DNA of 64,000 bases. Origin: Tubiluchus corallicola (lineage: Eukaryota > Priapulida > Priapulimorpha > Priapulimorphida > Tubiluchidae). Shown here piece after piece: positions 1 to 64,000 of this stretch. Below the pieces are notes generated by a model, which worked only from the letters and a program-made list of their open reading frames with translations, had not been told where the DNA came from and made no database searches. Location: the NCBI GenBank assembly GCA_030141605.1, contig JAQGDQ010000048.1, positions 124,001 through 188,000 on the forward strand. Reading direction: 5' to 3'. The position numbers and the translations under genes were made by a program. Positions within the stretch are counted from its first letter, which is position 1, and each line of letters begins with the position of its first letter.

Positions 1-239
1 GAGCAGACGATGAGTTGAGAACCCCATTTGTCAACATATTTTGTCAATTTTGAGAATGCTTCTAAAAGTGATATAGTATGCAGAATAATTACATTTCTTA
101 GCTGATTTCTTTGAATCACTAATTAGTAATTCGCTGTCATTGCGCAGTCACCCATCAATGTTGTGAAACCTAGGAAACCTTCTCATCATTATTATTTATA
201 CTACTTATATTTTTTATGTTTTTTGCATTTTCTTTTCAG

Positions 240-3200
240 GCTGAGATTTGGAGTGCCGTTTGAAGAGATTTGTAAACCTAACATTCCAGCTTCACTCTTG
301 GTAAGCTGATAAATTTTCTTTGTGAACTGAGGATAACTGACTTACTAACAGCAAAGGTTACAACCAAGTTTACTACTTCTTATTTTATGGTTTTCCTCAG
401 AATTCTGCAACATCCAGTGCAATTGTATTTTCCCTGCAATGGACTGCATGGTAGATAATACTGCACATTTCCACATGTGCAAAAATGTGCTGTAAAGTAC
501 ATGTATCTGTTGGAGGAGGCTACTGTATGGTTGCTGTGCTGATTTCGCCTTGCACAATCTCTGTAAAATGTGGCTAACATATGAAGGGTTTAAAGTTCAG
601 GTTAAAACAACATTTGATTTGCACACGTTTGAGGCTTGGGAAGGCAAATGTATTGTTTAAGTTACGACATTTTACTGCAGTAATGTGCTTTTCTGCCCTT
701 TTCAACCTTCAGTTGTCATCACAATCAGTAAATCGGCTGTTAAAATCAGTCCTTTTTTAAGTTTGCGAAGTACAGTTCTGAAGAATGCTATTAAAGTTTC
801 CCTCTCAAACCTGGTCACAATTGAGATATCTGCTAGAATTTACCGTCTTAGTCTAAACTGTTCAAAAATTAGTTGAGCTGAGTGGAGCCAAGGAAATGAA
901 ACCTGCTTCCGAATTAAAGAGTGGTTAAAATGAATTAATTTTTCCAAACTAGGTATTTTAGTAAGGATCTAAACCACCAAGAAAAATATTTTTGTTTATG
1001 ACTACTTTTTATTCTGTCTAAATACATTAATTGTTTTTAACTGTTATTTCAGTGTCACTTAATAGTATTATAACTGTGCAATGTTGAACTTTGGCTAATC
1101 AGTTCATACTTGGGTTTTTGTCCATATGGGGTACCCTCCTGGGCTACTATCCACGTGAAATTTTGGACACTATTTCACATCGGGTCTTGAATCTCTCGAA
1201 CACAGATAATTAATTGCTGCTTCACAGAGTTATCTATAAGTGATTTTGTAAAAGTTGTTTAGGTGGTATCTCTGTACTTCTCGGTAATACATTTTCGACA
1301 TTCAACACATTTTGCAGTGCTTATTTTTACTGTCCTTATACTGTGTTCTGTGGACATTCCTAAGCTTACAGTCTTGTTATTTCCTGACATTATCATGTAC
1401 AACAAGGCTCCTCTGTCAAGAATACTCTGTAAGCTGTTTGTTTCCCTCCACTTAACTATACTCAGTTTAAAAAACACATCAGCTCATAGACACGACATAT
1501 TAAATAAATCTCTTATACAGTTTTTTGTTGTTGTTTTTTTTTTAATAAAATTTTCCATTTTTTTTAAATTTTTTTGTAAGTTTTGACCCTTCAGCCTTCT
1601 GGAATAAAATGCTGTCAAAAGTTTTTAGAAAACCAAGTGTTCTAATCGGTTTTATAAATTCAAGTTTTTTTCTGTAATTTAAATGAATTTACATTACTAT
1701 TTTAAATATGTTTAATATTGCTTTAAATAATACTAAGGCCTTTATGGTAAAGTTTCAGTATTTATTGCACAGTGCACAGGTATATGCAGTCCTACAGTAA
1801 CTAAACTGAAAGACATAAGACTTTTCAACACAGCTCTTCAGTGTCTATTTCTGCTGTTATATCAGAATATTAGGTAAAAGCCCAAAACTAAAATTGTTGC
1901 TGAATGCGGCCATGTTTGTTACTGAATACAATTTACCATCATGGTCCTTAAAGCAATATTGAAATTGTGTACCACCAAGAACCTGTTTAGACTTTTAATA
2001 TGTTAATAAATATTGTAAAACATTTTTGACAAAATTTTTAGTTGCTATGTGTTCGATTGCCAAAAGGTAATGCCAAAATTTGTGACAAGTGACACAGAGC
2101 AATATACTGAAGTGAATTTGTGATGCTCTGCCATAAAAAATACAGTTTGGCAAAACAATACAGGTTTTCCTGTAGTGCTTACTGCTTAGTGCTTGCTGTC
2201 ATCAAACAACATTGCATTTGATTTCATGTTAAAAATCAGTGTTAGAGTTCACTTGTCAGTATCATGTAAGCCCAGAAGTTTTTCTAGATTTAGTTTAGAA
2301 TATAAAATTTGGCATTGCAGGTGTTGATATTAAAGATCAATGCTGAGGGCCCACACAAAAAAGAAGTCTTTCGAGCGCCTGGCAATTACAACAATGTGAA
2401 ACAGCTTATGCGGATGCTGCGAAGTGGAAAGAGTGTCAACTTGCAGGATTACTCCGTACATACCGTTGCTTCACTTCTGAAGGTAAAATATATTTTGTAG
2501 TCTTGCTGATTTGGCCCCAGCTGTGTTTTATTCTAGCTAAAACCCCTGCATTTGAATTCATAATATGGTTAAACAGACTCTGAAACTTTAGTTTTGGGCC
2601 AGAAGTGTGCTTTCTTGGTTTTTTCATACCAGCTTCAGTAAAAGTCTGTCATGGTTTTGCGCCTAGTTATTAGTGGCAAAATTGCCATTTTGCTTTCTTG
2701 GCTTTTAGGTAGTTTGAGATTTGGCTTTGTTATTATTTTGCTGAAACTTAAATCAAACTAGATGACATTTACCTTTTGTTCTTTGCCCTACTTTGAGAAA
2801 AGAACACTTTAGAGCATCCTTCGTCAAGACATTTAAAAGAAAGCTAGACAGACAAAAGCATCGCACGGCATGCTAAACACAGTAATTATCTCATTAAATA
2901 TGATAAACAAAAATATGTATGTGGCAGAAATACATTCTTCATGAAAAATTACTAAAGTAACTACCTCAAATACACTACTGTGATAAAAAATGGGTGATAT
3001 CATGAAGCCATATGAGCTAGTATATCTAGTCAAGTTTTTGTGCATGTTTGCATAAGTTATGTTAATATGGTATATTAAAATCCAGTAACATGCTATGTAA
3101 AACATTGTGGAGTATAACAAAACAAATTACATCAAGTTTATGGCAAAAGCTAGGCTTTGCACTTTCCATCCGTTATATTGCTGAAATGTTAATATGTTCA

Positions 3201-6200
3201 AATGTGTAAATTTTCCCATTAAATATGCAAACTTAAAAATGTATCTGGCAGAAATGGATTTTACAGGCAAAATTACCCTAGAAACCACCTTCAGAAGTTT
3301 TACATTCCAAAATCTCGCACAAGTTACAGTGCCTTTCAGTCTATAACAAGTGGTGTTCGAGGTGCAGGAAGGTATCATGTTCAGGTCGAGACCAATGCTT
3401 CTGGTTTGGGGTTTGGGATACTAATTGTGTCCGAGGTCAGAATTTTCTGGGCTTCGAGATCAAGTGGTCGAGATCCAGGTTCGGGATGAAATATTCAGGA
3501 TCAGGATTCCCACCTCAGAACCAGAAATATACTTATCCTTAAATGGAGATAGGAAAATTACAGCCCAATTCCTGCATTGCTCTCCAGATTGCTTTTCTGT
3601 GAATCCACATAATGTACTATCTACATAATCAACTCTTGCACTGAACCTGTGTACTTCACTATGACTGTGAACAGTAAACATGAAGTAAACATAACAATAA
3701 TTGTTTATTATGCATCGGGCCTGTGACTAAGAAGTATTATCTGCTTGGGTAATATTTAGGTACAAAAGATACTAGTAGCAATACATACTATGAGACAAGA
3801 CTAGCACAAAATATTTTTCATAAATTGTTCCAATATCACATGGCTGAGTATGCTCTCTTCTGTATGTGCCACAAATAGATAATCGTGTATTTGCTTCAAA
3901 CTATTTACAAGACATTTAAAAAATAGAGGTAACAATCACACAATGCAGTTATGGTTAATAACATCTTAATAAAAGTATGTTATCATGAACTTCAAGCAAT
4001 GAATATCTTCGTACAGGGCTCATTCTTCTTGGTAAACCTCAAAAACCTGTTAGAAGTGAACGTTATTTTTCAAATATATATTATAAACTTTTTAAAGTTT
4101 GGGATCTGAGTCTGGACGGGATGAGAAATTTTGGAGCGAGATTCGGGGACGGGACTGAAAGCTCGTGAATGGGGTTCCGGTGTTGAAGAAAGTTTGGATC
4201 GAGGTACGGGGGATCGTGATTATAACAATCCCAACCTCGACCCACCCTGTCTAAAGCTCTATAAATTCTATGACTTTTGTCTATTAAAGGAACACGAGTC
4301 AGCATTCTGTATTCCATATGTGCAGTAACACTGCTGCATTGACTATTTAATGAATTGTTAAAAAATACACCAGTATTAACTACCATCAGTTACTGTATTT
4401 GATAAAGATTTCCTAAGTTTAATATGCCCTTTGAAAACTGTTTTCACTTTTTTCTTGTAATGCAGTTTCCAAAGGTGAATTGCGGTACTAATGACAGGCT
4501 AATGCATGTATACATGAATAGATTTTGGACTGTGTTTATCACTGTTTTACAAAATTGTATTTGCCATGTCTTGGCTCTTGAAAGAACAAAATTTTGAAAG
4601 TTCTAACAAATGTGCAAGCTGTTTGTCTGTTGATGCTCATTTACCATCTGATAAGTTAGAGAACAAGTTCAAAATACACATGGTAGCCACTTGTGTTTCT
4701 CATTGATTGAGAACTTACTGTACAGTGTACATCATTAGGCAAATTAATGTGAGTTAGTGCATTTTGTTTTATCTTTAACTTGTTTAATCAGTGACAACTG
4801 CATATAACTGACCACAACGTTTTTAAATATTTAGTATAATTTTTTTAATATTTTATTCGTTCTATGCATCAGAAAGTTTTGCTTTTTGAAAATGAAAGTA
4901 AGAAATAAAAATGCACTAAAATGTGCTAATGCAAAAAACCAAGAAATAAAAAGTATTGATTCTATTTTTGCTGGGAAGACAGTTGTAATAATTGTTAAAG
5001 TTTTTGGTAGAATTTTAACAAAAGAAAGGATATTTTGTTTTTGAGACAGTAAGCAAATCTGATTTAGGATTCTGAACAATGGAGATGTAAACATAACATT
5101 TTTACTAGTGGTTTAAATGCTAGATATAAATTCTTGTCTACCTCCCACTTAACCTTTTTGAAATTTTTATACAACCTTTTTTAAATATATGCTAATCGCG
5201 GTTAACATCATTGCATTTAGTAAGGTTAAGGTTAGCATTGGTGAGTAATGTTTTGTTTTGTTTTACTCCTTTAGCATGAATAAGACTGACTCAGCAACTC
5301 AGAACATAACTGTCTTGCCAACCAGTTTAAAATCGATTGATTTTGGCACTCCAATTTATTTTGTCCTGATTACCTAGATCCTGAACATTATGTTGAGCTC
5401 TCCCTCCCCTGAAATGAAATCAGTATTTCACACTTGAAACTGTGCACTGCATTTTCTAACTGTTAGGAATTCTTTCACGGGCAGCCTGAGCTTTTAATAT
5501 TTGTTTTCTTCATCATGTGACATCCTGGTCAGGTTATGTTAATTTGATAATTTTTCTCTAGAGTTATTTCAATCTAACTGTTAAACTTGGTTACTAATTT
5601 TCCGTTAAACTTCACAGTTTAATGTAACCATCTGTCCTTGACAATTTGTTTTGAGCAAGTAGTTTTATGATAACAAATGAGTTTAATTTCTAATTTTTCA
5701 GAAATTTCTACAGAAACTTCCAGATGGCATTTTTGGTGCTCCAAATGAGGACAAACTTTTTCGTGTCATGGCCTCTAGTATCAGCTCCCATGAGAAGGTT
5801 AAAGAAGTGTCAAAGTATGTTAAATAAAGTAATGGCTATTTAACACTAAGTGGTAGAATGACTTATTCAATGATTTATGAACTTTCTTTTAACAAAACGA
5901 CAAGGCATTGGACATAGCTTAATAGACTAAATACTCTCCCATCAAACTTATATTATTTGTAGAATTGTGTCTAAAATTTACGAAACACTGAAATATTTTT
6001 GGAAAAGGGCTGCAGAAGTGGAATTTATTAGGAAATTTGTGAGTCTCCTGTATGTTTTTTTACACGATATTATGATATCTTTTATATAAAATTTGGTATT
6101 TTGCAAACTAGGATCCAGCAGTTAACACCAAAGTCTATTTGTCTTAAGTGGTTGTGGCAAGACCAGAACCTTCCTCAGTTAATTCTTTACGGTGAGACAT

Positions 6201-9200
6201 CAAATTGATGTAGGTATATAGTTTGCAAATATATTGTTCTTCTTTTGCAAGAGAAAATACTTGGACTGTCTCCAGACCACGTTTGTTGATTTTAAACAAA
6301 CTTGTTTATTGTGAGCTTTTTTAACAGGATTGTGTTAGCATTGCCGGGCATGACACAGAAACTATTGGTGCTTTTAATTGGCATGTTTAAACTTATTGCT
6401 GTCAATGCAGATGACGCAGGAACAGGTGAGTTCATTGTTTGATAAGTAGCAAATTTCTGTTAATTTTTCTATTTCTTTTTATTTGATAAAATTGTAGTAA
6501 AACAGTGGATTCCTGCTGATGACTTTTATGATTATGATGCCTAATGTTGAAAATAAAGGAGTTTAGAATGAGAACGGGTGGTAAAAAGAGATGGGTTCAT
6601 AGAACCTTAGAACATTTACAGTAGTCTGCAGTTTTTGAAATGCTTTAATAGTCTAGTTCAAGTTAAGTTACACTAACACTTGCGTTGAAAATCTATCTGA
6701 AATCCATATAATGGTGGAAATAATATTTTTTCTTGTCTATTACTTAAAAACATCATGAAGTGTGTGATAAGTCCACTTACCTACTTTTCTGCTGAAGTCC
6801 ACATTGGTACCAAAAGGAAATTTTCTTCATTTCACCTATATTGGATAATTTTGCATGTCTTAACACTAAACCCTAACACTGAAGCTCCTGGAGTGGTGTT
6901 CCAGCCTTCATTGCTTTTTTTACATTCCAGCAGACAGCAGTTTTAAACTTTTATACTCCTATATTTTATACACTTAGGAAAGCTTTTTCACATATTTTCA
7001 AATGTGCAAATAAGTTCCAAGACATTAGTTTAGGCCTTAATTTAAAATATTGCTCATAATATGTCTAAAATTTGGTAGTGGTGCAATTTTATTAATACCC
7101 AAATGTCATTTACCAAAGACTTGTCCATATCTCGAATTAAATTTGAGTCTCAAGCTGAAATTTCCCAATTTTAGCAGCTTCGTTGGCCAAAATCTTTGTG
7201 CAGGTATAATCTTATTAAGTCTTTGTCAATAGTTTTTTCGTGTTACCTAGCATCGTATATGGGCAATTCTATTTTGGGCAAATGGAGGGGATGTTCTAAA
7301 TCACTGTGAGTCGCATTTTGTGCATTTTTACCTTGAAATAATAGTCAGCTAAAAATAATCTTGAGATTTAGCAAGTAGGCAATCAATTTATTTATTAAAC
7401 TGTAGCTGTATGGAAAGTTTGAGACCTGTATGATGTTCCTTTCGCTACATGAACAACTGTGTGCCAAGTACTGTGAACCTGCGATCACTGCAATTGTGAT
7501 CTGCAGGTAATTTTACTAGCTAGCTTTCTGTGTTAATACGTGTACAGTAATTAAAGGTAATAGGCTACCATTCTGGCTAAATCATGAAAACTATATTCAA
7601 CCTACGTTAGGAGTTTTCGAGCATTTTTGCAACAATAATAATTGTTTCAGTCATTTGTCACTGACTGTCATACTTAAGAATTCATGAATTCTTACAGTTT
7701 TATGCTTTGAAAAATGTAAATTGATCACGTTTTGTCAGAAGCATTATTTGAGCAGCACAAAGCAAACTGACAGTGAAGAAACATCATCCATAAGCGATCA
7801 GAGAACAGAAAATTTAACCACACTGCAATAATAGACACTGAGGGGGCAGCACAAGATATCAATGACATCACCCTAAAACTTTTATACGCTGTACCTCGTT
7901 ATTGCATACAGTGCATTGAAGTAGATGTGGACAAAGCTGTGATTTGAGCTTAACATTAAAAATAACTTCAGTGCTGCTTTAAGGACCTTGTTTTAGTGTA
8001 ATATCATAGATGTCTAATGAAGTAAGCAAAATGTACTTGATGTTACTGTAGCTGTTACAAATTGTTGACCAATTCCTCTTATAATAAGTATTTATCTTCA
8101 AAATGTCATTCATCCTTGTTTAAGCAAAGTGGTAATGAAAAGCTTGGTTGCAGTTGTTGCATAGAAATAGATTGAATTCAGTTTCGCAGTATGTTATTAT
8201 TAACAGGAATGTCATCGGAAGCTTTAGGCGTCAGTGTAGCTCCCTCTATCTTGCATTCCTGTACTGCAAATGGCAAGAAAGTTGATGTTGACAGATTTCG
8301 TCAGGCTGCCAGCATTGTCACTTTCCTCATCGACCAGTTTGGCAGCCCTGTATTATTCGGCAGGTGAGGTTTTATAATTTCTGTTGTTATACTATTGCAA
8401 ATGGTAATCAAGTTTTCAGCAATAAAATAAACTCATAACTGTGTTGGTACTGCTGATTGTTTACTAAAGCAGACTTATTTTCATATTAATTTCGATTTAT
8501 AATGTACTCTTTGATAATTATGCTTTGACTTATAAGAAAAAACTAATTGTATATAATTTCCAAACAGGGACAACTACGAGTATTTTTCACAAACAACAAG
8601 ACAGTTGTTTGACTCAGACAGCCATTGGCAATTACTGTTGCAATGTCCGCAGACTCTGGAGGCTGGTGATGGCCACCATGATTCTAGCCTTGCAGTCGAG
8701 ACTACATTAACTAGCATAGAGTATAGCTTAGAAGGTAAAAATTATGATTTTGCAATTTTCGTATTTAGTTATTTATTGAGCTGCAGAAATAATAAAGATT
8801 TTTGTAGCTGTGAAACTGTGAGCTGTCTGCAAATGCAAAGTACTGCAAAGCACTGGATTTAGAACAGATACAGAACTTGTTAAAAGATGAAGTACTTAAC
8901 AAAGCTTTATTTGTAGATCATAGATTACAGCATAATAATTTTAGACACTTTATAAATTGTCATGTGAACACTCTTCTACTTTATTTGCTTATTAGTAGAT
9001 TTTTGAGTGCTTCGAGGAAAAATACATTTGCAAAAAAGAGCTCTATTCCTACTTTAAAAACTAAGCACAGAACTAAACTAGTATTCCTTCAGAGTAATTT
9101 TAGGCAAAAAACAATTGAAATACTTATGAAACATTTCCGAGGCAAGGTGGAAAAAATCTTGATGACAATAAGTCAAGAAAAAGATCAGTTAATAAAATAT

Positions 9201-11090
9201 CCCGCAACAAAGAAATTGGAAAAAAATTCTGTTGATCAACTGTTAGGGCAAGTATTACGAATGTGTTCATTTGAATTAACAAAATTATACATGAGTTAAA
9301 CTACTTGAAGTAGGCATAAATCACTAAATCAAGCATTATGAAGCAAACATTGTGCATTCTTCACATCAAAACCTTTACATTTTGAAAGGACAGTTTTTTA
9401 ATTGATGTCTTCTTTTTTAGATACTCCAGAGACATCAAAGAGCCATGAAAGTCTAGACACTTTAGCAGTAGGCGGGCGAAAAAGTGGGAGATCTAGTATA
9501 AGCGGATCTTCGGCCACCCTTGAAGCACGCAGCTTGAGTCGGGTTTGTATCAACATGTATTGCTTTGTCCATCTTTCATCTTTATAGAACGTTTTCATGA
9601 TGTGCGACCTACTAATTTTCCTCACAGTGTGCACTTACATTTTCTAGCAAAATCTGTTGTTTGTATAAGCCTATTGTTGATGGTGTTGCACAGCATTTAG
9701 AATACAATATAGCTTTCTCTGAAAAGCACATTTATTTATTTCTTTACAGAAAGGTTCGCGGTTTTCCCAAATGAGAGCTGCCTCCGTCGATGAGTTGAAA
9801 GTTGAACCAAAGCGAACAGAAAGCTCTCGGAGCTTGCATTTACTTGATTTACAGGAACGTCAGGCTGCACGAATGAGGGCACGTTCAGAGTGGTTTTTAG
9901 CACCTCCTAGACGTGTGGAGATTTCTGTTGATATGTTAAAACGAATTGAGGAGATACTAGAATCAATGGAGCAAAATTTAGGCATTTATATTTGTAAGTC
10001 TGCTATAGCCATTTATCAAGTAACTTCTGATAATTGATAAACTGCTGATAATTAGATAACTAATTATAAAAATTGTGGACTTTAATAGCTTACGGTTAGA
10101 GCAATGCAGTTTATCTGAAAGAAGTTATTTGTTTGGTTACGGCGATGAGTATCCTGATTAAGTGAAGAAAGTTCTGAGCTTGACTTGGCCATAAACAGTG
10201 AACTGTGTATTTTATGCTTTTTTTCCACATTTAAATGCCTTAGACTTTTGACACTAGTGTTTAGCTGCTTGGCTTTTCTGTCAAATCTCTAGAATTTGCT
10301 CATGATGCCTGAACCTTGGCATTTACTGCTGTACTTAGGATGTTATTGTGAGGATGGTTTTTAGAACATGCACTTGAAAGAGGGGTGATTTTTCTTAAAC
10401 TTGCCAGAGACCAAGTCACTATTGTTAGTTATACGAGTTAGGTATATCATTCCTGTTGTGGAGCTTAGAAAAGTCTTATTTATAAGCATCAAAAATATTG
10501 CTGTATCGAGAATGTAAGATGAGTTTTTGTGGTGAGTAAAAAGGGAGTAAAAGTAAAAAAAGAAAATATGATATTTCTAAAAAAAATCAAGATAATTTTT
10601 TTGTATTTGCGTAATGTTGATTTATCATTCATTTTCACTCATTACATTTGCAGCTAAACCATTGAGTGAACAATCGTCATTTCGCTTTCCCCACCGCAGT
10701 GAACCAGCGCCATCTGGTCTGTCACCATTACTGCAAAAGGACGATCACAGCCACTCTGATGATGCATTTCAAGAATCCCATTCTGGTTATGTAAGCCAAT
10801 CAGATGATGCCTTAGATAGGGGAACTTGTGACCGGGCAGGGTCGCATGACAGTGACCGTCTAGGTATCACACTAGAGGGCATGGACAGTGGTATGGCATC
10901 GCAGTCAGATGACGGCGGTTTATGTGCAACGCATTCCCCTGGAGTGACCTTCCTGGAAGGGGAAGATACAGGGTTGGTAAGTGCCGAAACTCTCAGTGAT
11001 TCTGAGCTACTTGAGGAATCTTGCGATACAGGATCTTCGTCTGGTACAGTAGAGCGAATACGCAATATTGATGCGGAAACTCCAACATGA
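240..11090 (+). CDS. RhoGAP-domain protein, 3' part (5' end off the window)
   Basis: Nine exons join in phase: 240-300, 2321-2482, 5702-5814, 6328-6425, 8207-8363, 8568-8734, 9421-9542, 9750-9993 and 10654-11090 (TGA). Each is bounded by AG and GT, and together they give about 519 residues. The first ~200 residues are a RhoGAP domain, which speeds GTP hydrolysis by Rho-family GTPases. It opens with FGVPFEEI, carries the arginine finger in EVFRAPG (partial residue 38), Lys 74 in LLKKFLQKLP, and the helix MSSEALGVSVAPSIL. The Asn common in that helix (Asn194 of p50RhoGAP) appears to be Ala here. The remaining ~310 residues are Ser/Asp-rich and look mostly disordered, with a basic helical stretch (LQERQAARMRARSEW, then VDMLKRIEEILESMEQ). 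I cannot assign the ARHGAP subfamily. Upstream domains would lie left of the window. Confidence 0.85.
301..2320 (+). other. RhoGAP gene intron, no feature recognised
   Basis: AT-rich intron between two phase-0 exon ends. It has a GTAAGC donor and a GGCATTGCAG acceptor. I see no exon, RNA gene or clear repeat; the short open frames here lack any family resemblance. Confidence 0.75.
2483..5701 (+). other. RhoGAP gene intron with diverged repeats
   Basis: A 3.2-kb intron. It holds a diverged direct repeat (about 2895-2990 and 3215-3310) and two TCGGG-rich patches (about 3350-3510 and 4095-4250) related to one at 62565-62775. No coding exon is recognised. Confidence 0.6.
6426..8206 (+). other. 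RhoGAP gene intron, no feature recognised
   Basis: An intron with GTGAG donor and TTAACAG acceptor splitting a Gly codon. I see no recognisable gene or repeat in it. Confidence 0.7.
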
Positions 11091-14000
11091 CTTACATACT
11101 GTATATAGATCATGATAACAGGTAGAGTTTTTACTTGCAGCTTGAAATATGGTGATTATCTTGCATATTATATAAGATTTTATCAGATTTGATTTGCCCA
11201 TGGATAGTCCTGGCCAATGAAATGATGAAGAAAAAGATCATTGCTTTTATGTACATATATTGGGCATCAGTTAAGTAAGTCCTATCGTTTTGTATGCTTT
11301 ATTGATTACAGCCTTCCAGAATTCTATATGTGGCTATTTCTTATAACTACCTGTTTACTGAATTAAGCTTTGGGTAATGTTAACAAAGATTTTTGAAAGG
11401 CATTACAAGCACATCTTACATGCATAGTATTTCAGCAGTTGTAATTAATATTAGGTACAGGTTATAATAAGTGACTAAATTTTTGATTTACTGAAGACTT
11501 TAGGTTATTTTAAGTGCTTACCTAATAGAAGAGGTAAAGGAATGAAAGTTCGTAAATGGACAAGTTGGTTTGTCATCAAGTACTTATTCCAATCCAATAA
11601 TCGTCCAATAATAGATCAGTGATATGCGGACTGAACTCTTGCAGAGCTTAATTTAATCTATTGTTTAACTATTACATATTGTGCAGATGCAGCTTCAAAA
11701 TTGAATGTTTATTTTTTGTCATCTTTATTCTAGTTCTTTTTAATGTGCAGGTTGAAACGTGCACAGTTAATCACCCTTTAGCTACCTTCATGGCCAACAG
11801 AGTCTTACTACTCACTTTTTGTAGGCTGACCCCTGCAGTGTCACAGATATAGTTAATCTATAGAGTCGCTGAACCGTTCTTTGTGGACCTAAAAAAAGTG
11901 GGTCTGCTCATCTCTGCCATAAATGGTCTTGTACCTTCTGCAAACTGTATTTGTTTAAATGTCTATTGCAATGTTATAGTTTTTATTCCAGTACTTTTAC
12001 AATTCGTTTTACTCCATGCAGTATTTTACTGAAGTACAACTAGATGTAATAGCCAGCTTTCTGAGCGAGAGTTTTATGTTATATAAATGAAAGGCTATGC
12101 CATTTTGGGAACATTCTTTCATCGTATACAACTAAATGGCGACACAACTTTCTCTCCTTAATTGCATCCAGTATGTTGCCATTGTACAACGCATCAGAAA
12201 ATATCATTGCGAGTTCAGTATATTACTTGCTGGAACATAGTATGCTGGAGTCAGCAGCTTGTTTATCTTATTGTACTGGGAACTGCACAATGACATCCTA
12301 TATTGCTGATTTGTAATTTGGTTGGTAGAAGGAGCTAGTAGACAATATGATACTTATGCATTTAGTTCTTCTGGTGAATAGTGTTGGTGCATCATGTACA
12401 GGCACGTCATATACCTAATGTTTAGTATAGTGATGTTTACATAGTTCTTGGTAGATTGTACACACATAGCACACGCGCATGTATATACACTGGAACTGCT
12501 GAGCAGGCACAATCTACAATGTATATTGGGTTATTATTTTATACTCACCATGTTGTGTTTCTAATATATACAGTTGTGCGTGTCTAATTTTTTCATTGTT
12601 GTGATTCTAATTATGTAACATATATATCTGCTGGTATATCAAAGTGCATTTACCATTCCAAGAATATCGTTATGTACTGAGCCAATGTATATTATACTTT
12701 ATATATTATACTGACAGATGATAGTTGTTTTTCAGTAGTGAGTAATCAGTTATTATTGCAATAGTTGTAATCCCCATAATTGAGCTGAATACTGAAAGTT
12801 TGCTTAATGAAGATTATTCTTTCCGCAATGATTTAAACAATCCATTTCGTTCTATTATGTCGGCCGAGAAAAATCCTTAGGCGGTTTTACTGTAATTGTG
12901 CCAAGGACTTCAAATGGTACAGGATCATTTGAATAAGTAGTAATTATTTTGTGATTCGTGTGAATGAGCAGAGTAAATAGCCTTGGCATGCAGAAGTTAA
13001 AGTTAAATTCATCATTTTTACAAGATCTTTTCCTGTAAACTGTATTACTTCACCAATTGTTGCAATTGCCCTTATTTGAAAAACCTTTTCCTTAAAATGT
13101 TTGCATTTAACAGTAATAAGTGAAGCTAGGATAATTGTCATGTATTTTTTGTCTAAGAAAATGTGCTCTACTCGAGCCTATTCTGATGAAATTATAGCAA
13201 ATATATGTGAAAATTATCACATTACAAGACATCAGTAATATTATATTACTTCAGAGTTTTGAAGTATTAGGCGATTTTCTTAACATAGTGGTAACATAAG
13301 AGAAATGTTAATATTATTTTATCAGTAAAATTTTTTTCAGCAAGATTACTGCATATAAATCGGGTCTGATTTTGTTATTTTATCAGTCTGTATGGATAAT
13401 TTATTAAATATGTTTATTTTGTTCTTGATTTTTATTTGTTGACAATCATTTTATTATTATTATTTACCCTGTAATTCTGGTTGTGGTTTATGTTTAGTGG
13501 TGGTAATAACATTTCTGGTTTTCATATCGCATTTTTCTGTCAGCCCAAGTGTTTATTTGCTTTCATATCCTAGCTTTGTTATCGCTGTATATTTTTCAAC
13601 TGTCCATAAATACAATATCAGTATCTTGTGTTGTAACTCTGGAGTTAAAATAAGTGTATAGGTATTATTATTAAAGGTATACTGGGAGCCTAACCATATT
13701 GTAAAGTGCCTTTAGATCATGCTGTTATGTTACAAATGTCAAGTATTTATTATCCTCATGAATTACAGGTACTGAATTATATGGTAATACATTATAAAGT
13801 AACAGCTCAAGGAAGCTGCAGTTTGCTGCCATTCAGGATCTTGTTTGGTAGTTACAACCGTTTCCTATGGCTCAGTTTTAATCATTATTGTTCTAGGATA
13901 TGCAAAAAAATTTCAAGAGATATAAGTACATTGGAGAAATAATGTTTTCTTGTGTAATGTTATACTGTTTTTTGAAAAAAACACTCATTTGTTTTGTATT

Positions 14001-14735
14001 TCGTGTTTCGTGACATAAACACTCATGTGATTATTATCATTTGTATTTTTATTTACTATTAATTCATTTTGACAAAACAGTCTTTCATTGCAATTCAGTC
14101 ACACCTTAAATAAAAGCAGTTTTAATCTACGGCAAAACATAAATCCATTAATAGCCTAGGAATTATCAGTAGTTGGTGTAGCCTGTAACTATAGGAACTA
14201 TTAGCACTCACATTATAAAGGCAAGTAAATGAAATGTAGCAAGGTGCAAACTAGGCAAACTTTCAAAACTACATTTGTGAAACTTTTATTTTGAAACTGA
14301 TCTCATTTGTGTGGTGACTTATTTGATTTAATATCAATCAGTAGGTATGGTTATCGCTGTAAGCCCACCTCATTGCCAAAAAGTTGTGTACAGTACCTTT
14401 TCACTTGCTGGATTCCTTGTACTTATTTCCTAGGTCTAAATCTGCAGTATGTCTCCCCATTTCTGGTCAACTGATGAGTGAAATTTTGTGGTTGTGCATC
14501 TAAATGTACAGGGAAAATTTGTTTATTTGTATAAAAATGCTACCAATATTCATGATGTCAGATTTAAAGCTTACATTTTTTGTTCTTGTGTTAATTGACA
14601 GTAGATTAAATTTGCAACAAGTTGACACATATCTGTAATATTGGTTGCTTTACAAAACAAAAATTGGTGTTTTTGATTTATTTATATGTTACCCTGTTCA
14701 ACTATTATCCTATAATAAATTGAATTTTATAAATA
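11091..14735 (+). other. RhoGAP gene 3'UTR and downstream flank
   Basis: AT-rich and non-coding after the TGA at 11088-11090. AATAAA hexamers lie at 14109-14114 and 14714-14719, so the transcript could end in either place. The true cleavage site cannot be told from sequence. Confidence 0.45.
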
Positions 14736-15765
14736 TTTTTGTACTGTTCATTCTCCTTTAACAGCTGCATACAGTATACTAACAGCATATGAAATAATCA
14801 GCACCACCCTTTTTAGAGAAATAAATCATTTTATTAGGTTATGGTAATGACTGGGAACAGTAGCTAATTAATAATAGTAACAATTATAACAACAATTTAC
14901 GAGACCAAATTCTGCCTATTATAAATTCTCTATCTTAATACTTATAACAACTTCTGAATCCTAATGCTTTTAGCAATAGCTTACTCTTAAATCACTTTAA
15001 TTGATTTGCATCAGTTTTGCCACTAAGCAGTGTTTGGATGGTCCTTTCAGAAAGCAAGGTATGGCTCAGTTAACTCAAAAATAGGAATAAGGCAGCAAAA
15101 TGACTCATTTGCAACACTAAAATGCGGTTTCTTTTCCATCTAGATTATAATGAATATAATAGCTGTACTGAACAATTCTCATATTATAATTGTAATTATG
15201 TTTCACAAATTGTATGTGTAGTTATATTCCAAGACTACACATGCACAATAACATACTCGAGGACGCAAGTAAGTACTGTACACCAACCAGCTGTGTACTA
15301 CTATCTTCTCTGCACCAACTTTGACCATTCAAAAATTCCTTTGAGTCACTTATTTAAGAATTCTTTTCTGGAATCTTCATCGTGACCTATGTTCAGAAAA
15401 ATACAAATTATGATTATAGCAGAAAATAGTGCCTAAAATATGAAATCAATTTGATTAACTTGCTATGGCGGGTGGTTTTTGTTTGTAGCCTGTACGTTTC
15501 GTTGTGATTTTCCCATGTATGCATTTCCAAGACCACATGAGCATGTTGGTTCATGTGTTTGCACAATATGTGTGTGTGTGCACATTTTTGTTTGTTTGTT
15601 ATCATGCTTGCTTGTTTATTTGTTTTTATCTAATTAATATATTTCAATAATTACAAAACGCTATAACTTTCACTGCCTGCAATGTTATTAGTAAGCTTAA
15701 CAATTAGCAGCTATCAGATCAGCGAAGTAAACAAATGAACAAGAGAGCCAACTTGGTCAACTCTT
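14736..15765. other. intergenic, between two converging genes
   Basis: About 1 kb between the 3' ends of the RhoGAP gene (+) and ALDH2 (-). AT-rich, with short TG and TTTG runs near 15565-15630. No gene is seen. Confidence 0.6.
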
Positions 15766-15782
15766 TTTTTAATTTTCATAGA

Positions 15783-15788
15783 TTTATT
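15783..15788 (-). promoter_or_regulatory. candidate poly(A) signal of ALDH2
   Basis: TTTATT on the plus strand reads AATAAA on the gene strand, about 130 bases past the stop codon. Placement is typical, but a hexamer is weak evidence alone in AT-rich DNA. Confidence 0.45.
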
Positions 15789-15915
15789 GTAATTCTGTTC
15801 AATTTTATTTGTGCAGATAGCTAAAACAGCCATCATGACGTGCAATGCATACCTCTGCTAGCAGGCACGGTCTGGTTTTGTTATATTTTCCACTTTCAAT
15901 TCTGGTTAGCACCCT

Positions 15916-18900
15916 CTAGTTTTTTTTTGTTACTCTTACCGTTTTAACTTCAGTGTAGAGTTTCAAACCATATTCCCCGAGCTCGCGTCCCATCCCAGAC
16001 ATCTTATACCCACCAAATGGTGCGGCTGCGTCAAATACATCATAACAGTTCACCCTACATTAATACAAAAACCTTGATGTTTAATATTCAGAATATAATT
16101 ATGGTGTTTCTGTTCATTCAGAAATACACCAAGAAAAATATGTTGTATCATACATAAATATGTTATGTATGTTAGATGCTTTATCAAAACATAATACAGT
16201 GGGTTTGCATCTGTAGTGCAAGTTCTAGTAGTTCAAAATGTAAATAACAACATACATTTGCAAGAGGGGTAGAACATTCTGTGCCATTCTTAAGACCCAG
16301 GTACCCTTGTTATTAGTAGTATGGTCTGTGTGTTTCTGTACCATTCTCCAATCTAAACTCATTTTCTGCTTAATTACTATTGTTAGTGGTTCGTTAAACA
16401 AATGTCTCTAAGAAATTCATCAAAATTGCGAAAACTAGGCTATGTTAAAAAGAAATGTAACAGGACAAAGAAATAAATGTGGTCATGATTTTTGTGTTTC
16501 CTCTTTGCTCTCTAATCGCTGCTGTTGTTCAGTTTTCTTTTATTAGTCAGGTCATTGTTTAAATGGTTAGTACAATATAACAGAAAGGATTTTTGCATAA
16601 ATTAGTTTAAAATTTTGAATTTAAAAATTTATACAAACGTATAATCACATAATTTCAATAATGTAATCTAATTTAATACAGTGTTTAGACTTGTACGAAA
16701 TGTACAAAACGAAATTACCTTCCTAAATTTAAGACTGTTACAGTAGTTCTACTGATAAAATTAATAATCTTCTGTGTGATTCAAAGTTTTCTGTGTCCTA
16801 AAAGAGAACCAGTGCACTGAATGCAAAGTTTTGCCCAATGTCTATACGTACAAACTACTTATTGAACTGCATGCCGAAAAAAAGACTTCTGCTTCTTGAA
16901 GCCAATTCCTTTTCAGTTAAACCATTGCAGCCAGACAAAAAGCAGAGAGGAAGATAGATTTATCATATAAGACAAGAGAAACAGTAAACTATAGGATATG
17001 GGAACAATTGCTAAAAAAACAACGAAAATGTGGAAACAAAGCTAAACAAGAGAAAATGGCTATTGAAGTAACAGTGATAAAGTTTTATAGGTAAAGATTT
17101 TCATAGTGCACGATGCTCACCACACAGTTCCTGCTCTTACTGATGAGGCCACCATCATTGCTTTCTCAATGTCCTTGGTAAAGACCGAAGCTGCAAGTCC
17201 ATACATGCTGTCATTTGCTCTCTGGTACAACTCGTCCAGTGAGTCAAATTTCATGATCTGCATGACTGGCCCAAATATCTGCAAATCCCAATCTGCTGCT
17301 TTAAAGGTTAGCATTATGCAATCCAGGATACCACGTAACAGATATTTCAGTCTGAGAACCTTGCTAAATATCAAGGATAATCAAAGAAGATGAGATACTG
17401 AACCATCAGGGGTATCATAGCCCAGAATTATTTTTCCTGCTAGTCACTTATCCATTTATGTGCCAGGCTCAGCATTGCTCAAATTTGTTTGTTGAAAAAC
17501 GCCATGACTACCTAGGCATTCTCCTCACCTTGCTACCAAAAATTCAAAAAGTGAAAGCTAAAGAAGACGTGCGCAGGATCATCATTAACATTGGCACTAA
17601 GGAAGACTGTCAGGAATATCTTTACTTATAACTCTAAATTAATTCTTGTCAAACCTCTTCCCTTGCTATCCTCATGTCATCTTTCACATCAGCAAACACT
17701 GTTGGTTGTATGAAGTAGCCCTTGTCGCCAAGACGACTGCCTCCTACAAGCATTTTAGCTCCTTCCTTCTTTCCACTATCAATCAAATCTAAAATCTTTC
17801 CCATTTGTTCCTCATCAATCTAAGAAAGATACAAAAGGAATCTATTTCTTAATAATTATACAAAACAGTGCAGTGCCTGCTCATATAATATATGCCTACT
17901 CATTGTAAACCACATTTAAATTTTGAACCAAATGTAAAAATTATCGAAGCACTGGGACTGATTATGAACCCGGAACCCTTCAGTTACAAAATGTTGGGGA
18001 GGCTATTAGAAATGAATTAAAAAGATCACAAGAACTATATGGTCTAGCGATTCGGTTTGTTCAGCTATATATTTATCTTGGAAGGTTGTCAGTTAAAATC
18101 TATTCAGATCTGATTTTGTAACTGTTCCTTCTTTCAGCCATGCTTTGTTTCAAAATTCAATTCTGAGCTTATTCAATTAATAAGTTTCTTAAAAATAAAA
18201 ATATTACATCACATGTAATTAAATAACCATCCACAGATCATTCTTGGCTTAAAAATGACCAGAAAAATCGATCCAATTATCAAATCATTTATAATTAATA
18301 CATGTAGTGTGAGACTTGTATGACTTGATATAATGGTCTCTGTTGTTTTAACCCTGAATGGCACCAAAAGTAAATCTGCTAACTGTAACTAGCATCTACT
18401 AACCTGCGGGCCCTGCTCATTTGCTGCATCAAAGGGGTTTCCTGTCGTACGTTTCTTTGCTCGTTCCACACTTCTCTCAACAAACTCATCATAAGCTTTA
18501 CTTTCAACATATATTCTTGAACCAGCACAGCAGCACTGTCCCTGATTGAAAAACAGGCCAAAATGACTGGTTTCCACAGCGTGGTTCACTAGAAGTAAAA
18601 CATCAAAAAGAAATACAATAGAACTGCCACAGTTGCAAACAAGCACTAATAACATAGTAGCTTTGGCTGTTTACCTGCCATGCATATCAGTCCTGTTTTA
18701 TCCAGTCCATTCTCTCTTTTACTCTACTTGCCATTCTTGAAACTATCCTTTATAATACTGCTTTTTTCCATTCAGTGTTGTGTTTTGTTTGACATGTGTT
18801 AGTCTGCCTAATTGAACTACAATTCCCTTTCATGCCTTGTCTTGTCTTAACCTGCTTTTGCCCTATTCTTCATTCTTCTGCCTTGTTCTCATATTGTTTA

Positions 18901-21900
18901 CCATGTTGCCCTATCTTGCCTCGCTAGCCCATCTGTATCACCTCACAAGTAATCATCCAAGTAATTAATTGTTGTACTGAAATCGCTAAAGCACACATAT
19001 TTTTATTTATCAGTCTCGTTTCTAATTTATTTTGATTACTTAAAAGAATTTCTTCACATTCTTCAAGATACTAGAGTAAGTGTCTGCAAACAAACTCACT
19101 GTCTGCATCAGCGAAAACAACATTGGGACTCTTTCCTCCCAATTCTAAAGTGACACGCTTCAAGTTGCTCTGCCCTGCTGCAGTCTGGATCAAATGCCCT
19201 ACCTGAGACAAAGTAAAAATTATTTTAAACAATGAAACTAAGTGTCTCAAATTGCAGTATGCAAAACCTGCATTCGATAATACACGTACAGTTAAGATTC
19301 CATATTTCTGTGATGAACACAGTAAAATCCTTTAAGGTCTTAAACATCATTATTAGCATTCACTTTTTAAATATAATTCCGGCACTTATCTATGGATGAT
19401 TAAAATGCTTTCTTTTAAGCAGTGGGTGTGAAAAAGGAATGCTAAAAAAATTGGCAAATTATCATAAGAATTTCAGAAACAGATGGCTATCTCTTGTCTG
19501 AGTATAAAACATGGTTCTCTGAAGAACACTGCAATGATTGTCTTTTAGTAGTTGTGCTTGATTCAGCAACTAGTAATATAATATAAGAAATAAGAATTAT
19601 ACCTCAGTGGAGCCAGTAAAAGCAACTTTGTCGATTGCCATATGACCTGCAACAGCTGCACCTGCAGTGGGTCCATAGCCAGGAATTATATTTATTACTC
19701 CTGGTGGAAAGCCAGCCTGACAATAACATGCAATATAGTGAAAATATTATAGTTTACTGACGAACAATACAGTACAATATACAACACGTATATATTAAAA
19801 CACACATTCCCCAAAACATCCAATAGCAGTACAACTAGCAATCAAGAAACAAAAATAATTAGTTCTAAGATAAATATCTTCAAAAACAAGAAATGTGTGC
19901 TCAAAAAAGCAATTAATTAACTCAGTATTAATCACGAATACAGCCTAACTTTATACAGCAGCAAGTTTAGTTAGCTCGGAATCTGGTCAATCTATTTCTA
20001 CTGGAACAAAGGCTAAATTCCAGTACTACGTCATCCCTACCTTCAGGAGGTAGGAAGCTGAGACACAAAGGTACCTACCTCCGCTGCAAGTTGAGCTACA
20101 TAAAGAGCAGTGAGTGGAGTCTGTTCTGCTGGCTTCATAACTACAGTATTGCCTGCTGCCAGTGCTGGTCCCAATTTCCATGCCTGCATGAGAAGTGGGA
20201 AGTTCCATGGTATGATCTGACCACATACGCCTACTGGTTCGTGCCTTGTGAAACAGAAGTGGTCTCCTTCTACAAAACAAACCTATATTCAGTATTCAGC
20301 GTTGTTTCAAAACTTATTCCAGCAAATATTGTTGGAGGATGAGCGACTGGTCATGTAGTAACGTCGTATTGTGAAGAGCTAGTCGACAATGAGGCAGAAC
20401 AGTCGAGTAAAAGCAGGGAAATGTCAGAACACAATACTGAAGTTTACTATGCTGGGATACATCCTAGGAGGAAAAATGAAATGAAATAGTATGAAGCATA
20501 AAAAGTTAGAACGCCTATGATGCTAGATGCAAGAGGGAATTGGAAGTTTTAGTTTAGCTATTATTTGACTGCGTGTAGGGTTTAATTGCGTTGATGCGGT
20601 AGTTACTAAAAATGATACAATGAAGGATACATGGACATGATGCAAACTAGGATGGCACACAAAACATCTGGATATGTTTTGGTAAATAATTGCAATGATA
20701 AAAACAACAAAGAAAAATACGATGTGGTGGAAGTACTAAAAGATCAAACACAAAAAATTTAAATCTAAGAATGAGGAAAGATGCTGATGCATGGGCACAC
20801 AAGTGCAAATGCGACATTATACCTATTGGTATAACTTGTCCATGGTTTTTATCTGCCCAGCCAGCGTAGTACCTGTAATAGAATAAAAATCTGAGTTGAT
20901 GATAAAATTCCAAAGTGTCCCACTAAAATGTGCATGTGAAATTTGCAAAACAGATTTTTCAGTCTGTAAAGAAACACTAATTTGAAAAGAAATGTTAATT
21001 CCAGCTAGCCTTAACGGTCACAATTAATATGAAGATCTTAATGTAGTGCTGTTATCAACAATTCGGATGTATTTTCAATTCGAAAAACAGGACTGATATA
21101 ATGATACTGGGGCCTGTCACTTACCTATAAAGAAGTCTGAAAATGTCATGGTCAAAATTATTTGAGGAAAACTTATTTATAAAAGCCTACACAGAATAAA
21201 TAATACAACCTGTTAAAATTTCGTTACACAAAATTTAGCTTACGTTGTAGATATGTAATGTAATATTTCACTAAATTTTAGCCCGCAACGCCATACAATG
21301 TAGACAAGAATTGTTGACATCTAAAGTTCTAATTTTTCCTAGTTACCAGTCACTCCATTTTAGATTCTACAATAACGATGTCAAAGCAGGTAAAACTGGT
21401 TTAGCACATGACAAACAATGAGACACGTCAAACAGCTTGATTTCAATGTCCACACAGGTTAGTGCTAATGCTCAAGGAAACATTACTGTATGTCGTAAAC
21501 CTATTATTATACTCAGTCTTTTACTTGACTATAGTCACTGCATAGTTGTTCAAACAACACGATTCATTTTAATCGCATTTCAGCGTAACTTCGTGACAAT
21601 TTTAATGGGAAAAACTAATAGCCTATTAGCTGAAAGGTAGCCCAAAAAGGCCTAAGTGTGGCGCATTGGTGATAAATGTTTATGAGTGGGCGTATAAAAA
21701 GGTAATTAGGGTAAGCCTAATTTGACGAATCATAATTAAATAATAATAGTTTTATTATTTAATGCGCAATAATGCCCACCTCAAGCATTTTATTGTCAGA
21801 GAAAGATCTGCTGCATATGCAATGTGATATGGTTTGCCATTATCCAAAGTCTCCAAACTCTAAAACAATTAAAAATATTTGTAAAGAAAGTTAAGCCACC

Positions 21901-24900
21901 TTGTCCATTCGTTTTTACTAATTTCAGTGAAAACTATGATATAGGTCAATCTATGAAATACTATGATTAAATACAGTCTTAACCTGTACACAATACTACA
22001 ATGATCTTATCAATGATCTTAGCAAAAAGTAAAGCATACCTGCCAAACATTCAGTCGACAGTAACATATTGAAGACAGAGAAGCAAAGATTACAAAACAG
22101 TGTGTGGCTAAGATCCGAGAAGTTAACCAATTTCGTCAAACGAAGTAAATATCACCTAGTTCGATGTAAAAAACGTATACAACTTTTCTGCACAGGCGTC
22201 AGTAGCATACATACCGCCAAATATACTCTGTCCCTTTCTATAAGATCAGCTAGTTTATTCAACAGCTGCCCTCTGCCGGAGGCATCCATGCGCCGCCATG
22301 GTGACCCCAACTTGAAAGCATTCGAAGCAGCAGTAACTGCCTTGTCAACATCGGCCTAAGTAAGATGGCAGAGTACAATTAATTATTATGCTAACAAATA
22401 ATCGTTTTACAGGCTATTAAAGGATTTCATAATTTCCACATACAATTTCATTGAAACCAATTTTAAGCTGTCTGCAGTTGAAAGTTATCTGTGCGACGTG
22501 CAAATAAGCAAGACGATCAGACAATCCTTACGCAATATTTTTCAGCAAGCAATGCAGATAGACGCGTTCGGGTGAGTAACCGTACTCAGTGTGAATATGA
22601 CTACATAAAACCACCTAACAAGCACATTATCAGAGCTAGGAAACAGCAAATAAAATTTCAGTGAACACACAATGGATGACTTTGCAGGGTAATCCAAAAG
22701 AAATAATGCATCTAAGCATAACAAAAATGAGCATACCAATATTACACCATAAAAAAGTCCAATAAGTGTGGCTACAACAAGTTATATGGTAGAAAATATT
22801 TTAATTTTAAGTCATTATGATGTCAGACTGCAGAAATCTAGGTTCATTTTAGAACGTTTTCTTCAACACATTTCAAACTATCAGCAATTCAGCATAGTTC
22901 TTTTGAAACACCCTGTGTCGGTTTCACAAAGTCAAGTGTGACATTATACAAACATTTTGCCGCACCATATACTACGTCCTACCTGCCTATCCAGGTGTCA
23001 AATTTAGCTTTGGTGGCATCTTGCAAAATTTTCGGAGAAAGGGCACAATGTTCTTTAGATAAAATATTTACAGGGTCAGTGTAAGACTAAGTCTGAAGGA
23101 TCAGTCTTCAGTGTTAAAGCCAAAATCAAGTATGCGATACTGTTACTACTACCCGCATATCAAATTTCAAGTTTGACTGGTTTCTCTTTGCTTTAGGGGT
23201 AAAATGCAAAACGTTTCGGTAGGCTAACTGATACGCAATGACTTAACTGTAAAACTGTGCAGATCTTGAAGCCAAGACCTAATATTTTTTAAGACAGAAA
23301 CTTAGTGGGGAATACCCTGCAGGCCTTCTCCAAAGTTACCAAAATCAGTCTGTATTTTTGTAATAGTGTTATAGTTGGTCATTTTCCACTTTCAGTGTTT
23401 TATTTTCAGGTATATCAGTAATTGTTAAAATTCTTATTGGCGTTGTTTAAGAATAAATTATAGTGAAACAAATCTCAAAACTATATTGCTAAGTAGCAAG
23501 AATGCGAATTAAATCTTTTAAGTAATGCATCAAGGTCTACAAAATACGTAGCCACTAAAGGGACATAATAGAAAAATTTTGTCATTCCTCCGAGTTATTA
23601 AGTCGTTCCCTCGAGTTATTAACTCGTTCCCCCGAGTTACTAAGTCGTACCCCCGAGTAACTAAGTCAACCCCCGAGTTACTAAGCAACTCTGGAGAACG
23701 ACTTAGCAACTCGGGGGAACGATTTAGCAACTCGGTGGATCGACTTAGCAACTGGGGGGAACGACTTAGCAACTCGGGGGATCGACTTAGCAACTCGGGG
23801 CAACGACTTAACAACTTGGGGGAATGACTTAAATTATTTTATTGTGTCCATTTAGGGCTCCGTAATAAAAACACTGCAAATACTTATTTGTTTTAACCAA
23901 ATAAGTTGTTATAGTCTATAAGATACTACCTTATAGTGCTCTTAAACGCCCTCAAATGCAGTAAAATGATCGGTGGATGATGCTAGCCTCCGGTTATACT
24001 TTCTTAAAAAGGCTTTCTTGAAGAACAAAGACAAAGTCAAGAGTATCACGGTGATCTTCCATTAGCAACTTACCGAATGATAGTTTTGTTGACTTGCTTT
24101 TCAATGATCCATTCGAGTGTGCGTTTGACTGTACACGCATGCATGCACGCACGCACGTCTTCACTTTTACGTCAGCAAAAGCTACTTTTATGTCACTTTT
24201 GGGCTAGGAACAAAAATCCATGTCTTTTATTTTCATAAATATGCACACTTAGTAGAATGCCTTACCTGATCGCCTTCTGCCACGTCACAGATTTTCTCCC
24301 CTGTAGTTGGATTGATAGTGGGAAAAGTTTTACCACTGGCGGAGTCCTGCCACTCGTTATTGATGAATATCTAGAAAGTAAAAAGCGAAAAGCAAAAAGT
24401 AAAAAGTAAAAAGTAACATTTACGTATATATAAAAAGACATTGAACGTGCAAATGCTGCTGGGTACCAAAATGTTTAAATTCTTCAAATAAAACTTTTTT
24501 ATTGTTGAAATTGACTATTACATGTGCTAATAAAGTAAAGTTCATTTGTGGGCCCGCTGGGCCGCAGTGGGCACAAAAACTTAGAAGCATTGGGTAAGTC
24601 GCCAGTAAGCCAGTGAATATTTTAATTTTTTTAATCTTTGCAGTTGAACTCAAGAGATACTGAGTGTGCATGCAAAAAGCCTCGAATTTATTGCCCATAT
24701 TTCTGTAGTAATATAGATAAAATTTGAAGGCTGCCATTTAATTCGCATTTTGTACGTATCATCCACAATAGGGTACTAATATAAAAATAATCAAAATCAC
24801 AAACTGTTTCGTTGGGCGGCCAAAAAAAATCGGGGTTCATTGACGTACGATGTAATGGCCGTCGATTAGCTATCAAGCATAACAAAAACAATGTGCCGAC

Positions 24901-26908
24901 GTTTGGTCACGATATTTATGAAAAGAAAATAACCGGAATCGCTTGAAAATTACCACACTGATATGTTACAAACGCTTGAGTATAATGCCAAACATTTTGG
25001 TTATTCCCTTAATTTTTACAAAAACGCAAAACTTTTAAAGCAACAAGTCAAAAGAATATATGGTGGGCAAAATTTTTCGTGTCAGTATTGTTAAAATTTG
25101 CAGTAAGTGAAGTGCTGTATATTGAAGTGCTGTATATACCATTTTCAAAGTAAACTAGATGAAGGCATTTCTTCCAACAGCTGACAAAGTTTCTCACTTC
25201 TTTAAGAGGTATTTGTTCCCAGCTATCGACAATTTTTGCCTTAGGTTCCTCTGCATTAAACTGCTCTGTGCGACCGTCCTTCGCGGGAATTCCAGGTACC
25301 GTAGTCCAAAGGATTAAGTCCCATTTTTATTGATAAATTTTTATCTGAGATTTATGTTTTGTGGTGAAGTTCACTATGTAACTGGTTGATTTCTTTATTG
25401 TCTCCCGCATGTATTAAGTGCTTTATACCTCAACGTGGCTGTTTCTCAACTGATGATTTATTTAACAACAGCCATACTGTCCCGACTGTTTACCTTACTG
25501 AGAGAAGATATACCCGACTAGACACCTCTGCCCGAATGACCGCATCTTAAAGGAATAGTGTTGGCAGTGAACTATAAATTCCGCACACGCACGCACGCAC
25601 GCACGCACACACACGCGCGCGCGTAGAATTGCCACTGCTGTATCCTGCGTTTGGCATGATTACCGAATTGTGGAGAAAATTTCACGCCATACACGTGTGA
25701 TTAAGGGTGGTTTACGCAGTACTTCAGAATTTTACAACATGTCGCGACTGTACATTTTATGTTGTATGCACATTACACCCGCAACACGACGAAGGGATAT
25801 TTATGCGGGAAACAAAATTGTACAAATAAATATGTTCAACTACGTTTACACACGTTTTATATGAAATTTACACACCCCATGTGTCACTAATAATATTATT
25901 AGTATCTACAAGATCTGTTTCATTTGATTGTACAACGCGCTAAGAGAATTGTATGTTCCAAAAGAGAATACTAAATTTCAATCACAATGTAGGTAATAAT
26001 TATGTACAACAGAGTTAATATATTACATATATGGATCTACTTTATTTAATTTCAAGACGCACTAACAGAATTGGATATTACAAAAGAGAATAATAAATTT
26101 GTTATCGTAGTGCAGGTTATTATAATGTTTACAACAAAGTCAACTAATATTACTCAGCTAATGTTAATTATTGTAATGTTAATCAATTAACATTAATGAT
26201 GGCCTTGCATTAATTTCTTTTTAGCGTTAACCACTTTCAAGAGTTTTTTCAATAAATAAATCACTTAATTCAGCATACTTTTACTGCTTGGAAAGTCTTA
26301 TTAAACATATGAACACAAAAATGTAAAAAACGTATTATGGAATGTTTTAGCTAACGCCCATCCTGCACCAACTAGACCTATAACAATAAAATGGCTATCA
26401 TTAGAAAAAACAAAGTTGTAAATCACCTGGTAAGAAAAAACTACATTAATTGTCGGGATATGAATTATCGTACTTTTTTCTTGTTAGATAATCACAACTT
26501 TGTTTTTCAAGTTAGATATTTTATTGTTGTAGGCCTAACTGGCTGAGGATGACCGTTTGGGCAACTTAAATATTCCAAAAGTAGCATGTTTTCATATGGC
26601 ATTCGTTGGCGTTCATACTTTATTTAATTATAAAAGTGGGTATATTAAATCAAAATTAAATAAAATAATGGTTCTAATTATTTAGATTTACTTACTCATT
26701 GAAAATAGATCAGTAGAGTAAATCTTCTGACTACAACGTAGAATTGCCTACATAACTAACTACATATCACACTACATACCTTGTTATAATGTGGTTGAAC
26801 ATTCGTTTGCGGTGCTGGTACACCCGGCGCTGCGGCGGTTGAATAGGCGGCTCTCGCAGCCCTTTTTAGGATCTGCTGTAGGCCTACTTTTGTCAAACTT
26901 TGAGCCAT
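15916..26908 (-). CDS. ALDH2: aldehyde dehydrogenase, mitochondrial ALDH2 type (complete)
   Basis: Twelve exons on the minus strand join in phase: 26780-26908, 24266-24370, 22215-22355, 21780-21859, 20823-20872, 20079-20269, 19603-19716, 19100-19202, 18404-18588, 17655-17819, 17121-17278 and 15916-16054 (TAG). The 519 codons compare with 517 in human ALDH2. The enzyme oxidises aldehydes to acids with NAD+. Seen directly: PWNFPL (oxyanion Asn about 191), FTGSTE of the cofactor fold, LELGGKSP with general base Glu about 290, the catalytic triple Cys 323-325 in [15 protein letters not shown], and [11 protein letters not shown]. The Glu matching the human ALDH2*2 site is kept (TEVKTV, about 509). 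The N-terminus is rich in Lys, Arg, Ala, Ser and Gln and lacks acidic residues for its first 40 residues, as in a matrix-import presequence. The start is the only upstream ATG in frame within this exon. The closest families are ALDH2 and ALDH1; the presequence and the CCC motif favour ALDH2/ALDH1B. Confidence 0.94.
16055..22214 (-). other. remaining ALDH2 introns, nothing recognised
   Basis: The introns at 16055-17120, 17279-17654, 17820-18403, 18589-19099, 19203-19602, 19717-20078, 20270-20822, 20873-21779 and 21860-22214 are AT-rich. I recognise no repeat family or RNA in them. The intron at 17279-17654 has a weak GTTTGA donor. Confidence 0.6.
22356..24265 (-). other. ALDH2 intron 2
   Basis: A 1.9-kb intron holding the fold-back element at 23547-23862. 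A short CATG/CACG-rich run lies near 24134-24157. Nothing else is recognised. Confidence 0.7.
23547..23862. mobile_element. fold-back MITE built from inverted 22-bp repeat arrays
   Basis: The outer ends are inverted repeats. The left end reads CGTAGCCACTAAAGGGACA and the right end, on the other strand, CGGAGCCCTAAATGGACA. Each is flanked by TA (23545-23546 and 23863-23864). Inside, the left arm repeats a ~22-bp unit CCCCGAGTTACTAAGTCGT and the right arm repeats its reverse complement, AACGACTTAGCAACTCGGGG. The turn is near 23687. The whole 316 bases could fold into one long hairpin. No transposase is present, so it would be non-autonomous. Open frames in it on both strands are by-products of the repeat. 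Confidence 0.8.
25582..25623. repeat. CA/CG microsatellite
   Basis: A run of CGCA, CA and CG units with potential for Z-DNA, in ALDH2 intron 1. Confidence 0.9.
25935..26160. repeat. diverged tandem duplication
   Basis: Two ~100-base units about 120 bases apart share AGAATTG, CAAAAGAGAATA, TAAATTT, AGGTTATTATAATGT-like text and ACAACA-AGT in order. An old tandem duplication of unknown origin. Confidence 0.6.
26375..26535. mobile_element. palindromic MITE in ALDH2 intron 1
   Basis: The left arm has GACCTATAACAATAAAAT and then AAAAACAAAGTTGT. The right arm, read on the other strand, has GGCCTACAACAATAAAAT and AAAAACAAAGTTGT in the same order. The arms stay alike for about 70 bases and meet near 26455. 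TA flanks both ends (26373-26374, 26536-26537), consistent with a TA target duplication. There is no coding capacity. Confidence 0.7.
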
Positions 26909-28107
26909 TACTAATATCGAAAAAACACACTAACAGATCTATCTACTATGGTAACGAACCAAAAGCAAGCGCTTCGCCGACCAAAAAGCTTGCTACTGCC
27001 AAATTCTGTAGGTAGTTTGCATACTTTCACTGGGCAGTATCACATGGAAGAAGCGAGGGGTGTATTCAGTGAGTATCGTCTGTAAACGTTGTCAGGTAAT
27101 TGGCCAAGTATACCTGGCTAAAATCAATTCAATATAGGTTCAGGATAATTATGTTGTTGCCAACTTGTTCTGTTTGTAGTGAACATATTTATTTTGTCTT
27201 TAATATAAGCTCACGGGTGCGCAGTTTGGATTCGGACCTTGCCCCCTATCAGTTACAAAAACAAACCTTCGTGAATCACATCGTTCTAGATATTTCGTAA
27301 AGAACGTGTACACGTTTTCTATGCAGAGTTTATGCAGTAGTTTATGCAGTAGTTAATGAATGGGCGGTTTATTTTTGCTGTAAATGAAACTCACATTTGG
27401 TTGTTTCTAGCCCGAGCTGTCTTCGCCTGCGGTTTTTTGAGATGCTTCTGTGCGCGTGTGAACTGAATACGCCGCGGTGTAGCAAGTTTTTGGAAGCATC
27501 TTCTCCTCCTCGTAAATCATCGAGAGCTAGCACATTTTGACATGAGGGTGAACCAGACTGGTAGGAAATCAAGGCAACACGAACATAGTCGTCACAGTCT
27601 ATATTTTTTCTGTAAAAAAGAGACGAGTTATTTGTCCACATCTGTTTCAGTTCAAACTATGTAGGTAATAACTGTTATTGTAAAATTTCCACACTTAAGA
27701 TAAAATGGAGGTTACCATGCAGTCATAAGACCAGCGCCGAAAGGCATTACCATTGTGATGAAAGCAGGTTTTAATATTACAAGAGCATTCATAGTAGAGT
27801 AATTACAAAATGATTACATTATTTTTATAAAATTAATTTAGAGCCTCAAATGCTCCATCCGTAATTAATTGTTACTTTATTTTGATGATTATCAATTAAT
27901 GATGAATAAACGCCCTATTATTAAACGTCGGAATAATTGAAAGTATTAGAAAATATATTCAAATCATTATTCAAGGAAGAATTGACTAAAATCAAAAAGG
28001 CAATGGCTTCGAAGAGTCTCATTGGAAGGATTAACAGTTTTGAATTGTTGAACCAGTTGAAATACCCATCAAATCACACCCCTACTGCTATATACGTTCG
28101 TGCGAAT

Positions 28108-28205
28108 GTAGGTAAAAATGGCACAGGAAAAATGGCGTGATAAAAATGGCACAGGAAACAATGGCATAGGAAAAGACGGCACAAATGGAAAAATGGCACA
28201 GTTAT
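28108..28205 (+). repeat. short tandem repeat, AAAATGGCACAGG unit
   Basis: About six imperfect units built on AAATGGCACAGGAAA, with interruptions. No coding role is apparent. Confidence 0.6.
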
Positions 28206-30074
28206 ACAAGATATGTATTTGGGGTAGGGTTACTGTGGGGAATAGGGAAAGCACTAAGGCTATTGCGCATAAACTGCTTAACAGATTTCCACGAAATTTT
28301 GTGAAGAATGTGTATAGGGGACAAGAAGGATGCATTTAGAAAACTTTTCGGAAAGAGGACTTGGCTGCAAGATAGGATAACTCTTTTTTGTTATCTAAAC
28401 ACCAGCCAGAACAAATGCGGACTAGTTCAGTTCCATTTCGAGAAATTTTCGCTTGAAAACTGAGTAACGCTATCTAAAAGTTTTGTTTATACAAGTATAG
28501 CCCTATAAGCTAACTTGCTGTGAAAAATAAGTATACTTGCCAGTCTATTATTGTCGCCAAATGGTTAAAGAAATTTAGACAAGTACTATGTGGAATGCTC
28601 GTGCATTGTTGATTGTAATTCCTTTTAACGAACAAAATATTTTGTGAGTCTTTTGCTTGTTTATATAATACTTATTCAAATACAAATCAAATATATATCT
28701 TTGTATACATTGTCTGGATTACTATCATAGTACACGCGCTCTGTGACTCTGTCATACATCACTCTTACAGAACAACTTAGTCGCCCAGGATTAGGGCTTT
28801 TTAAACATCATAGTAAGGCAAGTCTAATGGGGCTATATAGCAACCGTCCATCACCTCTTATTTAAGTTTTTCAGCTGAACACACATTTGATCGCATTTTA
28901 TGTTATTCAGTTTTACTATTAAAGACACTAATAATTTATTCTTAATTAATACTGTAATACTAGATTCTTGCAGCAGCCTGGTGACTTTCAGGAATAGGTA
29001 CTTGTGATTTGTACAATTTAAATACAGAAAGAGGGGTGCACTTTTTGCCTCATTTATAAAAAACTATTTCAAAACTATTCAATAATCAACAACACCGTTA
29101 AAATTAAGTTTTTTCTTTATACCATACATGAACATTTAGACACTTCTCCACTATTTACATCAATGCGGCACGTCTTGTTAACTGATCTAAAACAAAATCT
29201 TGATTTGATCTAAAAATGATAACGTTATACCTGAGATCCATCTTCTCTTTCCAGTCAGTCGATATCGCGTGATCTTGGTTGCAAGGTATTGCTTTTTCTT
29301 GTTTTAGTGCGTTTCATATAGAAATGCTGAGTTTACTCTTCTGACATTTGCTGGAATATAATTCGTAGCATATATTTTCTTAATCCCCATTTCATCTGCT
29401 GTCTTCATAGTATTGCAAAAGATGGCTTACTATATTTTTGTCGTGGAAGGGAAACAATATCGCCTCATAATCAGCATTTCCACTGATATCTAGCTTTCCT
29501 AACCTTAGTACCTTACGCAAGTAAAAGAGGTTTCGCTGGCATCTCCAAAATATTCAGCATCCTCTCACACTAGTCCAATGCTATGGAAAACTAGACCACG
29601 GAGCAACTGGGGTAAGCCTTATTTTAATACTGTGTTAGTGTTAGCTGACTCATACAAAAGCAATTGCTAATTGTTATTAACTATTATTTTTAATATAAAA
29701 CCCTGAAATCTTTCATCCTTCCTTGGCTAATTAATTAATTTTTGTTACTTAATTTCACGATTATGGGTTATAATGATGAAATACACTAGCAAGTGTTAAT
29801 TTTCTAAAAACAACCAGAGCGAACAAAAGGAATGGTAAAAAACGAAATTCAATCTGTATTTGAATCTGAGATCTTTGTACAGCAATCTGGGGAAAGGTAC
29901 AGACTACACAACCTATGCCGATGAAAACAGTCCTTAATTCAGTTCTTAATAATAGTTTCAATGCCTTAATTCAATCCGACTAGTTCAATCCACCAATCTA
30001 GCATGTTGATGTTAGTTAGGCTTGAAAACAGAGATTTCTGAAAATTTCCGTGACCGCGATTTTATATAGGAAAA

Positions 30075-30262
30075 CAGGGCAAAGTGTAAATGCTAAGTCG
30101 TTTTACTTATATCTGATTAATGAAAAGGTGTGCAGAATTACCCATCTTCCCTTCAGTGACGTTGTCTTTCCTGCTTCTTACAAAAATGTTAGTTAGTTTC
30201 AAGGATCAGGAGTAGTAACAAGGGTCTTTGTTTAAACTTTATTTTTTATCACTTTGCCCCAG
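30075..30262. mobile_element. candidate small MITE with imperfect TIRs
   Basis: The left end is CAGGGCAAAGTG. The right end read on the other strand is CTGGGGCAAAGTG. Outside them the text TATATAGG-AAAA (30063-30074) recurs as TATATAGG-TAAAA (30263-30275), like a target duplication with one added base. At 188 bases it is too short to code for a transposase. The superfamily is not clear. Confidence 0.45.
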
Positions 30263-31412
30263 TATATAGGTAAAATGAAATACGTTATTGAGGGAAAAGG
30301 AATGAATGGTTTTCAGCAAAAAAGTTATTTAATAGGTGACTGTTATAAACTATTACCGCTTTGACAAACAGATCCTGCAACTCAAAAAATATTCAATTTT
30401 CAGCATTTGCGCTTTTCTGGTAATTAGCTCATATTTAGCGCATAATTGACATTCATAAGTTCTTGAATAGGCAACACTTTACAAAAACATCAGGAAATAT
30501 ATATACTACTGTCTACAAGAAAATTGTCCATAACCGGAAATTTCACAAAGCTTTCTTACTGAATGATTCTGGAAATCACCGCCATATGCATCAAAATAAA
30601 GCTGACCGTTATATCTAGTCTCAGTGCAGATGCGTCTCGGGAACTGCTTTTACTTATTTTTGTTTTAACGCTTTCTAGAGTACATCTATTATGTGTATGT
30701 TACCGGGACAAGCATATAATTTGTAAATAGTGGATGCAGCATAATAATTTATGTAATGTTTATAAATACTTACTAAGGCTAGCTAATTAGTAGAAAATAA
30801 AAGTTGCCAGCTTTTAAAACATCATAGCAAAATTTGTACATTTGCCCTAACCGGGACAACCAACGCTGGGAATGTCCAAAAACCGGGATATATAAAAGCT
30901 GTTCCCGTCTACGAACACTCTGAAATGGTCATTGTAAGCTTGCTTGTTGTTTCTCTATTGAGCATTTTGTTGCTTTTAATCTTGGATTTTTCACTCCATT
31001 GATTGTAAGGGCAGACAAATGAAAGGCAAGCAAAAGATATTTAGACATAAAATAAGTCTGAAAGTAAATTCATATTTACTTATTTTCTGGAGTTCTTTGA
31101 GCATTGTGATTCAACAATAATCACCATACTACCAAAATATAACAGTATGTGGTTTATTATTTGTAGATGAAGTCACAAAACTAGATTTAATATTTTCTTT
31201 GCCCTGGCTTTAGCGTAGATGCCAAATTCCGCTTTTGAGGGCAAAGTCCTAAACAAAACTTAATGTCCACCAACCATCCACATACCGGAACTATATGTCC
31301 ACCAATCTAGACTGATTAAAGAATAATTAGCCTATATGTCCGCTAAAATGCAGTAAAAATGCGTTTCCATATTGTATTTGTTGAAGAGAATTCTTAGATA
31401 ATCAAATGTTGT

Positions 31413-31563
31413 TGCTGTTTGGTGGTTTGTTTGTCCGTTTGCTTGTATGTACGTTTGTTTGTTTGTTCGTCTGTACGTATGTCTGTTTGTTTGTTTGTAT
31501 GTTTGCATGTATGTATGTGTGTATGCTTGTTTGTTTGTTTGTCGTTTATTTGTTTGTTTATCG
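31413..31563 (+). repeat. TTTG-rich microsatellite
   Basis: Imperfect TTTG, TGTA and TTCG tetranucleotides. The Cys/Val/Leu/Phe-rich open frames here are repeat artefacts. Confidence 0.9.
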
Positions 31564-32809
31564 AAATGTCTTCATTAATGAATATTCGTTTTGTTCCACT
31601 GTTTTACTTTTTAATTTTACATTTGTTACAGGCTGCTACGATTTTATAATTTCTAGTTGTAGCTAGTTTCTAAGTGAATCACTTATCAAAAATGACGAAC
31701 ACGGGTCAACAGCGTTCACATCACACGTTTTGAACAGCGCAAGCTACCTCTAATGTATTTTTGTCTTCGTTTGAACGGGTTATCCGTTAAATATCTGGAA
31801 ATCTTAATTGGGTGAAAAACGCGCACAGCAATAACCTCAGCATCCATAGGTCTTGTGATAATTACATAGTACGTACGTTCGGCTTCTAAGAGGAGCTTCT
31901 GTGAAACCTGATAACGTGTGGCCTCACATAACACGAACTATCTCATTAGAAGTAATTACATGGAAACAGAAGGCTTCTAAGTGAAATGGCTTACGTCTCA
32001 TCGTCGCGATCTCGTTATACGACGATACGTAATAATCGTAATTACACGTTAGAAAGCTTTACGCAGAGGCGCAAGAAAAATGAAGCATGGAATTGCTTTC
32101 ACAAAATGAGAAAATTTGCGTAAAAAATCAATGTCTTCGCAATAACTCAAGCATATAGAAACTGCATTTCTCGCATGCAGAAACCACGCGGTTTTTTTCG
32201 AGCGTCCAGCTGCTCTAGCATGCAATTCAGGTTGCAATTTAATCAAATTACAATTAACAAATTTAATATTTAGAGTAGTCATAAACCACTTCACAGTTTG
32301 ACAGAAATACATTAATTGCATGCATATGTTACATTTTCACGAATATAACCACTACTGTTACCTCAGTAAAACAAAAAATTGTCTATTTGATAAAAGAAGA
32401 TAAGACGGACTGAAAACTAAAGTAATTTTGTACTGAAATGCGTTAATCGTTGTTCACTAAACAAGAAAGAAGAACTTAAGCTGTTCAACCGTGAGAAGTC
32501 CGCACGATAATGGAACATGCTGCATTTCTACCAAGCGGCAAAAATTTTTATGCCTGACGCACAGCTTATGCCAGGCGGCAGAATTTCTTACGAGGAACAC
32601 GATTTCTTACGTAGGGCGTCTGTGTGAAATGTACCGTAGAAAGCAATGTGTTCCATTTTTGTGAGAAATGCCACAAAGAATTTTTTCTTGAGAAATTTTG
32701 CTGCGTATCTTTTGTGTGAAATGGCCGCATAATCAAAGGAGGTAAATTTTAAATTTATAGCTAGTATGAGGATATAATAATAATGAATTAAAATTCTCTG
32801 TATTTTACG

Positions 32810-32890
32810 GCCACAGTTATCGAACTCACGACGTCTCAGACAGAAAGCGGACGCAATACCACTAACCTCTACCGTCTAGTCTAAATTATA
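32810..32890 (-). repeat. tRNA-derived SINE head or tRNA-like relic
   Basis: On the minus strand an A-box-like TTAGTGGTATTG (32854-32865) is followed ~40 bases later by a B-box-like GAGTTCGATAA (32817-32827). Shared text GTCCGCTTTC and GTCGTGAGTTCGATA is also found at 62851-62925. There is no good acceptor stem, so it is not a functional tRNA gene. Confidence 0.55.
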
Positions 32891-33492
32891 GACGCGTTAC
32901 CACTGATTTATTGTGTCTAGTTCTGTGAATAGACCTAATAATTTTAACTGTGGATGTCATAATAATTACATTCAAAACAATAATAGCGTTCTAGTGCAAA
33001 GTGCACTACATGTATTAAAATAATAAACAGCTAACAAATACAAATATTATGTTTTATGTAGTGTGCATGTGTTAACACATTACGTTAGCCGTATATAATT
33101 TTTTTCGTGGACATAAAAGCGAGTGTCTGGAGGCAGCCCTCCCAGGGTAAACAAATTGTAAATTTTTGGACAATAGCTGTTTAATTAAGAATTCAAAAAT
33201 TGCTTACCTAATACACCACCTCTTTTTACTGGCTGCAATTAAAGTGCTTCTTTAGCTTTTAATAATTATAAAGTTAATAATAGTACCTGCTGTCAAATTT
33301 AGTTCACTAAACCACGTGTTATGTTGAGTACAAATATGTAGGAAATAAGTATCCAGTATTAAACAACGGAAATCGCTCATATTAGGTTGGGCAACTTGGA
33401 AAATTTTCAGGTCAAACTTATGAAATCTTCTCCCCTACGCCTATGATAAAAACTGACGTTAAATTAAAAAATAGTTAACAACTATAACCTAT

Positions 33493-34375
33493 AGTGCCAT
33501 GTGGAGCTAAAAATTGTGCAACTAAAAGTTACAATCTCGGCTCATACTTTTAGTTGCGCAACTAGTTTGTAATATACTGTTTTCAACGAAAGCACGCAGA
33601 CATGCAATTTTTAATTGCGCAACTTTAAACCAAACACAAAGGTTAAGCCTAAGAAGAAGGCAATGTCTTATGAAAAGGGACCATTAAATGACAAAACTGG
33701 TAAGAGAAAAACAAACTGACGAAGGTAAATCATTCTTACTGTTTTTGTTATCATCTTTTAAGAAATTCACTGACAAATTTGGAAATTGGAGACCAAAATA
33801 ATTAGGAACTTGGAAAGTGAACAGCGCCATGCAAACATGTCTTAATACACTGTATGTACAAGCAATTAATTCATTTTTGCTGCTCAACTGCTCCATTTTT
33901 TCTCTACTACTGCGGTATTTCACAATGACAGATGCCACTTACAACTATTATCTCTAGGTCTGTCAATGAAGCCTAGCCTATGCCTATGCAATGTGTCAGA
34001 CGCACTTAGAAATAAGGTTCACTCCTTTCCCAAGAATTATACGAATTGTAAATTGGATAAAATTCGCACTACTAATTACTTTAACCGTTTCGTAATAACT
34101 GATATGGTACCGTAAGTCTACAGGCAGCATAAAAAATGTCTTGTCATTAATCAGTGATTGGGTAATAATGATTAGGTAAGTCCAAAAGGCCCGCGTCTAC
34201 TTCTCTTTTTCTAAATTAACAACACACAAATCACAATTCCATAGTCCCAGATGCGCAATTACTGGTTGTATGTCTGCGCTCCCGGTTTTGGTGCATGAGA
34301 AAAATTGCTGCAATTTTCAGTTGCGCAACTAAAAGATGTGCAACTAAAGATTGCATGTCTGCACGGAGCCTAAAA
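33493..34375. repeat. inverted and repeated GTTGCGCAACT cluster
   Basis: A hairpin at about 33518-33566 pairs TTGTGCAACTAAAAGT with ACTTTTAGTTGCGCAA. The text GCAGACATGCAAT at about 33597 recurs inverted near 34350-34365, again next to GTTGC-type motifs. It may be a decayed element with ~30-base terminal inverted repeats, or two inverted copies. Confidence 0.45.
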
Positions 34376-34563
34376 CTTTATCCGTTTACAATTATACACT
34401 TTAAATCCAAGTTATAATTGCTATTAACGTCATGTTCATTCAAATCATTATTACATAATAATAAAACATTTACATTGTTTACAATAAACAAATGCTACAA
34501 AGTAACAACGGGCATCAGTGAACCTTACGGCATCCTGAATAAGCTACTTGTGAGCTAGGCAGC

Positions 34564-34701
34564 TCATGAACTTTTCTGTTCCATCATTGGAGCTAGAGCC
34601 GTCATACCGGATACAGTTTTTACTTCCTGTTGTTGTCTCCTGATTTTTTCAATACATGACTTACATACGTTCAAGTGCTCCAGTTCAGTGACAACTTGAC
34701 T
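34564..34701 (-). CDS. likely last exon of the GPR158-like gene
   Basis: The acceptor TTTTCAG leads into a 45-residue open frame in the phase left by exon 35539-35712. It reads SQVVTELEHL and then a Lys/Arg/Gln-rich helix (SCIEKIRRQQQEV), with TGA at 34564-34566. GPR158 has a coiled-coil-like helix after TM7, so the place and character fit. The receptor's cytoplasmic tail would be very short compared with vertebrate GPR158. Another downstream or alternative exon is possible. Confidence 0.6.
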   Translation of the reverse strand, partial: SQVVTELEHLNVCKSCIEKIRRQQQEVKTVSGMTALAPMMEQKSS

Positions 34702-37700
34702 CTGAAAATATTAATTTTAATTTTACTCAGAAAGGGAAACAGTAGCGGTTGCAACATTAAAGATAGTCTAGGTGCAATATTTATCTTACAACCGCGTGCG
34801 AATAAGTGTAGCAATATTTGTAATGACTTTTTCCACATTGCATTCAATAATACTAAATAATATCACACGTCAAACATTAGTATTCATATTTTGTAGTATT
34901 TTATATTTTGAAGTTTTTAATACGAGTCACTTCTTTCAATAATACTGTAGAGTGCCTGTATAAATTAACAATAATTGCTTCCTGAAGAATCTATTTTTAC
35001 AAAAACAAATTAATAAAAAAATAAATGAGGAGAAATTTTCAAAAATATTACACAAACATTTATTTTAATGCCGTTTGATGATCTAGTAAAATGTACTTAG
35101 AAGGAATTTGCTAAACTTTCAGAGGAAGTCAGGTCTGCGAAAGAGTCACAAAGTCCCTCGGTGATGTTAATACAACACGTTTTATGCATAACTACAAAAT
35201 ATTTTCAGCTACTAATATAGAAGCATTTGCGTTTTTATACGTAGTTAATAAGTCAAGAATTGTACAATTGGGAATAAGCGCCATCATCATCATCATCGTC
35301 GTCGTCGTCGTCATCATCGTCATCATCTTCTTCTTCTTCTTCACCATCATCATCATTGTTGTCGTCATTATCATCACCATCGTCATCAAAATCATCATTA
35401 TCTGGAGTAACAGCGTGTAGCAATATCACTGACAACTACAAATCATTTTGAGCTTGTGGTAGCAAAAACAGTAACAGCCATAACGACGTTCGTAATGCAA
35501 CGTCACTAAGAAGAAAAAAACAGAGACATTTCACTCACCAAAGACAGTTTAGGGGATAAGTGACTTCTTGAACTCAACGAAGTCTGTCCCCGCACAGTGC
35601 TCGGCATAACGACAGAAGGTGTGACCTGATTGCTACGTCGCATCTTATTCGTCATGTTATCAAGGATGGAATGATCAACATCATTACCATGACCGCTAGC
35701 TGCTAGATAAATCTGTAAAAAAGGATTTAAAAATATTTTGCAAATAAAAGACAAAATCTAACTTGCAAAAAAAGACAAAATTATTACATGAAATAACAAT
35801 TAGGGCACTAAGCTATGCAAACTCATCACTCTAATTGTACTTGATTTTAACTAAACCTCTTGTAAACAGTCATATCAAAACCGGAGCAGAGAGGAGTTGA
35901 ACTATTTCACAGACCAAAGGCATACGTCGGAAGGTCATTTCAAGATCACACAAGGTAAACTAGATTACTTGGTTTAGATGGAGTCAATTTTAAACTGCGA
36001 AAACTATTGTTACTAAGGAGCCTCGTTATTCGCCCTTAGGCCTGCTCAAGATTCTACAAAATGTAGGCCTATGGGCAGGGCACTTTATTTATGACTTTAG
36101 TCATAAATTGCATAAATAGCTTATTTAATACTAATTTCAGATTTTATTTATGACTATTTATGACGTGTCAAATTTTGACCAAAAATGCCATCCTGAGCTA
36201 AAAGAAATACATATTTTTAATCAGAATCTTGTATTTTGCCTTTCTTCGTTCTTCATTACATTAAAATGTAATAAAAATGTCTACTTTCATCATTCCAAGG
36301 CCTGAAGTTTCTCGTATTGTTTTGCATGCAGGCATCCCTCCAGACTGAAATCCGTGATCGTGTTTATAATAATTATAGTATCGGTTTTAATTTGTTTAGG
36401 ATGACCTATAAAATTACTGCTCATAAAAATCAATCTATTAATTAATTCGTACAGTCACAATTCGTAGCCACAATTAGTACAAGTAAATAATGTATTTTTT
36501 TAAATATCGATTTTAAATTTAATGTTGGAAAATACTATTGGCTATTACATCTTTCTAGGGAACCGTCGCGTATGTTTTCTAATTAAAATTACATTAAGCA
36601 AAATAACTAAACAAGAAAAACAGTTAAATTTTAATGACAATGAAGCAACAAATTCTCCCAAAGATAAAATATGCTCAAATTCTAGCAGACGGCATTATTC
36701 TTATTTCTTGAGGATGAGGCAGTAAGGCACGGGAAACGCTTGCGGCAAACTCGAGCTAAAACCTACACCCAAGCCATTGACTTACGCCGCTTAGGGGTAA
36801 GCATCGAAGTTCGGTTCGATTCGAATTCGAAAGTCACAAATTCGGTTCGATTCGAATTCGCTTTCTGGTAGAGAATGCTCACCCCTAACGCCGCTAGGAT
36901 GAGAAAGGCACTGAAATGAACGTGCAAAGAAAAGAATTAGAAGTGTAGATTTCTATTATTGTGCAGAGCGTAGGTTTGAGGCGGCAGAACTTTAGGACAT
37001 TAAAATAGGTAAGCTGTCTTTAATTCAAATTTTCGATGGAACGACAACGATTCTGTCGGTGCCTATTTATTTTTTCGCGGTAACGCGCTCATTTACTTTT
37101 TATTATTTAGGTTACTTCTAGACGAGTTAATGACAGATAAACGCATCAGTTAGACAGTCTCAGTTACTGTGTTAGTCCACCAAACAGTCACGCGCAAGCT
37201 TCTTATGGACTGCCTGTGTGTGTGGGAGAGAGAGAGAGAGAGAGACGGTGGAAACAGTTTTCTGTACTGAATTTTTTGTTCCATTCATCGGGAAATGATT
37301 ATTTTTCTTTCGTTATTTATGACAAATTTGAAATCTTATTTATGACTATTTATGACTATTTTGCAAGAAAAGTCATAAATAAAGTGCCCTGCCTATGGGG
37401 CTTCAATTAAGAAAGTAATAGCTGGGGCAAATCTTTGTCATTTTGTTAAGACTATTTAACGAACTGAATTACGCTACAATACATACCATTAATCATTATT
37501 AGAAAATTATAAATATCATTATTATACCTTTGGTAGGAAAATTAAACATTGCGTAACAGTGACTTGTATTTGCAGTTCTAACATAAATACCATGTAGCTC
37601 ATATCTGGACCATAAGAAATTGCGACAAACATTCTGGAAAAATTAAGTTGTCAGTCCAAAACACATAAATCAAGTAAAAGAATAACAAAATTGTTAAATT

Positions 37701-40700
37701 AAAAAAGCCCCGTAATTACAAATCGTGTTACATTTAGTAATTATTAGTAATATTTAGACAATTTAGTAATCTATGAACAAACCGATTAAATGGTTTAAAA
37801 ACGCGAATATGAATATAATGATAAAATACCTTATAATTATTAAAAATGTGCCGACGATAACTGTGTTATATATGGACCATGAGATGAACTTGCTTTCATT
37901 AAAGCTAGATGGTGCTTTCCTTACAATAAAGCACAAGTAAACGCCCCAAAGCAGAAACAGAAAACGAGCTGAAAAGAAAACAACTATAGTACATATCATC
38001 GTTACCATAATCATCATCATCATCACTCGTAACCTTTGTATTCGTCGCAGTCATCATCATCATCATCATTATCGCCATCGTTGTCGCTATCACCAGCAGT
38101 GCCTTGTCACTGATGCCACCACTATCACCACAACGCAAGCTAATAACAACACCTCAAAAATTCATTTGCAATTTCGGACAAGAAGCATGAATATTTTGCT
38201 ACACGCTACACTTCATTGACGTTGGAGGCAGCTTGTTGGACGCATGGCTTACGTCGAGTAATCGACGTCAACAAGTCCTAATTTTGCTTTCACTTACCAA
38301 CTGTTCCTGCATGGTCCCACCAACTGATTATACAGTCTTCATACTTGAGGCCGCTGTTCGTGACGACAACAGTTACATCACCTGCGTGACCTGACACGCA
38401 CCAAATCACCAAGTATAGACAAGGTGAAACGATGATCGGGAGAAACCATTTCAGCAATGCCCCGTCAGTGATTCGTAGAGGGCGTGCAGACTTTACACGG
38501 AATATATTGGCTATTCTGAAATGTTAAGTATTAAATTGCTACTATAGCCTCATTATTTTGCACAAGAACGAAAATTTAAAAACGTATAGAACAACCTTTT
38601 TGATTTTTAGCAATTTAAGTGATAGTGTTTAGGTTAAAGCAAAAGCTTCCGAGGCAATCTACTATTTGGCGCTTGACGACCTAACTCGTCGTGCAGTATT
38701 AAAAATGGAATTTAAAAACTGCTACATATTGGATTGAAATTAACTATACTGATAATTATAAACCTTTTTGGTGCTATTTTGGATTTTATTTTTTAATATG
38801 AGAAAGCTTTTTGCATCCTAAGCTAAAATTTACATTGCATCCTAAAATGGCAAAAGAGGGGACATTCAAACGACCACCAGTCAAAGGACCACCGGACAAA
38901 GGACCACCAGTCTGACAGCAGCTTTAGTAAAATTGCAACTTTAACTTACCGATAATGTTTATTTAATAAAACGTGATTGATAATTTTTTTGGTGATAATA
39001 TTAATGATTGATAAACCTCTTACAATTATTTTATATTATTTTTATTTAAAATTTATTTTAAAATACACAGCTTTGTAAAAAATGTACGAAACATGTACAA
39101 CATGTCAACATCTCTATGTTGTTGCTTGAAAATAGCAAATTATCATTTATTAAAAAACGACGATGACAGTGGTTTCATTAAATGTGTTTACTGGGTGTAT
39201 AATTATGAATTATTAAGATGGTATCAATGAAGGTATGCAAAAATTGTTAGTAAAAACTAAAATAAATTCCATTCCCCGTACATACATTTATTTTTCGAAC
39301 TCGAAAACTGAAGTACGTGACGAAAAGTCTGAAAATTGTTGGAAACTCTCAAAATGCACCAAGTCTATTCAAGGCTCCTGTCGCGACTTGACAAATAAAA
39401 TTCAAACAAAGGTCAGTGAGTGCTTGCATGTTTTGGATAGAATAAAATTCTTAAACTGCTGAGAATTTGTGACAAGAGCTGTTTAGATTAACCCCTACCC
39501 CCACCCCCAACACACACGCACGCACACTTCACTGATTTCCTGGGTTATCATGAGAATAACTGCTGAAATGTTGCAATATTTCACAAAATAAAGGTCCACG
39601 TTTGCTGAATTTTAGTGTGCGTTATTAAACGTGGACGTGCACAAGTAAAAGTTAACGGCTGTCTTAAAAATTTATTTTTCAGGCAACGAGCCTTCAATTG
39701 CTGACAACAACCCAAGGATAAAAGAAATAAAGTAAGACAACATATGTCCATCCTCGTCCACTGTTATGACCTACATGTAAGTCGAAAGCAGTTCAATGTT
39801 GTTACCTATAAGCGAGTAAAAAGCGGGTTCACATAAAAATAACTCGAAATCGGATTCCTAAAATAATTTCTCAGGGAAAAGCAGCTTTATTTATTATCGC
39901 ATTGCACCTTAATCTTTCTGCTTTTACACGAGCTTTCACTTCTAGCAAATAGAGTAAATACCATCACCACAGTCAACAGTTTCTTCCTGCTACAAATGTG
40001 GGATGATAAGTTAGACCACTCTAGAGGATGAGACTGAGTTTTGCTTACCGCATTTTGACTGTGTATTAATTTCTGGCCTTTGCGGATTACTATTCCTGTT
40101 CGCAATCACTTGTAAGCATTATACTGACTAAATTTTATTTCTCTAGCTTTACAATTTAAACCTATTAAACAGTGAACAGTAAGGCAGGTGGAACTAGACA
40201 GCTTCACGTTTTACTGTTGCAAAAGACAAAGATTTTATGAGGCAGTATCTGCTTCTGTAACTTTCCCCAAATAAATCATTTGTAAATTCTATGGAAGATA
40301 AAACCATACATCTGTAGGATAAAAATTTAACTTTGACTATCAACATAGCTAACATTTTAATTCCTTCAAAAATTGGAGAAAGTGTTTTAGCAGTTGTTCT
40401 TTCACGCATACTACTTATTTTAAAAAGAAAATGACAAATATATAAATAAAGAAACAACTAAACAAATAAGAATACCTATGCGTCAGTACATACATTAAGC
40501 TGACGTTTTAAGAGTACATATACTACTTAAGTCTATAAGTTTGTCGTTCTGTTTTCATTGTTTTGTTTCTCTATATCACTCTATGTATATTTAATGTCGC
40601 TAATAAAAGTCATCAACGATTGATTTTTCATTCAATCATTCATTAATTTTTCACACATTCATTCATTCTTTCTTTCTTTCCTTCCTTCCTTTTTTCTTAC

Positions 40701-43221
40701 TAGTCTTAGCTAATCTGATTTACTTACTCCTTACACATTTAATTTTTGCCATGTGTTACGATACATTAATTATGTCGTATGTTGTCCATACACTTGTGGC
40801 TTACCTGAGACAGCATTATTAAATTTTGGTATATAGCTACAAGCAGTGTCAAAACGGAATCAAAAATTGCGGATCTTCTATTTTATTACCACTTTGTGAC
40901 CGAGCTTTCGTTTCTTGTTGTATTGTGATGTAAGTTTTATCCTCCCTAAAGATTATATTATGAGGAAATTCATGCCTAAACAACCTGGTTTCAACTTTTC
41001 GATGAAGTAAAAAATCTTTCATTTCTCACCTCCATGTTTTCAATAACAGAGCGCCGTAGAGCAAGAAAAATCCAATATAATGAACCCAGATGCGTGTAAG
41101 ACACAACGCGTATGTTGGACGGAAATACATGATGATACCCTAAAAACAAAACTTACAGATGAAATATTTTGCCAATTAAGCAGTGTCATGTAGTTGGACG
41201 ACTGTGCTGAATTATACTAGGCAGTAAATATCTTTTGATCATCGAATTAGCACCCAGGGTCGACTGAACCACTTAACAAGAAAAATTAAACAGAAATGTC
41301 CACAGGGATAAATATATGGTAGTGGCTGGTTCACAAAAGGACCAGAACGGCTGACGAAAAAGGTCAATAAAAAAGTAGACCGAAAATTTTTTCCAAAAAG
41401 ACCCATCCAAAAGATGGATATGGAGGGTCGACCTAAATGGTCAAGAAAAATGTTGCCTATTGTAGCAATTGCGGCGCATTGCTTTTGCTACTGTAGTTGT
41501 TATTGTATTAGTGGTACTGTTATCGTTGTTGCCGACATTGTTCGCATTGGCGGTAGCCATGATGTTGGTGATGATGGTGGCTTTGGCAGTTTGTTGCTGC
41601 TGCTGATGTTGATGTTGCTCCAGTAGTTAAATAATTTGTTCGGTTTTAAAAGATTATAAGGTAGACTCATATAAGGTAAGATTATAAGGTATCTCGGTAC
41701 ACAGTAAAAGGTCGACCATTTTCTTTTGCTTTTTGCCGTTCAATTTTTTGGTCAACTTAATGACCTTTCTCAAAGCAGCCCAGACCAACCTTTCCGTTAA
41801 TTTTGGTTGACTTTGCCTAGTCGCCTTGTCGATCCACGACACAAAATGGCATTTTACTTGACCACCAAATGTAAAACATAATATTCAACTTTGCTGTAGT
41901 ACGTACATTCTAATGATGCTCACCATTACGCATAGAAGAGCTGATCCTAAGCACATTATGTACAAGAAAACAGGAGATGAAGCTTTAAACACCTGAAGTA
42001 AAAAACTATTAACATTACAGAAATTATTTCAACGATTTATGTAAAGTTTTATCTTCACATCTTGTGCAATAACATAAACAAAAAGAAAATTACTTTAACA
42101 ATGGGTGCACTTCATCATTTTTCCATAGAATACATGAAGTTTTTATTATTCATTTTTTTTATTGTAATTCTTTATTTTGAAAAACTATGTACAATATACA
42201 TTCCCTCTATTTGTAGAGGGAAGCATGAAGTTTGGCGTTATAGCAGCCAGAATTGCAGACAAACTCCAAAAAGTAATGGTAAAAATTGCATAGAAACGTT
42301 CTAATAAATAATTATGCGTATTTTATCGACTTTATTATTGCAAATTGCACATTGGCTAATTAATTTTGCTTATTGTAAACATATTATTCGTAACTGCCAT
42401 AAATGCCAGTAATGAGGAAAACTTTGCCATATAAACTGGTAATTAATAAATTTCTGAAACCAAATAATGACCGAGGTGCAGAAAAGTTGAAACTGAGGTT
42501 TGAACCGGCCACCTTTGATTACAAGTATGATGCGTTTTCTGCACGAAACGGGCATAACAAACTTGATGTCGATAGCAGTGCCACCCTATCTAATGTGAAA
42601 GTGCTCTAACAAACCTTGAGCTCCTGCCTTGAGCGAGTTATCAGCACAAAGCAGAGAGTGAGCAACAATGAGAAACAAATGATGGCAAGATAGATAGCTC
42701 TGTGAGTAAAATTCCATTCCACCAAACATGGCGTATTGTCGACGCATGTGTCACAACCTGGTGGACAAGGCACACAGGAAAAATCTTTCAAGTATCTAGA
42801 AGAATAAACGTTGCTCATTCAAATTTGCAGACGTTCAAAGTTCCGAAAATTAGTATATTTCCCAAAGTAGCAGGCTTACAAAACACACGCGGAGTAATGT
42901 TTTTAAGATAAGTCTGTTGATTTTCTAAACGTATATTGTTACTGTGAATGGTCTATGATCATAATTCTTGCGTCATAGGGTGACGCGTATATTGAAATGC
43001 TTTTATAATTGCTAATACTAACAAAGGGTACCACCATTCTTATGAATTTTTAAGCATGCACTCAGATACATGCAAAGCTTGAAACAACCAGAGCCGTATG
43101 AAAAGATTATCACTTTCAGATCTCTTTGTGTGAATTTTTTTTTTTTTTTTTGTAACGTTCATTTTAGTAGGAGAGATAAAAAATAATGTTGTTGTTGTTG
43201 TCGTTGATGATGGCAATAAAA

Positions 43222-43307
<86 letters not shown>

Positions 43308-46300
43308 AACGATGATGATGACGAAGATGACGGATGCCGACGATGATGACGATGACGGTGATGATGATAATGATGATGATGTAGGTGGTGATGATGATGA
43401 TGATTGTGATGATGATGATTTAAGTTTATTCAAGTTTATTCACCGCACATAATTATTACATCGTCATACAAACACACACTTTTAGTAAGGTTATTTCAGA
43501 GGCTGAAAATTTTAGTCTATTAGTCTGTAAAATATAATTTTAAATCTTGTTCACAAAATGCCTCTGTGTCGCAAATTAGTCTGAAAGCAGACCCTTGTTA
43601 GACTGATTTGACAGTAAAATGAAAAGATTACGAAGAAAAGACATGTAATGAATCAGTTAAATATAAAGCAAGTTAACCAGAGTTTAAAAAGGTTAGTGAA
43701 GAGGGGTTAGTGAGAAGGATCAATATGATAGAGCAAAAACTGAGGATGAAATTGTCATGTAATTAATTACTTGTTATAGTCTGATTTTAGTTCAATGAAA
43801 TCTTGTACTACATATAACTCTCATATTTAGATCCGTAATAACAACAATAGAATCACTATGATGAAATTACGTACTGCTGATATGATAACGATACATCTCC
43901 CTATGATGTTTATCAAGGTTAATTAAAACATTAATCAGCATTGTAATTCTTAAATTTTTCTGACGTAATAAAATTGCAATTTCTTAAGTGATACAATAGT
44001 TTTAATGATAGAATTCAAAGAGTTCCATAATGATGCCCAGTGCATGTAATTAAATGCTTAGCTAGATTTGTTCTGCAGTAATGTACGGCAACATAAATTG
44101 ATTTTGTCTTGTGTTATGGTGTGCAATATTTGTTCTAACTGGTTAAATGAAAGCAGTTAAGAAACAAATCGTTATTAGTTTTATACGTGAAGGTTGCTAC
44201 ATTCAAATTTGCTAGGTCGTCTAATAGTAAGATATTGTTTATCTTGAAATACTGGTACTGACATGGGTGCATTTGCTTAAGTTATAAATTGATCTAATAA
44301 ATTTATGTTGTAATGTTTCAATAGAATTTGATTTGTTTTATATGTTCGACCCTACAAAATAGTACAATCGTTTATAGGTGGTAAAATTAGATTATTGTAT
44401 AATGTGATCAAATGTTTTACTCTCGGACGTTTTTATATGCGTGATAATCCCTAATTTTTAGTTCATTAATGATCACACCCAAAAACTCTATCTCAGTTAC
44501 ATGTTTATTTGGCACTTAGTCGATTTTTGTGGGTGTATTATTAGAAAAGTGATTCAATTTTTTACCACGGGCTCTGATTAATATATATTTGGTTTTTAAT
44601 GCATTAAGCAATAATTTATTGCTTTTAAACCACCTTGATATTGTCTGCAATTCTCTATTAATTGTAATGATATCTTGTTCTAGCATTCTAATGCATGAAA
44701 AAAACTTCTGTCATCTGCAAATTGAAACATTTTAGATTGATTTAGACAGCTTTTTAAATCATTAGTATAAATTAAAAACAAAACTGGGCCCAAAACGGAA
44801 CTCTTGGAATGTAAAAATGTTTACATTCATTGGAAGTTTTATCTGAAACACCTTTCCTAAAGAGACAATTAATATATTTTTAGTTAAAGCTAGAATTATA
44901 TTCTAAGTTTTTGCTATAATATCTATACTCTTATATTAATATTCTTGGTATACATATTTATTTATATATATATATAAGATTCGAGGCTACAGCCCGGACG
45001 AGGGCAGCATTTGCGACGATCTATATATCAAACGAAAGGTCTCGATCTAGTGTCGTGCCATTGATGGTTTATTTTTCAAATCGGGCCCACCGGAAGGAAG
45101 GGGAGGCGAAAAACCTCCAAAAATGGCCCTTTTTCGGCCGTTTTTTGCAAAAGTTATACGGCTGAGATGTAGAGAACGGGAATGGGCTGAGGGTGGTACT
45201 GGGTATGGATAGATAGCCCGTTCAGCGGTGGGTGTAGTAGGCATATTTAGAATTCGCGAGAGGGCCAGGGCGCCCCGCAACGGGAGTTTTCCCGGACCCA
45301 ACTCGCGATTTTTTCGAAATTTTGACCAAACGGCCTGCGGAAAAAACGTTCTAGCGGCGCCCAGTGGGACTCTCGGAAGAAGATATATAGCTCTTTACAA
45401 AGAGGAAGAACAAGGCTACACGATGATACACGATGATGTAGGTTATATTTTAGGGCAGGTCCACCGAGAGGAGTATCAACGAGTTAATTAGATGTTCTAT
45501 TTTTCGCAATTTTCACTTAGAAAACTGCTGACGCGAAACCATTGTTCTGACGTCATCCATTGTACTCTACTCTGCTTATAACTTTAATTCAGCAAAAAGC
45601 TACAGGCTTTGCGTTAGTTAAACAAACAGTAGGCACGATGTTAAGGGCTTTGTGTTATAAATGAGGACTAGGTAGGATGTTCGCGTATTATTGATTACAC
45701 GTGTATTTATACGCAAAATCTTTTGCGGGGCCTTTGCTATTTATTATATTATAGCACATAGTTTCAACTTTGTGAAAAATGTTTGGAATGGTTTTGTTGT
45801 AATGCTGTGCTGTTGGTGCTTGTGCTATAGGTGTCGTCATCATTGCCACCATCATCATCACCATCATCAACATCATGATCACCACGTGAGGTGGTGGATT
45901 TGATGTGGTGTGGTAGTGGTGTGCTTTGTGTGTTGTGCTATGGATGGTTTGGTGGTGTGATAGGGTGTGTGGGGTGTGGTGTGGGTAGTGTGGTATGGAG
46001 TGGGTGGCATGGTGTGTGGGTGGGTGGGTGCTGTGGTGCAGTGTGGTGTTATGGTGTGGTGCAGTGCGGTGTGATGTGGTGGAGTATTATGGTGTAGGTG
46101 ATGTGGTGTGGTGTGTGGGTGGTGCGGTGTGGTGTGGTGCAGTGTGGTGTGATGTGGTGGAGTCGTATGGTGTGGGTGGTGTGGTGTGTGGGTGGTGCGG
46201 TGTGCTGCAGTGGTATGGTGTGGTGCAGTGTGGTGTGATGTGGTGGAGTGGTATGGTGTGGGTGGTGTGGTGTGTAGGTGGGTGGGTGGTGTGGTGCAAT

Positions 46301-49300
46301 GTGGTGTTATGGTGTGGTGCTGTGCAGTGTGAATTGGTGGAGTATTATGGTGTGGGTGGTGTGGTGTGGTGTGTGGGTGGTGCAGTGGTATGGTGTGGTG
46401 CAGTGTGGTGTGATGTGGTGGAGTGGTATGGTGTGGGTGGTGTGGTGTGTAGGTGGTGTGGTGTGGTGCGGTGCAGTGTGGTGTTATGGTGTGGTGCTGT
46501 GTAGTGTGATGTGGTGGAGTATTATGGTGTTTGTGGTGTGGTGTGTGAGTGGTGTGGTGTGTGGGTGGTGCAATGATATGGTGTGGTGCAGTGTGGTGTG
46601 ATGTGGTGGAGTGGTATGGTGTGGGTGGTGTGGTGTGCAGGTGGTATGGTGTGGTGCCGTGCAGTGTGGTGGTATTGTGTGGTGCAGTGTGTGCGATGAG
46701 GTGGAGTGGTATGGTGTGGTGCAGTGTGGTGTGATGAGGTGGAGTGGTGTGATGTGGGTTGTGTGTTGATTTGTGCACAAAATTCTTTTTGTGGGGTTTG
46801 GCTAGTTATTTATTAAAGCTAATTGCGAAGTGTTCTGTATATTTTAAAGAACGTAGTTTTCTGCTGGATGCTAGCTTAATTACATGTTGAATAATCTAAA
46901 GCAGGTGAGTCACTGTTGTCATCCGGTCATTAACTGTATAATTGCCTAAATGCATATGTAAAATAGTAAACAGGGAATAATTCCCTGGGAAAAACCTGTT
47001 AGGTGCGTAAAATGCTGACAACAGATTTTTCTCGCAGAGGTTTTTCCTTGGATTAAGTACTTGTAGAGTACGAAACTGTGCACAAATAAATAGAGTAATT
47101 AGCACTAACTTCACGTTTGTGCCTCAACGTGACGTTTAACATTATTATAATTGTATTTCAATACGTCGTCTAACATTGTAAATAGCATGTAAATAATTAT
47201 TTGCATCATGATGTTTTAATTCATAGTTCCTTGCTTTTATTTCCACAACTAGAACTACATTGAGGATCTGCACACACTAATTTCTTTCTAATAAGACACC
47301 TTTCGCGAACGTCATTTAGAAATAAAAACTTTCAGTCTGATACATTAGAATTCTCACAGACCAAGAGTAACAAAGTTAAATTTAAATTATTAACACAACC
47401 ATCAAAAATTTTAGATTCACGACATGATGCCGAAAGTGGGCACATGCCCAGTTTTAGGTTGGTGGCAGTATCTTGCACTAAAAATGATGATGATGATGAT
47501 GATGACGGTGATTATCATGACCATGATGATGATGATGATAATGATAATAATAATGATAATGATAATGTCAATGAAAATGATAATGATGTTGAACGAAAAA
47601 TGTGTGCACTGGGTTACTTAGGCTACTATGAGAAATTATTAATTAATACTTTTTTGATGTATCATGTTCCTCACTATATAATGAAACACACACAGTTACA
47701 TCGATGGTGACACAATAACTCTGAAATTTGGCTAGTTAACCGCGGTCATACAACCGAATAATTTTTAACAAGCTAAACTCAACTCTATAAGCTAAATAAC
47801 CCGCCTGGCACCTACTATTATGCTCCCAGAATTGTACGTTTATTTGAAAGTCGATAAAAATAATTTAAATATCTTTTTATGGGAGTATATTGTGAGGTTA
47901 TATCAGTATTTTTAATTGTATATTAAAAAACAATGAGTGTTGTTCGAGGGTTGGATGTTCCTTGATGTGGTGTTATTGCACGTACTTTGTCAAATGTTCA
48001 GTAAGTTCCAAGTATCTGGTTCGAAAAAATATATATTTTCGACCTAGCGAACTTGTCAGCAACATTGTGAACCTTAAAATATCCCAGTTAAAACTTTTTA
48101 ACTTCTATGTAATTACATTACCATTCTCATTCCTACTGACCTCTCGCTATCATCATAAAATCAATTCATTAGCCTACCGCTCTGAAGTTCCCGCTATCCA
48201 TTCTACGTAGGCTTCTTCTATATCTGTTCCATTAAAGTACTGATGTTCAGCGAGCTGGTCCGAAAAATAAAAACCATTTAGGCATTCGCAAATGTAGGAA
48301 CCTCTTTTGAATCCCATCCCATAAACTCGTACGCACTGTAAAAAGAACCCAAACCTTATAAGTGAGCGCTTTACATTTTTCAGTTTTTGAAGTGAACTTT
48401 TTCAGTGATAAAAACTAAAAACACTGCAAGTTCGTTCAAGACAAATTCAGAGAAAACAAAAATCTTTAGTTTAGAGTAGCTCTGAGTTGCTATTCTGCTA
48501 AAAGAAAAGTGTACATTGTCACCTTTGATAACTTTCTGATAAATATATACTAACATAGAAACTTAATTAATGGGTATGGTGAGCACAGTTAGCAATGACA
48601 TCACAACCGAAGACGATTTTCAAACGGCAAAAATATTCGGAGAGCATGTTGCAATTGTTCACAAAAGCGAAAATTGAAATACAGTGCTACTGTACAGCAC
48701 TGACTATGATTTGCGCTAACTATGATTGGCAAATTTTATGTTAAATTTAAGTTATTGTAACTTCCAATTTCACTACAAGTGTACGCAACATCAGAACTTG
48801 AGAAGTACAGTGCCTGTTGTTTGTGCAAGGCGTTTCCTAGATGCCGGCGCTGTGCCCATCTAACTAGCGAATGGCGAAATGCACGTAGTAACGAAAAACT
48901 AATGGCGCGAACGTCAACGAAACTTTAGTGGTAACAACTTTTTCGCGTAAATTGTTTTTAAAGAAACAGTATTTCCCTTATAATATTTTATACATTCTAT
49001 CATTTTGAGCTATGGTTTAACATTGGGCCCGGTTTGCCTTTCCGTAATCATTAGTTGATTAACAGCGATATAAGTAGTGAGTTAATTCCTATGCCAAGCC
49101 ATACTGCAATTATTACAGTGGCTGAGTGCCAGATTCTAGAGTACTGTAAGTCGAAATATCGGGCGTTTCAAAAGTTTATATTTTATTAAAATTTAATAGC
49201 AATTTCTACAAGAACCAAATGGCAATTTGATGGCCGAGCCTCCAATTTATGAGTATTTTAGTCATAACAAACTTGGCTTCATAAGTCTATTGCAGCGAAT

Positions 49301-51423
49301 TCAATTTTTCCATAAGTGTCATGTAGGGATTTTACACCATCGCTCTACAGTCAGCAGGACTTCAGAAGAAAACGACGCAAAACTTCAAATGTAGACTCAA
49401 AAAAAATCTCATTTACTGAGTAAGAGGTTACAATACGAAGAACGTCATTAGTTGAAGTTACAAAGAAAACTGGAAATCAAATTAGCGAGGGATTTATGAA
49501 ACACCCTTTATTATATCTTTTGACAAGACGGATTCGTTAAACTCAACGCTAAAGCGCCGTTTTGTACGAACCTTTGTAGACTCTCGGCAACGATGTGTCC
49601 CTCTAAACACATCCACTGTTGTTTCCGTGTCATTTTCATCTAAGTCGCACTGATCGATGTCAATATTGCTAAGGTGAACGTCAAGACCAACAATACCTCT
49701 AAAAAGTATTATATACGATATGTATATGCGTTTCAGTGTTAATGCGCCCGAAAAAAACCTTTATAGCAAATCAAAAGCGTGAACGTACAATAATGGATCT
49801 CCTTTATAGCATACACATATATCACACTCTCAGTGAATTTAAACAACTTTCTACAATATCATAATCTCCTTGCGGAAGCACTACAAATTTAGATCTAAGC
49901 TAAAGCTCTTCCGTATAGCAACGTCGCAAAAACTTGAAAATGTGTAATACCTTCAATTTTAGTTCTGTACTTGTTTCCACAGAGCTGTGGTTGGGTTCAT
50001 AGTCAATAGCTAGCATTACAGGCCACAAAAAAACCATTATGATAACTGCACAAAAACTTCTCGTACATGCTGTTAAATAGCCGGTTTTCTTTATTTCAGA
50101 AAAGTTATTTTTGTTGCGTTAATGTTTCTTATAAATGCATCCAAGCGGACATATGTATATTATCACTCAATAGCCGTTGCCGGCTAACACGAGAAAGTAG
50201 CTTTACTATGGGCTTACATGAATTCCAGTTCATCAACTGTATTAAATTTGCGTCTGAATATAGGCGCAGAGTATGTAACCATCCATATATCTCCTCCCCC
50301 GCAGTCAAAGTACGGTTTTGTCCAATGCCCATCGTCGAGGTCAGCAAAAGGCTCGATGAAAGTTCGAGGTTTCCCGTGAGTATTTCCCGTCGAATTGTAT
50401 CTGAAGTTACAGCATAAAATTTCTTAATAACCAATAATGAGAAAGATAATCAAAGTTCATCTTGTGGAAACTAAAAACCTCGTACTACCTACGTACTAGC
50501 TTCAAGTAAAGACTCAACAAAGCTTCATAGACCATGATAGAATGAAACGAAGTAGATACACGAATTTCATTTTTATGAAGCAGTAGCTTACTTCAATTTT
50601 TATAGATACTCGTATGTGAAGACACTTTTAGCGTACATATGTTGTAAAGGGATGATGCGTAAGGGGATGATGCACACTTAGTTAAACAGAAGAAAAAAGA
50701 AAAAAGAAAATAAAAACAACACCGTTTATAAAACGGAATAAAAAAATGATTTTAACTCGTCGAAAATTTAATGGCAACCAGTACGAGTTTTATTGCAAAA
50801 CTATGTACAGATTGTCAAAAAGCAAAATGTCTAAATTTCCAAATGACTGGAAAATCGTGGATTGCTATGTGCTACACTTGACTCGAAAAAGCCTGCGCAA
50901 GTCGCTAACAGGAAGCTCGTCATGCAGCAAACAAACATTCTTAAAAAATATTCATTATGATTCATTTACCTGGGTCTCAAGTAGACATTCCACGTATGCA
51001 GATTATCATAACTCTGATTATATGGGTGCCACCACCACTCTGTTTGACTATTGTCAAGAAATTTGTACTCCACTGAAATATCATGCACATTTATCCTGCT
51101 CTGCTTCTTGAAAGCATAGGAACAGAACTGACGATAATCCTTATAAATGTATTCCCCAAACGCCACCATGCAACCAAATGTCCGCGGATCGGACTCCACG
51201 TTCGTTCTGGATATGGCAAAGAAAAAGTCGTCCGTGACATATGGAGGAGTTCCATTGTAATATAACCACTGCGACGTGAGAAAGTTGGCAGACCTGACGG
51301 CTATCATGGCGATTTCAGACCAACTAGAGTAGTTGAATTCGATGGAGAGTTGCATGGAGGTTCCTGGGGTACATTCGCTCTTGCTCACCTCTTCTACATA
51401 ATGCAGCGCCGTTCCAGCTTTAT
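34564..51423 (-). CDS. GPR158/GPR179-like orphan class C GPCR (5' exon missing)
   Basis: Eleven or twelve minus-strand exons join in phase: 50970-51423, 50218-50400, 49572-49698, 48178-48335, 42615-42795, 41924-41992, 41030-41139, 38298-38515, 37830-37968, 37528-37633, 35539-35712 and a likely last exon 34564-34701 (TGA). They give about 684 residues. Order: an extracellular Cache-like domain (SDPRTFGCMVAFGE, then PYFDCGGGDIWMVTYSAP and VGLDVHLSNIDIDQCD), a Cys-rich linker (CVPCPPGCDTCVDNTPC), then seven membrane helices. TM3 follows ALCLTRIW and loop 2 has YEDCIISWWD, giving the usual disulfide pair. TM5-7 read FLFLLWGVYLCFIVRKAPS, then SIYNTVIVGTFLIII and VTVTQCLIFLPK. Human GPR158 is known as a glycine-responsive receptor (mGlyR) that binds RGS7-Gbeta5; ligand and partners here are unknown. 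The signal peptide and the start of the Cache domain are not found. Confidence 0.87.
34702..35538 (-). other. GPR158-like gene intron
   Basis: Holds an ATC/GTC-rich trinucleotide run (35281-35399). Poly-Asp and poly-Met frames there are artefacts. Nothing else is seen. Confidence 0.6.
35281..35399. repeat. CAT/CGT/CTT trinucleotide microsatellite
   Basis: A compound run of CAT, CGT, CTT and GTT triplets in an intron. Confidence 0.9.
36076..37391. mobile_element. non-autonomous hAT-type DNA transposon (1316 bp)
   Basis: The terminal inverted repeats are near identical: CAGGGCACTTTATTTATGAC at the left and its reverse complement, ending GTGCCCTG, at the right. Both ends are flanked by the exact 8-base duplication CCTATGGG (36068-36075 and 37392-37399). 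CAGGG ends and 8-base duplications are hAT hallmarks. Subterminal TTTATGACTATTTATGAC occurs near both ends (about 36155 and 37337). I find no transposase, so it likely moves in trans. It fills most of a GPR158-like intron and contains a nested MITE and a GA run (37224-37246). Confidence 0.9.
36792..36897. mobile_element. 106-bp hAT-like MITE nested in the larger hAT element
   Basis: Ends TAGGGGTAAGCAT and ATGCTCACCCCTA are inverted repeats. The exact 8-base duplication ACGCCGCT flanks them (36784-36791, 36898-36905). The core is a tandem of TTCGGTTCGATTCGAATTCG, itself partly palindromic. It inserted after the host element existed. Confidence 0.9.
38009..38072. repeat. ATC trinucleotide microsatellite
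   Basis: Two ATC-rich runs in a receptor intron, imperfect on the right side. Confidence 0.85.
38516..41029 (-). other. GPR158-like gene intron, 2.5 kb
   Basis: Holds a three-unit tandem of a ~16-base GGACCACC-containing unit (about 38866-38915) and short TTCC/TTTC runs near 40670-40695. No exon is recognised; the open frame at 39235-39462 (+) resembles nothing I know. Confidence 0.6.
41140..41923 (-). other. GPR158-like gene intron with GGTCGACC-type motifs
   Basis: Between about 41330 and 41840 the motifs GGTC-GACC and GGTCAA recur on both strands, hinting at a decayed inverted repeat. I could not find convincing ends. Confidence 0.35.
43222..43417. repeat. ATG trinucleotide microsatellite
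   Basis: Pure ATG for about 85 bases, then imperfect GATGAC/GATGAT. It directly abuts the 3' end of a minus-strand LINE relic. The poly-Met, poly-Ile and poly-Asp frames are artefacts. Confidence 0.95.
43418..44875 (-). pseudogene. degenerate LINE reverse transcriptase fragment
   Basis: On the minus strand IYTNDLKSCLNQSKMFQFADD includes the reverse-transcriptase active-site box FADD (codons at 44710-44721). It is followed by ITINRELQTISRWFKSNKLL and, further on, TEIEFLGVIINELKI, the usual order in non-LTR retrotransposons. Several frameshifts and stops show it is dead. The 3' end (AATAAACTTGAATAAACTT) meets the ATG microsatellite. The 5' part of the element is missing. The clade (CR1/Jockey/RTE-like) is not resolved. 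Confidence 0.75.
45712..45740 (+). other. internal Helitron-terminator-like hairpin, copy 1
   Basis: CGCAAAA-tc-TTTTGCG, then GGGCCTTTG and CTAT. It resembles the true 3' end of the same element (hairpin, GGGTTTGG, CTAG) but ends CTAT. It stands just before the minisatellite. Confidence 0.65.
45892..46755 (+). repeat. GT-rich minisatellite inside Helitron-like copy 1
   Basis: Built from GGTGTGGTGT-type units with a higher-order period of roughly 65-75 bases (a block with GATGTGGTGGAGT recurs). The strands are strongly skewed: one has almost no C. The long Thr/His/Pro and Val/Trp/Cys frames are artefacts of the repeat. Confidence 0.9.
47484..47577. repeat. ATG/ATA microsatellite
   Basis: GATGAT and AATGAT units in a receptor intron. 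Confidence 0.9.
48336..49571 (-). other. GPR158-like gene intron, nothing recognised
   Basis: A 1.2-kb AT-rich intron between the Cache and Cys-rich exons. No repeat or RNA is seen. Confidence 0.6.
49572..51423 (-). other. extracellular Cache-type ligand-binding domain (exons 1-3 visible)
   Basis: Exon 50970-51423 begins with the last two bases of a codon, so at least one upstream exon exists. Text such as ANFLTSQWLYYNG, EYIYKDYRQFCSYAF and WTKPYFDCGGG fits the Cache domain of GPR158-type receptors as I remember it. Exon 50218-50400 is easily missed: the longest open frame across it is in the wrong frame. Confidence 0.75.
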
Positions 51424-51861
51424 CTACAAAATTACAAACACAAAACTATTTAAGGCTACTCTTATGGAAATAACAAACGCGTACTAAACTTTCAGAAAAA
51501 AAGATGAAAGTAGGACAAGGAGGAGAGATAAGGTCAAACGACAGTTGTGAAATAATTTAGTTCCTCATGCAAAAGTAGCACATAGTGGATATTGTCCAAC
51601 AACATTTCTCATTAAGTTTTCATTCATGGAAGTGGGAAGTTTAATTATAAGCCAAAAACTTAAAAACCATGTTTACCCAAAAGTCAGACAAACAGTTCTA
51701 TTTATAAGCAAAAACAATGAGTCAATGACAACTACATTATAAATATTTCATCAAGAAAAAAGATTCCTCATCTATTAAAATTATTATTTAAGTAACAGTT
51801 CTTCGCTAGTTAGTTTAAATTAGTTTATTTGACATCTATCTATTTATTTCGGCAGTATGGG

Positions 51862-51866
51862 ATATA

Positions 51867-51897
<31 letters not shown>

Positions 51898-51930
51898 AGA
51901 GATAGATATAGAGATAGATATGTATATATA
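51862..51930. repeat. TA/GATA microsatellite
   Basis: TATATA, then GATATA and GATAGA units. It abuts the 3' end of the minus-strand LINE relic to its right. Next to it is AAGATTCGAG, also found near the 5' end of both Helitron-like copies, probably by chance or shared ancestry. Confidence 0.85.
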
Positions 51931-51939
51931 TGTAAAAGA

Positions 51940-52640
51940 TTCGAGTCCATAAACTAATACAATAAAATAAATAAAATTACTAAATTTATGATACTAAAAA
52001 TAGTCAATAGGGTGCGGAAGAGGCGCACAGAGCTATACTGCTTAAGTGCGTCTTACAAAGTGATACACAGTATTACAAAATGTTCTAAACAAAGTAATAT
52101 TAAACAACGCATAATACAAATACTGATTTAAATCCAAGGTATTTAAACGTTTCCGAAATAATTTGGCATTCATTGCTGTCCAAAAGATGTCCATTGCATG
52201 TTATGGTACGGAATTCCATACTACACGATTTGAGAAGAAATGACCAAAAGTAGTTTTGGAAACACATCTCATATATAATTTTAGAGGATGATTCCACCTC
52301 GTGTTATCGGCTAGTGCACGCCTAAAAACATGTCAGAGTCTAAATTCACTTCTTTGTGTATAATATTATAACACATGACTAAATCGTTTTTAGACGTCTT
52401 TCTTCAAGAGATTCTAAGCTAGTAGACTTAAGTGTCTCGGGTTAAGATACGTAGTTTAAATTGCATCTATAGAAAACTTTACGTTTGAAATATCTTTGGA
52501 CATTTCCAGCATATCTGTATCGCCATACTGGGATGTAGACCAAGCAGGGGAACAACATTGCCTAACTGGCCTGACTTATACCTTATAGGCCATAAGAAGT
52601 GCATTGCTATCCTTTTTTCGAATGTTCTAAATAATATATT
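51940..52640 (-). pseudogene. degenerate LINE 3' fragment
   Basis: On the minus strand, in shifting frames, one reads AWSTSQYGDTDMLE, then STSLESLEERRLKT, and then ADNTRWNHPLKLYMRC, HFFSNRVVWNSVP and FRKRLNTLDLNQYL. This order (LEKVQRR-, LEYRRLR-, HFFSNRVVDVWNSLP-, F-KRLD-like) is the tail of the ORF2 protein in many CR1/Jockey-type LINEs. Frameshifts and stops make it dead. Confidence 0.7.
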
Positions 52641-52856
52641 CACACTTCTACTAGCTTTTTTAGAAATTTAATGTACATATCTTTAAAGCAGCGCTGAAGG
52701 CATATTTGATGTTAAAGCTCAAATGATAGCTTTGTCCGCACCTATTTCAGTACACTGTATGCGATAGATGAAAAAATATCATTAACGAAGTGTAGCGTGC
52801 GAAAGTTTAGCGTGACGTCACTGGTATCTCGTGCTGATAGACAAACAGATAGAGGG

Positions 52857-53112
52857 ATGGATGGATGGATGGATGGATGGATGGATGGATGGATGGATGG
52901 ATGGATGGATGGATGGATGGATGGATGGATGGATGGATGGATGGATGGATGGAAGGACGGACGGACGGACGGACGGACGGACGGACGGACGGACGGATGG
53001 ATGGATGGGTGGATGCATGGATGGACTGACGGACGGACGGACGGACGGATGGTTGGATGGTTGGATGAATGGAAGGATGGATGGACGGACCGACAGATAG
53101 ACGAACGGACGG
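52857..53112. repeat. compound GGAT/GGAC tetranucleotide microsatellite
   Basis: About two dozen GGAT units change to about ten GGAC units, then mixed blocks. The WMDG and HPSI frames on the two strands are artefacts. Confidence 0.95.
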
Positions 53113-53426
53113 ACGGGTAGGCATTCAGACAGACAGATAGATGCTTTGCTTCTCGTTATAAGATACAATTTTTTTAAAAAAAGAAATTGGTTGTCAATAT
53201 GCAAAATTACTGAAAAAAATTATGTTACCATAAAAAGTACCTAATGTTAACAACTCCACAACGGGGTCAACGGGACATCACTTACCAAGACAAAATACAA
53301 AGACAAGGGAAAATGATAATTAATAGCCATTAATATAACGTCGTGGGAAAATACAGTCATTGTCAGCAGGCCTATCAAGATCATGTTTATTTTGTGGTAT
53401 TACGTAGGTTATCATTAGTCTCTTTT

Positions 53427-54065
53427 TTAACTTTTTTTAGAATTTTTCAATGTGGGTTCTTGCTTTTCACTAGATAGTTGGTTATTCCAAAGAGTTATTG
53501 TGGTTTTAACTATGCTATGGTTGTCATATTTGTTTTTAGTAGTAATTTGTTTAACATTGTTAGTCCTGTTGTTTTTCTCTATTGTTTGAAACAGGGGTAG
53601 TTTACTGCTTAAAAACGGTATACTAATATTATGCGTGTATTTGTAGAAGAAATCCATGGTGATTTTGTGAGCGACTAGATTATTGGTATTCTTAAATTTT
53701 CCTGATTGATTGGCTTGATTCATATTTTTGAGGGCGTTTTTGCTGACACCAGTAATGAGTCTCTGGGCACAATTTTGAGAAGTATTTATTTTGTTCAAAA
53801 CTTGCATTTTAGCATTATTGTATAAAATGCGAAGGTAGACCGAAGGTTTTGTTTCAGAGTAGGTTGTCCTTTAACTTGTCGAAAGTAACTAATGCTGATT
53901 GCCATCTTACAGATACTTTCCAGTATAAGATTCCATTTTAATTTGTTATCAACAATTGTTCCCAAGAAATTTGTGTTCGTAGTTTCAGTAATACATGAAG
54001 TTCTCCCGCTAATTTCAAATGTTTTGCTACGAGCATGTGTATATAAAATACTTTTTTGCACGCGT
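53427..54065 (-). pseudogene. degenerate LINE 3' fragment (reverse transcriptase C-terminal region)
   Basis: Minus-strand text NTNFLGTIVDNKLKWN and SICKMAISISYFRQ resembles the FLG-x-DxxLxW motif just after the LINE reverse transcriptase. QNCAQRLITGVSK and TLWNNQLSSEKQ follow in another frame. The frame breaks near 53800. It has no functional coding capacity. Confidence 0.65.
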
Positions 54066-54502
54066 TATACTTACAAGTATGATAAAATACATATATAAGC
54101 AGTTCGCTAAGGCAGAAGTTCACTAACGTTGGACTACAACCAGCAGGCCTATCCACTATCCAGTGCTGGTATCGCTACAATCGCTGTACATGTATTACGT
54201 TTATGTACATGTAAATTAACATACATCTACACGCGCACACATATGTCGCCTACTAAAAGTCAACGAAATGTACCTTATTTGCATCTTTCATCGATACTTT
54301 ATCCATGCATGGGCTCCAACAAGACCTAGCATGAGTTTCTGAGATAGTAAGGTGAATGTTTATGAACTTAATTGATAACCACTCACCTTATTGCTTAACA
54401 ATCATCTCTTTGCTTGTTGGCTGTTTGAAAAAGAACACTAATAAACTGCTTTTTGAACAAAAAACTTAATTAATATATACTTAAAAATGTTCCTCCTTCT
54501 TT

Positions 54503-54543
54503 CGTATGTTCGTTCGTTCGTTTATTCGTTCGTTCGTTCGTTC
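54503..54543. repeat. GTTC tetranucleotide run
   Basis: About nine imperfect GTTC units. Confidence 0.85.
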
Positions 54544-55390
54544 GCTTGTTTGTTTCTCATTAGAAATACCTTACATCTTCGACAATTCTTCATCATAGAG
54601 AGAGAAACGGCGGGAAACGGCGTCTAAACTGTCGATGTCAGTATTTCGACATTCCCATGCGGGGGTCATCATGCAGTCTATGTATTCAAACCTTAAGAAG
54701 TTTCTTCAGGTATCAGTCTTCCTGCCGAACATGCAATATACTACATGCAAATGTTCATTCTGCGTGCATTGCCTTAGTGCGTAATATATTAAAATCCACA
54801 ATGAAATCAACATAGATGGATATTTTTTTGTAAACATTAATTTTGAAATTCCGGACATCTGCGTATTCTCGTCCATGCCTCGACCATATTCAGCTATAAT
54901 TTATTGCCCATCCGTCTGCAGTATGCGATCAGTGTAAGTGTTTTCACTTCTTCACTTTATTTTCGAGTTTTAAGAGTAGAACAACAGACAGGCAGCCAGA
55001 TACAAATTACTGAACTTTATATACGATGTACAAATGAATGACAGCAAGGTCACTGGAGACGTAGCAGGCATCAAGAAGATTGAATTATAGGAAATCGAAC
55101 ACGTGGCAGGTGGGATTTCACTCTTTCTACACCAATTAAGCATTTAAGCTTGCTGTCTCGTTTAATCAGTTCCTACTTAATTAGCCGAATCATTATTGTT
55201 TACTAGAGGTAAAGGGATTAACTAAATATTCCAAAAGTAATTATTGTAATAACGCAGAAATAAATTAGTATAATGCATGATTAATTTAATGAAATTACAC
55301 CTGGGCCCGACTGGTGTTTACTATTATGCGTGACTGTTTGACTTAATTAAGTTCATTCACTTGTTACATGTACTGCTTCTGCTCCCTTCT

Positions 55391-55465
55391 CTGTCTCTCT
55401 CTCTCTCTCTCTCCTCTCTCTCACCCTCTCACCCTCCCTCCCACCCTCTCTCTCTCTCTCTCTCT

Positions 55466-55516
<51 letters not shown>
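55391..55516. repeat. CT microsatellite
   Basis: A long CT run with CCCTC interruptions, ending shortly before the 5'-truncated LINE at 55560. Confidence 0.95.
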
Positions 55517-55518
<2 letters not shown>

Positions 55519-55559
55519 CTTACACGTTTAAAGATAAATACATTACCTGGTAAGACAGG

Positions 55560-56880
55560 AGCATTGCTAGTAGGGGCATGGGATGAAAATAACAAGCCAG
55601 ACAATTTAAAAATTAGTAACGATGAAATATTGTTTGTTGAAGACAGCAAAATATTAGGCCTTACTGTTGATCGGAAATTAACATTTGCTAAACACGCGGG
55701 TAATGTTCATAAAAAGTTATGGTATAGATGGTTGAAAGTAAAAAACAATTGCAGTAAATATGCAGGTTTGCGACTTGCTACCATTGTAAATATTTAAAAA
55801 CTACTATTTTGCCGATTATGCTGTACGGTGCTATTGCATGGTTAAGTAAAAAACTTTCTGTATTTGAAGATATAATCTATGATATAATGAAAGTTGCTGC
55901 AGGGTCTGCTTTTAAACCAGATCGAACTAAATTGGAAATACGTTGTGGTCTTCCACCGTTAGACATTGAATTAAATGTAATTGTTGTTAAATCTTGTCTC
56001 AAGACGTTATGTCAGAGCGCTGATGATTTAATTAAACAAAAGATTCTGCGGCATGGTAGTGCACGTCTTACAGGAAGGCATATTTATAAAAATATTATGT
56101 ATACACATGCGCAGACTGTGAGACACAATTTGTCTGGAATGAAAACTTCCGTACTACAGATCTTGAAGAAGTTCCTGAAAATATGTTAGAGTATACTAAA
56201 CGTCAAATTATGGATTATGTTTCTTGTACCTGGTCAAATAAATATAGGCATGTTATGCAATTTCGAGGAGAAAATGTTGAAATACAGAATATAAAATGTA
56301 AAACCTTGAATTTGCCGCTTGGAAATAATGAAAGGAAAATAGAATCCATTGCCGTGTCTTTTTTAACTGGCCAGGGGAATTTTAACAGCTTTTTGTATAG
56401 ACTTAATCTGTGTGATACTAGTTTATGTCCATGTGGAGAAGAAGAGCAAACTCCTCAGCACATTTTATTCAGATGCAATAAAGTAGATAATACAAAAAGA
56501 ATGCGTTTCATAGAAATAGCTGATGCCAATTATACACGTAATATTATGCTTCAATCTGATAAAAATTTAATAATGGCTTTTACTAACCTGATCAGAGATA
56601 ATTTTATACTAAGTAATTGTTAATTTAGGCCCGCTCAAGTATACAAAAATAAATTATGTAGGTGTGTAAAGTTAATTTGTGTGTATAATACTTTTGAATC
56701 ATTTGAAATTAAATCTAATTTAAGTATAATATGTTATTCGTTGTACATACTGTGAAAGTAGTGAAACTGGAAATATTTAAAAGATTTGTTATACGAAAAT
56801 GTAAATTGTTGATCTGAGCCTGCAAAAAGAGGCACCTTTTTGTATATATGTTCATTTCTTTAATAAAGATTTATTATTAT
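55560..56880 (+). pseudogene. 5'-truncated LINE, broken by two frameshifts
   Basis: Three overlapping frames follow one another. The first has SKILGLTVDRKLTFAKH (to about 55797). The second has ILPIMLYGAIAWLSKKL and LEIRCGLPPLDIELN (to about 56189). The third ends with a Cys/His knuckle CDTSLCPCGEEE then HILFRC (to 56623). This is the usual end of a non-LTR retrotransposon polyprotein after the reverse transcriptase core. A ~240-base 3' tail ends AATAAAG and then a TTA repeat (56868-56890). There are few stops otherwise, so it may be fairly young. Confidence 0.8.
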
Positions 56881-57699
56881 TATTACTATTATATTATCTC
56901 CCCCCCCCCCTCTTTTCTCTCGCTCTCCCTCTCGGTCACAGTCACGTGGTTTTGTGTGGTTGTATGGTAACAATAGCTCTGATAAACCGTGTAAAAATGT
57001 TCACTTAGAAAGAAAGGAGATTAAAACAATTGTGATGTAATTGTGCGTCTTGTTATGGACAATTCGTCTGTGTTATGTTGGATAAGCTGTAAGTGGAACG
57101 CTTTTTAATTAATTGGGAAGAAAACAAGAATTTTGACTATTTGATCCAATGCAGCAGTACCATTCACTAACAGAAATCAGTAAAATCTAAGTGGTACTGG
57201 TATCGGTACCGCAATTTCTAGCCAAACAGGTGAGAGCAAGTTTGTTCTTACGCACAATGAGCTTAAGTCATCTCTCATCATCGTCATCATACGCCCATCA
57301 CGTCCATTGTAGACACTGGGCAGGCAGAATTCTAAAACAAACGAAATCTGATACGCCAGTGGCTTGTCAGCATCACTTCCGAGTAATGGGCTTAATTATT
57401 TTACTCAAAATCGGTTACAAGCACGAGTAGCTTTTACTTACCAACTGACTGTAATTCACGACTTTTACATAGAAAAGCAGTGTGTCAAGGCGAAGTTGCA
57501 GTTTATTGAATTGATACCGGCAACTGGATGCGTAGTTTATTGACGAACATCACAGTACAATATAAAATACAATGTACATAAAAAAATCACAAATCTCACA
57601 AAGCATCCCAACCCTTGCATATAATTTTCACATTGAAACAGTCGAGGTAAACAGTTTGTGATATTTACACGTTTACAAGAATAATATAATTACAATAAT

Positions 57700-58385
57700 G
57701 CGCTTTTGCTATTAATTGAATACGATTGTCTGTGACTAAGATTTTATTTTCCTTCTTTCAAAACAATCTCTAATATAATTGAAACTAAATTATTTACAAG
57801 TTCACATTTATTCATTTCATCAGAAATATGATTTTTTCCGGTACTGTGAGATTCGCAAAGTTTGGAAAAATTGCCTTGACACGAGAGAACAAGCTATGTC
57901 TTAAATCATTATAATAGTTACATTCAAGAATTAAATTCTTTTCGCCATCAATTTTTTGATCTGTACAAAAACAACATAATTGTTAAGGGGGATTATAGGT
58001 TTAGCGTGTCGGCCTTTTTCAATAAGGAAGCTGTGTGAGCTAATACGCAACTTTGTAAAGTTTGCTCTTTTAGCGAGATTTTTTATTAGCAACAAGTATC
58101 TTTCTTCTACGAACTGTTTTTAAACTTGGAATAAGTTCGTAACTTGTTCTTTTCGTTAACATTTTTACCAGTTTTGTGGTGACATTTTCCTTCCAGTAAT
58201 TTTCATAGTTAGTTTGAAGTTTGTTTTGATTTCGGTAAACTTATAAATTGTTTGAGCCTCTGTACTTTGAGCCCCCAAAATGTGCGAACCCTGTATGATT
58301 TAAAATGGCAAGATATCACTTTTATATTTTTATTTTAAAGATCTGAGCTTTCATCTGCCCAACTTGTTTGCAATATTTCTAACAG
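57700..58385 (-). pseudogene. degenerate LINE C-terminal fragment
   Basis: Minus-strand text at about 57985-58077 reads LAKRANFTKLRISSHSFLIE and then KGRHAKPIIP. The pattern R-x-S-x-H-x-L-x-IEKGRH-x-KP precedes the Cys/His knuckle in many invertebrate LINEs. Downstream frames are broken. Confidence 0.6.
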
Positions 58386-58389
58386 GATT

Positions 58390-58640
58390 ATGAACCACTA
58401 GATGTATGTTGACGATGCCTGTTTATTAGTGCATCAATGATTACGGCCGTTCAGCAGCTACGAGAGATATATAAATTGTGTGCTGCAAAGTATGTAACGA
58501 GGACCAACTTACGTCAAATAATTCAAATTTTATGAGAAATTTTACGTTTGGTAACATCAGATTAGATAATGTTCTTCGCATCTGTGATAATGAAAAATAC
58601 CTAGACATACCATTTCAAATGATTACCGACATGACCTAGA
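58390..58640 (+). pseudogene. LINE reverse transcriptase fragment with YVDD
   Basis: Plus-strand MYVDDACLLVHQ includes the YxDD catalytic box (58405-58416). It is followed, after a stop and frameshift, by ITAVQQLREIYKLCAAKY and NFTFGNIRLDNVLRICDNEK. It abuts the oppositely oriented fragment on its left. Confidence 0.6.
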
Positions 58641-59114
58641 CATCGTTAATCAAAGATCGTTATACAATTGACGTCTAACATAATGTTAATTATTTTCGTT
58701 GACTGCCCAATCAGGGTGCAAGTTATTTCACACACCCCTGCAGCAGGTACGTGCGGTACATTTAGCTACAGCTCCGTCTAACACCGTTATGAAAAATGCT
58801 CAACTTTTCATTAGTTAGCGGGAGAAATATTGGCCTTGTTCTAGATTTTATTATTGTCAATTCAAATTGCAAGTGAATTAGTGGAAATATATAGTCTAGT
58901 TTCGTTTATAGGAAGAAATGCACTTACGTCTATGAGTTCCTGATTAAACCATTTTGCAATCAAGACAATATGCAGTTTAGTTTAGTTTATGGCTTTGCAA
59001 GTTAGATAAAACAACTATTCGATTAACTTTAAATAAAGACAAAGCAAAATGTTTTCTTTTCTAGCCAGTTTTTATAAACCTCAATGAGATCTTCACAGTC
59101 AAAATTAATTCAAA

Positions 59115-59250
59115 TGTGAATGGAATGGAATGGAACAGTCAAGTTTATTCCATTTCCGCAGCCTGACAAACGGAAAAATACAAAACCTTAATAAATCTCG
59201 CAGACGAGCACATGACCAGTTAATATAGAAAAATACATTGTAAGCTTGAT
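59115..59250 (-). repeat. possible LINE 3'-end relic
   Basis: GAATG-type repeats, then TCAAGTTTATTCCATTTCCG. The AAGTTTATTC text recalls the end of the LINE relic at 43418. Short and weak. Confidence 0.3.
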
Positions 59251-59337
59251 GTTCGTATGTTTAAAGTCAAAAGAGACTTAGTATTTTTGTTGCTCATTTA
59301 TTGTAAAGCAAGGCTAACTGGCTCAGTTTCTTTATTA

Positions 59338-59366
59338 TATTTATATATATATATATATATATATAC
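59338..59366. repeat. TA microsatellite
   Basis: A pure TA run of about 28 bases. Confidence 0.9.
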
Positions 59367-60178
59367 AATAGTTATGTATGTTATATATAATATTATATAT
59401 GTCTCTGTATTTTGTAGTGCTTTGAAACTTCGTCTCTATATTCTGTTTAAATTGAAAAGTCATTTTGGCTAATTGAAGTGTTAATTTCATGTTAAAATAG
59501 CTGCTGCTTTACAAATTTGTGTTTATAAAAAAGAGCAATCAGGTTATCTGCTGATTAGACATTAGTTGTGACTGTCATGTTGTTTAGTTTAGTTTAGTTT
59601 AGCTTAGACAGTTGTTGTCCTGCGTGAGCTGTTGTCCCGAATGCTGCTGAGTGTGCTTACGTTGCAGCGGGGGGGGGGGGGGGTAGGGGGAGGGCGATAG
59701 ACCAATATGTTTGACGTCAATTGTCATGCAAACCAAATATAGAAAAATTCAGCTGCTCTTCTGTTGATGTTAAAATATATCTATTTAGTGCCTGTTGTAA
59801 TGCCTTCTATTGCATGGCTACCTGGTGGCATTCTAATAATTAAGAAATTTTAAAGCTCAAAGTTGCGAGCAATATTATTTTTCAAGTATGCGTATGATTA
59901 TAGTGCTCATGCAATGAGCATTGAAATTCGCAGTATATGTTTCGATGTATTATATAGGAAATGTGTATCCAGAATAATGAAGGAACTTGATTCCAGTGCG
60001 AATTTAATGTGCTAGGAAACTTCAGCAGCCAATGCATAATTGACCTCGCACATAAAACAGCAATGGTTACAAAATTTTTATGTTTATGTAAGTTTGTGCA
60101 ATTTGTTTGTATTAGTTTTTGTTTTTATAATGCTGTATGTTGCAAATATGTAAATTATAATACGAACTTAAGTTCTAG

Positions 60179-60196
60179 CCCCCCCCCCCCCGCCCG

Positions 60197-60227
<31 letters not shown>

Positions 60228-60228
60228 C
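60179..60228. repeat. poly(C) plus CT microsatellite
   Basis: A C run directly followed by a CT run. Poly(G) at 59669-59683 is nearby, a possible local pairing partner. Confidence 0.9.
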
Positions 60229-61078
60229 CGAGGAGAAACCATAGAGGGGAAACAACGCATTTATTGTTTAATAAAAAGACTTATACTAATAATAATCTAC
60301 TATTATATTAATATTCTTGGTATCTTAATATATATATATATATATAAGATTCGAGGCTACAGCTTCGACGAGGGCACCATTTGCGGCGATCTATATATCA
60401 AACGAAAGGTCTCGATCTAGTGTCGTCTCATTGGGGGATTATTTTTCGAATCGGGCCCACCGGGAGGAACGGGGGGCAAAAAACCTCCAAAAATGGCCAT
60501 TTTTCGGCCGTTTTTTGCAAAAGTTATACGGCTGAGATGTAGAGAACGGGAATGGGCCGAGGGTGGTGCTGGGTATGGATAGATAGCCCGTTCGGCGGTG
60601 GGTGTAGTAGGTATATTTAGAATTCCCGAGAGGGCCACGGCGCCCCGCAACGGGCGTTTTCCCGGACCCAACTCGCGATTTTTTCGAAATTTTGACCAAA
60701 CAGCCTGCGGAAAAACGTTCTAGCGTCGCCCAGTGGGACTCTCGGAAGGAGATATATAGCTCTTTACAAAGAGGAAGGACTGGGCTACACGATGATGTGG
60801 ACTATATGTTAGGGCAAGTCCACCGAGAGAAGTACCGACGAGTTAATTAGAGGTTCCATTTTCGGCAATTTTCGCTTAGAAAACTGTTGACGCAAAGGCA
60901 TTGTTGTGACGTCATCCATTGTACTCTGCTGTAATCTTATAACTTTAATTCAGCAAAAAGCTGCCTGCTACGGGTTTGCGTTAGTTAAACAAACAGTAGG
61001 CATGATGTTACGGGCTTTGTGTAATAAATGAGGACTAGGTAGGATGTTCGCGTGTTATTGATTATACGTGGTTTTTTA

Positions 61079-61107
61079 CGCAAAATCTTTTGCGGGGCCT
61101 TTGCTAT
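61079..61107 (+). other. internal Helitron-terminator-like hairpin, copy 2
   Basis: The same CGCAAAA-tc-TTTTGCG hairpin, GGGCCTTTG and CTAT as in copy 1, again just before the minisatellite. Confidence 0.65.
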
Positions 61108-61257
61108 TTATTATATTATAGCACATAGTTTCAACTTTGTGAAAAATGTTTGGAATGGTTTTGTTGTAATGCTGTGCTGTTGGTGCTTGTGCTATAGGTG
61201 TCGTCATCGTTGCCACCATCATCATCATCAACATCATGATCACCACGTGAGGTGGTG

Positions 61258-62070
61258 GATTTGATGTGGTGTGGTGGTGGTGTGCTTTGTGTGTTGTGCT
61301 ATGGATGGTGTGGTGGGGTGATAGGGTGTGTGGGGTGTGGTGTGGGTAGTGTGGTATGGAGTGGGTGGCGTGGTGTGTGGGTGGGTGTTGTGGTGCAGTG
61401 TGGGGTGATGTGGTGGAGTCGTATGGTGTGGGTGGTGTGGTGTGTGGGTGGTGCGGTGTGCTGCGGTGGTATGGTGTGATGCGGTGTGGTGTGATGTGGT
61501 GGAGTGGTATGGTGTGGGTGGTGTGGTGTGTAGGTGGGTGGGTGGTGTGGTGCAGTGTGGTGTTATGGTGTGGTGCTGTGCGGTGTGATGTGGTGGAGTC
61601 GTATGGTGTGGGTGGTGTGGTGTGGTGTGGTGTGTGGGTGGTGCGGTGTGCTGCAGTGGTATGGTGTGGTGCAGTGTGGTGTGATGTGTGGAGTATTATG
61701 GTGTGGGTGGTGTGGTGTGGTGGAGTGGGTAGTGCGGTGTGCTGCAGTGGTATGGTGTGGTGCGGTGTGGTGTGATGTGGTGGAGTGGTATGGTGTGAGT
61801 GGTGTGGTGTGTAGGTGGGTGGGTGGTGTGGTGCAGTGTGGTGTTATGGTGTGGTGCTGTGCGGTGTGATGTGGTGGAATATTATGGTGTGGGTGGTGTG
61901 GTGTGGTGCATGGGTGGTGCAGTGGTATGGTGTGGGTGGTGTGGTGTGTAGGTGGTATGATGTGGTGCGGTGCGGTGTGGTGGTATTGTGTGGTGCAGTG
62001 TGGTGCGATGAGGTGGAGTGGTATGGTGTGGTGCAGTGTGGTGTGATGGGGTGGAGTGGTGTGGTGTGGG
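61258..62070 (+). repeat. GT-rich minisatellite inside Helitron-like copy 2
   Basis: Same unit type as in copy 1 with a different order and number of blocks, about 50 bases shorter. The open frames in it on both strands are artefacts. Confidence 0.9.
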
Positions 62071-62117
62071 TTGTGTGTTGATTTGTGCACAAAATTCTTT
62101 TTGTGGGGTTTGGCTAG

Positions 62118-62146
62118 TAATAATAGTAATAATAATAATAATAATC
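62118..62146. repeat. AAT microsatellite interrupted by Helitron-like copy 2
   Basis: AAT units that continue those ending at 60295. Confidence 0.85.
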
Positions 62147-62564
62147 TCTCTCTCGCTCTGGAATGACAGTATCAAGACATTCCAAATTATTTCAAACCTA
62201 AAACAATCATAAAATAATTATCGCTTAGTACGTAGATCTATGAAATTCACACTCGTTTCCGTAGTGATTCGCAGTTCCCACGCAAATACTCACTTAATTA
62301 CTCTGTGGATGCACACATTCTAGATTCTGAGGCTATATTGTAATGATAACTACTATAAATCTATAACGCAATAATGAAAATGCACCTGCTTAAGACAACA
62401 TAAAGAGCGCCGCACGTATGATGTTAATTAATGCTAGTTACCCGTTGACCATGTTAACAAGCGTTGCGTTGCATCAAAGAATTATATTATAACAATGTCA
62501 ATACTCTTTCGATATTGGTAAGTTTGTTGATACAATTTGCAGTCTCTCTATTGAACAGGAAGTA

Positions 62565-62775
62565 GGGGTGTTCGAAGATTGCGGTGGAATAGGGTTCGGG
62601 TCGGGTTCGGGATCGAATAGGGATCAGTAGTCGGGATCGAGGTGCGAAACGCTGAATGAATTCAATTTCGTAATATTTCGGGTTTCGGGATGAAGCGCTC
62701 AGTATCGAGGCTTGAGACAGGACTGAATGTTCGGAAACTGAGTTCGGGGTTTGACGAAAGTTCGAGGTGTATGTG
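62565..62775. repeat. TCGGG-rich dispersed repeat
   Basis: GGTTCGGG and GGGATCGAGG motifs. The part GGACTGAA, then GTTCGGGGTTTGACGAAAG and GAGGT aligns by eye with about 4155-4215. Confidence 0.45.
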
Positions 62776-62850
62776 TACCTGATAATATGACTATCGTTTA
62801 TTGATGGTAAATTAAATTAGTGCTGACGGTTTAAATTAAATTAAATTAGA

Positions 62851-62925
62851 CCAAATGGTTTAGTCTATTGGTAACGCATCCGCTTTCCGTCTTGCAGGTC
62901 GTGAGTTCGATAGAGCTGCCGATTC
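62851..62925 (+). repeat. tRNA-derived SINE head or tRNA-like relic
   Basis: A-box-like TAGTCTATTGG (62861-62871) and B-box-like GAGTTCGATA (62903-62912) are spaced as in tRNA genes. The text between them matches the unit at 32810-32890. The acceptor stem is poor. Confidence 0.55.
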
Positions 62926-63088
62926 ATACCAAAGACTTTAAAAATGGTACCTGCTGTTGCTTTGCCTGGCGCGTGGTATTTAGGGTAAAAGTGGAATAAT
63001 AATAGTCTCTGTTATATAGTTGTAGGTTTACTATTTACAGTCGGCGAAATTTGTTAACCCAAAATCCGACTTTAAATAACGATTATTA

Positions 63089-63320
<232 letters not shown>

Positions 63321-64000
63321 TTATTACTACGGTAAATAAATTTCTGAAATACCAATTTTGTAGACACTCATTATTGATTAATCAGCAATAATTAGTGCAT
63401 GAATGCTCGAGAAAATCGTCATTGGCTTGCCAAAACACCAGGACTGCTATGTTATTACACAGTTTCTAAGCTAAAAAATGAACTTAATGGTCAGTTTCTG
63501 AAAATAAGACTGGGACTTTTCAATTTAATGATCAGCTTAGTTTAATTCTGTCTTTAATGATTTCTTAATTCTTTATCAATAATTCTATAATTATTAAATA
63601 TTTTTTTAATTTAATCATTCTTCTACACGTATTTAATAATTCTTTAATGAAATCAAGACTTATACCATTTAAATGACACCAAATTTGAAATTATTACGAA
63701 GCATTTCTCATTTTTTTTCTGATTTTTATGACTGATTGGTTCCACGTAAATCTGCAAGAAGATAACTTTCTAGACACAGCAAGTCAGAAATGTAAATATA
63801 TTAAATTCCTGCCAATGCACAATATTTAGCTGTATACACAAAATGTCATCATATGCGAAGCCATAGATACTAGAACAAACAAAACTATTTACTGGATAAT
63901 AATTAAAAGCTGAAGCCGTGTGTTTCCAGACAGGAAATTAACTTAGTGTCAATGCTGTAGCAGTATACACATATAAGAAAGAGCCGATTGTGAATGCGCG

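Follow-up and report, generated by a model that had tools for sequence, protein, structure and literature searches.

Introduction

Among Helitrons there are precedents for internal tandem repeats, for read-through ends, for tandem copies and for self-insertion, in the portions of the three accounts used here (PMC4067079, PMC4778049, PMC5148889). In the same portions, tandem Helitrons are attributed either to bypass of the terminator or to circular intermediates (PMC4067079, PMC4778049, PMC5148889), and read-through of a weakened 3' end appears as a demonstrated Helitron behaviour (PMC4778049).

The present analysis concerns a 64,000-nucleotide stretch of the genome of the priapulid Tubiluchus corallicola (positions 124,001 to 188,000 of contig JAQGDQ010000048.1; hereafter the window), in which a sequence-only reading had recognised two copies of a Helitron-like family. 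Beyond that reading, an internal terminus ending in CTAT, a short sister form free of minisatellite and head-to-tail arrays mixing the two forms were observed.

Ends and parts of the window copies

Both window copies are solo insertions of the long form on the forward strand. Copy 1 occupies 44922..46805 (1884 bp), with A at 44921 and T at 46806; copy 2 occupies 60296..62117 (1822 bp) within an (AAT)n tract, flanked by A at 60295 and T at 62118. By direct reading and by script, both start with TCTA and end with CACAAAA-TTCT-TTTTGTG, GGGTTTGG and CTAG. The working 3' terminus of copy 1 (46776..46805, +) comprises the hairpin at 46776-46793, GGGTTTGG and CTAG at 46802-46805, and that of copy 2 (62088..62117, +) comprises the hairpin at 62088-62105, GGGTTTGG and CTAG at 62114-62117. 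The earlier description of clean A|TC...CTAG|T ends with a 7-bp hairpin, eight bases and CTAG, of a common orientation and of a copy 2 lying within the (AAT)n tract proved accurate in each respect.

The two copies match at 87% over 1912 columns (BLAST), and in a MAFFT alignment judged by eye the similarity is lost outside their ends. Fold prediction gave the 3' hairpin -5.4 kcal/mol (z -2.97). The combination of hairpin, spacer, CTRR and T is not rare by itself, as ten window sites on both strands carry it with a stem of at least 6. No terminal inverted repeat was seen in the window copies on inspection, Rfam returned nothing at gathering scores, and a Pfam search of ten window ORFs gave a single match, below the cut-off.

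Internally, the copies are built of the same parts, all on the forward strand. The 5' end is of variant TCTATACTCTTATATTAATATTCTTGG in copy 1 (44922..44948) and of variant TCTACTATTATATTAATATTCTTGG in copy 2 (60296..60320). It is followed by a body common to the short form, at 44985..45705 in copy 1 and at 60355..61070 in copy 2 (C64:184355-185070). The body leads into an internal short-form 3' terminus, which in copy 1 (45712..45740) consists of the hairpin CGCAAAATCTTTTGCG at 45712-45727, GGGCCTTTG and CTAT at 45737-45740, in place of the CTAG found in the short form; that of copy 2 (61079..61107) likewise reads CTAT. The extra segment of the long form then extends over 45741..46765 in copy 1, with TGTGG-like minisatellite units at 45904-46765, and over 61108..62077 in copy 2, with the minisatellite at 61265-62077.

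The family across the genome

The 343.5-Mb assembly (2344 contigs) was searched with 846 bases of copy 1, which gave at least 54 matches, the best 40 candidates being scored; the copies examined come from 35 places among these at least 54 matches and are not a random sample. Eighty body matches were found, 67 of them long enough for a tree; 72 with an intact body start entered the analysis of starts, three of these being without a readable motif. A search with the element end, as the sequence-only reading had proposed, was productive: the 30-base 3' end had 285 genome matches (146 + 139) at up to 3 mismatches, against none for the reversed control. A 20-base family pattern had no match outside the genome in viral_contigs and genome_contigs.

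Forty-two distinct long-type 3' contexts were obtained from the loci, of which 16 face other DNA, 25 abut the start of a next copy and one is decayed. All 16 long-form ends facing other DNA in the retrieved loci read CTAG|T. Among starts without a preceding 3' end, A|TC was present in 28 of 30 and A alone in 29 of 30, TC being partly built into the search pattern and A not; two of these 30 starts are situated within other copies and are inverted relative to them. The first 5' bases vary among copies (TCTATACTC.., TCTAC.., TCTC..) before the common TTATATTAATATTC. The earlier expectation that copies would share neither an extension beyond the ends nor ends of varying form was borne out on the 3' side, at the 16 long-form ends that do not abut another copy, whereas the 5' ends differ by a few bases.

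An empty A-T site, also among the checks proposed earlier, was found for one insertion. The joined flanks of the C1813 array, which is 3207 bp in length and comprises two long units, have matches in 40 scored candidates at other places. All 41 reported pieces (41/41) span the joint at 89-96% identity at the level of the alignments, some of these places looking like duplicates within the assembly. Eight other joined sites in the C1813 flank query had no scored match.

Short and long forms

The short form, about 0.8 kb in length, is inserted between A and T, ends with its own hairpin and CTAG, and carries no minisatellite. In the long form this CTAG reads CTAT, and the short-form sequence is followed by extra DNA with the minisatellite and by a second hairpin and CTAG. 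The extra segment ranges from 574 to 1571 bp with a median of 906 (42 long units, one stretch spanning two units being left out). Since short-form ends read CTAG|T elsewhere and CTAT within the long form, the latter is seen as a changed short form that runs on to a new end: the first terminator would have been lost (CTAG to CTAT), the element read through, and a downstream terminator taken up. An origin of the long form by terminator read-through is accordingly regarded as very probable, and Helitron identity and read-through taken together make a likely reading.

Among short ends facing other DNA in the loci, CTAG|T was found in 9 of 10. The tenth, C139:59362, has CTAT and grouped with long forms on the tree, and may be a long copy that ended prematurely. 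The genome contains 863 exact copies of the 18-base core of the short-type end, not necessarily always as part of this Helitron-like family. Of 91 short-end strings listed, 17 have CTAT and run on into the extra segment, another 17 are self-junction-like and 57 are other, and 52 of these last 57 read CTAG|T. On the body tree (46 long and 21 short copies) seven label changes were counted, compared with 18 in shuffles; the long and short forms are mostly separate lineages with some exchange.

The two 3' ends of copy 1 (45671-45740 and 46736-46805) align with a local score of 25, against 13.4 for shuffles (sd 2.2, maximum 25 of 2000), and the highest score among 1707 other window stretches is 28; this is a resemblance only and homology is not claimed. 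Immediately after the internal terminus, TTATTATATTA resembles element starts; a relic of a short-short junction was considered, in a stretch that is very AT-rich.

Classification and the Rep gene

From the ends, the hairpin and the A|T insertion site, the window copies almost certainly belong to a non-autonomous family of the canonical Helitron type. The hairpin, which lies some 10 bases ahead of the 3' end, is kept in the 285 matches, TC follows a host A and CTAG precedes a host T in the proportions given above, and the empty site from joined flanks, with no target duplication, was seen for one insertion (C1813). The sampled copies as a whole agree with the earlier reading, which had proposed Helitron-type ends with A|T insertion, a non-autonomous structure and a minisatellite as cargo; it is the extra segment of the long form that carries this cargo. 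Placement among Helentrons or HINEs was rejected, the insertion being at A|T and not at T-T or T-rich sites. Subterminal inverted repeats, a feature of Helentrons and HINEs, were not seen on inspection.

A Rep/helicase protein would mobilise the copies in trans, as assumed from the family to which they are assigned. A genome search with the PF14214 profile, in which 2 candidates were scored, gave one match, C2069:9053-9544 (E 1.2e-49 on re-scan), and no intact transposase. This match is a decayed Rep remnant. Its ORF stops just short of the place where, presumably, the HUH motif would be expected, and the ORF listing of the stretch shows no helicase-like ORF downstream. A 3' end closely related to that of the short form (C2069:15072-15141, score 69) lies 5.5 kb downstream of the Rep ORF and ends CTAG|T. 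The suggestion that a Rep/helicase element sharing the family ends be sought was thus answered in part, by the decayed Rep ORF and, downstream of it, a 3' end of related sequence that may belong to the same element; the family 5' end was not found in the C2069 stretch.

Head-to-tail arrays and target sites

In the fetched stretches each form is found singly as well as head to tail, and the two are mixed within arrays. The array at C2290 runs long-short-short-long-long-short, and that at C1254 consists of one long and five short units. At the array junctions CTAG stands immediately before the next start in 36 of 41 cases.

Host DNA next to the insertions shows a positional tendency. ATTAAT was present in 24 of 69 distinct 3' host flanks (selected to begin AGT, minus 17 self-junction-like strings), always 6-10 bases after the cut in a 15-base flank that shows offsets 1-10 only, against 0.7 expected from window A|T sites and 3.9 from shuffled flanks; unrecognised relatives could inflate the count. 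The element starts TCTCTTATATTAAT, TCTATATATTAAT and TCTATTATATTAAT have the same arrangement (cut A^T, ATTAAT 6-10 bases downstream), and for this reason resident 5' ends are proposed as targets. The 5' end of a resident copy would act as a target for separate new insertions, and arrays would grow in this way.

The spacing from the first T to ATTAAT depends on context. In starts without a preceding 3' end it was 14 (13 copies), 12 (11) or 9 (6), and at array junctions it was 9 (22), 8 (5), 10 (4), 7 (1), 5 (3), 4 (3) or 16 (1). A spacing within 6-10 was found in 32 of 39 array-internal starts compared with 6 of 30 others (Fisher p 4e-7). Starts that keep the spacing would become array-internal and those with altered spacing would stay at the front, which would amount to directional, self-targeted stacking. 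Tentatively, the transposase could be using one code (A^T with ATTAAT 6-10 bases later) both for its target and for its own 5' end; no paper stating such a common code in Helitrons turned up among the open-licence papers listed by the searches, which is weak evidence of absence.

The sole junction start with a spacing of 16, C891:67334, belongs to a copy that hardly differs from solo copies (distance 0.001). CTAG and TCTA stand before this start, and TTATATTAATATT opens the following unit downstream; the halves TCTA and TTATATTAATATT together give TCTATTATATTAATATT, a start known at C1915. At C215:1449003, TCTACTA stands before one unit and TTATATTAATATT opens the next. Such split 5' halves around inserted copies are as expected from insertion into a resident 5' end. 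Upstream of the truncated starts C569:43302 and C1254:73963 there were no left-over halves, and at C891:68960 and C1386:90503 the upstream reach was too short for this check.

The truncated starts fit the tendency poorly, and so do some other observations. By a flank matrix the TCTAC.. start ranks in the 97th percentile among A|T sites of the window despite its spacing of 12, and where it is found at an array junction it belongs to an inserted copy; the TCTCTT.. start reaches only the 92nd percentile. In a young subfamily of the short form, the copies at C2317 and C1732 begin TCTATACTC.. and C1809, behind a long unit, begins TCTCTT... Because the start differs by context here, the start leader may be lost or gained during array formation. 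Some of the top-scoring A|T sites fall 30-45 bases into the element, within a stretch rich in TA, near which only the double start C1254:74800 and the inverted insertion C139:59362 were seen. In view of these misfits, the target tendency explains the arrays at best in part.

Origin of the arrays

The chances are judged about even that array growth proceeds chiefly through separate insertions at the 5' ends of resident copies. The likeness of neighbouring units bears directly on this. Over 31 adjacent pairs, two of them on opposite strands, the mean distance was 0.0917, the same as over all pairs (0.0917; permutation p 0.50, and 0.44 with the form kept). Array neighbours being no more alike than random members, simple concatemers are argued against. 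An origin of the arrays as rolling-circle concatemers, in which a single transposition event deposits several units, the template being circular or copied repeatedly, and CTAG-TC arises by end joining, is on these grounds held to be unlikely, and neither the alternation of long and short units inside arrays nor the split 5' halves at C891 and C215 fits it well. It would nevertheless account for the CTAG kept next to element starts at most junctions; context-dependent leader loss would suit a joining step; Helitron circles and tandem copies are on record (PMC5148889, in the portion used); and a few neighbours are close, the C1268 pair at 0.004 (nearly identical) and those at C1525 and C485 at 0.018 and 0.032.

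Alternatively, uniform concatemers might have formed first and then been scrambled into mosaic arrays by unequal exchange and gene conversion among the many copies. The label changes on the body tree indicate that exchange between forms occurs, and a contig end is no more than 5 kb away from 14 of the 35 places sampled, compared with 2.1 expected, so that arrays may be of great length and difficult to assemble. Such scrambling predicts neither the link between start spacing and context nor the split halves, and is considered rather improbable. A satellite-like repeat spread through recombination, with no transposon involved, would agree with tandem units of 0.8-2 kb; it is contradicted by the matches to the C1813 joint, this empty site being accompanied by solo copies with unrelated flanks and by A|T sites, and is extremely improbable.

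Serial insertion at resident 5' ends would give tandem Helitrons an alternative route, for which this genome provides a statistical argument together with a testable target rule. The genome also retains both stages of the probable read-through capture (short with CTAG; long with CTAT and cargo), so that relatives could be used to check which came first. A possible way in which transposons seed satellite-like DNA is suggested as well.

Comparison with known systems

Tandem Helitrons in plant centromeres (cited in PMC5148889, in the portion used) resemble the Tubiluchus family in their tandem copies; a circular intermediate is invoked for them, whereas the sampled neighbours in Tubiluchus are unrelated. 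For FoHeli of Fusarium, too, insertion into its own 5' ends has been proposed, along with more than one 5' terminus; as described in the same portion, its insertion site lies between T and A and its ends differ from the canonical ends found here (PMC5148889). DINE-1 and HINE elements, of Helentron type, are likewise non-autonomous and rolling-circle, some have internal tandem repeats, and Helitron clusters are mentioned in the part of the source consulted (PMC4067079). They are there assigned T-T or T-rich sites and subterminal inverted repeats, in contrast to the A|T sites of the Tubiluchus family (PMC4067079).

With Helraiser and Helibat the family shares TC...CTAG ends, a hairpin before the 3' end and insertion at A|T, an AT-rich preference that is strongest on the 3' side, and read-through with new 3' ends and Helitrons abutting Helitrons (PMC4778049, in the portion used). 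Set against that portion of the account, the Tubiluchus family is distinguished by a fixed, minisatellite-bearing long form that exists beside a short form, by arrays in which the two are mixed, and by a positioned ATTAAT in the target flanks (PMC4778049).

Fourteen of the 35 loci sampled among the matches to the first window copy of the non-autonomous Helitron family, which do not form a random sample, are less than 5 kb away from the end of a contig in the 343.5-Mb genome assembly, against 2.1 expected. This excess probably means that the arrays, in which short and long units are mixed head to tail, either break the assembly or sit near chromosome ends. In four contigs of this assembly (C75, C126, C163 and C175), identical flanks were found at short-type 3′ ends that mirror each other across the two strands, which gives these contigs a palindromic look; the mirrored pattern is perhaps an assembly artefact. 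A partial match to the element body, with 66% identity (L048, contig C215, 1445766–1446087), may represent an older relative.

Within the window, two adjoining tandem arrays of 21-base units were observed at 23590–23831, their units appearing partly reverse-complementary to one another. A 159-aa open frame on the minus strand (50966–51445), which may be a host-gene exon, gave a below-threshold match to the PDC sensor domain PF22673 (E 3.3e-05) in the Pfam search. Three overlapping open frames on the plus strand (55351–56623), for which the Pfam search of window ORFs returned no match, give the impression of a retrotransposon tail.
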